A program made the translations under genes and the position numbers. A DNA stretch of 55,412 bases, taken from positions 1 to 55,412 of the forward strand of contig JALEKD010000021.1 of the NCBI GenBank assembly GCA_022769285.1. The letters run 5' to 3'. This document shows positions 1 to 55,412 of the stretch, piece after piece. Under the pieces are notes generated by a model. It ran no database searches, had not been told where the DNA came from, and saw only the letters and a list, made by a program, of their open reading frames with translations. Every line of letters begins with the position of its first letter. Within the stretch, counting starts at the first letter, position 1. This DNA is from Prevotella sp. Lineage in GTDB: Bacteria; Bacteroidota; Bacteroidia; Bacteroidales; Bacteroidaceae.

Positions 1-111
<111 letters not shown>

Positions 112-361
112 AAAATATCCTTTTCCATATATCTTATATGGTCGTTGTCTCTGTCCAGGACGCTATATCCATGATTTCGTTCAAGTTCAAAGTACCTGTT
201 TATCTCCCCTGCCCAAGCAGGGAGGATGACGGCTCTCTTCTTTTACCCTAATGGCCTCCGAGAAGGCCACCAGCTTCTTGTACTACTACTCTTCTGTTAT
301 ATCTTAAATCTGTCAAAGAACTCTTTCCTATGCGCTTGAGAAGTGTTTCGTTCTCGAAAGC
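112..361 (-). other. rRNA operon leader
   Basis: About 250 bases lie between the predicted rrn promoter and mature 16S. No open reading frame here looks real. In other bacteria this leader holds processing stems and antitermination signals; I can see AT-rich stretches and short palindromes near 121-140 but cannot assign boxA or a processing stem with confidence. Confidence 0.6.
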
Positions 362-366
362 GGATG

Positions 367-398
367 CAAAGGTATAGCTTTTCCGGACACTAACCAAA
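367..398 (-). promoter_or_regulatory. rrn promoter (Bacteroidetes -33/-7)
   Basis: On the minus strand a TTTG element (395-398) is followed after exactly 20 bases by TACCTTTG (367-374), a perfect match to the Bacteroidetes consensus TTTG-N19-21-TAnnTTTG used by the ABfA-type primary sigma factor. Transcription should start near 361 and run through the leader into 16S rRNA. Confidence 0.85.
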
Positions 399-726
399 TA
401 AATCGAGGGAAAAGTTATCAGAAAATGCACATTTTTCGTGTTTATTTACAAAATAAGCCATTTTTACGGTTTTAGGGGGGCAAACAGGGGAAAAATGGCC
501 ATCGGCATAAGAGCGGGGAAGACCGAAGAAAATGAGGATATGGTCGCGGGAAATGCAGGAATGGTCGCGGGGAGAAATGGGATTATGACGATTTTTCCAT
601 AAAGGGCACCCCCGGTACAAAGATTGCTCTTATTATATGTGGAAACTACATTTGCCATATAAGACGGTTACACCTATTTGTATATAGAGAGCCCCTATAC
701 ATATAAAGAGCCACGGGGAAAGCAAG
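399..726. other. intergenic, no gene recognised
   Basis: This is the stretch between the rrn promoter and the terminator of the next minus-strand gene. It contains an 11-base direct repeat, ATGGTCGCGGG, at 540-550 and 561-571, and AT-rich sequence around 630-710 with short palindromes (TATATG/CATATA). I see no convincing gene in either strand. Confidence 0.5.
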
Positions 727-767
727 CGAGGCGGAACTGATGGCCCCTTGGGGTCAGTTCCGCCTCG
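727..767 (-). terminator. hairpin terminator of the Fn3-like protein gene
   Basis: A perfect 14-base stem (727-740 pairing with 754-767) with a loop that can itself pair CCCC with GGGG. It lies just beyond the stop codon of the minus-strand gene at 790. The downstream T-run is weak, so termination strength is uncertain. Confidence 0.65.
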
Positions 768-789
768 GTGAATAGCTATGGGTGGCTGA

Positions 790-2616
790 TTACTTAGCTA
801 CAAATTTGAAAGCATAGCCGCCAGCCTTAACGATGTACACCTGGCCCGGCTCTACGGTCAGAGTGTTGGCACCGGCATGACCAGCCAACATCTGCTTGGT
901 ACCGCCATCAATGCCTATCAGGTAGATGGGAGCCGCCTGGGCAAGGACTACCGTAGCGGTGTTACCACTGACGAAGACCTGAGGCTTGCCCCCCGATACG
1001 GTGCCGTTGCTGATGCCATCGGTAGAGCTCAGGGTGACATAGACATAGTCGGAAGTGACCGACTTGAGCTCGTTCTTGTAGTCATCGGTACGCCAGCCTG
1101 TCACCGTGTAGCTATAACGGCTGTCGGGAACCATATCGGCAAACGTATATGATGTGGTCTTGCCGTCATTGACACGCACTTCAGGCAGAACCACGGTAGT
1201 TATGTCGCCCGCGTTCACCTTCTGAGTCACCTCGACCACATCGAGCAAGAAAGGCTTCATCTTGCTCTCCTCAAACGAGAGCACGGTCTGCCCATCGCCG
1301 TCCGTCATCTCCCAGGTGTCCTCTGCGTCGCCATTGGCGCCGAACGTCAGCTTGTGCATTACCAGCTGCCCGTTTACCATATATCCCACATGGTACACGC
1401 TCAGCTGATCGCCAGCTGTGCCGTGAGCCTTAACATGAACGGTATAGACACCCTTGCTGGCCGAGAGGTTCATCTCGGGCGAGTATACATAAGACATATT
1501 CATGGGGAAACGGCCGCTGTTGGCACCCAGCATACCCGCAGCAGCGATAAGATTGCGGCCAGACCATCCCGGGCAGTCGGTAAGATCGTCGACATTGGAC
1601 ACATAGGTTATGGGCAGTGCCACAGTACCCTTGGTAGACTTGGAGAAGTTCTCCTTCAGCACCTCGCGTACGCCCGAGGTTTTGGCCACATCATAGCGGT
1701 AGCCCTGTACGATGTAGCCGGCCGACTTGGGCAGATACTCCCAGTTAGCTGTAAACGAGTTGGCCGTAACATTGCTGGCGGGAAGGGCTGTGGTGGGCAG
1801 AAACTCGTCTACGAGCATGATGCCCGACATGGCCGACACCTCAGTACCCTCCTGTGCCTTTACATAGTAATAATATACGGCCTCGGGGTCCAGCCCGGTT
1901 ACCGTATAGTGGGTCTCGGTCACCTCCCTGTCTGTCATTACGAACTTAGAAGCCTTGAACTCATAGCTGATGGAGCTGATGGCGATGTCGCCCACGCTGT
2001 GGCCATCGGTCTTCTCTATCGCAAACTCTATGCGACCCACATTGGCAGGAATATAGCCAAACGCCTCGGTGACGTTGAAGTCCTGCCGGCTGGCAAAGTA
2101 AAGGGCCTCGATACGGCCGCTCGTCAGGAGGTCGCCCTCCTTGTCATATACTTTCACCGCGAACACACTCGAGTTGTCCTTGGTTATTCCCTCGGCATGT
2201 ACGATGTTGGCCTTGAACACACAGCTGGTCATATTGCCGCCAACCATTATCGGTGTAGTGACATGGTCTGCATCGCCATCAAGCAAGATACGGTTTTTGC
2301 TGCCATCGTACACCACATCGGTGGTACCCTTAGCGGCCACGTCTACCGTCCATCCCGCGGGTATGCCCGGGTTGGCCGCATCCAGCTTGCCGTCTTTCTG
2401 ATTAACCTTGCTGAAGTCCTCTGTAACCTGGGTTACACCCTCGCCCACCGTATATACGCTGAGCAGATACTTGTTAGAATTGTCACCCCCCCAGTTGGCT
2501 ACAAATGAATTGCCCGTGTACATAGAGGCTTCCTTGATAAGGGGTACCTGTGGTCCCGCAAGGGCCGATAGCGCTGTTGTCATCAACAGCGCCAGCATTG
2601 AGTAAACTTTTCTCAT
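790..2616 (-). CDS. secreted surface protein with duplicated Fn3-like/jelly-roll modules
   Basis: 608 residues. An N-terminal signal peptide (MRKVYSMLALLMTTALSALA) directs export. The mature part shows two copies of one module: an Fn3-like strand region (NSFVANW near residue 36 and NSFTANW near 285), each followed by a segment opening with a DFSK or NFSK motif that resembles an anchor or carbohydrate-binding jelly roll. A third Fn3-like region follows near 475-530. The last 60 residues form a small beta-rich tail of the kind Prevotella-type secreted proteins carry (PIYLIGIDGG ... VYIVKAGGYAFKFVAK), similar in layout to type IX secretion sorting domains, though I cannot confirm the family. Probably surface-attached or secreted; substrate unknown. 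It stands alone, followed by a terminator. Confidence 0.75.
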   Translation of the reverse strand: MRKVYSMLALLMTTALSALAGPQVPLIKEASMYTGNSFVANWGGDNSNKYLLSVYTVGEGVTQVTEDFSKVNQKDGKLDAANPGIPAGWTVDVAAKGTTDVVYDGSKNRILLDGDADHVTTPIMVGGNMTSCVFKANIVHAEGITKDNSSVFAVKVYDKEGDLLTSGRIEALYFASRQDFNVTEAFGYIPANVGRIEFAIEKTDGHSVGDIAISSISYEFKASKFVMTDREVTETHYTVTGLDPEAVYYYYVKAQEGTEVSAMSGIMLVDEFLPTTALPASNVTANSFTANWEYLPKSAGYIVQGYRYDVAKTSGVREVLKENFSKSTKGTVALPITYVSNVDDLTDCPGWSGRNLIAAAGMLGANSGRFPMNMSYVYSPEMNLSASKGVYTVHVKAHGTAGDQLSVYHVGYMVNGQLVMHKLTFGANGDAEDTWEMTDGDGQTVLSFEESKMKPFLLDVVEVTQKVNAGDITTVVLPEVRVNDGKTTSYTFADMVPDSRYSYTVTGWRTDDYKNELKSVTSDYVYVTLSSTDGISNGTVSGGKPQVFVSGNTATVVLAQAAPIYLIGIDGGTKQMLAGHAGANTLTVEPGQVYIVKAGGYAFKFVAK

Positions 2617-2959
2617 ACTACTTAATAATGTTTATCTCCAAAAATGTTACTTAAAAAAATATAAGGGTCATGGAGAGGGCTACACCCTTACCATTTACGG
2701 CTGCACAGGTAACCAGAAACTCGCTAAAACGGGCCGAAATATTCATATTTTTTACCAACAGCGAGCCAAAAGTATCATTTTGAAAGCCCGCAAGCACTGA
2801 GGAGCGGCCCCAAGTCGCCTTTGGGCGAAAAACAAAAAGGGATAAAAGCAAACAGGTGATTTTGAAAAGTAAAAAGGCAAACAGGGCAAAGTGTAAAAAG
2901 CACTCCTTGCATGCTGGCGCTGGCCCCCTGTATGCCAATGGCAGTAGTATAAATAGCAG

Positions 2960-3033
2960 AGACCGGCCGTTATGTTTCCAGAAGCCGTCATTAGCGAGCT
3001 GGGAGCCGTCTTCAGCAACGTAAAGACCAGTCT
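2960..3033 (+). repeat. dispersed 74-nt intergenic repeat, copy A
   Basis: Begins AGACCGGCC and ends AAGACCAGTCT, so the ends are near-inverted copies. Internally it has the tandem-like pair AGCCGTCATTAGC and GGGAGCCGTCTTCAGC. The same 74-base unit occurs at 14669, 29440 and 46661, with a decayed copy at 37702. Similarity extends outward into the purine tract on the left and GCGCGCGCTG on the right. Confidence 0.85.
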
Positions 3034-3398
3034 TTTCATTTTTCGTGATGATCATGGGGATGCAAAGGGCCGTTTTGGGGAAAGTGACGAGTACTCCAGA
3101 TGTGCCAGGGCCTTTTTCTCTATCAGCGCGCGCTGCCCGTATGGGAGTGTCCACGGCATTATGGACATTGTTCCTCCATCTCTCCTTGGGTTTTGGAGAC
3201 TCGCTTTCAGCGCGCAGCTCACATGGAGTTACCCATAAGCATTAATGGAAATGCAGGAGCGGCCTGGATAATCGCCATAGCCGCCAGGCCCATCGCGACA
3301 ACCAGCAACGGACGGAGTCGAGGGAGTCACGGAGCAAAAAGTTCGCACCTCTGCAAAAATAACTATCAAAAAAGATAGATTTTCACACAGATTATCAC

Positions 3399-3406
3399 TA
3401 TCTTTG
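3399..3406 (+). promoter_or_regulatory. candidate glmS promoter -7 box
   Basis: TATCTTTG matches TAnnTTTG exactly. No clear TTTG lies 19-21 bases upstream. If used, transcription starts near 3412 and leaves a leader of about 220 bases before glmS. Confidence 0.5.
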
Positions 3407-3633
3407 CTACCATATTAGCAAAAACAAAGCATATCGTAAATTTCACTTCGACTAACAATGAACTACTTTTTACTATCAGACATGGCATACAGTCCATCAG
3501 CACCCCCTCAGGCACCACGGCCCCGCCCCTACGGCACACCGCGGCAGCAGCCAGCGTGTACCACAGCCGACCGTAAGCCATGGCTGACAGAAAAGGGAAC
3601 ACAACATCAACTATATTAATAACACCAAACATT

Positions 3634-5499
3634 ATGTGTGGAATAGTAGGTTACATCGGAACCGGGGAGGCTTATCCTATCCTCATCAACGCCCTGAAGA
3701 AGCTCGAGTATCGCGGATACGACAGCGCCGGCGTGGCTCTGATAAACGACAACGACAAGCTGAATGTCTACAAGACCAAAGGCAAAGTAACTAACCTGGA
3801 CGCTGCCGCCAGCGACAAGGACTGCAGCGGCCATATCGGCATAGCCCACACTCGGTGGGCCACCCACGGCGAGCCGTCGGCCATCAACGCGCACCCGCAT
3901 GTAAGCATGAGCGGAGAGCTGGCGCTGGTCCACAACGGTATCATAGAGAACTTCCAGGTACTCAAGGAGCAGCTGGAAGCCAAGGGCTACACGTTCAAGA
4001 GTTCTACCGACACCGAGGTGCTGGTCCAGCTGACAGACTATTACTACCAGCAGAACGGGAAGGACCTCGTCTCGGCCGTATGTCAGGCTCTCAACGACGC
4101 CGTGGGCGCTTACGCCATCGCCGTGATAGAGAAGAGCAACCCCACGCACATCGTGGCTGCCCGGCAGTCGAGTCCCCTGGTGGTGGGAGTGGGCCCGGAC
4201 AAGGCCGACTACTACATAGCGAGCGACGCCACGCCCATTGTGGCCTATACGGACAAGGTGGTGTACCTGGACGACGGCCAGATAGCCGACATAAGGCCCG
4301 GCCACGAGCTAACCATCATCAACCTAAACCACAAGACGTGCAGCTACGACATCAAGACGGTAGACCTGGACATATCCAAGCTCAGCAAGGGTGGGTTCGA
4401 CCACTTCATGCTCAAGGAGATTTATGACCAGCCCGCCTGCCTGCGCGACTGCATGAGCGGCCGCCTCTTCGCCGACCGCCAGCACCCCGAGCACAACCAC
4501 ATAGTCCTCTCGGCGCTGACCGAATATAAGGAACAGCTGTTGCAGGCACAGCATATCATCATCGTAGCGTGCGGCACCAGCTGGCACGCAGGCCTCATCG
4601 GCAAGCAGCTCATAGAGCGCATGTGTCGCAAGAGGGTCGAGGTGGCCTACGCGAGCGAGTTCCGCTACGGCAACCCGGTCATTGAGCCGGGCGACGTGGT
4701 CATAGCCATCAGCCAGAGCGGCGAGACGGCCGACACGCTGGCTGCCGTGAAGCTGGCCAAGGCTCACGGCGCGCTCATCTTCGGCATTGTCAATGGTGTG
4801 GGTTCCTCGATAGCCCGCGAGACCGACACAGGCATCTACATACACGTGGGCCCGGAGATAGGAGTGGCCAGTACCAAGGCATTTACCGGACAGGTAACGG
4901 TGCTCACGCTGCTGGCGCTGGCGCTGGGCCACGAATTGGGCACCCTGGCCGACACGGAGTACCAGGGCATCATCGCGGAACTGGCCAGCATACCCGACAA
5001 GATGAAGAAGGTGCTGGAGCAGACGCCCAAGATAGCCGACCTGGCCAAGACATTTACCTATGCGCGCAATTTTCTGTACTTAGGGCGCGGGATCAACTAT
5101 CCCGTGGCGCTCGAGGGTGCTCTCAAGCTCAAGGAGATAAGCTACATACACGCCGAGGGCTACCCGGCCGCCGAGATGAAGCACGGTCCCATCGCCCTGG
5201 TTGACCACGACATGCCTATCGTGTTCCTGGCCACGCACCACAAGCTGTACCAGAAGATTATCAGCAACATGCAGGAGGTCAAATCGCGCAACGGGCGCAT
5301 CTTAGCCATCGTCACCGAGGGCGACGAGCTGGTGAGCGCCATAGCCGACAACGTCATCGAGATACCGCGCACGCTCAACGAGACGGTGGCGCTGCTCAGC
5401 GTAGTGCCCCTGCAGGTGCTGGCGTACTACGTGGCGGTAGACAAGGGGCTGAACGTGGACATGCCGCGTAACCTGGCCAAGAGTGTCACCGTAGAGTAA
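3634..5499 (+). CDS. glmS: glutamine--fructose-6-phosphate aminotransferase (isomerizing)
   Basis: 621 residues, the normal size. Makes glucosamine-6-phosphate from fructose-6-phosphate and glutamine, the entry step to UDP-GlcNAc for peptidoglycan and LPS. The start is fixed at the ATG of MCGIVGYIG, because Cys2 must become the N-terminal nucleophile of the glutaminase domain after Met removal; an in-frame upstream start would bury it. Glutaminase motifs TRWATHGE (73-80) and HNGIIEN (100-106) are intact. Two SIS sugar-isomerase domains follow, with CGTS (313-316), SQSGET (360-365) and STKAFT (413-418), and the C-terminus has the conserved PRNLAKSVTVE. Single-gene unit closed by a strong terminator. 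No glmS ribozyme is apparent in its leader. Confidence 0.98.
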   Translation: MCGIVGYIGTGEAYPILINALKKLEYRGYDSAGVALINDNDKLNVYKTKGKVTNLDAAASDKDCSGHIGIAHTRWATHGEPSAINAHPHVSMSGELALVHNGIIENFQVLKEQLEAKGYTFKSSTDTEVLVQLTDYYYQQNGKDLVSAVCQALNDAVGAYAIAVIEKSNPTHIVAARQSSPLVVGVGPDKADYYIASDATPIVAYTDKVVYLDDGQIADIRPGHELTIINLNHKTCSYDIKTVDLDISKLSKGGFDHFMLKEIYDQPACLRDCMSGRLFADRQHPEHNHIVLSALTEYKEQLLQAQHIIIVACGTSWHAGLIGKQLIERMCRKRVEVAYASEFRYGNPVIEPGDVVIAISQSGETADTLAAVKLAKAHGALIFGIVNGVGSSIARETDTGIYIHVGPEIGVASTKAFTGQVTVLTLLALALGHELGTLADTEYQGIIAELASIPDKMKKVLEQTPKIADLAKTFTYARNFLYLGRGINYPVALEGALKLKEISYIHAEGYPAAEMKHGPIALVDHDMPIVFLATHHKLYQKIISNMQEVKSRNGRILAIVTEGDELVSAIADNVIEIPRTLNETVALLSVVPLQVLAYYVAVDKGLNVDMPRNLAKSVTVE

Positions 5500-5509
5500 G
5501 CTCTATACT

Positions 5510-5557
5510 AACAGGTCGGCGGCCGCTCAGGGTTTCCTGGGCAGCCGCCGACCTGTT
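5510..5557. terminator. bidirectional terminator between glmS and the HhH gene
   Basis: A perfect 14-base stem, AACAGGTCGGCGGC (5510-5523) with its complement at 5544-5557, ending in TTTAT. The arms supply A- and T-runs on both sides, so it can serve the two convergent genes that flank it. Confidence 0.85.
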
Positions 5558-5577
5558 TATGGATATCACTATGGCGG

Positions 5578-6471
5578 TCAGAACTCTATATAGGGGCGCA
5601 GACGGTCAAGGGCAGCCTCGGGGAAGACATGGAGCAGACGTAGCTGAGCCAGACTGCTGATGGGGCCCTTGAGCCGGCGGTAGTCGCAGATGTCACGGGC
5701 CTGCAGGTAGTCTATATAGGGATGGCGGCGCAGCTGGGCCAGTGTCAGTTCGTTGATGCGGAGGCGCTGGATGTGGCTGGCATCGACGGTAAAGTAAGCC
5801 ATAGCCTCGGCGGGCATGCCCTCAATCTCGCCCAATTGGCTCACGCTGACGTAACCGCCCAGTTGGCGGCGGTAGTTCACGATACGGCGGGCGTAGTAGC
5901 TGCCTATGCCGGGCACGCGCTTGAGCAGCGTGGTATCGGCCGTGTTCAGCGCCACCCGCTCGGTAGGCTTCAGCTTGACGGGATAGCGCAGCGTGTCGCG
6001 GGCCAACGGCTCCACGGCCTCCGGACGGGCGTAGACTTCGGCCGCGGGACGGTAGTCGGGCGCAATACGGATGTAAGGTTCGAGCGCGCGGTACTGGCCA
6101 GCGGTGAGCCCATACAGGCGGGCAAAGTCTGACGGGCGGCGGTACACCCCGCCATGAGCCCGGTAGCGGTATATGCAGCGTACCTGCCAGGGCTGCAGTC
6201 CTATCTGTAGCAGCAGGGTGCTGTCGGCCGTGTTGGGGTCAAACTCGGTGAGCCTCACCCTACGCTCTCCCGTGGCATAGGCACCCTCCCCACGTGGGGC
6301 CACGGCCGCAGGCCCATTAGTAGCGCCCACGCTGTCGGCCGCCACCGCCGGGGTATGGCCCATGCCACCCCCTGCACCCCACAGCAGTATCAGCGCCGTC
6401 AGGGCCACCAGTACCAGGAGGGCCAGGGCCATCCGGTCACTACGGTTCAGGTATATGGATCGTCGGGACAT
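5578..6471 (-). CDS. ComEA-type helix-hairpin-helix protein with N-terminal anchor
   Basis: 297 residues. One membrane segment near residues 14-34 (ALALLVLVALTALILLW), then a low-complexity Ala/Gly/Pro linker. Three helix-hairpin-helix regions follow: FDPNTADSTLLLQIGL (about 77), VALNTADTTLLKRVPGIGSYYARRI (about 172; the VPGIG hairpin is textbook HhH) and INELTLAQLRRHPYI (about 238). The pattern matches the ComEA/competence HhH family, whose members bind double-stranded DNA on the outer face of the cytoplasmic membrane. Triple modules are common in Bacteroidota. A role in DNA uptake here is inference; no other competence gene is adjacent. Confidence 0.85.
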   Translation of the reverse strand: MSRRSIYLNRSDRMALALLVLVALTALILLWGAGGGMGHTPAVAADSVGATNGPAAVAPRGEGAYATGERRVRLTEFDPNTADSTLLLQIGLQPWQVRCIYRYRAHGGVYRRPSDFARLYGLTAGQYRALEPYIRIAPDYRPAAEVYARPEAVEPLARDTLRYPVKLKPTERVALNTADTTLLKRVPGIGSYYARRIVNYRRQLGGYVSVSQLGEIEGMPAEAMAYFTVDASHIQRLRINELTLAQLRRHPYIDYLQARDICDYRRLKGPISSLAQLRLLHVFPEAALDRLRPYIEF

Positions 6472-6508
6472 GGTTGTCGGTTCAGTGGTGGGAACTATGG
6501 TCTATGGG

Positions 6509-7876
6509 CTACACGATGCCCATCTGGTGAAGGAATACCAGCAGGATGCACACGGGGCTCACAAAGCGTATGCCGAAGAGCCATACGCGGAAGAAGGTGG
6601 CCCGGAGCGTTCCCCAGTTGGTCAGCTCATCGCGCAGCACGCTCCGGGGCACGCACCAGCCTAAGAATATCGAGGTAGAGAGGGCACCCAGCGGCATGAG
6701 GATGTTAGAGGTAAAGTAGTCGCAGGCATCTAAGAGCGGCAAGCCCGCCACGGTAAGTCCGTCTACGGCTCCCATGGACAGCGAGCACAGGATACCGATG
6801 ACGATGCAGGCCGCGGTCTCTATCCAGGCGCCCTGCTTACGGCTTATGTGCAGCTCCTCGTAGAAGTAGGCCGTGCCTATCTCGTGCATGGATATGGTAG
6901 AGGTAAGGGCTGCCAGCGACAGCAGCGCGTAGAACAATATGCCCACCACATAGCCCACTCCGGGCAGGGCCGAGAAGGCTTGCTGGAACACATTGGGCAG
7001 CGTGATGAAGATAAGCGACGGCCCACTGTCTGGATTGACACCCACGGAGAAGGCCGCGGGAAATATCATCAGTCCGGCCAGGATAGATACCAGTGTGTCG
7101 ATGCCCGCTATCTTAAAGGCAGCAGCTCCCAGGTTGGTCTGACGGCTGAAGTACGACGCATAGGTACACAGGCAGGCCGTGCCGAGCGACAGGGAGAAGA
7201 AGGACTGGCCCAATGCGTCGAGCATGACGCTTCGGGTGAGTTTGCTGAAGTCTGGGCAGAACAAGAAGTCTATTCCCCGCATCGCCCCGGGCAGGCTGCA
7301 TGAGGCGATGACTATCACTATGAGCAACACGAAGAGCGCGGGCATCAGGAAGTTGGACGTCTTCTCGATGCCGCCCCTCACGCCGCGCACCACCACCATG
7401 TGGGTAAGCAGGATGAATACCACCGTCCACACTACGGGATAGACGGGATGAGCCGAGAAGGTCTGGAAATAGCTGCTCACATAGGCGGCGTCGCCCTGGA
7501 GCTGTCCGGCCACCGAGGCCACCAGGTACTGCAGGCACCAACCGGCCACTACGGCGTAAAAGCCCAGTATAATCATCGAGGTGACGACTCCCATCAGTCC
7601 CACGAAACGCCAGGGGCCTCCATGAGACAGGTTGCGGTAAGCCCGGGCCGCATTGGCGGCCGAGTGGCGGCCTATGACAAACTCGCCAATCATGCCGGGT
7701 ATGCCCAGCACCATTATACATATTATATATATAAGGATAAAGGCAGCGCCGCCGTCTTGCCCGGCCATATAGGGGAACCGCCACACGTTGCCCAGCCCTA
7801 TGGCCGAGCCGGCCGTGGCCAGGATAACACCTATCTTGGTCGCGAAATGCCCTCTTTCGCTGTTGGTTGTCGTCAT
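6509..7876 (-). CDS. sodium-dependent symporter, NSS/SNF family (copy 2)
   Basis: 455 residues with about 11-12 hydrophobic segments. The first membrane helix carries the family signature GLGNVWRFPYMAGQDGGAAF, which in LeuT-type transporters forms the substrate and sodium sites. Expected to import an amino acid or related amine with sodium across the inner membrane; the substrate cannot be read from sequence. It lies nine bases after a close paralogue on the same strand, so the two are probably co-transcribed. The start ATG (MTTTNSERGHF) aligns with the paralogue's chosen start. Confidence 0.93.
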   Translation of the reverse strand: MTTTNSERGHFATKIGVILATAGSAIGLGNVWRFPYMAGQDGGAAFILIYIICIMVLGIPGMIGEFVIGRHSAANAARAYRNLSHGGPWRFVGLMGVVTSMIILGFYAVVAGWCLQYLVASVAGQLQGDAAYVSSYFQTFSAHPVYPVVWTVVFILLTHMVVVRGVRGGIEKTSNFLMPALFVLLIVIVIASCSLPGAMRGIDFLFCPDFSKLTRSVMLDALGQSFFSLSLGTACLCTYASYFSRQTNLGAAAFKIAGIDTLVSILAGLMIFPAAFSVGVNPDSGPSLIFITLPNVFQQAFSALPGVGYVVGILFYALLSLAALTSTISMHEIGTAYFYEELHISRKQGAWIETAACIVIGILCSLSMGAVDGLTVAGLPLLDACDYFTSNILMPLGALSTSIFLGWCVPRSVLRDELTNWGTLRATFFRVWLFGIRFVSPVCILLVFLHQMGIV

Positions 7877-7885
7877 CGTGATTAC

Positions 7886-9250
7886 TTAGATTATATGGAG
7901 TTGATGGAGGAACACAGCCAGGATGGCCAGGGGGCAAACAAACCTCACGGCCACCAGGTAGATGGTGAAGAAACCGCGCGACACGGTTCCCCAGTTGGTA
8001 AACTCATCGTACACCAGCTGGCGAGGCACTACCCATCCTATAAAGATGCAGGTTAGAAATCCGCCGATGGGCAGGAATATCTGGCCGGTAATGAAGTCGA
8101 ACCAGTCGAACAGCGACCGGCCGCCAAAGACCATCCAGTCGGCCGCGCCAAGCGACAGGGAGCAGAAAATGCCTATCACCAAGCTGCCCAGGGTAACTAC
8201 CAGGGCGCCCGTGCGGCGCGATACGTGGCACTCTTCGTAAAAGAAAGCCGTGCTTACCTCATGGAGCGACATCAGGGAGGTCACGGCGGCCAGGGAGAGC
8301 AGCGCGTAGAACAGTACGGACACCACGCCACCCAGGATGGGCAGCCCGGCAAAAGCCTGGTTGAACACGTTGGGCAGGGTGATGAACACTAAGGAAGGGC
8401 CGCTACCCGGGTTGACACCCACGGAGAACGCGGCGGGAAAAATCATCAGTCCGGCCAGGATGGCCACAAAGGTGTCGACCACCGAGACCTGCACGGCCGA
8501 CTTCAGGAGGTTAGTCTGCCGCTTATAGTACGATGCATAGGTGCAGATGCAGCCCATGGCGATGCTCAGGGAGTAGAATGACTGGCCCAGAGCCCCTAAG
8601 AAGGCGTTGCTGTCCAACTTGGCAAAGTCTGGCATGAACAGGAACTCTACGCCCTTGTCTGCCCCGGGCAGCAAGCACGACGCCACCACTATAATGAGTA
8701 GCAGTATGAACAGGGTGGGCATGAGCAGCTTAGAAACCTTCTCTATTCCGCCCCGGATGCCATGGATTATCACAAAGTAAGTTATGAATATGATGACCAC
8801 TGTCCACAACACGGGTCGCAGCGGGTCGCCCGAAAAGTCTGAGAAGTAATCGCTGACATGCTGGGGAGAGCCACTGAGCTGGCCGAAGAGCGAGGCGTAC
8901 ACGTACTGGAGGCACCAGCCCGACACCACGGCGTAATAGCCCATGATAAGGAACGCTGTAAACACGCCCAGCAGGCCCACGTACTTCCAGGCGCTGCCGT
9001 GCGACACCTCGGAATAAGCGCGATAGGTGTTGGCAGCCCCATGCCTACCTATAATAAGTTCGGACAGCATACAGGGTATACCCAATATAAGTACACAGGC
9101 CAAATACACTAAGATAAAGGCGGCGCCGCCATTCTCGCCGACCATATAGGGGAAGCGCCACACGTTGCCTAAGCCCACGGCACCGCCGGCGGTGGCCAAA
9201 ATCATACCCAACTCGCTTCCAAAGTTACCTCTTTTCTCTGTCATCATCAT
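7886..9250 (-). CDS. sodium-dependent symporter, NSS/SNF family (copy 1)
   Basis: 454 residues, first gene of the tandem pair. Signature GLGNVWRFPYMVGENGGAAF is in the first membrane helix. Start chosen at the first ATG of MMMTEKRGNF because this aligns with MTTTNSERGHF in the downstream paralogue; an upstream ATG at 9271 and a TTG at 9295 are in frame and possible. The two proteins align along their whole length (for example both have FPAAFSVGVNP and a GPSL.FITLPNVF segment), so they arose by tandem duplication. Substrate unknown. Confidence 0.9.
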   Translation of the reverse strand: MMMTEKRGNFGSELGMILATAGGAVGLGNVWRFPYMVGENGGAAFILVYLACVLILGIPCMLSELIIGRHGAANTYRAYSEVSHGSAWKYVGLLGVFTAFLIMGYYAVVSGWCLQYVYASLFGQLSGSPQHVSDYFSDFSGDPLRPVLWTVVIIFITYFVIIHGIRGGIEKVSKLLMPTLFILLLIIVVASCLLPGADKGVEFLFMPDFAKLDSNAFLGALGQSFYSLSIAMGCICTYASYYKRQTNLLKSAVQVSVVDTFVAILAGLMIFPAAFSVGVNPGSGPSLVFITLPNVFNQAFAGLPILGGVVSVLFYALLSLAAVTSLMSLHEVSTAFFYEECHVSRRTGALVVTLGSLVIGIFCSLSLGAADWMVFGGRSLFDWFDFITGQIFLPIGGFLTCIFIGWVVPRQLVYDEFTNWGTVSRGFFTIYLVAVRFVCPLAILAVFLHQLHII

Positions 9251-9373
9251 CTCTATGCTTTCGGCAGTCATCGCGCCACGACCCTCGGTCGTCAAGCCCC
9301 ACGCGGAGCATAACCAAGCGAACAGGCGCTGCCGCTGCGAAACTTTTTAGGACAAAAACTACAAATTTTAATG

Positions 9374-9381
9374 CAAAAGTA
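9374..9381 (-). promoter_or_regulatory. candidate -7 box for the symporter pair
   Basis: TACTTTTG on the minus strand, a perfect TAnnTTTG. It sits 12 bases from the oppositely oriented TACTTTTG at 9394-9401, giving back-to-back divergent promoters. A clear -33 TTTG was not found. Confidence 0.5.
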
Positions 9382-9393
9382 TAATTTTTTATT

Positions 9394-9401
9394 TACTTTT
9401 G
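9394..9401 (+). promoter_or_regulatory. candidate -7 box for the VanZ-like gene
   Basis: TACTTTTG on the plus strand. Predicted start near 9407, which rules out the in-frame ATG at 9371 as translation start and favours the ATG at 9410 or 9422. Confidence 0.55.
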
Positions 9402-9421
9402 TTAGAAAAATGACAGCAAAT

Positions 9422-9835
9422 ATGAAAAATTTATGGATTATGGTTAAACGCTACCCATTAACCACGGTATGTGTCATCGTTATCTGGGTGCTCTGTCTGA
9501 TGCCCATTCCGGAGACCCCGCTAAGCCATGTGAGGCTGATAGACAAGTGGACGCACCTGGTGATGTACGGGGGCCTGTGTGCGGTTATCTGGGCCGAACA
9601 GCTGAGGTGCTACCACAAGCTGGCATGGCCCCGGGCGATAGTAGGGGCCATCGTGGTGCCGGTTCTGATGGGCGGTCTGATAGAGATAGTACAAGCCTAC
9701 TGTACCGGAGGCCGTCGCAGCGGTGAATGGATGGACTGGGCGGCCGACTCGATAGGTGTGGCCATCGGCGCGGTCATCGGTATTCTTCTGGCAGCGTGTC
9801 TCGCCAGGTACAGAAGGGGCAACGCAGCAGGTTAG
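9422..9835 (+). CDS. VanZ-like membrane protein
   Basis: About 137 residues with four predicted membrane helices: LTTVCVIVIWVLCLMPI, the region around KWTHLVMYGGLCAVIW, AIVGAIVVPVLMGGLIEIVQ and IGVAIGAVIGILLAACLA. The arrangement DKWTHLVMYGGL ... E(I/V)VQ ... GEWMDWAADSIG is typical of the VanZ-like family, small inner-membrane proteins whose founding member gives low-level teicoplanin resistance; the biochemical role is unknown. Start chosen downstream of the predicted transcription start; ATG 9410 is an alternative. Its last 62 bases overlap the convergent CYTH gene. Confidence 0.8.
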   Translation: MKNLWIMVKRYPLTTVCVIVIWVLCLMPIPETPLSHVRLIDKWTHLVMYGGLCAVIWAEQLRCYHKLAWPRAIVGAIVVPVLMGGLIEIVQAYCTGGRRSGEWMDWAADSIGVAIGAVIGILLAACLARYRRGNAAG

Positions 9836-10280
9836 AGTTGTAGAAGCGGCGGTCGCCAGTAACTTCGAGCGCCACGAAGTCGGGTTTGTCAAAGGGCTCG
9901 TCAACAGCAGCCAGCTCCACTTCGGCCATAACTAAGCCGGCGTTGTCACCATAGAACTCGTCGACCTCAAAGACGTGGTGGCCATCGGGACTCTTCACCA
10001 GGTAACGGCTCTTGTCTATGACACCACCCTTGCACAGGCGCAGCAGATGGTGAGCCTCGTCGAGGGTAATCTCTTTCTCAAACTCGTAGCGGCTCAGCCC
10101 CCCGTCCTGAGAGCGGCTCTTGATGGTGAGGTACGCCCGGTCGTCGCGGACACGCACGCGCACCGTAGCACCATCAGCAGGAATGTAGCCCTGCTGGATG
10201 CGGCTACAAGAAAAGGCAGCGCGCTGGTACGCGTTGCCTTTCCGGACCAGGAACTTGCGTTCTATCTCCTGTCCACTCAT
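9774..10280 (-). CDS. CYTH domain protein
   Basis: 168 residues. Starts MSGQEIERKFLV, where EIERK is the ExExK motif that binds a metal-triphosphate in the CYTH tunnel fold (class IV adenylate cyclase / thiamine triphosphatase superfamily). Further conserved charged strands are RVRVRDDRAYLTIKS, EFEKEI and a late EVELA. Family members hydrolyse inorganic or organic triphosphates; which one here is unknown. The start ATG overlaps the stop of the upstream 47-residue gene as ATGA, so they are translationally coupled. The 3' end overlaps the VanZ-like gene on the other strand. Confidence 0.88.
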   Translation of the reverse strand: MSGQEIERKFLVRKGNAYQRAAFSCSRIQQGYIPADGATVRVRVRDDRAYLTIKSRSQDGGLSRYEFEKEITLDEAHHLLRLCKGGVIDKSRYLVKSPDGHHVFEVDEFYGDNAGLVMAEVELAAVDEPFDKPDFVALEVTGDRRFYNSNLLRCPFCTWRDTLPEEYR

Positions 10281-10420
10281 GCCATCACCGCCATATAGTA
10301 AGCCATAAATGCTATGGCCAGTATGACCATACATACCACAAGCCACTTGATGACATTCTTACCTTCTTTCTCCTGCCTGGCAGCAGCCTTGGCACGGCGG
10401 ATTTTACTTTTTTCGCTCAT
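10277..10420 (-). CDS. small single-pass membrane protein (47 aa)
   Basis: 47 residues: a basic N-terminus (SEKSKIRRAKAAARQEKEG) followed by one membrane helix (VIKWLVVCMVILAIAFMAYY). Supported as a gene by the four-base stop/start overlap with the CYTH gene, its position directly after prfB (stop at 10461) and the classic positive-inside layout. No known family is recognised. In-frame upstream starts would overlap prfB and are less likely. Confidence 0.65.
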   Translation of the reverse strand: MSEKSKIRRAKAAARQEKEGKNVIKWLVVCMVILAIAFMAYYMAVMA

Positions 10421-10460
10421 AGTTGTCTTATTTATTAGGTTAAAGTTATCTGCGGTATCG

Positions 10461-11582
10461 CTATTCCTCATCAGTAACGGGAAATTCCATTAAGTAAGCC
10501 TTGATGAAGCCGTCAATCTTACCGTCCATCACGCCGTCAACGTCGCCGGTCTGGTAGTTAGTGCGGTGATCCTTGACACGGCGGTCGTCAAAGACGTAAC
10601 TGCGTATCTGGCTACCCCACTCTATCTTCTTCTTGCCTGCTTCAATCTTGGCCTTGGCCTCCAGGCGCTTCTTCATGGCGCGATCGTAGAGCTGCGACTT
10701 GAGGAGGCGGAGCGCGTTCTCACGGTTCTTGGGCTGGTCGCGTGTCTCAGTGTTCTCAATGAGTATCTCTTCCTTCTCGCCGGTATCGGGGTCCTCGTAC
10801 TGATAACGCAGGCGCACACCCGACTCCACTTTATTAACGTTCTGACCACCGGCACCGCTGGAGCGGAACGTATCCCACGACAGGCGTGCAGGCTCTACCA
10901 CCACCTCGATGGTGTCGTCGACCAGGGGAGAGACGAACACGCTGGCAAAGCTGGTCATGCGCTTGCCCTGAGCATTGAATGGCGACACGCGGACCAACCG
11001 GTGTACTCCGTTCTCGCTCTTCAGGTAGCCGTAAGCATACTCGCCGCCCTCTATCTCCATCGTTACGCTCTTGATACCGGCCTCATCGCCCTCCTGGAGG
11101 TCAGCCACACGCACCTTGTAGCCGTGGGCCTCGGCCCAGCGCATGTACATACGCATGAGCATAGATGCCCAGTCCTGGCTCTCGGTACCTCCGGCACCTG
11201 AGTTAATCTTCATGACGCAGTCCATGGGGTCTTCCTTCTGACGGAGCATATTCTTGAGCTCCAAGTCCTCGATGGCCTTGATGGCCTTGGCATAGTCGGC
11301 GTCCACCTCGGCCTCGGTTACCATATCATCGTGGTAGAATTCGAAAGCCAGTTGTAGTTCGTCGGCATACTGCCGTGCCTCCTTATAGTCGCGGAGCCAT
11401 CGCTCTATGCCCTTTACTTTCTTCATCTGCTCCTGGGCACGCTTCGGGTCGTCCCAGAAGTCTGGCGCCTGTGTCCGGAGCTGTTCTTCCTCAAATTCTA
11501 CTTTCTTTTGGTCGATGTTAAGATAATGGGCCAGCGCGTCGGTGCGCTCCATAACATCTTTCAACTGGTCACTTGTTATCAT
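10461..11582 (-). CDS. prfB: peptide chain release factor 2
   Basis: 373 residues, full length. Recognises UGA and UAA stop codons and triggers peptide release. The SPF tripeptide (200-202), which reads the stop codon, and the GGQ loop (245-247 in RSSGAGGQNVNK), which catalyses hydrolysis, are both present. The N-terminus reads through QLKDVMERTDALAHYLNI without an in-frame TGA, so there is no programmed +1 frameshift as in E. coli; this is the form I recall for Bacteroides. One base separates its start from the stop of the acyl-CoA synthetase gene, so the two are probably one transcript. Confidence 0.97.
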   Translation of the reverse strand: MITSDQLKDVMERTDALAHYLNIDQKKVEFEEEQLRTQAPDFWDDPKRAQEQMKKVKGIERWLRDYKEARQYADELQLAFEFYHDDMVTEAEVDADYAKAIKAIEDLELKNMLRQKEDPMDCVMKINSGAGGTESQDWASMLMRMYMRWAEAHGYKVRVADLQEGDEAGIKSVTMEIEGGEYAYGYLKSENGVHRLVRVSPFNAQGKRMTSFASVFVSPLVDDTIEVVVEPARLSWDTFRSSGAGGQNVNKVESGVRLRYQYEDPDTGEKEEILIENTETRDQPKNRENALRLLKSQLYDRAMKKRLEAKAKIEAGKKKIEWGSQIRSYVFDDRRVKDHRTNYQTGDVDGVMDGKIDGFIKAYLMEFPVTDEE

Positions 11583-11583
11583 T

Positions 11584-13398
11584 TTAGTCTTCGTACATCT
11601 TGTCGATCGTCTCTTTATAATTCTTGTAGACGACCGTCCGTTTCAGTTTAAGGGTATTGGTAAGTTCGCCGCTGTCCATGGTAAACGGCTTGGGCAGCAG
11701 GGTAAATCTCTTGACCTTCTCGTAGTGGGCCAGAGCCTGCTGCAAGGTCTGTATCCGCTCTTCCATCATCTGGTGGATGCGGTCATTGGCACACAGCTCT
11801 TCGCGCGAGGCAAAGGGGATGTGGTTATCACGGGCGTATTCTTCGAGCAGCCTGAAGTCAGGAACAATGAGGGCCGACACAAACTTACGCTGGTCGGCGA
11901 TAATGGCCACCTGGTCGACAAACTTGTCTACCAGCAGTGTCGACTCGACCATCTGCGGGGCTATATACTTACCGTTGGAGGTTTTAAAGAGGTCTTTTAT
12001 ACGTTCTTTCAGGAACAATTCGCCATCCTTCAGATAGCCTGCGTCGCCGGTATGGAAGAAGCCGTCGGCATCGAAGGCCTCAGCGTTGGCGTTGTCGCGC
12101 TTGTAGTAACCGCGGGTGATAGTGGGGCCCTTAAGGAGCACCTCATCGTTGTTGCCTATCTTAATCTGTATGCTGTCAATGGGTCTTCCCACCGAGCCAA
12201 TGGTGTAGGGCTGTCCCTTGCGGTCGCACGATACGGTGGCCAGACTCTCCGTGAGCCCGTAGCCCACTATCATGCAGATGCCAATGGAGTGTACAAACTC
12301 CTCAACCTCGGGCGACACGGCAGCGCCGGCCGTCGGGAAGATATTGGGATGTTCCAACCCTATCTGCCGGCGTACCAAACTGAGTACCAGACGGTCGTAC
12401 AGGCGGTACTCGAGCGCCAACCCCACGGGGGGACGCTTGCCACGGGCGAGATACTCGACGTTATAGCGGCGGCCGACGGCAAGGGCACGCTCGAAGAGAC
12501 GGCGCTGGACGGCCCCGGCACGGTCCATACGGTCCTTGACGGCTATATAGACTTTCTCCCAGAAGCGGGGAACCGACGACATACATGTGGGGTGAGTCTC
12601 GCGCATAGCTTGCTGTATGCGCTGAGGGTAAGTATTCACGATAAGCTCTGCTCCCTCGCTGAGGCCGAGGTAAGCCCAACCACGCTCGAAGATATGGGTG
12701 AAGGGGAGGAAGTCGATAACCCGGTCGTTCTCGCCCACGCAGACACAGCTGTCATTGGCCTCGAGGGCGGCATGGTACTGGCCGTAGGTAAGCACCACGC
12801 CCTTGCTCTCGCCGGTAGTGCCACTGGTGTAGAGAATGTTGCAGATGTCGTCGTAAGAAGCCGCACGCCACAGCTGCTCCAGTTCGCTCTGGCGGGGAAG
12901 GCCCTCGCCCAACTGGATGAAGTCGTGGAAGTACAGGGCATTGTTATCGTGGGTGTCAATGTTGACACTGCTGTCGAAAACGATGATGCGCTCGAGCGTG
13001 GGACAGAGGTGGAAGACGCGGAGAGCCTTGTCGTACTGCTCCTGTTCGCCCACAAAGAGGAAACGCACCTGAGCGTCGTTCAGGACATAAAGTATCTGCT
13101 GCTCGCTGTTAGTGGCATAGAAGGGGATGCTCACGGCACGCACGCCATAGGCACCGAAGTCGGTGTAGAGATACTGCACGCAGTTCTGCGAGAATACGGC
13201 TATATTTTCCTGAGGCTTCACGCCCAGATTAAGGAGAGCATTACTCACCTGCTTAACTCTCAGGGAGAACTGGTTCCAAGAGATGGTCTTCCACTTGTTG
13301 TCACCAAAATTCTGGAAGGTGAGGGCCGCGCGCCCGCCGTACTTCTTGGCAAGATCATGGATTAGCACCGAAAGATGACTATTGGTTTGCATACGCAT
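11584..13398 (-). CDS. long-chain acyl-CoA synthetase (AMP-forming)
   Basis: 604 residues, ANL superfamily. Activates a fatty acid with ATP to acyl-AMP and then acyl-CoA. The P-loop-like motif ILYTSGTTGESKGV, the GYGLTES motif and the HTGDAG/ERIKDLFKTSNGKYIAP hinge region are intact and belong to the FadD15-type branch. Predicted to be cytosolic or membrane-associated and to recycle exogenous or membrane-derived fatty acids. First gene of a unit with prfB. Start is MRMQTNSHLS; a second ATG two codons later is also possible. Confidence 0.92.
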   Translation of the reverse strand: MRMQTNSHLSVLIHDLAKKYGGRAALTFQNFGDNKWKTISWNQFSLRVKQVSNALLNLGVKPQENIAVFSQNCVQYLYTDFGAYGVRAVSIPFYATNSEQQILYVLNDAQVRFLFVGEQEQYDKALRVFHLCPTLERIIVFDSSVNIDTHDNNALYFHDFIQLGEGLPRQSELEQLWRAASYDDICNILYTSGTTGESKGVVLTYGQYHAALEANDSCVCVGENDRVIDFLPFTHIFERGWAYLGLSEGAELIVNTYPQRIQQAMRETHPTCMSSVPRFWEKVYIAVKDRMDRAGAVQRRLFERALAVGRRYNVEYLARGKRPPVGLALEYRLYDRLVLSLVRRQIGLEHPNIFPTAGAAVSPEVEEFVHSIGICMIVGYGLTESLATVSCDRKGQPYTIGSVGRPIDSIQIKIGNNDEVLLKGPTITRGYYKRDNANAEAFDADGFFHTGDAGYLKDGELFLKERIKDLFKTSNGKYIAPQMVESTLLVDKFVDQVAIIADQRKFVSALIVPDFRLLEEYARDNHIPFASREELCANDRIHQMMEERIQTLQQALAHYEKVKRFTLLPKPFTMDSGELTNTLKLKRTVVYKNYKETIDKMYED

Positions 13399-13418
13399 GA
13401 CGATTATATATATTTATG

Positions 13419-13426
13419 CAAAGATA
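13419..13426 (-). promoter_or_regulatory. -7 box for the acyl-CoA synthetase/prfB unit
   Basis: TATCTTTG on the minus strand, perfect TAnnTTTG, about 20 bases upstream of the ATG, with a near-match TTTC 20 bases further upstream in the -33 position. Confidence 0.6.
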
Positions 13427-13468
13427 AAGATTTCTGATAAAAGAACGAAATAAATTGCTGTTTTTTCT

Positions 13469-13476
13469 TAATTTTG
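13469..13476 (+). promoter_or_regulatory. -7 box for the M20 deacylase gene
   Basis: TAATTTTG, perfect TAnnTTTG. The predicted start site is only a few bases before the ATG at 13485, implying a nearly leaderless mRNA. Confidence 0.55.
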
Positions 13477-13484
13477 CCACCGTT

Positions 13485-14546
13485 ATGGATACACATAAAT
13501 TAACCGCCGATGCCCTCGCTCTGCTGAGGGCTCTCATAGCCACACCGTCGGTAAGCCGCAGCGAGGAGGCGGCGGCCGACACGATGGCGCAGTACATGGA
13601 TAGTTACGGTCTGGAATACCGCCGAGAGGCCAACAACCTCTGGGTGGTGGCCCCGCACTACGACAGCGCCCGCCCCACCCTGCTGCTCAACGCCCACATA
13701 GACACCGTGAAACCTGTAGACAGCTGGACGCGCAACCCTTACAGCCCCACGCTCGAGGGCGACACGCTCTACGGCCTGGGCAGCAACGACTGCGGGGGCG
13801 GACTGGTATCGCTGCTACAGGTATTCCGCGCCATGGCCGACCGGCCAAGGGCCTACAACCTAATATACTTAGCCTCGGCCGAGGAGGAAGTGTCGGGGGT
13901 TAACGGCATCAGGCGCGCCCTGCCGCTACTGCCGCCCGTCAGCGTGGCCATCGTGGGCGAGCCTACGGGCATGCAGCCTGCCATAGCCGAGAAGGGGCTC
14001 ATGGTGCTCGACCTGGTGGCTCACGGCAAGAGCGGGCACGCGGCCCGCAACGAGGGGGTCAACGCCATCTACCGGGCCATGGACGACATGGAGTGGATAC
14101 GCCACTACCAGTTTGACAGAGTAAGTCCCTTTCTCGGCCCCACTACCATGCAGGTTACGGTAGTCAACGCCGGCACGCAGCACAACGTGGTTCCCGACGA
14201 ATGCCGTATGGTTGCCGACGTCCGCACTAACGAGTACTACACCAACCAGGAGGTCTACGAGTTGGTTTGCCGTCACGTACAGTCGGATGTGAGCGCCCGC
14301 TCCTTCCATCTCCGGTCGTCGCACATCCCGGAGAGCCACCCGCTGGTGCAGCGGTGCCTGCAAATGGGTCTGAAGCCATTCGGGTCGCCCACGCTGAGCG
14401 ACCAGGCACTCATGCCATGGCCTTCGTTCAAGCTGGGACCGGGCAACTCGGCGCGCTCGCACTCTGCCGACGAGTTCATAAGGGTGAGCGAGATAGAGCA
14501 GGCCATCGCCACTTACCTCAAACTGCTCGACGGCATCGAGCTGTAA
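13485..14546 (+). CDS. M20-family N-acyl-ornithine/citrulline deacylase (ArgE-like)
   Basis: 353 residues. Two-zinc amidohydrolase of the ArgE/DapE family: metal ligands and catalytic residues fit H71 and D73 (NAHIDTVK), D102 (GSNDCGGG) and E133-E134 (SAEEEVSG), with a GEPTGM motif after them. With N-succinylornithine transcarbamylase encoded 6 kb downstream, the natural substrate is plausibly N-succinylcitrulline (or N-acetylated forms), releasing citrulline for arginine synthesis. Family membership is clear; the exact acyl group is inference. Start ATG at 13485 fits the promoter just upstream; the in-frame ATG at 13455 lies before the -7 box and is rejected. Confidence 0.88.
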   Translation: MDTHKLTADALALLRALIATPSVSRSEEAAADTMAQYMDSYGLEYRREANNLWVVAPHYDSARPTLLLNAHIDTVKPVDSWTRNPYSPTLEGDTLYGLGSNDCGGGLVSLLQVFRAMADRPRAYNLIYLASAEEEVSGVNGIRRALPLLPPVSVAIVGEPTGMQPAIAEKGLMVLDLVAHGKSGHAARNEGVNAIYRAMDDMEWIRHYQFDRVSPFLGPTTMQVTVVNAGTQHNVVPDECRMVADVRTNEYYTNQEVYELVCRHVQSDVSARSFHLRSSHIPESHPLVQRCLQMGLKPFGSPTLSDQALMPWPSFKLGPGNSARSHSADEFIRVSEIEQAIATYLKLLDGIEL

Positions 14547-14668
14547 ACCGCGACCGCCACGGGAGCCATCTTGGGGTAAGAAACAAAAAAGGTAAAAATG
14601 TAAAAGGGTAAAAAGCGCAGGGGTGGAGAGACGCTTTGGGGTATCTGGAATTATCCCCAAATCCACAT

Positions 14669-14742
14669 AGACCAACCTTTACGTTTCCCGGAGCCATCAT
14701 TGGCGCGCTGGGAGCCGTCTTTAGAAAGCTAAAGGTCAGTCT
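14669..14742 (+). repeat. dispersed 74-nt intergenic repeat, copy B
   Basis: Begins AGACCAACCTTTACG and ends CTAAAGGTCAGTCT, with the internal pair GGAGCCATCATTGGC and GGGAGCCGTCTTTAG. Same length and orientation as copies A and E. Confidence 0.88.
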
Positions 14743-14979
14743 TTTCATTACCTGCGATGGCCACAGGCTTGTCAAGGGCAACACCCAGGCAGCACTCTTT
14801 ACCCTTTTACCTTTTTACCCTTTCACTTTTCATAACGAAGACCGGCTTTGCCATTCCCCAAGCCCACTTCGGCAGCCAGGAAAACTTCGTTTTGTAAGCA
14901 AATGGCCATCTGCCGTATCACACGAGTAATAAAAAGGCAGAAAATGGTCGCAAATCGCTACCATGTCGACTTTTTTCAG

Positions 14980-14987
14980 TATTTTTG
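14980..14987 (+). promoter_or_regulatory. -7 box for the XRE-cupin operon
   Basis: TATTTTTG fits TAnnTTTG, 24 bases before the ATG at 15012. No clear -33 element is seen. Confidence 0.5.
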
Positions 14988-15011
14988 CAGATGATAGGAA
15001 TATAAATAACT

Positions 15012-15569
15012 ATGGCAGAAGAAACATTAAAGCAGATAGGCCAGCGGCTCAGGGGCCTCCGCGAGGTGCTGGACATACCCGCTGAGGAGATAGCGGCACT
15101 TTGCGAAATCAGTACGGAGCACTATGCGCGCATAGAGCAGGGCGAGGCCGACCCAGGAGTGTACCGCCTGGCCAAGATAGCCAAGCGCTACGGCATAGCG
15201 CTCGACGTCTTGCTCTTCGGCGAGGAGCCCCGCATGAATAGCTACTTCGTTACCCGCCGGGGCAAGGGCCTCAGCGTAGACCGCCGCGAGGACTACCGCT
15301 ACCAGAGCCTGGCCAGCGGGTTCAGGGGCCGTCAGGTAGAGCCCTTTTTGGTGACCGTAGATCCCCAACCAGGCGACGGGCGCCACCACAAAAGCCGCCA
15401 CGAGGGCCAGGAGTTCGACTTCATCATGGAGGGCACGCTCCAGATAAGCCTGGGCGACAAGACACTCACCCTTGAGACTGGCGACAGCATCTACTTCGAC
15501 TCGTCAGAACTCCACTGCATGTATGCCGTGGGCGGGCAGCCGTGTACGTTTCTCTGTATAGTAATATAA
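15012..15569 (+). CDS. XRE-family regulator with C-terminal cupin
   Basis: 185 residues. The N-terminal helix-turn-helix (about residues 6-65; IGQRLRGLREVLDIPAEEIA ... ISTEHYARIEQGEADP) is of the XRE/Cro type. A cupin barrel (about 110-183) carries HHKSRHEGQEFDFIMEG and GDSIYFDSSELHCMYA, with the histidines and glutamate expected for metal or ligand binding. Such proteins sense a small molecule and control neighbouring genes. It lies 14 bases before an acyl-CoA synthetase gene, so it likely regulates the operon that runs on into proB-proA and the transcarbamylase. Confidence 0.9.
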   Translation: MAEETLKQIGQRLRGLREVLDIPAEEIAALCEISTEHYARIEQGEADPGVYRLAKIAKRYGIALDVLLFGEEPRMNSYFVTRRGKGLSVDRREDYRYQSLASGFRGRQVEPFLVTVDPQPGDGRHHKSRHEGQEFDFIMEGTLQISLGDKTLTLETGDSIYFDSSELHCMYAVGGQPCTFLCIVI

Positions 15570-15583
15570 ATAAGGTAGAGACC

Positions 15584-17242
15584 ATGATTGAAAGATTTCT
15601 GACGCAGACTCACTTTGTATCTGAAGCCGACTACAACGAGCACCTGCACTTTAAGATACCCGAGGACTTCAACTTCGCCTACGATGTGATGGATGCGTGG
15701 GCCGAGGAGGCTCCCGACAAGCTGGCGCTGCTGTGGACGAGCGAACGGGGCGAGGAGATACGCTTCACGTTTGCCGATATCAAGGAGCAGACCGACCGCA
15801 CGGCGGCTTACTTCCAACAGCTCGGCATTGGCCACGACGACAAGGTGATGCTAATACTCAAACGGCACTACCAGTGGTGGCTCTCCATGCTGGCGCTGCA
15901 TAAGCTGGGGGCCGTAGCCATACCCGCCACACACATGCTGACAGCCCACGACATCGTATATCGTAACCAGAGGGCCAGCATCAAGGCCATCGTATGTGCC
16001 GGCGACCCCTATATCGTAAGCCAGATACAGGCGGCTATGCCCGAGAGCCCCACGGTGAAGACTCTGATAAGCATTGGCCCCGAGGTGCCCACTGGTTTTC
16101 ACGACTGGGCGGCCGAGTGGCCCCAGGCGCCTGCCTTTGTAAGGCCCGGGCATGTCAACACCAACGACGACACCATGTTGATGTACTTCACGAGTGGCAC
16201 GAGCGGCGAGCCGAAGATGGTGGCGCACGACTTCCTTTACGCCCTGGGCCACCTGACCACTGGCGTGTTTTGGCATGCCCTCTCGGCCGACAGCCTGCAC
16301 CTCACGGTGGCCGACACGGGCTGGGGCAAGGCCGTATGGGGTAAGATGTACGGTCAGTGGTTTGCCGGGGCGGCCGTATTCGTGTACGACCACGAGAAGT
16401 TTGCCGCTGCCAAGATAATGGAGCAGATGGCCAAGTACCACGTAACCTCCTTCTGCGCGCCACCCACCATCTACCGGTTTATGATACGCGAAGATTTCAG
16501 CCAGTTTGACCTCAGTGCGCTGCAATACTGCACCACGGCAGGTGAGGCGCTGGAGCCGGCGGTCTACAACGAGTTCTTCAGACTCACCGGCATACGCCTT
16601 ATGGAGGGATTTGGCCAGACTGAGACCACCATGACGCTGGGCACATTCCCCTGGATGACACCCAAGCCCGGGTCGATGGGCAAACCCAACCACCAGTACG
16701 ACATCAGGCTGCTGCGCCCCGACGGCTCGCCCTGCGAGGACGGCGAGAAGGGCGAGATATGTATCCACGTGGGCGACCGCAAGCCCCTCGGCCTGTTCAA
16801 GTGCTACTACCGCGACGAGGTGCTGACCCGCCAGGCATGGCACGATGGCCTGTACCACACAGGCGACCTGGCCTGGCGCGACGAGGACGGCTACTACTGG
16901 TTTGTAGGCCGTGCCGACGATGTCATCAAGAGTTCGGGCTACCGCATAGGCCCGTTCGAGGTAGAGAGCGCACTGATGACCCACCCCGCCGTGGTGGAGT
17001 GTGCTGTCACCGGAGTACCCGATGAGATACGCGGCATGGTGGTCAAGGCCACCGTGGTACTGGCCCCGGAGTGGCGCGACCGCGCGGGCGAGGCGCTGAC
17101 CAAGGAACTGCAGGCCCATGTGAAGCACGAGACCGCCCCTTACAAGTACCCGCGTATTATAGAATATGTAGACGAGCTTCCTAAGACCATCAGCGGCAAG
17201 ATACGCCGTGTGGAGATACGCCAGAAGGACAGCCAGAAGTAA
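15584..17242 (+). CDS. AMP-dependent acyl-CoA synthetase (ACSM/acetyl-CoA-synthetase-like)
   Basis: 552 residues, ANL superfamily. Adenylation motifs MYFTSGTSGEPKMV and GFGQTETT and the late YHTGDLAWRDEDGYYWFVGRADDVIKSSGYRIGP-type hinge region are intact, as is the catalytic lysine motif PKTISGKIRR near the C-terminus. Resembles medium-chain or aryl acyl-CoA ligases. Start is the ATG at 15584, 13 bases after a possible ribosome site (AAGGTAGAG). Located between an XRE-cupin regulator and proB; the pair regulator plus synthetase is a recurring unit in Bacteroidales as I recall it. Substrate unknown. Confidence 0.88.
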   Translation: MIERFLTQTHFVSEADYNEHLHFKIPEDFNFAYDVMDAWAEEAPDKLALLWTSERGEEIRFTFADIKEQTDRTAAYFQQLGIGHDDKVMLILKRHYQWWLSMLALHKLGAVAIPATHMLTAHDIVYRNQRASIKAIVCAGDPYIVSQIQAAMPESPTVKTLISIGPEVPTGFHDWAAEWPQAPAFVRPGHVNTNDDTMLMYFTSGTSGEPKMVAHDFLYALGHLTTGVFWHALSADSLHLTVADTGWGKAVWGKMYGQWFAGAAVFVYDHEKFAAAKIMEQMAKYHVTSFCAPPTIYRFMIREDFSQFDLSALQYCTTAGEALEPAVYNEFFRLTGIRLMEGFGQTETTMTLGTFPWMTPKPGSMGKPNHQYDIRLLRPDGSPCEDGEKGEICIHVGDRKPLGLFKCYYRDEVLTRQAWHDGLYHTGDLAWRDEDGYYWFVGRADDVIKSSGYRIGPFEVESALMTHPAVVECAVTGVPDEIRGMVVKATVVLAPEWRDRAGEALTKELQAHVKHETAPYKYPRIIEYVDELPKTISGKIRRVEIRQKDSQK

Positions 17243-17279
17243 GCAGCGGCTCAGCCGCACACTCATAAAGACCTATATC

Positions 17280-18377
17280 ATGGCAGAACGCATAGTTATT
17301 AAGGTGGGCAGCAACGTGCTGACCCGCGCAGATGGCAAGCTGGATGTAACCACCATGTCGGCCATCGTAGACCAGGTGGCCTGGCTCCGCGCAAGGGGAT
17401 TCGAGGTCATCATGGTATCCAGTGGTGCCGTGGCGAGCGGCCGTGGCGAGCTGCGCACAGACCGCCACATGGACCAGGTGGCTCAGAGACAGCTGTTCTC
17501 GGCTCTGGGCCAGGTAAAGCTCATCAACCTGTACTACGAGCTGTTCAGGGAGTACCAGCTGCACGTGGGCCAGATACTCACGATGAAAGAAAATTTTGCC
17601 TCGCGCCGCGAGTATCTCAACCAGAGGGCTTGCCTGTCGGTAATGCTTGACAATGGAGTAGTACCCATTATCAACGAGAACGACACGGTAAGCGTTACCG
17701 AACTGATGTTTACCGATAACGACGAGCTGTCGGGCCTCATCGCCACCATGATGGACGCCAGCCGGCTCATCATCCTGAGTAACGTAGACGGCATATTCGA
17801 CGGACTGCCAGCAGACCCTGCCTCGCATCTGATAACCGAGGTATCGGCCGACCGCGACCTGAGCCAGTACATCAGTCACGAGAAGAGCGGTTTTGGCCGT
17901 GGTGGAATGCTCACCAAATGTTCGATAGCCCGCAAGGTGGCCGATGAGGGTATAGAGGTAGTGATAGCCAACGGCAAGCGCGCCAACATCTTGGTAGACC
18001 TGGTGAGCCACCCGGACACCACGCCGCATACCACCTTCAAAGCCCGGGCCACGGCCACGTCGGGCGTGAAGAAGTGGATAGCTCATAGTGAGAGCTTTGC
18101 CAAGGGGGCCATACACATTAACGCACAGGCGGCCCACGCGCTGCTGGGCGAGCGGGCCGTGAGCCTGCTCATGGTGGGCGTAACCTCGGTAGAAGGCGAC
18201 TTCGAGGAGGGCGACATCGTGAGCATAATAGGCCCCGACGGTCAGCGCATCGGCATAGGACGTAGCGGCTATGGGGGCGACGAGGCCCGTGCCTTAGTGG
18301 GCCATCACAACGTGCGCCCCATCGTACATTACGACTATCTCTGCATGACCGAACCGGAAAACAGTAAACCATTATGA
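17280..18377 (+). CDS. proB: glutamate 5-kinase
   Basis: 365 residues, close to the 367 of E. coli. Phosphorylates glutamate to glutamyl-5-phosphate, first step of proline synthesis. The amino-acid kinase domain opens with [11 protein letters not shown]; further motifs are [25 protein letters not shown] and [13 protein letters not shown]-terminal PUA domain (about 265-350) is present. Start ATG 17280 gives the expected N-terminus. It overlaps proA by ATGA (18374-18377), so the two are coupled. Confidence 0.96.
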
Positions 18378-19627
18378 ATACGCTGACCACTATATTTGAG
18401 CAGGTCAGGGCGGCCAGCCGACAGCTGGCGCTGCTGACCGATGAGAAGAAGAACGCCGTACTGACAGCACTGGCCGATGCCATAGCCACGCACCGCGAGG
18501 AACTGTTGGCAGCCAACGCCCTGGATCTGGAACGTATGGACAGGGCCAACCCGCTGTACGACCGGCTGCTGCTAACCCCCGAGCGCTTAGAGGGGATAGC
18601 TACCGACATGCGCCACGTGGCCACCCTACCCTCGCCGCTGGACCACACCCTCGCCGAACGTACCCTGGCCAACGGACTCAGACTCCGCAAGGTGTCAGTG
18701 CCATTCGGGGTCATCGGCATCATCTACGAGGCGCGCCCCAATGTCAGCTTTGACGTGTTCGCGCTATGCTTCAAGAGTGGCAACGCCTGCGTGCTCAAGG
18801 GCGGAAGCGACGCCGACCACTCGAACAGGGCCATCGTGGCGCTGATACACCACATTCTGGAAGCCCAGGGCATCAGCCAGTCGGTAGTGGCGCTGCTGCC
18901 AGCCACTCACGAGGCCACAGCGGCCATGCTGCAGGCCACGGGCTACATAGACCTGTGCATACCGCGTGGCGGAAAGCGCCTTATCAACTTCGTACGCGAC
19001 ACGGCCAAAGTGCCGGTCATCGAGACGGGGGCGGGGGTGGTTCACGCTTATTTCGACCGCATGGGCGACGTGGCCATGGGTACCCGCATCATCGTAAACG
19101 CCAAGACGCGGCGGGTAAGTGTGTGCAACGCGCTCGACACGCTCATCATCCACAGCAGCCGACTGGCCGACCTGCCCGCCTTGGTGGCTCCCATGGCCGA
19201 CAAGCAGGTGCGCATACATGCCGATGCCCGCGCGGCTCAGGCCCTGGCGGATTATCCCTATATAGAGGCCATCGCGCCGGCCGACGAGGACACGGTGTAC
19301 AGCACCGAGTTTATGAGCTACCAGATGGGAGTAAAGACGGTAGACACCATCGACGAGGCCCTGGCCCACATAAGCCGTTACGGCTCGGGCCACAGCGAAT
19401 GTATCATCACGGCCGACGCTGAGCAGGCGCGCCGTTTCCAGCAACAGGTCGACGCGGCATGTGTCTACTGGAACGCGCCGACCAGCTTTACCGACGGGGC
19501 GCAGTTCGGCTTGGGGGCCGAGATAGGCATCAGCACCCAGAAGCTGGGCCCACGCGGCCCCATGGGCTTAGAGGAGATAACTACTTACAAGTGGCTCATA
19601 GACGGCGACGGCCAGACCCGCACCTGA
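18374..19627 (+). CDS. proA: glutamate-5-semialdehyde dehydrogenase
   Basis: 417 residues, full length. NADPH-dependent reduction of glutamyl-5-phosphate to glutamate semialdehyde. Aldehyde-dehydrogenase fold with the catalytic cysteine in [12 protein letters not shown] and the family segment [14 protein letters not shown]. Coupled to proB by a four-base overlap. Followed after 40 bases by the transcarbamylase gene. Confidence 0.96.
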
Positions 19628-19667
19628 GCATACAGACAGCATCTAAACAAGTATAAAGGATATAACA

Positions 19668-20630
19668 ATGAGAACTTTTTTCAATGTAGAGGACATCGGC
19701 GACCTGGGCAAAGCCCTCGCCGAGGCACAGGAGGTAAAGGCTAACCGCTTCGCGTACCAGTCGCTGGGCAAGAACAAGACCTTGCTGATGATATTCTTCA
19801 ACAACAGCCTGCGCACGCGGCTCTCCACACAGAAGGCGGCCATGAACTTAGGCATGAACGTGATAGTACTCGACGTAAACGCCGGTGCGTGGAAGCTGGA
19901 GACCGAGCGGGGCGTCATCATGGACGGCGACAAGAGCGAGCACCTACTCGAGGCCATTCCTGTGATGGCTTGCTACTGTGACATCATCGCCGTGCGCTCG
20001 TTTGCGGGCCTCAAGGACCGCGATTTTGACTATGCCGAGACCATCGTTAACCAGTTCGTAAAGTACAGCGGCAAGCCGGTAGTGGCCATGGAGACGGCTA
20101 CGGTACATCCGCTGCAGGCTTTTGCCGACCTCATCACCATCAGCGAGCACCAGCAGAAGGCCCGCCCTAAGGTGGTGCTTACCTGGGCGCCTCACTGCAG
20201 GGCCTTGCCACAGGCAGTGCCCAACAGCTTCGCCCAGTGGATGAACGCGGCCGATGTGGACTTTGTCATCACGCAGCCCGAGGGCTACGAGCTGGACCCC
20301 AAGTACGTGGGCAACGCGCGTGTGGAGTACGACCAGCGCCGCGCGCTCGATGGCGCCGACTTTGTGTACGCCAAGAACTGGAGCTGTCCGGGCGTTACGC
20401 GGCCGGCTGACTACGGACAGATACTGAGCAAGGACATGGGCTGGACCATCGACACCGAGCACATGAGCTGGACTAACAACGGCTACTTCATGCACTGCCT
20501 GCCCGTGCGCCGCGGCCTCATCGTGACCGACGATGTTATCGAGAGCGACCACTCGCTGGTCATCCCCGAGGCTGCCAACCGTGAGATAAGTGCCGAGGTA
20601 GTGCTCAAGCGGGTACTGGAGAGCCTCTAA
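19668..20630 (+). CDS. argF': N-succinylornithine carbamoyltransferase (SOTCase), Ser90 variant
   Basis: 320 residues. Nearly identical in layout to the B. fragilis enzyme, which carbamoylates N-succinyl-L-ornithine in the Bacteroidetes arginine route. Carbamoyl-phosphate site SLRTRLST (47-54), the WKLETERGVIMDGDK loop, and HCLPVRRG near the C-terminus are conserved. The residue that sets acyl specificity is Pro90 in B. fragilis (as I recall that sequence) and Glu92 in the Xanthomonas acetylornithine enzyme; here position 90 is Ser (DGDKSEHLL). Published mutants of the Xanthomonas enzyme with Ser at this site use succinylornithine, so SOTCase activity is predicted. Part of the proBA operon. 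Confidence 0.93.
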   Translation: MRTFFNVEDIGDLGKALAEAQEVKANRFAYQSLGKNKTLLMIFFNNSLRTRLSTQKAAMNLGMNVIVLDVNAGAWKLETERGVIMDGDKSEHLLEAIPVMACYCDIIAVRSFAGLKDRDFDYAETIVNQFVKYSGKPVVAMETATVHPLQAFADLITISEHQQKARPKVVLTWAPHCRALPQAVPNSFAQWMNAADVDFVITQPEGYELDPKYVGNARVEYDQRRALDGADFVYAKNWSCPGVTRPADYGQILSKDMGWTIDTEHMSWTNNGYFMHCLPVRRGLIVTDDVIESDHSLVIPEAANREISAEVVLKRVLESL

Positions 20631-20641
20631 CCATCTTGCCT

Positions 20642-21568
20642 ATGAAGAAGATTACAATCGCCATCATCGCCCTGGGCGCCCTGGCCGTCAGGGGGTCTGC
20701 CCAGGGTATCATCAAGCACGCCCCCATCGTTAACACAACCAAGAAGGCATCTGCCAAGACTGCCCCACGCCGCAAAGCCGCCCCGCAGAAGGAACTCTCG
20801 TACCAGGAGCGATTTGACATGGCTGCCCACCAGCGGCGGCAGGCAGCCTGGTTGATGGACAATATGGTTCTGGTCAAGGGCGGCACGTTTACCGCAGGCT
20901 GCGATACCTGCAAATACAAGGAGCCTGTGCGGCAGATAACCCTGGATAGCTACTATATCTGTAAGTACGAGTTGAGCCAAGCACTGTGGAAAGCCTTTAT
21001 GAATGACTCCTGGTGGGAAGGCACTTACGAGTTTTATACCAAAGAGCCTTTTGGGAAGAACTATGTCCAAAGCCGCATCAGCTGCAAGGACATCCAGACT
21101 TTTCTGAAGCGTCTCAACGACTTTACTGGCCAGGAATTTCGTCTTCCCACCGAAGCCGAGTGGGAATATGCAGCCAACGAGGGTAAGCACAAGCCTCCCT
21201 ACCGCTACAGTGGCGGCAGCAACGCCGATGAAGTGGCCTGGTACGGAGCCAACTCGGGCGAGCACAAGCAAAGCCATCCTTACGGGCTGAAGAAACCCAA
21301 TGCCCTGGGACTCTATGACATGTCGGGCAACCTCGACGAGATGTGCTCCGACTTATTTGCCTACAATACGAGCGAGCCACAGGTTAACCCCAAAGGCCGC
21401 CGCGGCAACGTATGTCCCCCTACGCAACATTCCCACGTCACTAAGGGCGGATGGTATGAATCGCCCCAGCACACGCTCTACCCTTGGCACCATGGCTATT
21501 CAGGGTACACTGAAAACGGCTCATACAACGTTACCATCCGCCTTGCTGCAAGCACGCTCAAGCGGTAA
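20642..21568 (+). CDS. secreted formylglycine-generating-enzyme-fold protein, catalytic cysteines absent
   Basis: 308 residues with a signal peptide (MKKITIAIIALGALAVRGSAQ) and a basic linker (KKASAKTAPRRKAAPQK). The sulfatase-modifying-factor/FGE fold is clear: LVKGGTFTAGC, the YICKYELSQALWKAFM segment, FRLPTEAEWEYAA, and the GLYDMSGNLDEM motif. The C-terminal active-site region of true FGEs (GGSW...C....R) is here GGWYESPQHTLYP without cysteine, so it is probably a structural or binding member of the family, like gliding/secretion lipoproteins of this fold. Eleven bases downstream of the transcarbamylase stop; co-transcription is likely but the functional link is unclear. The start ATG 20642 is preferred over an in-frame TTG at 20636. 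Confidence 0.85.
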   Translation: MKKITIAIIALGALAVRGSAQGIIKHAPIVNTTKKASAKTAPRRKAAPQKELSYQERFDMAAHQRRQAAWLMDNMVLVKGGTFTAGCDTCKYKEPVRQITLDSYYICKYELSQALWKAFMNDSWWEGTYEFYTKEPFGKNYVQSRISCKDIQTFLKRLNDFTGQEFRLPTEAEWEYAANEGKHKPPYRYSGGSNADEVAWYGANSGEHKQSHPYGLKKPNALGLYDMSGNLDEMCSDLFAYNTSEPQVNPKGRRGNVCPPTQHSHVTKGGWYESPQHTLYPWHHGYSGYTENGSYNVTIRLAASTLKR

Positions 21569-21666
21569 CGGGGTTACGTCCGAGATTGCCCATAGAGCCA
21601 GACAGTTTCTGCGAAGATAATCTGGAGTTCTATCCTAAGGCTTCGGACGTACATCCATTGCCTTGC

Positions 21667-21697
21667 GATGTGCGTTCGCAGTCTTAGAACGCACATC
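21667..21697. repeat. perfect hairpin GATGTGCGTTC/GAACGCACATC
   Basis: Inverted repeat of 11 bases (21667-21677 and 21687-21697) around GCAGTCTTA. It lies about 100 bases after the FGE-like gene. No T-run follows, so it may be an RNA-end stabiliser or a protein site rather than an intrinsic terminator. Confidence 0.5.
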
Positions 21698-21815
21698 CGG
21701 CAGTTGCGGACGGTCACGGCAACGACCACTGGACACGCCCCAGCCGTCACGGGCCGGCTGCCGACCACTCCGGCCACCTCTCGGGCACCCATCAGACCGG
21801 CAGGATATATAAACA

Positions 21816-21853
21816 AGCGACCGCAGGACTTCTCTGTGAAGCCTGCGGTCGCT
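21816..21853 (-). terminator. kbl terminator
   Basis: A perfect 12-base stem AGCGACCGCAGG (21816-21827) with its complement at 21842-21853. On the minus strand it is followed by TTGTTTATATA, a U-rich tail, so it terminates kbl. Confidence 0.8.
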
Positions 21854-21895
21854 GCTATTATGGTGCTGGCCCATGGCCAGCCTCTTATGGACTAC

Positions 21896-23083
21896 TTACT
21901 TGAGTACGCCTAACTCCTTGCCCACCTTGACAAAGGCTGCTATACACTTATCGAGCTGCTCACGGGTGTGGGCAGCCGACAGCTGAACACGGATGCGGGC
22001 CTCGCCCTTCGGAACGACGGGATAGTAGAAGCCCGTGACATAAATACCTTCCTCCAAGAGCCTGTTGGCGTAGCGCTGAGACAGCGGGGCGTCGTAAAGC
22101 ATCACTGCGCAGATGGCACTCTGCGTGGGCTTGATGTCAAAGCCGGCTGCCAGCATTTTTTCGCGGAAGTAGGTGACGTTCTCAACCAGCTTGTCGTGTA
22201 TAGAGTTGTCCTCGGCCAGCATCTTGAATACCTCTAAGCTGGCACCGATGATGGCGGGAGCCAGCGAGTTAGAGAACAGATACGGGCGACTGCTCTGGCG
22301 AAGCATGTCGATTATCTCCTTACGTCCAGTGGTAAACCCGCCGAGCGCGCCGCCAAACGACTTGCCCAGGGTGCCTGTATATATATCCACCCGACCGTAC
22401 GTATGAGTCAGTTCGCTTACTCCGTGGCCCGTGGCGCCTACCACGCCGGCCGAGTGAGACTCGTCTACCATCACTAAGGCATCATACTTGTCGGCCAAGT
22501 CACATATCTTGTCCATGGGAGCCACGTTGCCGTCCATGGAGAATACTCCGTCGGTACAGATGATACGGAAGCGCTGTGCCTGAGCCTCCTGCAGACATTT
22601 CTCCAGTTCGGCCATGTCGGCATTGGCGTACCGGTAGCGCTTGGCCTTGCACAGGCGCACGCCATCGATGATAGATGCGTGGTTCAGAGCATCAGATATG
22701 ATGGCATCCTGGTCCGTGAGGAATGAGCCGAACAGTCCGCCGTTAGCATCGAAGCACGCGGCATACAGGATGGTATCCTCTGTATGGAAGTAAGCGCTTA
22801 TGGCTTTCTCCAAGTCCTTGTGTATGTCCTGCGTGCCGCAGATAAAGCGCACCGAGGACATTCCGAAGCCACGGCGGTCCATCATGCGCTTAGCACCCTC
22901 TATCAGGCGCGGATTGTTGGCCAGTCCCAGATAGTTATTGGCACAAAAGTTGAGTACTTCTTTACCCTTTACCTGGATAGCGGCGCCCTGTGGGCTCTCA
23001 ATGATACGCTCCTCCTTGTAAAGGCCTGCTTCTTTCAGGTTCGCAAGAGCTGTGGTAAGCTCCTCTTTAATCTTTCCGTACAT
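21896..23083 (-). CDS. kbl: glycine C-acetyltransferase (2-amino-3-ketobutyrate CoA ligase)
   Basis: 395 residues, matching the family. PLP enzyme that splits 2-amino-3-oxobutyrate with CoA into glycine and acetyl-CoA. Motifs: NFCANNYLGLANNPRL, the aspartate strand ALVMVDESHSAG, and the PLP lysine in TGTLGKSFGGALGG. It is divergent from the threonine dehydrogenase gene, giving the full two-step threonine degradation pathway. Start set at the ATG 23083 (MYGKIKEEL); an in-frame GTG lies three codons earlier. Upstream sequence carries a mirror copy of the tdh promoter element. Confidence 0.96.
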   Translation of the reverse strand: MYGKIKEELTTALANLKEAGLYKEERIIESPQGAAIQVKGKEVLNFCANNYLGLANNPRLIEGAKRMMDRRGFGMSSVRFICGTQDIHKDLEKAISAYFHTEDTILYAACFDANGGLFGSFLTDQDAIISDALNHASIIDGVRLCKAKRYRYANADMAELEKCLQEAQAQRFRIICTDGVFSMDGNVAPMDKICDLADKYDALVMVDESHSAGVVGATGHGVSELTHTYGRVDIYTGTLGKSFGGALGGFTTGRKEIIDMLRQSSRPYLFSNSLAPAIIGASLEVFKMLAEDNSIHDKLVENVTYFREKMLAAGFDIKPTQSAICAVMLYDAPLSQRYANRLLEEGIYVTGFYYPVVPKGEARIRVQLSAAHTREQLDKCIAAFVKVGKELGVLK

Positions 23084-23113
23084 GTTATTCACGTTTTAGT
23101 TTACACTGACAAC

Positions 23114-23129
23114 TGCAAATTAACTAATT
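23114..23129 (-). promoter_or_regulatory. kbl promoter/operator half of a mirrored pair
   Basis: On the minus strand this reads AATTAGTTAATTTGCA, identical to the plus-strand site at 23222-23237. It includes TTAATTTG, close to the -7 consensus. Similarity extends to about 24 bases with two mismatches. Confidence 0.6.
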
Positions 23130-23221
23130 ATTTCCGACAAAGAGAAGCCTTTCGTGTTATTTTTTATAAAAGCCATTGCAAAATATTTTTTTCTGATGAT
23201 TTATGGTGTGGTGTCGAAAAA

Positions 23222-23237
23222 AATTAGTTAATTTGCA
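23222..23237 (+). promoter_or_regulatory. tdh promoter/operator half of a mirrored pair
   Basis: AATTAGTTAATTTGCA, with TTAATTTG in the -7 position 27 bases before the ATG at 23262. Exact inverted copy of the site in front of kbl, which suggests shared regulation. Confidence 0.6.
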
Positions 23238-23261
23238 CTCATTAATTAAATCACATCAAGC

Positions 23262-24218
23262 ATGAAAAATATATTAGTAATCGGCTCTACCGGGCAGATA
23301 GGCTCCGAGCTTACCCGGGAGTTGCGCAAAATTTACGGAGGTAGCCACGTGGTGGCTGGTTACATCAAGGGGGCTGAGCCTAAAGGCGAACTGTTAGAGG
23401 GCGGACCGGCCGCCGAGGCCGACGTGACCAACGCCGAGATGATAGCCAGCGTAGTACGCCAGTACCAGATAGACACTATATACAACCTGGCCGCCCTGCT
23501 GTCGGTAGTGGCCGAGTCTAAGCCCCGGCTGGCCTGGAAGATAGGTATAGACGGGCTCTGGAACATCCTGGAGGTGGCCCGCGAGAATGGGTGTGCCGTG
23601 TTTACGCCCAGTTCTATCGGCTCCTTTGGCCCTTCGACACCGCATGTAAACACACCGCAGGACACGATACAGCGCCCGCGCACCATGTATGGCATTACCA
23701 AGGTGACCACCGAGCTGCTGAGCGATTACTATCATAATAAGTATGGGGTAGATACACGTGCCGTGAGGTTCCCTGGAGTCATATCCTACGTCACCCCACC
23801 GGGCGGAGGCACCACGGACTATGCCGTAGACATCTACTACTCGGCCGTAAGGGGCGAGCGGTTTGTATGTCCTATCAAGGAGGGCACGCTGATGGACATG
23901 ATATACATGCCCGATGCACTTAAGGCTGCCATCATGGTCATGGAGGCCGACCCGGCACGTCTGGTTCACCGCAATGCCTTCAACATAGCCTCGCTGAACT
24001 TCGGCCCGGAGACCGTGTACGCTGCCATCAAGAAATACAAGCCCGACTTTGAGATGGTGTACGACATTGACCCGCTCAAACAGCGCATCGCCGACAGCTG
24101 GCCTGACCGCATGGACGACAGTTGCGCTCGCCAGGAGTGGGACTGGTGTCCCCAGTACGACCTGGACGCCATGACGCGCGATATGTTGGACAAACTGGCC
24201 ATTAAACTGAAAGCGTAG
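23262..24218 (+). CDS. L-threonine 3-dehydrogenase, epimerase (extended SDR) type
   Basis: 318 residues. NAD-binding Rossmann motif at the N-terminus (ILVIGSTGQIGSEL), the SDR active-site Tyr/Lys in MYGITKVTTELL, and the PGGGTTDYAVDIYY segment that marks the threonine dehydrogenase branch of the UDP-galactose-4-epimerase-like family, as in animal and Flavobacterium TDH. Oxidises threonine to 2-amino-3-oxobutyrate, the substrate of Kbl encoded divergently next door. Followed by an 18-base-pair hairpin terminator. Confidence 0.93.
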   Translation: MKNILVIGSTGQIGSELTRELRKIYGGSHVVAGYIKGAEPKGELLEGGPAAEADVTNAEMIASVVRQYQIDTIYNLAALLSVVAESKPRLAWKIGIDGLWNILEVARENGCAVFTPSSIGSFGPSTPHVNTPQDTIQRPRTMYGITKVTTELLSDYYHNKYGVDTRAVRFPGVISYVTPPGGGTTDYAVDIYYSAVRGERFVCPIKEGTLMDMIYMPDALKAAIMVMEADPARLVHRNAFNIASLNFGPETVYAAIKKYKPDFEMVYDIDPLKQRIADSWPDRMDDSCARQEWDWCPQYDLDAMTRDMLDKLAIKLKA

Positions 24219-24260
24219 GCAGCGCCGCGAGGGCTGCCACGCTTATACCCATTATTATAT

Positions 24261-24315
24261 ATGCGAAGACGCATAACCCGGCTCACGTGGAGCTGATGGT
24301 TATGCGTCTTCGCAT
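24261..24315. terminator. bidirectional terminator between tdh and the NigD-like gene
   Basis: A perfect 18-base stem, ATGCGAAGACGCATAACC (24261-24278) pairing with 24298-24315, with a 19-base loop. It lies between two convergent genes. Confidence 0.85.
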
Positions 24316-24350
24316 TTCTGATGTATTGAGGGCGGTCGTGGCGCGCAGGC

Positions 24351-25004
24351 TCAGAACTGCCGCTCTATCTGTCCCTGATAGGTATTGACCCGTAACAGCA
24401 CCTCGTCGTGGGGGCCGTTGTCGGTCAGGGGTATGCTGGCAAAGGCCGTGGCTGTGTAATACTGGGGCACGCCATTCTGATTGTGTATCAGTGTAAAGGT
24501 ATAGCGATGCCCAGTGGCCGTGGCGGTGGTGTCGCACCTCACCCCGATGGTCTGCCGGGCCATGGCACCATCCTGGGTGCCCGTTTTCAGGGCCAGCCTT
24601 AGGTTGAGGTAACGCCCCGACGTGCTCACCCAGGCACTTTCGAGCGTCAGGGGGTCTGTGCGCAGCGTATCGGGGCGCAGCGTGTATAGTGGAGTCATCA
24701 CGGGCACCTGTACAGCCTGCCGCGGACGTACCGTAGCCGCTCCCTCCTGATAGTCGTAGTACAGTAGCAGGCGGTAGGTAGAGTCGGGCACGCTGGCCCA
24801 CTTCGCCGCCAATGCGGGAGCCAACTGCAGCGTGGTGCCCTCATCGGTCAGCACCCGGTCTATGGTTCCCACCGTAGCGCAGTGGCCCTCGGCAAAGTCG
24901 GCACTCATGTATGAGTAGCGGCCGTCGCCCGTGGTATAGCTATCGGAACTACACGCCACGAGTAACAACGCCAACAGAGCCGCTGGTAGCCACATCCTCA
25001 TCAT
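24351..25004 (-). CDS. NigD-like lipoprotein
   Basis: 217 residues. Lipoprotein signal with the lipobox LLLVAC (Cys18). The mature part fits the Bacteroidales NigD-like family: GRYSYMSADFAEG near the start, VLTDEGTTLQLAP, RLLLYYDYQEG, and a C-terminal domain ending VLLRVNTYQGQIERQF. NigD was named from the nigrescin bacteriocin locus of Prevotella nigrescens, but homologues are widespread and their role is unknown. Its start overlaps the acyltransferase stop by four bases (ATGA), making it the last gene of the PASTA-rluD-ddl-acyltransferase operon. Confidence 0.85.
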   Translation of the reverse strand: MMRMWLPAALLALLLVACSSDSYTTGDGRYSYMSADFAEGHCATVGTIDRVLTDEGTTLQLAPALAAKWASVPDSTYRLLLYYDYQEGAATVRPRQAVQVPVMTPLYTLRPDTLRTDPLTLESAWVSTSGRYLNLRLALKTGTQDGAMARQTIGVRCDTTATATGHRYTFTLIHNQNGVPQYYTATAFASIPLTDNGPHDEVLLRVNTYQGQIERQF

Positions 25005-26146
25005 ACGCCGAGCTGGTTAATGGCCGGATTGGCGTACATACGGAGTAGCTGACCACGCAGGAAGTCGTTGTCCTTGTTCGGGATGGTCACCTTGGCCATC
25101 TGGCCGTCGAGGTAGCGCTCAAAGGCAGCCCGCTCGCCATCCGTATAGTGACCGGCATAAGTGCTGCCACCCTGGAGCAGGTCGAGCGCCACATAGTTGC
25201 CAGGATAGAGACGGTAGCCAGCAAAGATCTGACGGTCTATGTACTCGGCTATCAGTCTGAAGAGGTCAGTCTTAGGCGTGTCGGGGCCCAGCGAGCGCAC
25301 GTAGTCATCGATACACGGCGCGCAGTGGTAATGGATGCGTCCCTTGTAGCCCATGATGCCCGTCTGCATGCTCACGATGTCATCGGTGGGGCCTTTCTTC
25401 CACTGGGGATTGTCGCGGCGCAGCTGCATCTCACTGGCCTTGAGATAATCGCATGGGTCGTACTCGTAGCTGATGGCCAGCGGCACTATGTGTAGCTGGG
25501 CGAGCCGTTCCTGAGCGGTTCCCTCACCGCCCATGGCCATCATCTTGAGAATACTCTCCTGCGTACGGTCGTTACTGTCCTTGGCCCTGCCCTCGCGCTG
25601 GGCTATCCACACGTTATCGTGCTTCTCGGCTATCACAAAGTGCATGTACTCAGCCAGGCGCTTGCTCGCTACGAGCATCTCGCGCATAGATAGCGCACGC
25701 TCCACGATGAATGACTTGTTAATGCGTACCAGGTCCTTGACCCAGGGCAGCGCGAGCAGATTATCGCCGATGGCTATCTCGCAGGTGGTCTTGAACCCTG
25801 CATCTATAAGCAGCTTAGAGAGCAGCGCCGAATCCAGTACTATGTCACGGTGATTGCTCACAAAGGTGTAGTTATGGTCTGTGCTTATCTGCGAGACGTC
25901 TATATCACAGCCAGTGCTGAGTTTGCCAAGCAGGCCATCGAGGAAGTCGTAGCAGAAGGCATACTGAAACTCCAGGTTGGTCTTGCAGGCACGCATCTTG
26001 GCGGCTATGGCCTCCATGGGAATCTGCGGGTACAGATGGGCCACCACCTGGCAGAACTGGGAGTTGGCCAGCAACCGGTCGTATACGGCCGGCAGCTCAG
26101 CCGGCTCAAACGGCCGGATGGGGTCGAACTTAGCGGGAATGTCCAT
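25001..26146 (-). CDS. PlsC-like acyltransferase family protein
   Basis: 381 residues. Contains SNHRDIVLDSALL (97-109), which resembles the catalytic block of glycerol-3-phosphate/lysophosphatidate acyltransferases, and an AQREGRAKD block near 185 that corresponds to the EGTRS-type phosphate-binding motif. The histidine and the second aspartate are five residues apart rather than the usual four. Likely transfers an acyl chain to a membrane lipid. Seven bases after ddl in a murein/envelope operon; longer than classical PlsC (about 245). Confidence 0.78.
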   Translation of the reverse strand: MDIPAKFDPIRPFEPAELPAVYDRLLANSQFCQVVAHLYPQIPMEAIAAKMRACKTNLEFQYAFCYDFLDGLLGKLSTGCDIDVSQISTDHNYTFVSNHRDIVLDSALLSKLLIDAGFKTTCEIAIGDNLLALPWVKDLVRINKSFIVERALSMREMLVASKRLAEYMHFVIAEKHDNVWIAQREGRAKDSNDRTQESILKMMAMGGEGTAQERLAQLHIVPLAISYEYDPCDYLKASEMQLRRDNPQWKKGPTDDIVSMQTGIMGYKGRIHYHCAPCIDDYVRSLGPDTPKTDLFRLIAEYIDRQIFAGYRLYPGNYVALDLLQGGSTYAGHYTDGERAAFERYLDGQMAKVTIPNKDNDFLRGQLLRMYANPAINQLGV

Positions 26147-26153
26147 AGCGGTA

Positions 26154-27152
26154 TTACTTAAACTGGTTCTCCACTATATCGGTCAACACATCGGTAATGT
26201 TGAGTCCGGCGGCCCTTACCTGCTGTGGGATAAAGCTGGTGGGCGTCATGCCGGGCGTGGTGTTAATCTCCAGCATGTTCACCTGGTCGCGGCCCTCGGC
26301 ATCCTTGGTTATAATGTAGTCTATGCGGATGATGCCGTTACAGTGCAGGATGTCATAGATACGGCTTGTCTCGTCGGCCACGGCCTTGGCCGTCTCGGGA
26401 GCTATCCGGGCTGGCGTAATCTCCTGCACCTGCCCGTTATACTTGGCATCGTAGTCGAAGAACTCGTTCTTGGTAACCACCTCGGTGGCTGGGAACACTA
26501 CCGCCTTGTCTGCGGTCTTGTAGCAGCCTATCGACAGCTCGGTACCCTTCATGTAGCTTTCCACCATCACCTCATTGCTCTCCATGAAAGCCACCCTGAG
26601 GGCAGCGGCGAGCTGGTCGGGCTCCTTCACCTTGGACACGCCGAAGCTGGAGCCATCGTTGGCGGGCTTCACAAAGCAGGGCATGCCCAGGCGGGCTGCC
26701 ACGGCCTCCTCATCGACCTCGTCGCCACGGCGCAAGAGGATGCTGTCGGCCACATTGACGCCAAATCCGCGCAGATAGTTGTTCAGCACATACTTGTCAA
26801 ACGTCATGGCCTCTACCAGAACGCCACTGGTGGAATAGGGAACGTGCAGCAGGTCGAAATAGCCCTGCATGAGCCCGTTCTCGCCAGGCGTGCCGTGTAT
26901 AGTGATGTACGCGTAGTCGAACTCGACCACCTCGCCGTTGTGAACAAAGGTAAAGTCGTTCTTATCTATCTGCTCCGTACTGTCGTCGGCCAGCTGCACG
27001 TGCCAGTCCTGGCCCTTTACATCTACTATATATACGTTGTAGCGTTCCTTATCAAAGAATGAGTACAGCCCTTGCGCCGAGCGCATGGACACATCGTGCT
27101 CAGACGAGTCACCGCCACACACGATAGCGATATTTCTCTTGATTTCTTTCAT
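26154..27152 (-). CDS. ddl: D-alanine--D-alanine ligase
   Basis: 332 residues, the usual length. ATP-grasp enzyme that makes D-Ala-D-Ala for peptidoglycan. Motifs: IVCGGDSSEHDVS at the N-terminus, HGTPGENGLMQGYFD, the PCFVKPANDGSSFGVSKV grasp loop and LEINTTPGMTPTS at the end, which includes the metal-binding Glu and Asn. Start is the ATG of MKEIKRNIAIV at 27152; an upstream in-frame ATG would run into rluD. Third gene of the operon. Confidence 0.96.
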   Translation of the reverse strand: MKEIKRNIAIVCGGDSSEHDVSMRSAQGLYSFFDKERYNVYIVDVKGQDWHVQLADDSTEQIDKNDFTFVHNGEVVEFDYAYITIHGTPGENGLMQGYFDLLHVPYSTSGVLVEAMTFDKYVLNNYLRGFGVNVADSILLRRGDEVDEEAVAARLGMPCFVKPANDGSSFGVSKVKEPDQLAAALRVAFMESNEVMVESYMKGTELSIGCYKTADKAVVFPATEVVTKNEFFDYDAKYNGQVQEITPARIAPETAKAVADETSRIYDILHCNGIIRIDYIITKDAEGRDQVNMLEINTTPGMTPTSFIPQQVRAAGLNITDVLTDIVENQFK

Positions 27153-27165
27153 TTTTATGTTGGTT

Positions 27166-28239
27166 TTAGTTGTCTGCAAAAGTATCTTTAGTGGTGCCGT
27201 TGATGTACACACGCCAGCGGTCTATGAGCTGCTGCATGTCGGCAGGCCATTCTGAGGTGAAGTCCATCTGCTGCCCGGTGGTGGGGTGTACGAACCCGAG
27301 CGTGCGGGCATGCAGGGCCTGGCGCGGACATACGGCGAAGCAATTCTGGACAAACGCCCGGTACGACGAGCTGCGGTTGCCACGCAGGATGTCCATCCCC
27401 CCGTAGCGCTCATCGGCAAAGAGCGGATGGCCGATGTGCTTCATGTGTGCCCTGATTTGATGTGTGCGCCCCGTTTCCAGCACACACTCTACCAGCGTGG
27501 TGTAGCCGAACCGCTCCAGTACCCTGTAGTGAGTTACAGCACTCTTGCCCACGTCTGACCCAGGCTCGAAGACAGCCATACGCAGCCTATCCTTGGGGTC
27601 GCGACCGATGTTACCCTCGATGTGACCGCTGTCCTCGGCCAGGTTGCCCCATACCAGGGCATTGTAGCTGCGATGGGTGGTCTTGTTAAAGAACTGCAGC
27701 CCCAGGCGAGTCTTCGCCGTAGGTGTCTTGGCCACCACGAGCAGTCCGCTGGTGTCCTTGTCTATACGGTGAACCAGTCCCACCTCGGGGTCGTTAGGGT
27801 CGTAGCCCGCCACGTCGCGCAGGTGCCACGCCAGAGCGTTGACCAGTGTGCCATGGAAATTGCCCACACCTGGGTGAACCACCAGCCCGGCCGGCTTGTT
27901 TACCACCAGCAGCTCACTGTCCTCGTACACGATGTCCAGAGGTATCTCCTCGGGTTCAATGGTGGTGTCGTGGCGCGGGCGGTCCAGCATGAGCGTCACC
28001 ACGTCGCCTGGGCGCACGCGGTAGTTACGCTTTACGGGACGGTCATTGACATGTACAAATCCAGCGTCGGCCGCCCTCTGTATGCGGTTGCGGCTGGAGT
28101 GCTGCAACTTATCCAGCATGTATTTATCTATACGCAGTGGCTCCTGGTTGGCATCTACCACAAACCTGAAGTGCTCGTATAGTTGCTGGGCGTCGTCCAG
28201 CCCGTCGGTATCCTGTATGTTGTCGTTGTCTGTTGTCAT
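27166..28239 (-). CDS. rluD: RluD-family 23S rRNA pseudouridine synthase
   Basis: 357 residues. An S4 RNA-binding domain (about 34-85, RIDKYMLDKLQHSSRNRIQ) precedes the RsuA/RluA catalytic domain with HRIDKDTSGL (catalytic Asp160) and the late GRTHQIRAHMKHIGHP motif. Predicted to modify helix 69 of 23S rRNA; the exact uridines are inferred from the family. Start ATG 28239 chosen over an upstream in-frame ATG. 56 bases after the PASTA gene and 13 before ddl. Confidence 0.92.
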   Translation of the reverse strand: MTTDNDNIQDTDGLDDAQQLYEHFRFVVDANQEPLRIDKYMLDKLQHSSRNRIQRAADAGFVHVNDRPVKRNYRVRPGDVVTLMLDRPRHDTTIEPEEIPLDIVYEDSELLVVNKPAGLVVHPGVGNFHGTLVNALAWHLRDVAGYDPNDPEVGLVHRIDKDTSGLLVVAKTPTAKTRLGLQFFNKTTHRSYNALVWGNLAEDSGHIEGNIGRDPKDRLRMAVFEPGSDVGKSAVTHYRVLERFGYTTLVECVLETGRTHQIRAHMKHIGHPLFADERYGGMDILRGNRSSSYRAFVQNCFAVCPRQALHARTLGFVHPTTGQQMDFTSEWPADMQQLIDRWRVYINGTTKDTFADN

Positions 28240-28295
28240 ATACCTTATTATATATAGGGGCCACCCGCCCATAGAGAGTGACCACGGGCGTGCCG

Positions 28296-28988
28296 CTACT
28301 TGGCCGGGTGCTCGGCAGGGGAACTCTCGGCGGGTGGGGCCGTCACTTCCTCGAACTCATCGGGGCCTTCCATCGCGCCGCCCATCTCCTCCTCGTCCAA
28401 GGGGTCTATGTAGTTAATCGAGTCATCGGCATCGCGCATGCCATTGCCGGCTTGTATCACCAAAGGCTCATCCACGGGCACACGGTCGCCAGCCACCACG
28501 CGCTTGCCGTGTACCGTGATGCCGTAAACCCAGTCCTTTTCGCCCGGCACGCGTTCGGGTAGCGCCACCTTGAAGCCCATGGCGGTCAGTTTGGCCATGG
28601 CCTCGCGCAGCGAGCTGTTGTCTATCACGTCGGGAAGGATGAGCGTGGGCGTATGGGGTGAGTTGATAGTTACGTAGATAATGTGCCCCGACTTTACCTT
28701 TTCTCCCGGCTCGGGTGTCTGCCCGAGTATGCAGTCTGGAGGTAGCGTCTTGACATATCCGGTGTCGTTAACCACCATCCGCAGGTCGGCATCGGCCATA
28801 ATGCGGTCGGCATCGGCAAACAGCTTGTGGCGCAGGTTGGGCACCGTTATCTCTTCGCCATGATGGGTATAGGCGTCGAGTGCGAACTTGACCCCTATCA
28901 CCAGTGCCACGATGACCGCGGCCATAGCGGCGAGGTTTCCCCAAAGATAGCGGCCCAGCAATTTGCCGAGAAAGTCGGATGATTTCAT
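28296..28988 (-). CDS. membrane-anchored PASTA-domain protein
   Basis: 230 residues. Short cytoplasmic N-terminus, one membrane helix (about 18-38, NLAAMAAVIVALVIGVKFAL), then about three PASTA repeats (ITVPNLRH..., LILPDVIDNS..., the last ending PLVIQAGN) and an acidic, Pro/Ala-rich tail. PASTA domains bind uncrosslinked muropeptides, but there is no kinase or transpeptidase domain here. Head of the operon with rluD and ddl, which fits a cell-wall role. The promoter just upstream is a perfect consensus, and the ATG at 28988 begins just after it. Confidence 0.88.
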   Translation of the reverse strand: MKSSDFLGKLLGRYLWGNLAAMAAVIVALVIGVKFALDAYTHHGEEITVPNLRHKLFADADRIMADADLRMVVNDTGYVKTLPPDCILGQTPEPGEKVKSGHIIYVTINSPHTPTLILPDVIDNSSLREAMAKLTAMGFKVALPERVPGEKDWVYGITVHGKRVVAGDRVPVDEPLVIQAGNGMRDADDSINYIDPLDEEEMGGAMEGPDEFEEVTAPPAESSPAEHPAK

Positions 28989-29006
28989 CTGTCTCTGTTT
29001 TGAGCA

Positions 29007-29037
29007 CAAAGGTAGTGCAAGTTGAGAGAAATACAAA
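29007..29037 (-). promoter_or_regulatory. promoter of the PASTA-rluD-ddl operon
   Basis: Minus strand TTTG (29034-29037), 19 bases, then TACCTTTG (29007-29014): a full consensus Bacteroidetes promoter. Transcription should begin near 29001, about 13 bases before the ATG. Confidence 0.85.
29009..29035. repeat. 27-bp direct repeat, copy 1 (overlaps promoter)
   Basis: Exact 27-base match to 29178-29204 (it contains GGTAGTGCAAGTTGAGAG). This copy carries the working -7 and most of the -33 element of the PASTA operon promoter. Confidence 0.9.
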
Positions 29038-29177
29038 ATAAATCGTATTTATTTTTATGGCCGAAACGAAGCCTACCTTGACGGCCTCAGCCGTAAAGGG
29101 ACAAGCCGAAGACACTACAAAGGAAAAAACGAAGTTTTTTACAATTTGCAGGGTTGAGGCGCAGACTACCTTCTAAA

Positions 29178-29204
29178 AAGGTAGTGCAAGTTGAGAGAAA
29201 TACA
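29178..29204. repeat. 27-bp direct repeat, copy 2 (decayed promoter)
   Basis: Second copy, 169 bases away. On the minus strand its -7 region reads TACCTTTT and its -33 region TGTG, so both elements are damaged compared with copy 1. Confidence 0.9.
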
Positions 29205-29439
29205 CAGGAAGCGAGAGGGACGGGCGAATAGACCACGGGCGTGTGTAAAACGGCAAGACGAGTTGCCGAGTTGTCATTGGTGATGAGGGCGGCAGACAAT
29301 TTGGCGGCCCAGCAGTCCTTGGGCGCCCCGCACAATCAGCGCGCGTTGATAGAGAAGACTGCTCTGACGCACCCGAAGTAACTCCCTGTTTTTCCAAGGT
29401 TGCCCCTTTGCACCCCCGTAACCATCGCGGGGAATGAAA

Positions 29440-29513
29440 AGACCAACCCTTCGCTTTCTAAAGACGGCTCCCAGCTCGCTAATGATGGTTCCGGGAAACG
29501 TAAAGGTCGGTCT
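29440..29513 (-). repeat. dispersed 74-nt intergenic repeat, copy C (reverse orientation)
   Basis: On the minus strand it begins AGACCGACCTTTACG and continues with GGAACCATCATTAGC and GGGAGCCGTCTTTAG before ending GGTTGGTCT. Same 74-base length; the flanking purine tract and GCGCGC motif are present in the matching order. Confidence 0.88.
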
Positions 29514-29681
29514 CCACAAATGGGGTGATATTTTCCGCTGCCTAAGAGAGTCTCCCCACCCCACCCTTTTTACCCTTTTACGCTCTTACCTTTTTACTTT
29601 CCGCCCCCAAAGAAGGCTTATATACGGCCCCTCACCACAGCGGCCCCTGCGAAACGTTTCGCCAACTTACGGCCCATTTGC

Positions 29682-29712
29682 TTGGCCGTGCCGTTTCTTT
29701 TTTCTAATTTTG
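29682..29712 (+). promoter_or_regulatory. GH92 gene promoter
   Basis: TTG (29682-29684), 20 bases, then TAATTTTG (29705-29712), a perfect -7 box. The ATG follows 24 bases later. Confidence 0.7.
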
Positions 29713-29736
29713 CAAGTAGTACAACAAGATACCATT

Positions 29737-31968
29737 ATGAAGACTTTGAAACACTGTTTGTTAGGGTTGGCAGCCTTAGCCGCCCTACCCCTCATGGCCC
29801 AGCAGCCCGATGGGGTTACCCAGTATGTTAATCCATTCATAGGAACGGGCCAGGTAGACGCCAACAGCCTCAAGGGCGGCAACTTTCCCGGTGCCACCAC
29901 GCCCTTTGGCCTGGTACAGCTCAGCCCCGAGGAGTTCGTGGTGCCCAATGGCGATGGTGCCTCGGGCTACGACTACAGCCTGAACACCATCTACGGCTTT
30001 GCCCACACCCACCTAAGCGGCACGGGCTGCGTAGACCTGCTCGACGTAATGATACAGCCCTCGGTGCAGCCCATCAGCGAGCTCCAGGGCAAGGATCTGT
30101 ACCCCGCCACCTTCAGTCATAAGAACGAGCGCGCCACGGTGGGCTACTACTCGGTGCGCTATGACGGCTCGGACATCCTGACCGAACTCACCGCCACCAC
30201 CCGTACCGGTATGACGCGTATCAGCTATCCCGCCGGCAAGGAAGGGGTCTTAGTGTTCGACATGCAGCACGCCGGGCAGAACCGCGGCGGCGACCGCAAG
30301 ACTACCATCTTCAACTCGCAGCTCCGCCTCATCGACGCCACCACCTTAGTGGGCTACCGTATGCTGAGCGGTTGGCAGAAAGCACGCAAGGTGTACTTCT
30401 ACGCCAAGTTCTCGCGTCCCGTGGTGAGCCGTGCTTTCCGTTCGGGCAGCGAGGTGTACTCCGGCGGCGATGTGGCCAACGGGCGCAACACCAAGTGCTA
30501 CCTCTCCTTCGGCACCAGTGCCGAGCCGCTCGTTGTCAAGGTGGCCCTCTCGCCTGTGAGCGTCGACAACGCCCGCCAGAACATGGAGGCCGAGAACCCT
30601 GGCTGGGATTTCGAGGCCATTCACCATCAAGCCGTGGCTTCTTGGGAGAAAGAACTGGCCAACATACGCATTGACGGCAGCGACGACCAGAAGGCCATTT
30701 TCTATACGGGCCTCTACCACGCCTATATCCAGCCCAACACCGTGTCGGACGCCAACGGCGACTATACCCGTTCTGATTTCTCTACCGACCGCTTGCCCCA
30801 GGGCGACACTCAGTACAGCACTTTCTCGCTATGGGACACCTTCCGTGCCTGCAACCCTCTCTACGCCCTGCTCAAGCCCGAGCGCGTGGGCGACATGGTC
30901 AAAAGCATGCTGCGCCAGTACGATGTGTACGGCTATCTGCCCATCTGGCAACTGTGGGGGTCGGAAAACTACTGTATGATAGGTAACCACGCCATACCCG
31001 TAATGGTAGACGCGGCACTCAAGGGTCTGCCCGGTGTAGACGCAGAGAAGGTGTACGAGGCAGTCAAGGGCACCTCGATGCGCGACCACCTACAGTCGCC
31101 CTGGTCGGTGCTCGAGAAGTATGGCTATCTGCCTGAGACGCGTCAGCGCGAGTCGGTATCCATCACGCTCGAGAACGCCTATGACGATGCCTGCGTGGCC
31201 CGCCTGGCCAAGCACCTCGGCAAGAAGGCCGACTACGAGTACTTCGACCGTCGCTCGCACCTCTACCACAATCTCTATGATGCCAAGACGGGGTTCTTCC
31301 GCGCCAAGGACGAGAACGGCAAGTGGATGGAGCCTTTCAACCCATACACCTACCGTCCCCAAGGCATGCACCCCTACGCCGAGGGCAATGCCTGGCAGTA
31401 CAATTTCTTCGTTCCGCAGGACGTGCCCGACATGGTTAAACTCATGGGAGGTAACAAGAAATTTGAGCGGGCCCTGGACCACCTCTTCACCGACACCACC
31501 CGCGTAGACCTGGACGGTGGCGGCAACGCCAGCGGCTTCATCGGCCAGTATGCCCACGGCAACGAGCCGAGCCACCACTGCGCCTACCTGTATAACTGGG
31601 TGGGGGCCGACCGCAAGACACAGTACTATACCAACAAAGTGATGACCGAGCAGTACTTTAACCGCATTGACGGTTACTCGGGCAACGAAGACTGCGGTCA
31701 GATGTCGTCGTGGTACATCTGGTCGAGCATGGGTTTCTATCCCGTAGACCCTGCCTCGGGCGTATATAGCTTCGGCTCGCCTCAGTTGCGCCGCGTAGAC
31801 ATCAGCCTGGCCAACGGCAAGACGTTCACCGTAAAGACTAACCGCAAGGGGGCCGACGACTGCTACATCAAGTCCGTGCGCCTCAACGGCCGCAAGTACT
31901 CCAAGAACTACATTACCTACGCCGACATCATGCAGGGCGGCACCCTCGAGTTTGTCATGAGCCGATAG
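29737..31968 (+). CDS. GH92 family alpha-mannosidase, secreted
   Basis: 743 residues with a signal peptide (MKTLKHCLLGLAALAALPLMAQ). Exo-acting calcium-dependent alpha-mannosidases of GH92 trim N-glycans or yeast mannan. Family signatures are clear: VNPFIGTG and GGNFPGATTPFGLVQLSP at the N-terminus, HTHLSGTGC, the catalytic-acid block HGNEPSHHCAYLYNW, and the C-terminal GNEDCGQMSSWYIWSSMGFYP. Start taken at the ATG just after the promoter, where the signal peptide begins. Monocistronic; no SusC/SusD pair is adjacent, so linkage specificity is not inferable from context. Confidence 0.95.
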   Translation: MKTLKHCLLGLAALAALPLMAQQPDGVTQYVNPFIGTGQVDANSLKGGNFPGATTPFGLVQLSPEEFVVPNGDGASGYDYSLNTIYGFAHTHLSGTGCVDLLDVMIQPSVQPISELQGKDLYPATFSHKNERATVGYYSVRYDGSDILTELTATTRTGMTRISYPAGKEGVLVFDMQHAGQNRGGDRKTTIFNSQLRLIDATTLVGYRMLSGWQKARKVYFYAKFSRPVVSRAFRSGSEVYSGGDVANGRNTKCYLSFGTSAEPLVVKVALSPVSVDNARQNMEAENPGWDFEAIHHQAVASWEKELANIRIDGSDDQKAIFYTGLYHAYIQPNTVSDANGDYTRSDFSTDRLPQGDTQYSTFSLWDTFRACNPLYALLKPERVGDMVKSMLRQYDVYGYLPIWQLWGSENYCMIGNHAIPVMVDAALKGLPGVDAEKVYEAVKGTSMRDHLQSPWSVLEKYGYLPETRQRESVSITLENAYDDACVARLAKHLGKKADYEYFDRRSHLYHNLYDAKTGFFRAKDENGKWMEPFNPYTYRPQGMHPYAEGNAWQYNFFVPQDVPDMVKLMGGNKKFERALDHLFTDTTRVDLDGGGNASGFIGQYAHGNEPSHHCAYLYNWVGADRKTQYYTNKVMTEQYFNRIDGYSGNEDCGQMSSWYIWSSMGFYPVDPASGVYSFGSPQLRRVDISLANGKTFTVKTNRKGADDCYIKSVRLNGRKYSKNYITYADIMQGGTLEFVMSR

Positions 31969-31988
31969 GCAACTGGCCACCTATATAA

Positions 31989-32008
31989 ATAGATGGGAAA
32001 CCATCTAT
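31989..32008 (+). other. small GAAA-tetraloop hairpin after GH92
   Basis: ATAGATGG-GAAA-CCATCTAT forms an 8-base-pair stem with a GNRA tetraloop, directly before the main terminator. Probably part of the 3' end structure of the GH92 mRNA. Confidence 0.55.
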
Positions 32009-32019
32009 AAAGAAACAGA

Positions 32020-32060
32020 AAAGGTCGCGAAACGGAGAAAGATACCGTTTCGCGACCTTT
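32020..32060 (+). terminator. GH92 terminator
   Basis: A perfect 16-base stem, AAAGGTCGCGAAACGG (32020-32035) with its complement at 32045-32060, 9-base loop. The T-rich 3' side and A-rich 5' side let it work in both directions for the convergent GT4 gene. Confidence 0.85.
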
Positions 32061-32129
32061 ATGATTATAATAAGATGGGCCGTCAGCCTGCTTGGCTATA
32101 CAGAGATGACCGCCCCCACTTCTATCGGT

Positions 32130-33266
32130 TCACTTTAGCACGCTGCCCACCACCCGGCGGTACACGTCGAGTACCTGTGCGCCCACATCGGTACCCTCGA
32201 AGCGGGCTATGTGGGCCTGGCTGCGCGCTATGCGCTCCTCGCGACCCGGGGCACCCGCCAGCACCTGCGTAATGGCCTGCGCCATGGCCTGGTCGTCGTC
32301 CGGGGCGACGTAGAAGCAGTCTGGGCCGCCAGCCTCTTCCAGACAACTGCCCGTACAGGCCACCACGGGAAGTCCACTCTGTATGGCCTCGATGATGGGA
32401 ACGCCAAATCCCTCATAACGCGACGGGTAAACACACGCCTCGGCCATCTGATAAAGTGAGGGAAGGTCGGCATTGGGTACGCCGGTGAGCCACCGCACAC
32501 GCTTCGCCAGGCCGTGGGCCTCGGCGTAGGCCTTCACCTTGTCGGCATAGGGGGTCTGCCTGCCCACGATGACCAGCGACACATCGCTGTCTATATGGGC
32601 AAGGGCTTTCACGGCCAGCAAGATATTCTTGCGCCGCTCCACCGTGCCCACATGGATGATGTAACGGCCGGGCAGCAGATAGCAGGCATGAATGTCCTGC
32701 AAGCGAGCCTCGCTCTCGCGAGTCTTGAAGTGGGTGCTGCAGCTCTGGTAAATCACCTCGATACGCTCCTGGGGCACATGGCCATAGTACATAATGTCGC
32801 GCTTGGTACACTCGCTGATGGCGATGATACGGTCGGCCTCGGCGATGGTACGCCGGAACTTCCAGGCATATATCTGCACGTCGGCCCAGTGGTAATATTC
32901 AGGATGGCGCATGAAGATGAGGTCGTGAATGGTAACCACCGAGCGTATGCCGCTGGCATGTATGCCTATGGGCAGTTCGCCCGACAGACCGTGAAACAGG
33001 TCTACACCGTCGCGGCGCAGGTCGCTCACGATGCCGTGGCTACGCCACAGACTCTTGCACCAAGCGTGGCGGGGATAGACATAGCTCAGATGATCGCCCT
33101 CGGCCACTTGGCAGCGCAGGTCATCGCGGCCAGCATCGGGGGCATAGAGGCGCAGCTGCAAGTCATCGGGAGCTATGGCGGCCAGGGCATTGGCCAGATT
33201 ACGGCCGTAGCTTCCCAGTCCGGTGCCGTTGCGCACGATGCGCTTGGCGTCAAGTCCTATTATCAT
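32130..33266 (-). CDS. glycosyltransferase family 4
   Basis: 378 residues, GT-B fold. The N-terminal acceptor domain starts MIIGLDAKRIVRNGTGLGSYGRNLA; the nucleotide-sugar domain has HVGTVERRKN and YPSRYEGFGVPIIEAIQSGLPV with the E-x7-E motif of retaining GT4 enzymes. Likely adds a mannose- or glucose-type sugar to a surface glycan or lipid carrier; donor and acceptor are unknown. Fourteen bases after murF, so co-transcribed with it. Confidence 0.9.
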   Translation of the reverse strand: MIIGLDAKRIVRNGTGLGSYGRNLANALAAIAPDDLQLRLYAPDAGRDDLRCQVAEGDHLSYVYPRHAWCKSLWRSHGIVSDLRRDGVDLFHGLSGELPIGIHASGIRSVVTIHDLIFMRHPEYYHWADVQIYAWKFRRTIAEADRIIAISECTKRDIMYYGHVPQERIEVIYQSCSTHFKTRESEARLQDIHACYLLPGRYIIHVGTVERRKNILLAVKALAHIDSDVSLVIVGRQTPYADKVKAYAEAHGLAKRVRWLTGVPNADLPSLYQMAEACVYPSRYEGFGVPIIEAIQSGLPVVACTGSCLEEAGGPDCFYVAPDDDQAMAQAITQVLAGAPGREERIARSQAHIARFEGTDVGAQVLDVYRRVVGSVLK

Positions 33267-33280
33267 ATCGGCTATGGGAG

Positions 33281-34597
33281 TTACAACAGGGCGGGCAACT
33301 CATAGAGCCGTATGCCGTTGCTGCCCTTGATGAGTATGTAGTGGTCGGTGGGCTGGTGCTGGGCCAAGGCCTCCTTGACCTCTTCGACATCGGCAAACTT
33401 GCGGTAAGCGCAGCGGGTCTTGGCGAACTCGCTGCCCACGAGCCACACATCGGTAAGACCCAGTTCGGCTATGTGGTCCACAACATGCTGGTGCTCCTCG
33501 GCAGAGGCTTCGCCCAGCTCGCGCATGTCTCCCAGGATGGCCATCTTATGCGGCACCTGCATATAGGCAAAGTTGTCGAGCGCCGCGCGCATGCTGGTGG
33601 GATTAGCGTTGTACGCGTCAACGATAAGACGGTTCTGCGCAGTCACGGTGAGCTGCGACCGGTTATTGCTGGGTACATAGGCTTCCAGGGCGTGGCTTAT
33701 CTGAGATGCCTCGACCCCGAAGTGCAGGCCCACGGCAATGGCGGCCAGCATATTGGTAATGTTGTAGGTGCCTATGAGATGGCTCTGTACACGGTGAGAA
33801 GTACTCTGGCCCCGCACCTGCCACTCAAAACAGAGGAAAGGGGCGCTGCTCACCACCCGGCCCACCACTTCGGCTGGCTTGGCGGCATCGGCTGAGTAAG
33901 TCTCGGTAGGTGCCAGGCGACGCTCGGCCACCATCTTGGTGAGATAGGGGTTAGCCGCATCAACAAAGGTCAGACCATCGTGGGCCCGCAGATAGTCATA
34001 GAGTTCGCCCTTGGTGCGCATCACGCCCTCAAACGAGCCGAAGCCTTGCAGGTGAGCCCTCCCCACATTGGTAATGAGACCACAGGTAGGCTCCACGTAA
34101 TCTACCAGGCGCTTAATGTCGCCCGGGTGCGAAGCGCCCATCTCCACTACGGCTATCTGATGCTCTGGCGCCAGCCGCAGCAGCGTCTTCGGCACGCCTA
34201 CATCATTATTATAATTGGCTTCGGTGTGCATCACGCGGTAGCGCTCGGCCAGCACGGCCGACACCAGTTCCTTCGTGGTGGTCTTGCCGTTGGTTCCGGT
34301 AATACCGATGACGGGTATATCGAACTGGCGGCGATGCTCGCGGGCCAGCTCCTTATAAGCTACCAGCGCATCGGGCACCAAGATGTGGCGGCCGTCGGCC
34401 TTATCGTAATCAGGATTGTCTATCACCGCATAGGCGCAGCCCTTGTCCAGCGCTGTCTGGGCAAACTTATTGCCATCGAATGACGCCCCTTTAAGGGCCA
34501 TGAAGATACTTCCCTCGGGACAGTTACGGCTGTCGGTGGTGATAATGGGGTGTTGCTTGTACAACTCGTATAGTCTGCTATTCATAGCTTTTGTCAT
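33281..34597 (-). CDS. murF: UDP-N-acetylmuramoyl-tripeptide--D-alanyl-D-alanine ligase
   Basis: 438 residues. ATP-dependent last cytoplasmic step of the UDP-MurNAc-pentapeptide pathway, using the dipeptide made by Ddl. Mur-ligase P-loop GTNGKTTTK (101-109), the MurF-type N-terminal segment TDSRNCPEGSIFMALKG, and the DAYNANPTSM block typical of MurF are all present. A second ATG four codons later (34585) is an equally possible start. Not in the classical dcw cluster here; it is paired with a GT4 gene. Confidence 0.95.
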   Translation of the reverse strand: MTKAMNSRLYELYKQHPIITTDSRNCPEGSIFMALKGASFDGNKFAQTALDKGCAYAVIDNPDYDKADGRHILVPDALVAYKELAREHRRQFDIPVIGITGTNGKTTTKELVSAVLAERYRVMHTEANYNNDVGVPKTLLRLAPEHQIAVVEMGASHPGDIKRLVDYVEPTCGLITNVGRAHLQGFGSFEGVMRTKGELYDYLRAHDGLTFVDAANPYLTKMVAERRLAPTETYSADAAKPAEVVGRVVSSAPFLCFEWQVRGQSTSHRVQSHLIGTYNITNMLAAIAVGLHFGVEASQISHALEAYVPSNNRSQLTVTAQNRLIVDAYNANPTSMRAALDNFAYMQVPHKMAILGDMRELGEASAEEHQHVVDHIAELGLTDVWLVGSEFAKTRCAYRKFADVEEVKEALAQHQPTDHYILIKGSNGIRLYELPALL

Positions 34598-34669
34598 TTA
34601 TACTGCGAAGATAGTGCCCGCCGAGCGGCATGAACTTGCCCAGAAGCCCGAGGTGCAGCCTATCTTATG

Positions 34670-34677
34670 CAAAAGTA
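34670..34677 (-). promoter_or_regulatory. candidate murF promoter -7 box
   Basis: TACTTTTG on the minus strand, perfect TAnnTTTG, about 70 bases before the murF ATG. A TTG lies 22 bases upstream, slightly longer than the ideal spacing. Confidence 0.5.
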
Positions 34678-34809
34678 CAAAAAAATATAACGTCACCGAC
34701 AACTACGGGGCAAAAAGTATCGGCCACCCTTTAAAAAGAGGCAAGGGGCCGGTTGGACACCTACTCCACTGAGCGGCTGACGGTTAGAGGACGGTACACC
34801 GAGGCACCC

Positions 34810-35499
34810 TCAGATTTTGCCCTGGTCGCGGTAACTGTAGTAGGCTCCGTCGGTCACGATGACGTGGTCCAGAAAGTAGATACGCATAGTGTCGCAGGCG
34901 CGACGCACACGGTCGGTGAGGCGGTCGTCATCACCGCTGGGAAGGGGACTACCACTGGGATGGTTGTGACTGATAGCCAGCACGGTGGCGTTGGCCAGTA
35001 GCGCCTCGCGCAGGATGACCCGCACATCGACAGCCGTCTCGCTGATACCCCCGTGACTGATGCGCACAGCCCTAATGAGCTTGAAAGCCTGGTTCATCAG
35101 CAGTACCCACGCCTCCTCGACATCCAGATCCTGCATCTTGGGCCGCATCAGGCTGTAGATGGCCTCGGCGCTGCCCATCATCGGTCGCTCCTCGGCCCGT
35201 TCGGCCTGCCGGCGCTTGCCCAGTTCACAGGCGGCCAGCACTGTGACCGCCTTGGCCGGCCCCATGCCCTTGTAGCGTTGCAGGTCATGCAGCGACATCT
35301 TGCCCAGACGGCTCAGGCTGTTGCCACAGTCGGCCAATATCTCCTTCATCAGGTCTACGGCACTCTTCTCGGGCGTGCCCGACCCGATGAGGATAGCCAG
35401 CAACTCGGCATTGCTCAGAGCCTCGGCTCCCATGGCGGCCAACCGCTCGCGCGGCCGGTCTTCCTCAGCCCACTGGTTGATGTTAAGACGTTGTGCCAT
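34810..35499 (-). CDS. radC: RadC family JAB/MPN-domain protein
   Basis: 229 residues. N-terminal helix-hairpin-helix region (about 60-95, LQRYKGMGPAKAVTVLAACEL) then a JAB/MPN metalloprotease-like domain with the JAMM zinc motif HNHPSGSPLPSGDD (178-191). The name comes from an E. coli repair phenotype later assigned elsewhere; the true function is unclear. Twelve bases after the GT2 gene. Confidence 0.93.
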   Translation of the reverse strand: MAQRLNINQWAEEDRPRERLAAMGAEALSNAELLAILIGSGTPEKSAVDLMKEILADCGNSLSRLGKMSLHDLQRYKGMGPAKAVTVLAACELGKRRQAERAEERPMMGSAEAIYSLMRPKMQDLDVEEAWVLLMNQAFKLIRAVRISHGGISETAVDVRVILREALLANATVLAISHNHPSGSPLPSGDDDRLTDRVRRACDTMRIYFLDHVIVTDGAYYSYRDQGKI

Positions 35500-35511
35500 G
35501 CTGTCGCGGTG

Positions 35512-36552
35512 CTACTTGTAAAACGTTTTGTCAAAGGCGCTGAACTCGCTATGGCCGAGCACGCAGCGGCGCCACCAGGCAGAGATAAAACCGCAACCGT
35601 AACCCATGAGTTGAATGAAAGCCGAGGCCACACTGAGACATCCCACGCGCACACTGCCGCTCACACGGGTGGCATCTATCAGGATAAGGAGGGCATAGAG
35701 CAACAGGGGCGCCACACCCAGCAAGGCAAGCCAGGTGCCCAGCACGGCATGACTGCCTGCTATCAGAAGGCCGAGGCCCACCACGATGAGCAACGCCAGC
35801 ACAGACACCCCCACGGTAAACACCATGGGCAACAGGTGTACCAGCCGCAGGCTGTCGGGGTACTTCTTATACAGGTTGATACGGGCTATGCCGCTATTGT
35901 ACACTTGCCGCCAAAATTTTCGGAAGTCCGTGCGTCGCTTGTGCCACACCCACGCCTGTGGGAAGAGCCTACAGCAACAGCCAGCCCGAAAGATACGGAT
36001 GGAGAAGTCGATGTCCTCGCCGAAGCGCATCCGTGAAAAACCACCCAGACGCTGGTAAACATCGCGACGGATGCCCATGTTGAAAGAGCGGGGATAGAAC
36101 TTGTCCAACTTCTTCTTGCCTCCGCGTATGCCGCCCGTGGTGAAAAAACTGGTCATCGAGTAAGATATGGCTTTCTGAACGGGCGTGAACGACGGGTGAG
36201 CGCTATCGGGGCCGCCAAAGGCATCGGCCGGACGCTGTACCAGTTCTTCGTCGACAGCCCGCAGATACCCCTCGGGCAGCACCACATCCGAATCGAGCAC
36301 GATAAGGTACTCGCCGTGTGCGCGCTCGGCTCCGTAATTGCGACTCTGACCAGGGCCCGAGTTCTCCTTATTATAATAATGTATGTCGAGACGGCCGGCA
36401 TAACGGTCGCACACGTCGCGGCAGGGGACAGAAGAACCGTCCTCGACCACCACGACCTCAAAGTCGCGTAACGTCTGCCTGCTCAGGCTCTCCAACAGCT
36501 CGTCTACCTCATCGGGACGGTTGAAGACAGGAATGATAAAGCTATATTTCAT
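35512..36552 (-). CDS. membrane-associated glycosyltransferase family 2
   Basis: 346 residues. GT-A fold: MKYSFIIPVFNRPDEV start, VVEDGS (36-41), the DSD metal motif (87-89), and FGEDIDFSIRIFRAG as the acceptor/base block. The C-terminal third has about three membrane helices (LVHLLPMVFTVGVSVLALLIVVGLGLL-type stretch and following). Probably builds a surface polysaccharide or glycolipid at the inner membrane. Start taken at MKYSF (36552); an ATG 13 codons earlier is in frame but lacks the fold. Confidence 0.88.
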   Translation of the reverse strand: MKYSFIIPVFNRPDEVDELLESLSRQTLRDFEVVVVEDGSSVPCRDVCDRYAGRLDIHYYNKENSGPGQSRNYGAERAHGEYLIVLDSDVVLPEGYLRAVDEELVQRPADAFGGPDSAHPSFTPVQKAISYSMTSFFTTGGIRGGKKKLDKFYPRSFNMGIRRDVYQRLGGFSRMRFGEDIDFSIRIFRAGCCCRLFPQAWVWHKRRTDFRKFWRQVYNSGIARINLYKKYPDSLRLVHLLPMVFTVGVSVLALLIVVGLGLLIAGSHAVLGTWLALLGVAPLLLYALLILIDATRVSGSVRVGCLSVASAFIQLMGYGCGFISAWWRRCVLGHSEFSAFDKTFYK

Positions 36553-36586
36553 AGTATGCAAGCGGTATGTATGTCCGTAAAACGCC

Positions 36587-36641
36587 GACAACCTATATCC
36601 TTGACACGGCTGTGGGGCCGGTGCCAGAGATATAGGTTGTC
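36587..36641 (-). terminator. hairpin after efp
   Basis: GACAACCTATATC (36587-36599) pairs perfectly with 36629-36641 across a 29-base GC-rich loop. It lies between the efp stop and the GT2 start, so it probably ends most efp transcripts. Confidence 0.65.
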
Positions 36642-36684
36642 TTCGCGATTGCCTTACGGCAATGGGTTGATGTCGGTGTGTGGG

Positions 36685-37251
36685 TTACTCGCTTACGCGG
36701 CCCAGGTAGCTGCCGTCGCGGGTGTCAACCTGGATGGTCTCGCCCTCGTTGATGAAGAGGGGCACACGGATAGTGGCACCCGACTCAACTGTGGCAGGCT
36801 TAGTGGCGTTAGTAGCGGTATTGCCCTTGATGCCCGGTTCGCTGTGTGTAACCTTCAGCGTAGTCTTTACAGGCATCTCGGCCAGCAGGATGGTGCCGTC
36901 AGAGGTATCGGTAACCACCTCGACCACGTCGCCTTCCTTCATATACTCAACACCGGTAATCTGGTGAGAAGGGATAGGTATCTGCTCGAATGTTTCCTGA
37001 TTCATGAAGATACGGCCAGTGGCAACCTCATAGAGATACTGATAGGGGCGACGCTCTACGCGCACGTCCTCGAGCTTGAAGCCAATCTGGAAGGTACGTT
37101 CCAGCACACGGCCGTCAGCTACATTCTTCAGTTTGGTAATCATAACGGTGTTACCTTTGCCCGGCTTTCTGTGCTGGAAGTCGATGCAAGTCCAGATCTT
37201 GCCATCCATGCGGATGCAAGTTCCGATTTTGATTTCCTGTGAGTTAATCAT
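36685..37251 (-). CDS. efp: elongation factor P
   Basis: 188 residues, the standard length. Relieves ribosome stalling at polyproline stretches. The KOW-like N-domain has the conserved loop HRKPGKGNTV with Lys32 at the tip that contacts the CCA end of P-site tRNA (modified by EpmA in E. coli; no modification enzyme is encoded nearby). OB domains II and III follow, ending VDTRDGSYLGRVSE. Start is MINSQEIKIG; the in-frame ATG at 37311 lies upstream of the promoter. Confidence 0.97.
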   Translation of the reverse strand: MINSQEIKIGTCIRMDGKIWTCIDFQHRKPGKGNTVMITKLKNVADGRVLERTFQIGFKLEDVRVERRPYQYLYEVATGRIFMNQETFEQIPIPSHQITGVEYMKEGDVVEVVTDTSDGTILLAEMPVKTTLKVTHSEPGIKGNTATNATKPATVESGATIRVPLFINEGETIQVDTRDGSYLGRVSE

Positions 37252-37289
37252 ATTGCTATATAATGTATTGATGTCTGCTAAAAGCGCTG

Positions 37290-37297
37290 CAAAGTTA
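37290..37297 (-). promoter_or_regulatory. efp promoter -7 box
   Basis: TAACTTTG on the minus strand, perfect TAnnTTTG, about 40 bases before the efp ATG. A T-rich stretch replaces a clear -33 TTTG. Confidence 0.6.
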
Positions 37298-37349
37298 CTA
37301 CATTTTATCAAAAAAACGCCTAATTATCACCGAAAAATTCGCCATATCC

Positions 37350-37380
37350 TTTGTTAATTCAAAAATAATGAGTACTTTTG
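37350..37380 (+). promoter_or_regulatory. rpmH promoter
   Basis: TTTG (37350-37353), 19 bases, TACTTTTG (37373-37380): a full consensus promoter giving a leader of about 90 bases before rpmH. Confidence 0.8.
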
Positions 37381-37474
37381 CAACCCAAAAAGGTGCGAAC
37401 TTGCTGGAAGGCGCTCCGCCATCTGCCGAGAGTACCATTTCGACCGGAATAATAACAAATAAAATAATAACAGA

Positions 37475-37630
37475 ATGAAAAGAACATTTCAGCCACACAA
37501 TCGTCGTCGTGTAAACAAGCACGGTTTCCGTGAGAGAATGGCTACTAAGAACGGCCGCCGCGTACTGGCTTCTCGCCGTGCTCATGGCCGCAAGAAGTTA
37601 ACTGTTTCTGACGAGCATCACGGCAAGTAA
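37475..37630 (+). CDS. rpmH: 50S ribosomal protein L34
   Basis: 51 residues: [20 protein letters not shown] ... [20 protein letters not shown]. Highly basic and conserved in full length. The gene is divergent from efp and has its own strong promoter and terminator. The usual partner rnpA does not follow. Confidence 0.98.
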
Positions 37631-37656
37631 TTGTCTGCAGATACTCATCGCAGAAG

Positions 37657-37697
37657 AAATAAGAAGGAGCAAAGTCACACTTTGCTCCTTCTTATTT
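37657..37697 (+). terminator. rpmH terminator
   Basis: A perfect 19-base stem (37657-37675 with 37679-37697) and a CAC loop; the sequence AAGAAGGAGCAAAG pairs with CTTTGCTCCTTCTT. Very strong hairpin with an A-run before and T-run after. Confidence 0.92.
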
Positions 37698-37701
37698 GTA
37701 T

Positions 37702-37770
37702 AGACCGACCTTTTCAATACTGGGAGCCGTCATTGGCACGCTGGGAGCCGTCATCAGCAACGCAATGAGG
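37702..37770 (+). repeat. dispersed intergenic repeat, copy D (3' end decayed)
   Basis: Begins AGACCGACCTTTTC and has GGGAGCCGTCATTGGC followed by GGGAGCCGTCATCAGCAACG, matching copies A and E, but the terminal TAAAGGTCGGTCT arm is lost. Confidence 0.75.
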
Positions 37771-37866
37771 AGGGCGGCCAGAGCTGAAAGGGGTACGAAA
37801 ACAAGAAAAATTGTCATTTTACTTTTATTTTCAGTCATAACACGATTATTTGTGGCAATTAATTGC

Positions 37867-37874
37867 TAATTTTG
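37867..37874 (+). promoter_or_regulatory. -7 box of the five-gene envelope operon
   Basis: TAATTTTG, perfect match, 24 bases before the ATG at 37899. A TTTG lies 14 bases upstream, which is shorter than usual spacing. Confidence 0.6.
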
Positions 37875-37898
37875 CACCTATTTATTAATAAGAAGCAA

Positions 37899-40034
37899 AT
37901 GTTTACGCGATTAAAGTCACTTCATTTAGAACGTTCTGTAGTCTCGCCGTTTATGGCTGTCAGTTTTAATCTTCTGCTGGTGTTCGCGGTGTACACCCTG
38001 GCCCGCGTGGAATACCTGCTGGAAAACTATAGCTATTTTGCCCAAAGCGTGAGCGAGGGCCACCTGGCCCGCCTGATGTGGGGAGGCGTGGTTTTTGACA
38101 CGCCGGGTATCATGTACACCAACGCGGTGTACATCGTGCTCATGCTGTTACCCCTGCACTATAAGGAGAACGCCACCTACCAACGGATGTGTAAGTGGGT
38201 GTTCATAGTCATCAACAGTCTGGCCTTAGCGGTCAACCTGGCCGACTCAGTCTACTTCCGCTACACGCTGCGACGCACCTCGGCCAGCGTATTCACCGAG
38301 TTTAAGGGCGAGGACAACCTCACGGCGATATTCGGAGTAGAACTCCTGCATCACTGGTACCTCGTGGTGATGGCCGCCGTGCTCATCTACGCCCTATGGA
38401 AGCTCTACTTTACGCCCCGCATAGACAGGAGCCGCATAGACCTACGCGTGTACTACCCCCTGCAGGTGGCCAGTCTGGTAGTGGCGGGCGTGTACTGCGT
38501 GAGTGGCATCAGGGGCGGACTGCTCAACCACTGGTACAACTATCTGATAGCCATAGCGACTGCCTATGTGGCTTACAAGACATGGCGGGGCCGCCCCGCC
38601 CGTTTGTGGACAACACGCATATGTGCCGCCATCACCTTGGTGCTCGTAATCACCGCTCCCATAGGCGGATGGCGCCACCGCGACATACGGCCCGTGACCT
38701 TAGGCAACGCCAACGAGTACACCTACCGCCCCACTGAGGTGGCGCTGGTTCTCAACACCCCCTTTGCCATCATCCGAACCTACGGCAAGGCCGTGTTTAC
38801 CGACCCTGGCTACTACCCCAACAAGGCCCAGCTCGATGCCATCTACTCGCCGCTGCACCGCCCCGACCACCAGGGCATGCGCAAGCGCAAGAACGTGGTT
38901 GTCATCATCATTGAGAGTTTTGGCCGTGAGTATATCGGCAGCCTGGCACGCACCGCGCTGGGCCCTGGCTACAAGGGCTACACTCCCTTTACCGATTCGT
39001 TAGTTGCCCACAGCGCCACCTTCCGCTACTCTTACTGCAACGGCCGTAAGAGTATCGACGGCATGCCCTCTATCCTCTCCAGCGTCCCTATGTTTATCAA
39101 GCCCTTCATCCTAACGCCTCAGTCGCTCAACCATCTGAGCGGCCTGGCCGGCTACTTGGGTCATAAGGGTTACTACTCGGCCTTCTTCCACGGTGCCCGT
39201 ACTGGCAGCATGGGCTTTAACGGCTTCGCCAACGCTACGGGCTTCAAGGGGTACTTTGGGCGTGAGGATTTTGACAAGGACAAGCGTTACCATGGCGATG
39301 CCGACTTCGACGGCTACTGGGCCATCTGGGACGAGCCGTTTATGCAGTACTACGCCACCAAGATGAGCGACTTCCACGAGCCCTTTGTTACCGCCCTCTT
39401 CACGGCTTCGAGCCACCACCCCTACCACATTCCCGACCGCTACAAGCAGAAGTTCCCCGAGGAGGGCATTGTTATCCACAAGTGCATCCGCTACACCGAC
39501 AACGCCCTGCGCCGCTTCTTCGACACCGCGCGCCAGCAGCCTTGGTTCAAGAATACGCTGTTCGTCATCACGTCAGACCATACCAACCTGAGCGACCATG
39601 CCGAATTCTCGTCGGATATAGGCGGCTTCTGCTCGCCTATCATCATCTACGACCCCTCAGGCGACATCCGCCCAGGTATGCGCGATGCCATCGCCCAGCA
39701 GATAGACATCATGCCCACCGTCCTGGGCCACTTAGGCTACGACGAGCCTTATGTGGGCTTCGGCTGCGACCTCTTCCACACACCGCCCGAGCAGACATGG
39801 GCCATCAACTACCTCAACGGCGTGTACCAGTACTGCAAGTATGGCTACGTAATGCAGTTCGACGGCAGCCGAGTGGTGGGTATGTACCGTCTGGACGACT
39901 ACCTGATGCGTACTAACCTGGTGGGCCGCGTAGCTGTCCAAGGCCAGATGGAGCGCGAGTGCAAGGCCATCATCCAGTCGTACATGGACCGCATGATAGG
40001 CGATCGCCTCACACCCGGTAATCATCATAAGTAA
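37899..40034 (+). CDS. LtaS-like membrane-bound sulfatase-fold transferase
   Basis: 711 residues. About five N-terminal membrane helices (within residues 15-260) precede an extracytoplasmic alkaline-phosphatase/sulfatase domain. Active-site elements: IIIESFG (Glu339, metal ligand), NGRKSIDGMPS where Ser385 or a neighbour would be the nucleophile, FFHGARTGSMGF, and VITSDHTN near the end, the metal-binding Asp/His. This is the architecture of lipoteichoic-acid synthase and phosphoglycerol/phosphoethanolamine transferases. In a Gram-negative it may decorate a surface glycan or lipid with a phospho-group. Heads an operon; four bases separate it from the next gene. Start fixed by the promoter. Confidence 0.85.
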   Translation: MFTRLKSLHLERSVVSPFMAVSFNLLLVFAVYTLARVEYLLENYSYFAQSVSEGHLARLMWGGVVFDTPGIMYTNAVYIVLMLLPLHYKENATYQRMCKWVFIVINSLALAVNLADSVYFRYTLRRTSASVFTEFKGEDNLTAIFGVELLHHWYLVVMAAVLIYALWKLYFTPRIDRSRIDLRVYYPLQVASLVVAGVYCVSGIRGGLLNHWYNYLIAIATAYVAYKTWRGRPARLWTTRICAAITLVLVITAPIGGWRHRDIRPVTLGNANEYTYRPTEVALVLNTPFAIIRTYGKAVFTDPGYYPNKAQLDAIYSPLHRPDHQGMRKRKNVVVIIIESFGREYIGSLARTALGPGYKGYTPFTDSLVAHSATFRYSYCNGRKSIDGMPSILSSVPMFIKPFILTPQSLNHLSGLAGYLGHKGYYSAFFHGARTGSMGFNGFANATGFKGYFGREDFDKDKRYHGDADFDGYWAIWDEPFMQYYATKMSDFHEPFVTALFTASSHHPYHIPDRYKQKFPEEGIVIHKCIRYTDNALRRFFDTARQQPWFKNTLFVITSDHTNLSDHAEFSSDIGGFCSPIIIYDPSGDIRPGMRDAIAQQIDIMPTVLGHLGYDEPYVGFGCDLFHTPPEQTWAINYLNGVYQYCKYGYVMQFDGSRVVGMYRLDDYLMRTNLVGRVAVQGQMERECKAIIQSYMDRMIGDRLTPGNHHK

Positions 40035-40038
40035 CGCT

Positions 40039-40851
40039 ATGCTGTTCGTAAGAGACAAGGGAAGGATGTGCAACAACCTGTTGCAGTACGGCCACGTCTA
40101 CGCCTGGGCCCGCGAGCACGGCCGCCACACGGTTTCCATGCGCTTTGCCTACAAGTATCCCTACTTCCACATCGGCCACACGCGCTGGCACAACTTCGCC
40201 GTGTACGCCTTGGCCAAGGGCGCGGCCCGCGTGGGCTTGCTGCCAACGGCCAGCTTCGACAGCCCCGACGGAAACCCCGAAGCCCAGCACCTGATGGACA
40301 CCCACCGATGGCTGATGGTCGAGGGCTGGTATGTACGCTACTACGACCTTTTCCTGAAGTACAAGCAGGACATTCTGAGCCTCTTTGCCTTCAGCCCCAG
40401 AGTGAGCCGCGCCACCGACAGCTATCTCGACCAGACCGGCGGCAGCCAGGGGCTGCGCTTGGGCGTACACATACGCCGGGGCGACTACCGCACGTGGATG
40501 AATGGGCGCTACTATTACGACGATCCAGTGTATATAGACTACATACGGCGCTTCGTGGCCTCGCAGTCGCAGCCTGTACATATATATATATGTGGAAACG
40601 ACCCCTCGCTGAACCGCGCACTGTACGAGCAGGAGCTGCCCGGCGTGGCGCTGTCGTTCGCCACGGGCACCGCAGGCGAAGACCTGTGCCTGCTGTCGCG
40701 CTGCCAGTACATCATAGGCGCTCCCAGCACCTTCTCGCTGGTCGCGTCGATGTACCACGACAGCCGCCTGTGCTGGATGATGGCCCCCCTGGCCGCCGGC
40801 GAGGCCCCGCAGTTTGGCCAGTTCGATCAGCTGTTTCGCCACATTATCTAA
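40039..40851 (+). CDS. GT11-like (alpha-1,2-fucosyltransferase family) glycosyltransferase
   Basis: 270 residues. The N-terminal GRMCNNLLQYGHVYAWA resembles the GRxGNQxFQY motif of GT11, and HIRRGDY (144-150) is the GDP-fucose-binding HxRRxD block shared by alpha-1,2 and alpha-1,6 fucosyltransferases. A late segment CQYIIGAPSTFSLVASMY fits the third conserved block. The N-terminal Gln is replaced by Asn, so the donor may not be fucose. Likely modifies a surface glycan together with the upstream transferase; the gap to it is four bases. Confidence 0.75.
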   Translation: MLFVRDKGRMCNNLLQYGHVYAWAREHGRHTVSMRFAYKYPYFHIGHTRWHNFAVYALAKGAARVGLLPTASFDSPDGNPEAQHLMDTHRWLMVEGWYVRYYDLFLKYKQDILSLFAFSPRVSRATDSYLDQTGGSQGLRLGVHIRRGDYRTWMNGRYYYDDPVYIDYIRRFVASQSQPVHIYICGNDPSLNRALYEQELPGVALSFATGTAGEDLCLLSRCQYIIGAPSTFSLVASMYHDSRLCWMMAPLAAGEAPQFGQFDQLFRHII

Positions 40852-40889
40852 TCAGGCCCCAACCGATGATACATATAATACCTATAGAT

Positions 40890-41432
40890 ATGAATAGAAA
40901 TATAATACTGTTCCTGCTACTTATCGGCAGTATGGCCACAGCCACCGCGCAGCGCATCAGTCTGAAGACCAATACCCTGTACTGGATGGCAGAGTCGCCC
41001 AACCTGGGCGTAGAGTTTCGCATGAACCGCCATGTCACACTCAACGTCGAGGGCATCGTGAGCCGGCTCGGCATAAGCGATATCCATGTCAAGGGCGAAG
41101 CCTTTACGCCCGAGCTACGCTACTGGCTGAGCGCCCGCCCACAGGCCGGCCACTTCATAGGACTCATGGGGGTGGCCACCCATTACAACCTGCGCCACCA
41201 GGACTGCCGGCACAACGGCGATGCCCTCGGCGGCGGACTCACCTATGGCTACAGCTTTGTGCTGAGCCGCCACTGGAGTTTAGAGGGCAGCCTGGGCGTG
41301 GGCCTGCTGCACCGCCACGAGAAGCATTACGAAGAGGGCACCGATGTCGAGGTGCCCAGCCGCGCCAACTGCAGCAAGTGGGCCCCCGTCCCACTGCGGG
41401 CCGGTGTGTCGTTTGTGTATATCCTCAAGTAG
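40890..41432 (+). CDS. DUF3575-like outer-membrane protein
   Basis: 180 residues with a signal peptide (MNRNIILFLLLIGSMATATAQ). The mature part is a small predicted beta-barrel: ISLKTNTLYWMAESPNLGVE at the start is typical of DUF3575, followed by alternating amphipathic strands and a C-terminal aromatic strand (AGVSFVYILK). In Bacteroidales, DUF3575 genes often sit beside OmpA-like genes in fimbria-type loci. An in-frame ATG at 40866 is an alternative start. 38 bases each side to neighbours in the same operon. Confidence 0.8.
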   Translation: MNRNIILFLLLIGSMATATAQRISLKTNTLYWMAESPNLGVEFRMNRHVTLNVEGIVSRLGISDIHVKGEAFTPELRYWLSARPQAGHFIGLMGVATHYNLRHQDCRHNGDALGGGLTYGYSFVLSRHWSLEGSLGVGLLHRHEKHYEEGTDVEVPSRANCSKWAPVPLRAGVSFVYILK

Positions 41433-41470
41433 CAGCCACGGCTGTAAGTATAGTATAGATTAAACAACTG

Positions 41471-43552
41471 ATGAAGAAAGACATGAAAAATCTATTCGGC
41501 ACAATCCTATCGCCGCGCGTACGCTGGGCGGTGCTGGCGGCCATGACCCTATGGCTGGGCCTACCCGCCAAGGCCCAGGAGGCCATCCGCCTTACCGGTG
41601 TCGTAACCGCCAAGGCCGACAAGGAGCCCCTTATCGGTGTAAACATCAGCGACGCTGCCACCAAGCGTGCCTATGCTACCACCGATGTCGACGGCCGTTT
41701 TGCCTTCAACGTACATGTGGGCACCACCCTGCACTTCAGCATGGTGGGACTCAAGACGGTAACCGTCAAAGTAAAGAGCGCCAAGTTCTTAGATATCCAG
41801 ATGGAAGAGGAGAACATCTCGCTCAAGGAGGTGGTGGTGGCCGCCAAGCAGATTACGGACAAGATAATGCCCGAGCCTACCGACATCGAGGTCAAGGGCA
41901 ACTACTTCCACGTGCGAACCCGCGTGAGGGTGCCCCGAGAGATGTTTGCCCACAACACGCGCCTCGTGGTACAGCCCATACTCAACGACGTGACCCGCGG
42001 AGAGTTCCGCGCCATGCGGCCGATGGTCTACGACGCGCGGGAGTACAACCGCACGCAGGACCGGCTGTACAATTTTGACATAGCTGACAGCACGGCGGGC
42101 GACCCGCTGGCCCGCTACATCACCGTGAAGTCAAAGGCCATGCGGGAGAAGAACCGCACGAACGACATCATAGGCTACTCGGACTCCATTTACGTAGAGC
42201 ACGTCAAGGACGAGTTCTCGTGCGACGTATATATGGCCATTGAGAACTACAACCGTATCTTGTACCGCGACACCACCATCATAGCGCGCGGAACGGTCAA
42301 TCCCCTGCGCTGGCTGGACTACTCCTTTGCCGCCGGAGAGCTCACGGACTCGGCCTTTATGCCCAAGCCCGAGATGCAGCTGCGCGACAGCCGCGGCGAG
42401 GTCAACTTGCAGTTTCCCATAGGCAAGAGCGTGTTCGACACGGCCAACCCGCAGAACGCCGCCGAAATAGAGAAGATGAAGCAGCAGCTCCAGCAGATAG
42501 CCTCGACCAAGGATGCCACGCTGCAGTCGCTCGCCATGGAGGGCACGTCATCGCCCGACGGCCGCTATGCCTCTAACCTCACCCTGGCGCAGCGCCGTAT
42601 GGACTTCGCTGTCAACTACCTACGCCAGCAGGTACCCGAGGACATGCGGCGGAGCATGAAATTTACCTCCAAGGCTTCCGTGGCGCCGTGGACCGAGGTG
42701 GCCCGACGTATGCGGGCCGACAGCCTGGACACCGAGGCAGCCCAGGTAGAGGCGGCCATCAAGCGCTATGCCAACATAGACGCCCAGGGCCGTGCCATAC
42801 GCCGGTTGACGTTCTACACGCGGCTCATAGAAGGCCGCTATCTGCCCCAACTGCGCAAGGTGGGGTACGTGATGAACTACTCCATCTTCCGCCAGCTCAC
42901 CACTGATGAGATACGCGAGCTGTACAACAAGGACTACAAGCAGCTCTCTCGTTTCGAGTTCTTCAAGCTCTACCGCTCGGAGACCGACCAGGCCAAGCGC
43001 GAGCAGATACAACGCCAGGCTCTGGAGATGTACCCGTCGTTCATGGCGGCAGCCAACGACCTGGCCTCATCGCTCATCAACCGCCGGGTGCCCGACGCGC
43101 AGGTACTGCGTCCCTTCGCCGGGGCCAAGGCTCCACAGGTGGTTAATACCAACCAGATGATAGCCCTGCTCAGCGCCGGCCTGTACACCGAGGCCGACTC
43201 GGTGGCCCAGTTTGTTACCGACAACGAGGCCTCGCACCTGCTGCTGGCCGTCAACGCTGTGCTCAACGGCCGCTATGACGACAACTTTGCCACCGTGGCC
43301 AAGACCGGCAAGCGCAATGAACTGGTCATGCTGCTCGCCATGAAGCGCGACAAGGAAGCGGCCGATCTGGTGAAGCAGTTGCCCGAGGACGAGGCCATCA
43401 CCCACTACCTGCAGGCCATCTGCCTGAACCGTATGGACGACCCGGTAGATGCCTACAAGGCTCTGAAGAAAGCATTCGAGATGGATCCGTCGTTAGAGAA
43501 GATAGCCCGTGTAGACGGCGATGTTAACGACCTATTATTGGATAAGAAATGA
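41471..43552 (+). CDS. envelope protein: CarboxypepD-like + OmpA-like + TPR-like
   Basis: 693 residues. Signal peptide to about residue 36 (cleavage after AKA-Q). Residues 40-115 are a carboxypeptidase-D regulatory-like domain (LTGVVTAKADKEPLIGVNI ... TTDVDGRF). The middle (about 130-305) is unassigned. Residues about 310-390 match the OmpA C-terminal peptidoglycan-binding fold (VNLQFPIGKSVFDTAN ... MEGTSSPDGRYASNLTLAQRR). The last 200 residues are helical and TPR-like (EMYPSFMAAANDLASSLINR, HYLQAICLNRMDDPVDAYKAL). Suggests a link between peptidoglycan and outer membrane. Its stop is four bases before the start of the giant barrel gene. Confidence 0.78.
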   Translation: MKKDMKNLFGTILSPRVRWAVLAAMTLWLGLPAKAQEAIRLTGVVTAKADKEPLIGVNISDAATKRAYATTDVDGRFAFNVHVGTTLHFSMVGLKTVTVKVKSAKFLDIQMEEENISLKEVVVAAKQITDKIMPEPTDIEVKGNYFHVRTRVRVPREMFAHNTRLVVQPILNDVTRGEFRAMRPMVYDAREYNRTQDRLYNFDIADSTAGDPLARYITVKSKAMREKNRTNDIIGYSDSIYVEHVKDEFSCDVYMAIENYNRILYRDTTIIARGTVNPLRWLDYSFAAGELTDSAFMPKPEMQLRDSRGEVNLQFPIGKSVFDTANPQNAAEIEKMKQQLQQIASTKDATLQSLAMEGTSSPDGRYASNLTLAQRRMDFAVNYLRQQVPEDMRRSMKFTSKASVAPWTEVARRMRADSLDTEAAQVEAAIKRYANIDAQGRAIRRLTFYTRLIEGRYLPQLRKVGYVMNYSIFRQLTTDEIRELYNKDYKQLSRFEFFKLYRSETDQAKREQIQRQALEMYPSFMAAANDLASSLINRRVPDAQVLRPFAGAKAPQVVNTNQMIALLSAGLYTEADSVAQFVTDNEASHLLLAVNAVLNGRYDDNFATVAKTGKRNELVMLLAMKRDKEAADLVKQLPEDEAITHYLQAICLNRMDDPVDAYKALKKAFEMDPSLEKIARVDGDVNDLLLDKK

Positions 43553-43556
43553 TGTT

Positions 43557-46385
43557 ATGATAGTCATCATGCCTATGACAAGAATGATCAAGAAGACGAC
43601 CGCGGCCTGCATGGCGCTCCTCGCGATGGGCACCGCCGCCCAGGCTCAGGTGCCCGGAAGCGCCCTGAACTACATGCTGCAGAAGCCACGCGTCACCAAG
43701 TATTATAAGGACAAGCACTTCATGGACCACCTGTTCGTCGACGCCGGCGGGGGCATCAACGCCATGAACCTGCGCGACCCGGAGATAGCTGGTCAGGGCG
43801 AGCTGCACATTGGCGACTGGCTCACGCCTGAGCACGGCCTGCGCCTGAGCCTCAACGGTGGTCTGTACCGTACCTATGGTGTCAAGTCCAAGTTTGCCGG
43901 CATCGGCCTGGACTACCTGCTCAACATCACGGCACTCAGCCAGCGTGGCACCAGTTACACACCGCGTCATTTCGAGCTCTATGGCCTGGCCGGCGTAGAT
44001 TATACCTACTCGCGCCACGAGGGCGAGAGCCGCCGCGGACTGGGTGTCCATGTGGGTGTGCGCGGGCAGGCTGCCCTGTCGCCCTATACATATCTATATA
44101 TAGAGCCACGGTTAGGCATATCGAGCGACCAGGTGTCGCAGGTAGAGTCGTGGCATGGTTACCGGCCCGTGGCCAGTGCCTCGGTGGGCTTGGGATACCG
44201 TTTGCCCGAAGCCGGCATACGTCGCCGACCCACCGGAGAACCTACCGGATGGGCCGATGGCCTGTTTGTCAGTCTGATGGGTGGCCCCGCCGCCCTGCTC
44301 AACTCTCAGCCGCAGACCTGGGGCGACCAGGCCGGTGCCCGCTTCATGGGCAGCATAGGCAAATGGATGGGCCATACCAACGGGGTGCGTCTCTCGGTGC
44401 TTGGCACTTATCTTAACCAACCCTGGGGCCATCGTGTCAAGGCGGTAGGGGGCCAGGTAGACTACCTGGTCAACCTGCACAATGCCTTTGGCGGCTACGA
44501 CCCCGACCGGTGGTTCTGGCTCAACGGTGTTGTCGGTGCCAGCTACAGCTACTCGTCTACTTATCCCGATTACAGGCATGGCGTGCCCGGTGTGGGTGCC
44601 GGCCTGCAGGCCAATGTGCGCCTGTCGCGCGACATAGACTTGGTTATAGAGCCACGCGTCGATGCCTACGGGCAGCACTACGTGCCTCTGGCCAACTCTA
44701 TAAGCCAGCACGATGTGGTAGGTTCCGTGCTCGCCGGCCTGGTGTACACCTACCACGACCGCCGCGCCCAGCGCGGCCCGGCCGATCCCTTCGAGCGTCG
44801 CCCCTGGTACGGCCACACCTTTGTCGAGATGGGTTTAGGGGCCAATGTGCCCGTTATCTTCCCTGCCGCACGACATACGTTTACCTATCTGCGGCCTTCG
44901 GCTTATATGGCCGTGGGCAAGTGGTTCACACCGGTACACGGTGCGCGCCTGTGGGGCCTGTTGGCTCAGACGCAGTTCGAGCGCAACGACAAGAACCGAT
45001 ACAAGCACGCTGAGATGGGTGCCGACTATCTGTTCAACTTTACCAATGCCTTCTACGGTTACCGTGCCGACCGCTTCTTCACATTCTCCGGGGCCCTTGG
45101 TGCCAACCTCTCGCGGCGCTCTGAGCGCACCGCGCTCTTCCTGGGTCTCGACGCGTCGCTCCGCGGCTCTATGCGGCTCAGCCGTATGGTCAGCCTGTTT
45201 ATCGAACCGCGTCTGCAGGGGTACAACGATGACTATCTGCCCACCCAGCTCAGCTCCACGGGCATAGACCTTATTGCCTCGGTGAACGCTGGCCTGCAGT
45301 TCAACCTGAACTACCTGGAGCGTACCAATGGGCGTGGCCTGGGCGATGATGGCGAGGACTACCGCAGCTTTATCTCGGTGGGCGGCGGACTTACCAACCA
45401 TGTCAACATGCTGCGCACGGGCCGCGCCTACAGCCCTGTGGGCCGCATCGGTTACACGCACTGGTATTCGCCCACGACAGCATGGCGCGCCAATCTGCAG
45501 GGCTTCTTCCAGCGCAGCGTGGGCCGCAGCCGCCATGCTCAAGCGAGCCTGTCGGCCGACTGGCTTACTGACCTGACGGCCCTCAACTATGGCTACGACC
45601 CCGACCGTACCCTCTCGGTGAGCGCCTTTGGCGGCGTGGGCCTTGGGGCTGACATCGGTGACGGCCGCACTACCTTCGCACCCGACATCCATGCCGGCAG
45701 CCAGTTGGGCATCCGCCTTTCTGATGCTGTCAGGCTCAACTTAGAACCCCAGTTGTCGTATCAGCTGTCGTCGCGCTGGACCAGCCAGACCGAGCGGGTT
45801 ATGCCCCAGTTCTTAGTGGGTCTCGACTACAGTCTACAGCGCCACCATGGCGCCAAGCACAATGCCTCGGCTCCTGCCAAGCGCCATGTGGTCATGGCCG
45901 GCGTGGGCACAGGCGTGTACTCGGCCTCGTTTAGCGAGGTCAGCAAGCGCAGCGAAAAGTTTGGCATCCTCGAACAGGTGGGCTACGGCCAGTGGCTCAG
46001 TCATGCCAACGGTGCCTATGCCCGTCTGAGCAACATCACGCTGAAACGCCGCGGCTCGGGCAACCAGAATATCACCTCGCTACAGGCTGGCTACATGATG
46101 AACGTGAAGAGCGCCATCACGGGCGAGTCGACCGAAGACCAGACCTTCCAGCTCACGGCCCTGGCCGGAGCATCGCTCAACATGGCCTCGCGTCCCGGAC
46201 ACGGCACCCACATAGCCCCGGGCCTTCAGGCATCGCTGCAGGCCGGCGTGCGCGTGTCGCCACAGGTAGAGGTGTATGTAGAGCCTGCCGTCAGCTTGCT
46301 GGGCAAGAACGTGGAGCAGCGCCACAGGTCTTACCCAGGCGAGGGACAGCTCGGCGTAAGCGTAGGAACCAAGTTTAATTTCTGA
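43557..46385 (+). CDS. giant outer-membrane protein with five tandem barrel units
   Basis: About 942 residues. After a signal peptide (TTAACMALLAMGTAAQAQ) come five homologous units of about 160 residues, repeating every ~180: roughly 60-215, 237-399, 422-587, 604-761 and 777-942. Each opens with a Gly-rich strand (FVDAGGG, FVSLMGG, FVEMGLG, FISVGGG, HVVMAGV), has a (D/A)YLxN segment, often GYDPDR, and an IEPR-like strand (near 183, 365, 550, 730, 909) before a closing aromatic strand. Each unit resembles an eight-stranded OmpA/OmpW-type barrel. Start uncertain among ATGs 43557, 43569, 43575 and 43584. Last gene of the operon. Confidence 0.8.
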   Translation: MIVIMPMTRMIKKTTAACMALLAMGTAAQAQVPGSALNYMLQKPRVTKYYKDKHFMDHLFVDAGGGINAMNLRDPEIAGQGELHIGDWLTPEHGLRLSLNGGLYRTYGVKSKFAGIGLDYLLNITALSQRGTSYTPRHFELYGLAGVDYTYSRHEGESRRGLGVHVGVRGQAALSPYTYLYIEPRLGISSDQVSQVESWHGYRPVASASVGLGYRLPEAGIRRRPTGEPTGWADGLFVSLMGGPAALLNSQPQTWGDQAGARFMGSIGKWMGHTNGVRLSVLGTYLNQPWGHRVKAVGGQVDYLVNLHNAFGGYDPDRWFWLNGVVGASYSYSSTYPDYRHGVPGVGAGLQANVRLSRDIDLVIEPRVDAYGQHYVPLANSISQHDVVGSVLAGLVYTYHDRRAQRGPADPFERRPWYGHTFVEMGLGANVPVIFPAARHTFTYLRPSAYMAVGKWFTPVHGARLWGLLAQTQFERNDKNRYKHAEMGADYLFNFTNAFYGYRADRFFTFSGALGANLSRRSERTALFLGLDASLRGSMRLSRMVSLFIEPRLQGYNDDYLPTQLSSTGIDLIASVNAGLQFNLNYLERTNGRGLGDDGEDYRSFISVGGGLTNHVNMLRTGRAYSPVGRIGYTHWYSPTTAWRANLQGFFQRSVGRSRHAQASLSADWLTDLTALNYGYDPDRTLSVSAFGGVGLGADIGDGRTTFAPDIHAGSQLGIRLSDAVRLNLEPQLSYQLSSRWTSQTERVMPQFLVGLDYSLQRHHGAKHNASAPAKRHVVMAGVGTGVYSASFSEVSKRSEKFGILEQVGYGQWLSHANGAYARLSNITLKRRGSGNQNITSLQAGYMMNVKSAITGESTEDQTFQLTALAGASLNMASRPGHGTHIAPGLQASLQAGVRVSPQVEVYVEPAVSLLGKNVEQRHRSYPGEGQLGVSVGTKFNF

Positions 46386-46452
46386 CCCTGCCCCTCGCAC
46401 CACCACTACCACAGTGTGTGCGTGGCTGCAAGAGGCTAAGGTCACACTCGAC

Positions 46453-46512
46453 AAAAGCCCTGCAAGAACCCGAGGCATCACCACAGATGCCATCCGTTCT
46501 TGCAGGGCTTTT
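46453..46512 (+). terminator. terminator of the envelope operon
   Basis: AAAAGCCCTGCAAGAAC (46453-46469) pairs with 46496-46512 over 17 bases; the loop can form a second stem GGCATC/GATGCC. Ends in TTTT. Confidence 0.88.
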
Positions 46513-46660
46513 CTGCTGGCCCAGAAATAGCCTACAGGGGCAAAGTGGGCACCACTAAGCCCACCCAAGAAAGCCCTCAAGTTTCCCAATGGAAAGGAGA
46601 TAACAAGTGTGGGAGCCACGATTGTTCAGGTAACAGTAAAAACAATTATTGAAATCGCAG

Positions 46661-46734
46661 AGACCAACCTTTACGATACTGGGAGCCGTCATTAGCAAGC
46701 TGGGAGCCGTCTTTAGAAAGCTAAAGGTCGGTCT
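46661..46734 (+). repeat. dispersed 74-nt intergenic repeat, copy E
   Basis: Begins AGACCAACCTTTACG and ends CTAAAGGTCGGTCT, with GGGAGCCGTCATTAGC and GGGAGCCGTCTTTAG inside. The best-preserved inverted ends: AGACC(A/G)ACCTTTA against TAAAGGTCGGTCT. Confidence 0.9.
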
Positions 46735-47055
46735 TTCGGAACGCGGAGGCCGATTGGGGGATACGTGGAGAGCAATTGCCCCGTTTTCTGCGACCGTTAT
46801 ATGAAGATTCGCAGCCATTTCGGACGCGCAGGAGACATCCTCACAAGCAGCGCGCGCTGCTCACATAGATTTGCGCATGGTTATCATGGCCATCACCTAC
46901 CTCGCGGTCACGCCCCTGGCCCTTATGGGCACCACCATGCTACTCATGTTTACCACCATGCCACCCCTGGTCATCACCCTGCATGTTCGCGACCACTGTC
47001 CGGCTACCCCTGGCCATCCCCCCGCTATCATTTTGGCAGCGCTAATAACTAAAAC

Positions 47056-47096
47056 GAGAGGGCCCGTACGTTCCACGCTTGGAACTGGGCCCTCTC
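47056..47096 (-). terminator. terminator of the TonB-receptor-like gene
   Basis: GAGAGGGCCC (47056-47065) pairs with GGGCCCTCTC (47087-47096), with an inner GTTCC/GGAAC stem. On the minus strand it is followed by GTTTTAGTTATT, a U-rich tail. Confidence 0.85.
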
Positions 47097-47136
47097 CACC
47101 TATTAACGCTTATTTATAAAAAAGAATGTATTGCTA

Positions 47137-49623
47137 TTACATTTCCTCGCCACCTGTATATTGGTCTGAAGGACTCATGCCGTTCATGTCGTCATGGTGC
47201 TGAGACTTCTTCTTAGACTGGCCAAAGTTCCAGGTGAGTGTGAGGTTCACCTTACGACCACCGCGCTTGTTGACCTGATGACGGGTAAAGGTCTCGCTGC
47301 TGGTAAAGGTTTCCCACTTACGGCTGTTGAACACATCGCGACAATTGATCGACAGCGTGAACTTACGATTCATAAAGTTCTTACGTACACCAAAGTCTAC
47401 GTTGTAGTTGCCCTTGCGATAACCCTGCGAGACAACCTGGCGCGAGCGGTAACGACCGCCCAGCTGGACAGAAATGTCGTACGGCAGGATAAGGCTGGCC
47501 TGCATACGGGCGTTCCAGGTAAAGTTGGAGTTGCCCTCGCCACTCACCGTCTGGTTGTCTATCACGTAGTTGAAGCCATTAAGCTTGTAGTAATAGGCAT
47601 TGACATTGGTGGTGAGGTCCAGTATGCGGAACAACTTGTTCTTGACCGTTGCCTCGATACCCGAACTCTGGCTCTTGGCCACGTTACGGGTGGTAGAATA
47701 CATCATATCAGAGGCTGAGTCGTGCCAGTTAACGCGCTGCATCACGTCGGTAGTGGGCCGGTAGTAGGCACTGATGAGCAGCGAGTGCTCAGTCCATGTG
47801 TGCAGATAGTTAAGGGCGAACGAGTTGGAGTACTCAGGGGTAAGTTCAGGGTTACCAAAGGACACGGTGGTAGCATCGCGCGTGTCGCGGAACGAGTTGA
47901 GCTGTCCGCCCCATGGGCGGCGCAGACGGCGGGTGTAGTTGAGCTGCAGCTGGTCGTCCTTGGTAAGCTGGTAGCTCATAAACACGCTGGGGAAGAGCTG
48001 GAAGTAGTCCTTCTTGAACTTAGTCTGACTCATGTCGGCATCGGTAGCTGTCTGCCAGAAGTCGCTTGTGGTGTTGACACGCCAGTACTCGCCACGCAGA
48101 CCACCCATGATGCCCAGCTTGCCCCATTGGTACTGGGCGGTGAGGTAGAGGGCGTGCAGATCCATGTCATAAACAAAGCGGTTGTAGTAACTCTTGTCAA
48201 AAACGGCGTTGCTGCCGGCCCAGTTGTCTGCTGTCCACGACTCCTGAGGAGTGTTCTCGTGCGAGAAGTTGCCTTCGTAACCGGCCTGAACCTTAAACTG
48301 CTCAGTAATGGGGTTCTCATAGTCGAGCTTGACCTGCCAGCTGCGGTTGTTGATGTACAAGGGGCGGTACTGGTAGTCATAGGTCGTGGGCTGATAGCCC
48401 TGCGAGTAGCTGGTAGAGTCCTGGTACACGTTGCTGTCATCGCTCTTCCACTTGTTGAAACCCACCACAAAGTCCAGATAATGGCGGTCGGTAAAGTTGT
48501 GACGGTAGTTGAACTCGCCATAATACATATTCATGTCGCCATTACTGGTGGTGCGGCGCGTCATAACGCGCTCTAACTCTGAACTAGCATAGGAGCCGTA
48601 GTGGTAAGGCGTGAGCGACCAGTTGTTATGGCTACCCTTCATCAGCATACCGCTCAGACTGAGGTCGTCCTTCTTAGTGGCATGCCAGGTTACGCCAGCC
48701 CGCGAGAACAAGCCATTGCCCATATGGTCATCGCTGGCCGAGTAGCGCTGGTACTGCGAGGTCTGCGGAAAGGTCTGCTCGCTCTCGCTGCGACCACGGT
48801 CCTTGCGGTGGCGGTACCCTATATTAAGGTAGGCGTCCACTTTGGCGCTGTTCACATTGATATTGCCACTGGTCGAGGCCCCGCCGCGAGTGTCGCCACC
48901 CACTTCGACAGAGCCGTAGTAGCCCGCGTTGCGGTCCTTCTTGAGGACTATGTTGATAATGCCGGCCGAGCCTTCAGCCGAGAACTTGGCCGAGGGATTG
49001 TCGATAATCTCGATGCGCTCTATGCTCTCTGCGGGCAACTGCTGGAGTATCTGGGCGCGGTTATCGCTGGTCAGTCCGCTGGCCTTGCCGTTAATCCACA
49101 CCTCCACGCTTTCGTTTCCACGCAGGGAGATGTTTCCGTCGTTGTCCACGTCTACCGAGGGTATGTTCTCGAGTACATCGGTGGCGGCCTGGCCGGCATT
49201 GGACACCAGCTGGCTTACATCGAAACTCTTGCGGTCTACCTCTAACTTCATAGAGGCCCGCTGGCCGGTTACCTTAACCTCGTTGAGCAGATGGGCGTCC
49301 TCGGCCATGTACAGCACGGCATACGATACCACCCTGTTCTGGGCCGTGATGGCAAAGGAGCGGGTCACAGGCTTGTAGCCCATAAACGACAGGGTCACCG
49401 TGTAGGTTCCGTCGGGCAGCCCCTTGACATTGAACTTTCCATCTATATCCGATATGGCGCTACCCACTATCCTGGTCGTGTCACTCTTGGCTGTGACCAC
49501 CACATTGACAAACTCGATGGACGTGCTGTGGGCCTTGTCCAGTATGCGACCCCTTACGCTACCCTGGGCGAAGCCCGCCAGTGTGCAGAGGGTAAGCGCT
49601 AATGTTACGATTATACGATTCAT
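47137..49623 (-). CDS. TonB-dependent-receptor-like outer-membrane protein
   Basis: 828 residues. Signal peptide MNRIIVTLALTLCTLAGFAQ. Then a carboxypeptidase-D-like domain (about 22-105, VRGRILDKAHSTSIEFVNVVV ... GLPDGTYTVTLSFMGY), a plug-like domain (about 110-235, with DVLENIPSVDVDNDGNISLRG and GSAGIINIVLKK) and a long barrel that ends in LTLTWNFGQ before a His/Asp-rich tail. This is the outer-membrane beta-barrel family of Bacteroidota that resembles TonB receptors without a SusD partner; ligand unknown. Start taken at MNRIIV (49623). A hairpin lies in its leader. Confidence 0.88.
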   Translation of the reverse strand: MNRIIVTLALTLCTLAGFAQGSVRGRILDKAHSTSIEFVNVVVTAKSDTTRIVGSAISDIDGKFNVKGLPDGTYTVTLSFMGYKPVTRSFAITAQNRVVSYAVLYMAEDAHLLNEVKVTGQRASMKLEVDRKSFDVSQLVSNAGQAATDVLENIPSVDVDNDGNISLRGNESVEVWINGKASGLTSDNRAQILQQLPAESIERIEIIDNPSAKFSAEGSAGIINIVLKKDRNAGYYGSVEVGGDTRGGASTSGNINVNSAKVDAYLNIGYRHRKDRGRSESEQTFPQTSQYQRYSASDDHMGNGLFSRAGVTWHATKKDDLSLSGMLMKGSHNNWSLTPYHYGSYASSELERVMTRRTTSNGDMNMYYGEFNYRHNFTDRHYLDFVVGFNKWKSDDSNVYQDSTSYSQGYQPTTYDYQYRPLYINNRSWQVKLDYENPITEQFKVQAGYEGNFSHENTPQESWTADNWAGSNAVFDKSYYNRFVYDMDLHALYLTAQYQWGKLGIMGGLRGEYWRVNTTSDFWQTATDADMSQTKFKKDYFQLFPSVFMSYQLTKDDQLQLNYTRRLRRPWGGQLNSFRDTRDATTVSFGNPELTPEYSNSFALNYLHTWTEHSLLISAYYRPTTDVMQRVNWHDSASDMMYSTTRNVAKSQSSGIEATVKNKLFRILDLTTNVNAYYYKLNGFNYVIDNQTVSGEGNSNFTWNARMQASLILPYDISVQLGGRYRSRQVVSQGYRKGNYNVDFGVRKNFMNRKFTLSINCRDVFNSRKWETFTSSETFTRHQVNKRGGRKVNLTLTWNFGQSKKKSQHHDDMNGMSPSDQYTGGEEM

Positions 49624-49632
49624 ACCTTTATA

Positions 49633-49650
49633 AGACGTTTTTGAACGTCT
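49633..49650 (-). promoter_or_regulatory. leader hairpin of the TonB-receptor-like gene
   Basis: AGACGTT-CAAA-AACGTCT on the minus strand, a perfect 7-base inverted repeat ending 9 bases before the ATG, with an extra AACGTT just upstream. Could be an operator or a structure controlling ribosome access. Confidence 0.5.
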
Positions 49651-49707
49651 AACGTTTAATTCCATGAAATAAATTGCTATATTTTTTTATTTTCTGATTA
49701 TATTGCG

Positions 49708-49715
49708 TACCTTTG
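49708..49715 (+). promoter_or_regulatory. tRNA-Arg promoter -7 box
   Basis: TACCTTTG, perfect TAnnTTTG, about 75 bases before the tRNA. A T-rich tract occupies the -33 region. Confidence 0.6.
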
Positions 49716-49789
49716 TACATGATAGGCCGAGTGCTGTTAGTACGGGCGAGTCCGCTATTCAGCATCAGCCTCATCACGGTAAGTACCAG

Positions 49790-49861
49790 GGTCCTGTAGT
49801 TAAATGGATATAACGGAGGTTTCCTAAACCTTTGTTCCGAGTTCGATTCTCGGCGGGATCA
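49790..49861 (+). tRNA. tRNA-Arg (anticodon CCT)
   Basis: Cloverleaf visible: acceptor GGTCCTG (49790-49796) with CGGGATC (49854-49860), one G-U pair at each of two positions; anticodon loop in GGTTTCCTAAACC gives CCT, reading AGG; T-arm with GTTCGATTC. Discriminator A at 49861 and no encoded CCA. Confidence 0.92.
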
Positions 49862-49873
49862 CACAAGCCATCA

Positions 49874-49915
49874 GCTAAGAGGGCGCGACTGCTACGGCGG
49901 TTGCGCCCTCTTAGC
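49874..49915 (+). terminator. terminator after tRNA-Arg
   Basis: GCTAAGAGGGCGC (49874-49886) pairs perfectly with 49903-49915 across a 16-base loop. Confidence 0.75.
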
Positions 49916-49939
49916 ATAATCAAGGTATAGGTAACCCCG

Positions 49940-49976
49940 GTATCGGCCGCCGCCATCAGTGGCAGGCGGCCGATAC
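49940..49976 (-). terminator. hairpin after the GH20 gene
   Basis: GTATCGGCCGCC (49940-49951) pairs with GGCGGCCGATAC (49965-49976), directly after the GH20 stop codon. No clear U-run. Confidence 0.65.
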
Positions 49977-49979
49977 GAG

Positions 49980-51626
49980 TTACAGGCCACGCGAACCCTT
50001 GAGGTACAGCTCTGGCCACAGATGCTTGGCATAGGTGTAGCCCCGCAACTCGTAGTAGGCACGCAGGCCCTCAACGCGGTTCACAAAATCGTTGTAATCC
50101 TTAGTCTCGGGCGCCATCCACTGCACTTCGCTCAGCGCGCCCATACGCGGCAGCACCTGATACTCGACCAGCCGGGGCGAGCTGAAGTACTCGGTCCACA
50201 GGTTGGCCTGCACCCCTAATATGTGGGCTGCCACGCCAGGTGTAGCAGTGGCTGGTACAGGCTCAAAGCTGTACGTCTTGGCGATGGGGAGCGTTCCGCC
50301 GATACACAAGGGTTCATTGTTCTTCTTATCTGTCTGATAGTAGTCGAAGTAAGCATACGAATTGGGCGTCATGATGACATCATGACCCAGGGCAGCGGCC
50401 TGCGCGCCCGGTTCGGCACCCTGCCACGACATAATGGTGGCACTCTTGTCTACATTGCACTCCAGTAGCTCGTCCCAGCCTATTATCTTGCGGTCCTTGG
50501 CAGTCAGGTATTTCTGAATGTCCATGGCAAAATAACCCTGCAACCGGTCTTCCTTAGTCTGCTTGCCCTCGGCCTTAATACCTAAGTCGCGTATGGCCCG
50601 CTGGCATTTGGCGCAGGCAGCCCAGCGCATCTTGGGGGCCTCGTCGCCACCTATGTGGATGTACTCGGAGGGGAAGAGAGCGCACACCTCGTCCAGTACG
50701 TCCTTGGCGAACTGGTAGACACGCGGATTGCCACCACAGAGAATGTCGCGGTAGACACCCCAGAAGTGGCCCACCTCGTAAGGGCCGTCCGTGCAACCCA
50801 ACTCGGGATAAGCCGTCAGGGCTGCCAGCATGTGGCCGGGCATGTCTATCTCGGGAATGATGGTGATATAGCGGTCGGCAGCATACTGCACCACCTCGCG
50901 TATCTGTTCCTGGGTATAGTAACCGCCGTAACGCTGACCATCGTCGATGTCAGAGTTGCGCCCCACGGTAGTGCCCGTACGCCAGGCACCCACCTGGGTG
51001 AGGCGGGGATACTTCTTAATCTCGATACGCCAGCCCTGGTCGTCAGTGAGATGCCAGTGAAAGCGGTTCATGTTGTGCAGGGCCAACAGGTCGATGTACT
51101 CCTTGATAAAGTCGACCGTGAAGAAGTGGCGGGCGCAGTCCAGGTGCATGCCCCGGTAGCCAAACCGCGGTGCATCGGTAATGACGGTGGCCGGTAGGGT
51201 TACCTCGGCGGCCGTGGCGAGTATGGGCAGACTCTTACGCACGGTCTGTATGCCGTAGAACACGCCCTGCGGGGTACTGCCGGCTATCACTACGCCACGC
51301 CCCGTTACCTCGATGCGGTAGCCCTCGGACGCGCGCACCTTGGGGTCTATCCGCAGCAGGATATTGCCACGCTGGTTGCGCTTGTCGGCCGTGGCCGTAG
51401 CAGGGGCAATATGGGTCTTCTCGCTGATGTAGGCAGCCAGGAACTTGGCGTTACGCTCCATGTCGGCCCCGCCCTGATATACGATACGGGTAGCGGCCGT
51501 GAGCCGATAGGCATCGCCCTTTGAAGAAGCTATGTGGGCTGGCAAAGGCACCACGCGGTAGTCGGCCCTCTGGGCCCATGCTTCCAGGGTCAGGGTCATG
51601 GCCAGGAGCATCATTATCTTTCTCAT
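49980..51626 (-). CDS. GH20 beta-N-acetylhexosaminidase, secreted
   Basis: 548 residues with a signal peptide (MRKIMMLLAMTLTLEAWAQ). An N-terminal GH20b domain (about 20-150) precedes the catalytic barrel: RGMHLDCARHFF, the NRFHWHLTDDQGWR block, PEIDMPGH, and the catalytic Asp328-Glu329 in HIGGDEAPK, which drives substrate-assisted hydrolysis of terminal GlcNAc/GalNAc. Probably periplasmic, acting on host glycans or recycled murein sugars. Last gene of a unit with the CE2-like esterase (24-base gap) and the DUF4838 gene. Confidence 0.95.
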   Translation of the reverse strand: MRKIMMLLAMTLTLEAWAQRADYRVVPLPAHIASSKGDAYRLTAATRIVYQGGADMERNAKFLAAYISEKTHIAPATATADKRNQRGNILLRIDPKVRASEGYRIEVTGRGVVIAGSTPQGVFYGIQTVRKSLPILATAAEVTLPATVITDAPRFGYRGMHLDCARHFFTVDFIKEYIDLLALHNMNRFHWHLTDDQGWRIEIKKYPRLTQVGAWRTGTTVGRNSDIDDGQRYGGYYTQEQIREVVQYAADRYITIIPEIDMPGHMLAALTAYPELGCTDGPYEVGHFWGVYRDILCGGNPRVYQFAKDVLDEVCALFPSEYIHIGGDEAPKMRWAACAKCQRAIRDLGIKAEGKQTKEDRLQGYFAMDIQKYLTAKDRKIIGWDELLECNVDKSATIMSWQGAEPGAQAAALGHDVIMTPNSYAYFDYYQTDKKNNEPLCIGGTLPIAKTYSFEPVPATATPGVAAHILGVQANLWTEYFSSPRLVEYQVLPRMGALSEVQWMAPETKDYNDFVNRVEGLRAYYELRGYTYAKHLWPELYLKGSRGL

Positions 51627-51650
51627 TGTCTTATTAATAATAGGTGCAGA

Positions 51651-52742
51651 TTACTTTACAGGACGGTCTTCCATCTGCCAGTCCATGATATTGCTTATCT
51701 GGGGGATAAGTTTCATGGCTATCTTGCGGTGGCCCTGATAGTTGGGATGGCCGTCGGCACCGTAGTCGCGGCCATTGCGCAGTATTTCGAGCATAGGCTC
51801 GGCCAGATAGACGTTCTTGTCATTGTAGAGACGCTCGCGCAGGATGGGGAAGCACACCTGGAGATACTTGCGGGCCGAGTGGGGCATGATGCAGAGCACG
51901 GGCACATCACCGTAGTGCTTGCGCAGGTTCTGTATCATCTTCACATAGTTGCCCACGTACTGGTCGGGAGTGGGGGTAACCTCGCGCGAGAAGTCGTTGG
52001 TGCCCAGGTTGATGAGTACCAGGTCGGGGCGATACTGGCTGAAGTCGTACTCTACCGAGTCGATGTTGTCAAACAGTTTGGTGTGGCGCAGGAGCATGGG
52101 GTAGTCAGAGCGCTGTTTCTTGTCGCCATAGTTGCGCACCATACCCTGGCCCGAGTGGGCCGCAATAGCGTAATCGGCATCGAAATAGCGTGCTATAATG
52201 CAGGCGTAGGCGTGGTCTACGTTCTCAGTCTCTATCTTAAAATGCTCCTGCTGGTTGGGCGAATCAGAGCCATAACCGCAGGTGTAGCTGTCGCCAAAGA
52301 CCTCTATCATACGAGGCTTACGACCTACGCCCTTCAGCTGCGCGCCCTTGGCGCCATAGTAGCCATGGATGGTGATGATGCCACCGCCCTCGCAGGCGCG
52401 CTGCAGGCGTAGGCGGTGGGTACCCCGGCCCAACTTATCAGCCAGCAGAATACGCTGGTGAGCCAGGCTGTCAGCATAGACCTTACGTACAAAGCGCCCA
52501 TCGATAAATACATTGAAATAGCAGGGGCGCGTACTGCTCATATCGACAGCTATAGCCCCGCCGCTGAAGTCGGTCTGGGCGTAGATGCCCGTCCAGTCAA
52601 ACCGCACGTCACCGTTATCAGCATGCTGGACACGACCTGTATAAGTTACGCCCTTGGTAATGAGCCGACTGTAGTCTAGCTTCTGTGCCGAAACCTGGAG
52701 CGTAAGCGCCAGGAGGCACAGTATCAGAAAATGTTTCTTCAT
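51651..52742 (-). CDS. SGNH-type acetyl esterase, CE2-like
   Basis: 363 residues, signal peptide to about residue 19. An N-terminal beta-sandwich (about 25-135, VTYTGRVQHADNGDVRFDWTG) precedes an SGNH hydrolase domain with GDSYTCGYG (Ser152 nucleophile), LINLGTNDF and the C-terminal DGHPNYQGH carrying the catalytic Asp/His region. The two-domain layout is that of CE2 carbohydrate esterases, which remove acetyl groups from sugars. Sits between DUF4838 and GH20 genes, so it may deacetylate the glycan that the hexosaminidase trims. Confidence 0.88.
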   Translation of the reverse strand: MKKHFLILCLLALTLQVSAQKLDYSRLITKGVTYTGRVQHADNGDVRFDWTGIYAQTDFSGGAIAVDMSSTRPCYFNVFIDGRFVRKVYADSLAHQRILLADKLGRGTHRLRLQRACEGGGIITIHGYYGAKGAQLKGVGRKPRMIEVFGDSYTCGYGSDSPNQQEHFKIETENVDHAYACIIARYFDADYAIAAHSGQGMVRNYGDKKQRSDYPMLLRHTKLFDNIDSVEYDFSQYRPDLVLINLGTNDFSREVTPTPDQYVGNYVKMIQNLRKHYGDVPVLCIMPHSARKYLQVCFPILRERLYNDKNVYLAEPMLEILRNGRDYGADGHPNYQGHRKIAMKLIPQISNIMDWQMEDRPVK

Positions 52743-52812
52743 GATTTTCTCTCTATTTGTGATTAGTGATTATATACATATCCGATACGATGGGCGGAGC
52801 CATCGCGCCGCC

Positions 52813-55002
52813 CTACTCTACCGTTACCTCGTCCAGGAAGAACCACGCGGGATAGCCCACGCCGTAATGCCATGGCGGACAGAGGCCAATGGTCTGTACC
52901 CTGACACGTAGGTAGCGAGCAGTTATAGGCGCGGCCGATGTAACGGTACCCGGTATGAACTTAACCGCCACATCGCGATCCTCGGCGAACTCCTTTCGGC
53001 CCATGTCTGTCCACTTCTTGTTATCCATAGAGTACGAGTAGCTCACGCTCTTGGGCAACAGAATCCACGCGCCAAGCTGCTGGAGGAAGTCGGTGGTAAC
53101 GCGGCTGAAGGTCTTAGCCTCGCCCATATCGAGGACGAAGTCGGCATCGCGGCCTTCCCATCCCACCCAGCTCTCCACATAGCTGGTACCTCCGTAGAGG
53201 CCGTCGGTCAGTGCCTTGTCGGCAATGGGCTGGTAGGGCGGGTTAGGTGCGCTGTTCCATATCACCTTAGCACCGGCGGCCTTGTTGTCATTGGGCCGAG
53301 GCAGGAAGCGTGTCTGGTACAGCCGGCAGTAGTCGTCGGTGCGGTTATTGCGTTCGTTCAGAGTGGCGATGCCGTACTGGGCACACTGACGACGGAACAC
53401 CTCGAGCTTACGGCTCACCTCGGCTGCATCTTGGCCTGCCTTGGTCCGCGTTATCTCCAACTCGCTGTAGCGCAGTGGCAGCCTGGCTATCCGGACACGC
53501 GCCAGCAGCGTACTGTCAGTGGCCACGGCAGCCTCAGCCTGGTCGAATATCTCGGCATAAGTTTTCATCAGCTGGTCATTGAGCATACCGTTCTTGTGAG
53601 AGATGGGTGAGTCGTATATCCACAGCGGCGTATGCGACGAGAGCAGTGCTCCTGTTATCATCGCCACATATTTATATATATAGGGTGCCGCGGCGCCATA
53701 GTAGCCATGCACGAAGGCCCTCATGAGTGAGTCGGCGTTCTGGTAGGGGTCCCACATCAGCTTGGCCATCATGTATGACCTCAGCTCGCCTAAGTCGGTA
53801 CCCTTGGTGCTGTTTATCTGCTCAAATACCATGGTGGCGTGGTTTTTCTTGAACAGCTGCATGTTTTTCTGGATAATGTGGAAATTGGGGAAAGGCGACA
53901 CCATGTTGTCAAAGTTGATGCCATAGTCCCACACAAAGATGTTATCGCTGATGCGGCCCCAGCCTTCGAGCGCGCGCATGAAGTCGCGGCCCGACTCGTT
54001 GTCCGTAAGGGGCACCTCACGCTTGCAATCTATGTCGCACAGCATGATATTAACATTGGGGAGGGGCTTGGTATGCTTGGGCGGGTGCATGCTGTATAGA
54101 TAGGCAAGGGTAGAAAACTGCTTATCAGGGAAACGGCGGGCCAGCTTGTTGACGAAGCGTATCAGGTTGCCCGAAGGAGAGCCCTCGTAAGCATCGACCT
54201 TGGCACAGGCATCACAGTGGCAGTAGGTATTGTTGCCATCGTTCTGGCTCACGCTTATCATCTTCATGTCGGGGTTGGCCTTGAAGATGGAGTCTATCTT
54301 CTGGGCGGCCAACTCGAACACCTCCGGATTGGTCAGACACCACTGGCTGTGGCTTCCGGGCCGCCGCTGTCCGTTTATCAGCGAGTAGTACTCGGGGTGG
54401 CTTGCTCCATAGACCGATGCCGGCAGTATGCGGTTAAAGGTATGCACCCACAGGTTGCCCGCAAACTCTTCCGGGCTGTTCTCCAGGCGGAACCAGCGCT
54501 CATAGTCGGGGTCCTGGTTGCCGTAGCCGTGGGTCTGGCGGAAACGGAAAGCGGGCTTGTCGCTTATATGGATGGCAGGCAGGGCCACGGTAGACATTGG
54601 GGTAAACGTGTAAGCCTTATAAGCGTAATAGCTCACACCCAGATAGCGTTCCAGGAGGGTCACCACGCCATAGACAGCGCCCTTTCCGCCTCCTGTACGT
54701 ATGTGCGCCATGCCGTCCTGGCAGTCTATCGCAAACGCGTCCTCGGTCTCGGGGCTCATCCGCTCGCCTATGACTATGGCCCCCTTGGCTGCCTTGCCGG
54801 TGGCGGTGGTCAGGGACGTGCCCGAGATTCTGTTGACAAAGCGACTCAGCATGTCGGCTGCCTCGCGGTTCGTGGGGGTGTCCTCGGCCAGCACGATGTG
54901 TGCCTTTGCCTTGCCCTTGCTCACTAAGGCCATCTGCGCCTGGGCTGCCGATGACATCAGCACTACGGCCGCCATCATCGCCCATTTTCTCTTAATCATC
55001 AT
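52813..55002 (-). CDS. DUF4838 protein with C-terminal F5/8C-like domain
   Basis: 729 residues, signal peptide ending near SSAAQAQ. The first 130 residues resemble the GH20b/alpha-glucuronidase N-terminal domain (HIVLAEDTPTNREAADMLSRF). The central part is DUF4838 (about 150-470; HGYGNQDPDYERWFRLEN, SVSQNDGNNTYCHCDACAKVD, NIFVWDYGINFDNMVSPFPN), a barrel family found with glycosidases and lacking a proven activity. The last 150 residues form a discoidin-like sugar-binding domain. Heads the operon with CE2-like and GH20 genes. The cysteine-rich YCHCDACAK could bind a metal. Confidence 0.85.
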   Translation of the reverse strand: MMIKRKWAMMAAVVLMSSAAQAQMALVSKGKAKAHIVLAEDTPTNREAADMLSRFVNRISGTSLTTATGKAAKGAIVIGERMSPETEDAFAIDCQDGMAHIRTGGGKGAVYGVVTLLERYLGVSYYAYKAYTFTPMSTVALPAIHISDKPAFRFRQTHGYGNQDPDYERWFRLENSPEEFAGNLWVHTFNRILPASVYGASHPEYYSLINGQRRPGSHSQWCLTNPEVFELAAQKIDSIFKANPDMKMISVSQNDGNNTYCHCDACAKVDAYEGSPSGNLIRFVNKLARRFPDKQFSTLAYLYSMHPPKHTKPLPNVNIMLCDIDCKREVPLTDNESGRDFMRALEGWGRISDNIFVWDYGINFDNMVSPFPNFHIIQKNMQLFKKNHATMVFEQINSTKGTDLGELRSYMMAKLMWDPYQNADSLMRAFVHGYYGAAAPYIYKYVAMITGALLSSHTPLWIYDSPISHKNGMLNDQLMKTYAEIFDQAEAAVATDSTLLARVRIARLPLRYSELEITRTKAGQDAAEVSRKLEVFRRQCAQYGIATLNERNNRTDDYCRLYQTRFLPRPNDNKAAGAKVIWNSAPNPPYQPIADKALTDGLYGGTSYVESWVGWEGRDADFVLDMGEAKTFSRVTTDFLQQLGAWILLPKSVSYSYSMDNKKWTDMGRKEFAEDRDVAVKFIPGTVTSAAPITARYLRVRVQTIGLCPPWHYGVGYPAWFFLDEVTVE

Positions 55003-55054
55003 TTTTATTATCTGTTTGGGGTGTAATTATTCTACTGCACTGACTTTGCAGATA

Positions 55055-55062
55055 CAAAGTTA
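55055..55062 (-). promoter_or_regulatory. promoter -7 box of the DUF4838-CE2-GH20 unit
   Basis: TAACTTTG on the minus strand, perfect TAnnTTTG, about 50 bases before the ATG. A TTG lies 22 bases upstream. Confidence 0.6.
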
Positions 55063-55127
55063 GTCATTTTTTAAACGATGATGTCAACTTTTTCTCCATT
55101 TTTTGCTTGTATGTCGGTTTTTTCGCT

Positions 55128-55135
55128 TACCTTTG
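55128..55135 (+). promoter_or_regulatory. tRNA-Pro promoter -7 box
   Basis: TACCTTTG, perfect -7 match, 11 bases before the tRNA, with TTTTG/CTTG about 18-22 bases upstream as -33. Confidence 0.7.
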
Positions 55136-55146
55136 CACTCGCAAAT

Positions 55147-55219
55147 CGGGATGTAGCGCAGTTGGTAGCGCACTACGTTCGGGACGTAGGGGTCGGGCGT
55201 TCGAGTCGCCTCATCCCGA
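55147..55219 (+). tRNA. tRNA-Pro (anticodon CGG)
   Basis: Acceptor CGGGATG (55147-55153) pairs perfectly with CATCCCG (55212-55218). Anticodon stem CTACG/CGTAG encloses TTCGGGA, anticodon CGG, reading CCG. T-loop GTTCGAGTC. Discriminator A at 55219; no encoded CCA (ACC followed by T). Confidence 0.95.
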
Positions 55220-55412
55220 CCTAAAGGAGCAATAGAGACTTTCTGTTGCTCTTTTTTTATGCCTTGATGGTACGTAGTGTCCTGGGCCAAATGCCGCCTC
55301 ATCCCGACCGAGAAGAGCAACAGAGCCTTTCTGTTGCTCTTTTTTATGCCTTGATGGGACGTAGTGTCCTGGGCCAAATGTCGCCTCATCCCGACCTAAA
55401 GGAGCAATAGAG
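55207..55412 (+). repeat. tandem array of tRNA-Pro 3' tails with terminators
   Basis: CGCCTCATCCCGACC, the 3' end of the tRNA, occurs at 55207, 55295 and 55382, giving units of 88 and 87 bases; the third is cut by the window edge. Between them each unit has a hairpin GAGCAA(C/T)AGAG...CTGTTGCTC with a T-run, then GCCTTGATGG and a degenerate copy of the tRNA anticodon/T-arm (ACGTAGTGTCCTGGGCCAAAT). The first two hairpins (about 55227-55259 and 55315-55346) are the tRNA terminators. Confidence 0.85.

What the first reader, a model, noticed from the sequence alone, without database searches (positions are those of the whole stretch)
37899..46385. Five-gene envelope operon: LtaS-like transferase, GT11-like enzyme, DUF3575, OmpA/TPR linker and penta-barrel protein
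The sequence shows five plus-strand genes with gaps of 4, 38, 38 and 4 bases, one perfect -7 box in front and one 17-base-pair terminator behind, so they are probably one transcript. Established knowledge: LtaS-type enzymes transfer phospho-groups from lipids outside the membrane, GT11 enzymes add fucose, OmpA-like domains bind peptidoglycan, and DUF3575 accompanies OmpA-like genes in Bacteroidales surface loci. Inference: the set builds and decorates a surface structure in which the penta-barrel protein is modified by, or exports, a glycan carrying phospho-groups. I know of no described system with this composition.
Basis: partly seen in the sequence, partly recalled or inferred. Interest (0 to 1): 0.72.

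Follow-up and report, generated by a model that had tools for sequence, protein, structure and literature searches.

The report
Split OmpA with five linked barrels
Three of these five neighbouring genes recur together in Bacteroidales bacteria; one encodes a protein predicted to fold as a chain of five small outer-membrane barrels, which its neighbour likely ties to the cell wall, while the other two genes look like an unrelated sugar-coat pair that was found beside them in one other genome.

Summary
The five ORFs, their gaps (4, 38, 38, 4), the TAATTTTG box and the 17-bp terminator are real; the single-system reading is not supported. Genes 3-5 (DUF3575; SusC-NTE/OmpA_C-like/TPR protein; multi-barrel protein) are a conserved module: of 26 titled loci found by the barrel gene alone, 26 have gene 4 directly upstream and 24 have DUF3575 (two contigs end inside gene 4). 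Genes 1-2 accompany them in 1 of 26. In the window's genus (249 genomes) LtaS is in 142 and GT11 in 97, but a close barrel gene only in the window's own. Gene 5 is five homologous OmpA-type units (AlphaFold: 40 strands = 5 x 8; units 1, 2, 4, 5 match solved closed 8-stranded barrels). Homologues gain and lose whole barrels (two to at least eight). Its single-barrel relatives are ordinary OmpAs with a C-terminal OmpA domain; gene 5 lacks one, and gene 4 carries an OmpA_C-like domain: a split, multiplied OmpA. Likely function (inferred): a barrel chain docked from the periplasm by gene 4. Distant triplets often sit with fimbrillin genes (9 of 23 loci; 0 of 29 close ones), so a pilus-base role is the main rival. 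New variant of a known kind.

The parts
37867..37874 (+). TAATTTTG, perfect Bacteroidota -7 box before gene 1; -33 spacing off (14 nt)
37899..40034 (+). gene 1: LtaS-like membrane phospho-transferase (sulfatase fold); separate module
40039..40851 (+). gene 2: GT11-like glycosyltransferase (HIRRGD motif, recalled); separate module
40890..41432 (+). gene 3: DUF3575 protein; first gene of the conserved triplet
41471..43552 (+). gene 4: N-terminal hydrophobic helix (signal peptide by eye), SusC-NTE-like domain (residues 37-118), beta domain (139-273), OmpA C-terminal-like domain (303-475, canonical Asp replaced by invariant Ser361), TPR (475-690)
43557..46385 (+). gene 5: five tandem OmpA-type 8-stranded barrels (residues 59-215, 236-398, 421-584, 604-760, 777-941)
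46453..46512 (+). terminator-like hairpin, 17-bp perfect stem

Best explanation
Genes 3-5 are a conserved outer-membrane module in which the gene 5 protein is predicted to fold as a chain of five OmpA-type beta-barrels, likely docked from the periplasm by the gene 4 protein, whose predicted OmpA_C-like domain would tie the chain to peptidoglycan. Shown: recurrent three-gene synteny, five homologous units, whole-barrel gain and loss, relatedness of the units to OmpA barrels, no OmpA_C domain in gene 5. Predicted: 5 x 8 strands in gene 5 and an OmpA_C-like domain in gene 4; N and C termini periplasmic, so the long conserved turn after strand 4 of each barrel faces the periplasm and the outer loops are short and variable. 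Inferred: gene 4 binds those turns (TPR or NTE-like domain) and contacts the wall in a non-canonical way, since the usual diaminopimelate-contacting Asp is replaced by an invariant Ser; DUF3575 is an accessory outer-membrane protein. Genes 1-2 are likely an LPS-core-type decoration pair that came to lie upstream.
Confidence: 0.5

Rival explanations
1. The triplet is the outer-membrane base of a type V (Mfa/FimA-type) pilus or related surface filament, and the window's copy is an orphan serving pilins elsewhere or a diverged cargo.
For: A profile grown from six Pfam-confirmed fimbrillins finds fimbrillin-like ORFs in 9 of 23 distant triplet loci. Of 80 same-strand neighbours of distant triplets, chosen by rule, 12 hit DUF3575, 10 Mfa_like_1 and 2 DUF5119. 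L084 has fimbrillins on both sides of the triplet, L078 three upstream. B. thetaiotaomicron has Mfa1 (BT4227) and DUF3868/DUF3575 genes (BT4233-36) close together (passages of PMC10434189).
Against: The same profile finds none in any of 29 close triplet loci, and Pfam shows no fimbrillin family among the first 25 of 89 for 30 of their neighbours. The window's genome (84.6% complete) has one Mfa_like_1 hit, in a calcineurin-type phosphoesterase. Type V pili as reviewed consist of lipoprotein tip, stalk and anchor pilins (passages of PMC12632263).
Confidence: 0.28
2. All five genes are one system in which the barrel protein exports, or is modified by, a phosphorylated fucosylated glycan.
For: Window and Prevotella sp. 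P5-108 (L108) keep all five in order (83, 67, 62, 79, 59% identity) although efp and rpmH were not found beside the block in L108; no TAnnTTTG box is visible in the window's 38-nt gap between genes 2 and 3 (sequence printed).
Against: 1 of 26 titled loci, 0 of 16 family genomes; close barrel gene in 1 of 249 genus genomes against 142 and 97 for genes 1 and 2; in relatives genes 1-2 lie near heptosyltransferase (GT9), DUF4254, LicD or lipid A acyltransferase genes.
Confidence: 0.08
3. Gene 4 and gene 5 are a PorE-like scaffold plus barrel acting in protein export or assembly, like a specialised part of the type IX secretion system.
For: Gene 4 shares CRD-like, OmpA_C-like and TPR parts with PG1058/PorE (abstract of PMC5053529); PorE C-domain 6top is a Foldseek match, E 2.2e-3; weak PorT/SprT hit in gene 5, 18.2 bits against a 125-bit cut-off.
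Against: Domain order is reversed; no T9SS component over its cut-off in the five proteins.
Confidence: 0.08
4. Gene 5 forms one 40-stranded pore.
For: 40 strands in one chain.
Against: Units match closed 8-stranded barrels separately; whole-unit gain and loss.
Confidence: 0.03

Closest known systems
Bacteroidales OmpA (about 390 aa: one barrel plus C-terminal OmpA domain)
   Same: Barrel units are homologous (own-genome OmpA hits a unit profile at 52 bits, 13 others at 64-85 bits)
   Different: Five barrels instead of one; the OmpA_C-like part is in a separate protein and lacks the canonical Asp
Multi-barrel outer-membrane proteins (Solan et al. 2021, PNAS, doi 10.1073/pnas.2104059118; not held, seen only as cited in passages of PMC11494523 and PMC8592465), e.g. 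GfcD
   Same: More than one barrel domain in a chain
   Different: GfcD is described as two larger barrels with a domain between; here two to at least eight OmpA-type barrels in tandem with a fixed partner pair. Whether that survey lists this family could not be checked
PG1058/PorE of the type IX secretion system (abstract seen)
   Same: TPR, CRD-like and OmpA_C-like parts in one predicted periplasmic protein
   Different: Reversed order, no propeller seen in the model's secondary structure, partner is a barrel chain
Type V pilus loci (Mfa_like_1, DUF5119, DUF3575)
   Same: The triplet occurs in such loci in distant relatives
   Different: No pilin gene found beside the window's copy or in the 29 close loci
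LtaS-like phosphoglycerol transferases (gene 1)
   Same: Sulfatase-fold domain; 3lxq and 4uoo match by sequence
   Different: 67 bits against a 970-bit LtaS cut-off; neighbours in relatives point to LPS core

Membership tests
Multi-barrel outer-membrane proteins | Two or more separate barrel domains in one chain | tested here: met
OmpA family (gene 5) | N-terminal 8-stranded barrel of the OmpA type | tested here: met
OmpA family (gene 5) | C-terminal OmpA peptidoglycan-binding domain in the same chain | tested here: not met
   No PF00691 hit up to E = 1; barrel 5 ends at residue 941 of 942
OmpA_C peptidoglycan-binding domain (gene 4) | Fold | tested here: met
OmpA_C peptidoglycan-binding domain (gene 4) | Asp and Arg that contact diaminopimelate (recalled) | tested here: not met
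   Asp position is Ser361 in 56 of 56; Arg376 kept in 56 of 56
DUF3575 (gene 3) | PF12099 over cut-off | tested here: met
   163.7 vs 21.1 bits
LtaS lipoteichoic acid synthase (gene 1) | NCBIfam equivalog cut-off | tested here: not met
   67.3 vs 970 bits
GT11 (gene 2) | PF01531 over cut-off | tested here: met
   27.2 vs 23.9 bits, residues 134-237 only
GT11 (gene 2) | Fucosyl transfer | not testable with these tools
   No assay
Type V pilus locus | Adjacent fimbrillin genes | tested here: not met
   None among the five genes or the two flanking genes scanned; one Mfa_like_1 hit in the genome, in a phosphoesterase
PorE | Order TPR, propeller, CRD, OmpA_C | tested here: not met
   Model shows CRD-like first, TPR last

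The most novel reading that the evidence does not exclude
OmpA has been split and multiplied: the wall-facing half and the barrel half became two partner proteins, the barrel half grew by whole-barrel duplication into chains of several OmpA barrels, and the chain works on its periplasmic face as a membrane-wide scaffold held by a TPR/OmpA_C protein, recruited in distant relatives as the base of type V pili.
Probability: 0.4. Interest if true: 0.72.

Novelty: new variant of a known kind. Interest (0 to 1): 0.55.

Why it matters
It would show how outer-membrane proteins grow by adding whole barrels, give a named three-gene module for a class of proteins without assigned function, and separate the membrane and wall halves of OmpA so that each can be tested alone. 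The variable barrel number is a natural experiment on what one barrel adds. It also links DUF3575 and OmpA/TPR genes of fimbria loci to stand-alone modules in Prevotella relatives.

Tried and rejected
Rejected: one glycan-barrel system; LtaS equivalog; one 40-strand pore. Not supported: descent of the units from DUF3575 (profile-profile probability 0.8-2% for four units, 52% with E 1.5e-4 over 60 columns for unit 2). A conserved efp/rpmH context for LtaS: neither found in the fetched loci from L068 on. Plasmid origin: no near match in PLSDB; GC of the block 0.57-0.63 per kilobase against 0.53-0.61 beside it, apart from 0.44 at 37.0-38.0 kb, so no recent-import signal.

Led nowhere: plain Foldseek PDB list for gene 5 (mostly large barrels, TM by query length at most 0.11 in the 50 rows); absence of a listed 8-stranded match for barrel 3; paper searches for this composition, listings seen only: DUF3575 (2 papers), DUF3868 (2), multi-barrel (1), multiple beta-barrel domains (5), type V pili with OmpA (3), Mfa1 with OmpA-like (3), tandem eight-stranded barrels in Bacteroidetes (1), Solan citations (6), LtaS with Bacteroidetes and sulfatase (0). 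No described system of this make-up showed in those listings; subscription papers are mostly not held.

Limits: the neighbour statement for genes 1-2 rests on Pfam hits of 10 proteins from three loci. Distant triplets (L076-L087, L091-L100, L107) were picked partly by their gene 4 match, so their synteny is not independent. My first neighbour scan (17 of 76 Mfa_like_1) included 11 genes I had added because they looked fimbrial and left out 15 others; I replaced it by the rule-chosen 80 (10 of 80). The close-neighbour scan used 30 of 32 genes (L108's genes 1-2 left out). Some loci have little or no upstream DNA (L112, L121, L130; L128 1.4 kb, L129 1.1 kb), so absence of genes 1-2 is untested there; L120 has a weak, opposite-strand LtaS-like ORF (87 bits) 2.5 kb upstream. 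L068, L069, L072, L073, L074, L075 and L089 repeat contigs of titled loci and were left out of the 29-locus count. One search's expected value uses mononucleotide shuffles, and one of its 13 boxes lies only 5 nt before the start. The barrel search scored only proteins of 0.55-1.75 times the query length and the best 7996 candidates, so the counts miss very short and long chains. A1 uses the query and 72 of the 120 listed homologues, A2 31 of 120 plus 24 of 26 loci (two truncated ones dropped), A3 23 of 24 loci (L125 left out). Most weak barrel matches were not looked at one by one.

Full report
OBSERVATION. The five plus-strand ORFs, their gaps of 4, 38, 38 and 4 nt, the TAATTTTG box and the terminator are as described. 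The TTTG nearest upstream of the box is 14 nt away, so the promoter is only half-perfect.

WHOLE BARRELS COME AND GO. With a profile for each barrel, 121 proteins (query, its database copy and 119 others) read 12345 in 67, 1245 in 51, and once each 1234, 1234345 and 1232345; locus L123 reads 12344445, and Segatella copri (L126), Prevotella pectinovora (L118) and Leyella stercorea (L121) read 1245. Order-level loci have five (L156, L157, L161), six (L158) and eight barrels (L159, L160). Distant family members range from two (L080, 436 aa) to a 1728-aa chain with ten partly fragmentary hits (L107), with weaker scores.

A SPLIT OmpA. Outside the multi-barrel proteins the unit profiles find single-barrel proteins of about 380-410 residues. 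All 11 that I tested, of 14 seen, carry a C-terminal PF00691 OmpA domain, including one in the window's own genome. Gene 5 has no such domain; the gene 4 model supplies one. In gene 4 the position of the OmpA Asp (recalled as contacting diaminopimelate) is Ser in 56 of 56 sequences, followed by an invariant Pro, an acidic residue and an invariant Gly, while Asn369, Leu372 and Arg376 are invariant. Of 14 single-barrel OmpAs, 13 fit a pattern that includes the Asp; L143 did not fit it and was not examined further.

PERIPLASMIC FACE. With an even strand number and export through the periplasm, both ends should be periplasmic (inference). Then outer loops are short (20-39 residues per barrel) and variable (0.42), while the 13-15-residue turn after strand 4 is as conserved as the strands (0.62 against 0.63; turn versus loops p = 2e-10; 57 five-barrel rows); the linkers between barrels are the least conserved part (0.39). 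This points to a periplasmic partner, and gene 4 is the obvious one (inference). The turn motif also occurs in 5 of 14 ordinary OmpAs by a narrow pattern, so part of the conservation may be ancestral.

SYNTENY. Found by the barrel alone, 26 titled loci all have gene 4 directly upstream; 24 have DUF3575 (23 in order 3-4-5, Bacteroides luti as 4-5-3), and two contigs end inside gene 4. In 151 genomes of the family, 16 besides the window's have a barrel match at E <= 1e-16: 16 of 16 have gene 4 next to it, 15 DUF3575 on the same contig, the sixteenth is split over two contigs. Six of six order-level multi-barrel loci agree.

GENES 1-2 ARE ANOTHER MODULE. LtaS and GT11 stand beside the triplet in 1 of 26 titled loci, Prevotella sp. 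P5-108 (L108; 83, 67, 62, 79, 59% identity for genes 1-5), and in 0 of the 16 family genomes. In the window's genus (249 genomes, own included) a barrel match at E <= 1e-40 occurs once, LtaS (E <= 1e-150) in 142 and GT11 (E <= 1e-40) in 97. More distant triplets do occur in the genus (L096, L097, L100). Of 90 genomes with both genes 1 and 2 in my typed lists, 50 have them within 10 kb, 22 of those on the same strand. In three relatives scanned, neighbours are heptosyltransferase (GT9) and DUF4254 (two loci), LicD (one), lipid A acyltransferase (one), GT2, GT90, a deacetylase and an ABC transporter, so LPS/LOS-core decoration is the likely role (inference). TAnnTTTG occurs within 350 nt upstream of DUF3575 in 13 of 26 triplets, 4.1 expected, including the 226-nt GT11-DUF3575 gap of L108; none is visible in the window's 38-nt gap, so read-through from genes 1-2 is possible there.

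RIVAL: PILUS BASE. A profile grown from six Pfam-confirmed fimbrillins finds fimbrillin-like ORFs in 9 of 23 distant triplet loci and 0 of 29 close ones. Of 80 same-strand neighbours of distant triplets, chosen by a gap rule, 12 hit DUF3575, 10 Mfa_like_1 and 2 DUF5119. L084 has fimbrillins on both sides of the triplet, L078 three upstream. The window's genome has a single Mfa_like_1 match, in a calcineurin-type phosphoesterase. A pilus role is therefore plausible for the distant branch and unsupported for the window's branch.

NOVELTY. Multi-barrel outer-membrane proteins as a class are known (Solan et al. 2021, seen only through citing passages). The variant here (OmpA barrels multiplied, OmpA_C-like part in a partner, fixed triplet, whole-barrel turnover) did not appear in the listings.

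Noticed in passing
window 37702-37760 and 46661-46737; also near 3000, 14709 and 29473: A dispersed repeat with AGACCGACCTTT...AAAGGTCGGTCT-type ends and one or more 21-nt CTGGGAGCCGTCATTAGAAAG-type cores; 87 core matches (up to 2 mismatches) in the genome against 0 for the reversed pattern; one copy lies on either side of the five-gene block.
   Followed up: partly
L077 (G093:C9): Two complete DUF3575-OmpA/TPR-multibarrel triplets in tandem beside fimbrillin genes.
   Followed up: partly
L081, L082, L084, L085, L087 and others: Distant triplets often have a second, larger DUF3575-like protein (about 280-600 aa) upstream.
   Followed up: no
G150: One same-genus genome has 13 DUF3575 matches.
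   Followed up: no
L155:16-2430: Calcineurin-like phosphoesterase with a fimbrillin-like (Mfa_like_1) N-terminal domain.
   Followed up: no
L132: A MAG titled Clostridium sp. carries a full Bacteroidales-type triplet; the title is probably wrong.
   Followed up: no
window 47137-49665: TonB-dependent receptor downstream of the block; an 80% identical one lies downstream of the block in L108 after other genes.
   Followed up: partly
L088:10526-12199 (G000:C8): A 557-aa OmpA/TPR relative of gene 4 without a barrel gene in the fetched neighbourhood; similar frames of about 550-600 aa appear in many family genomes.
   Followed up: no
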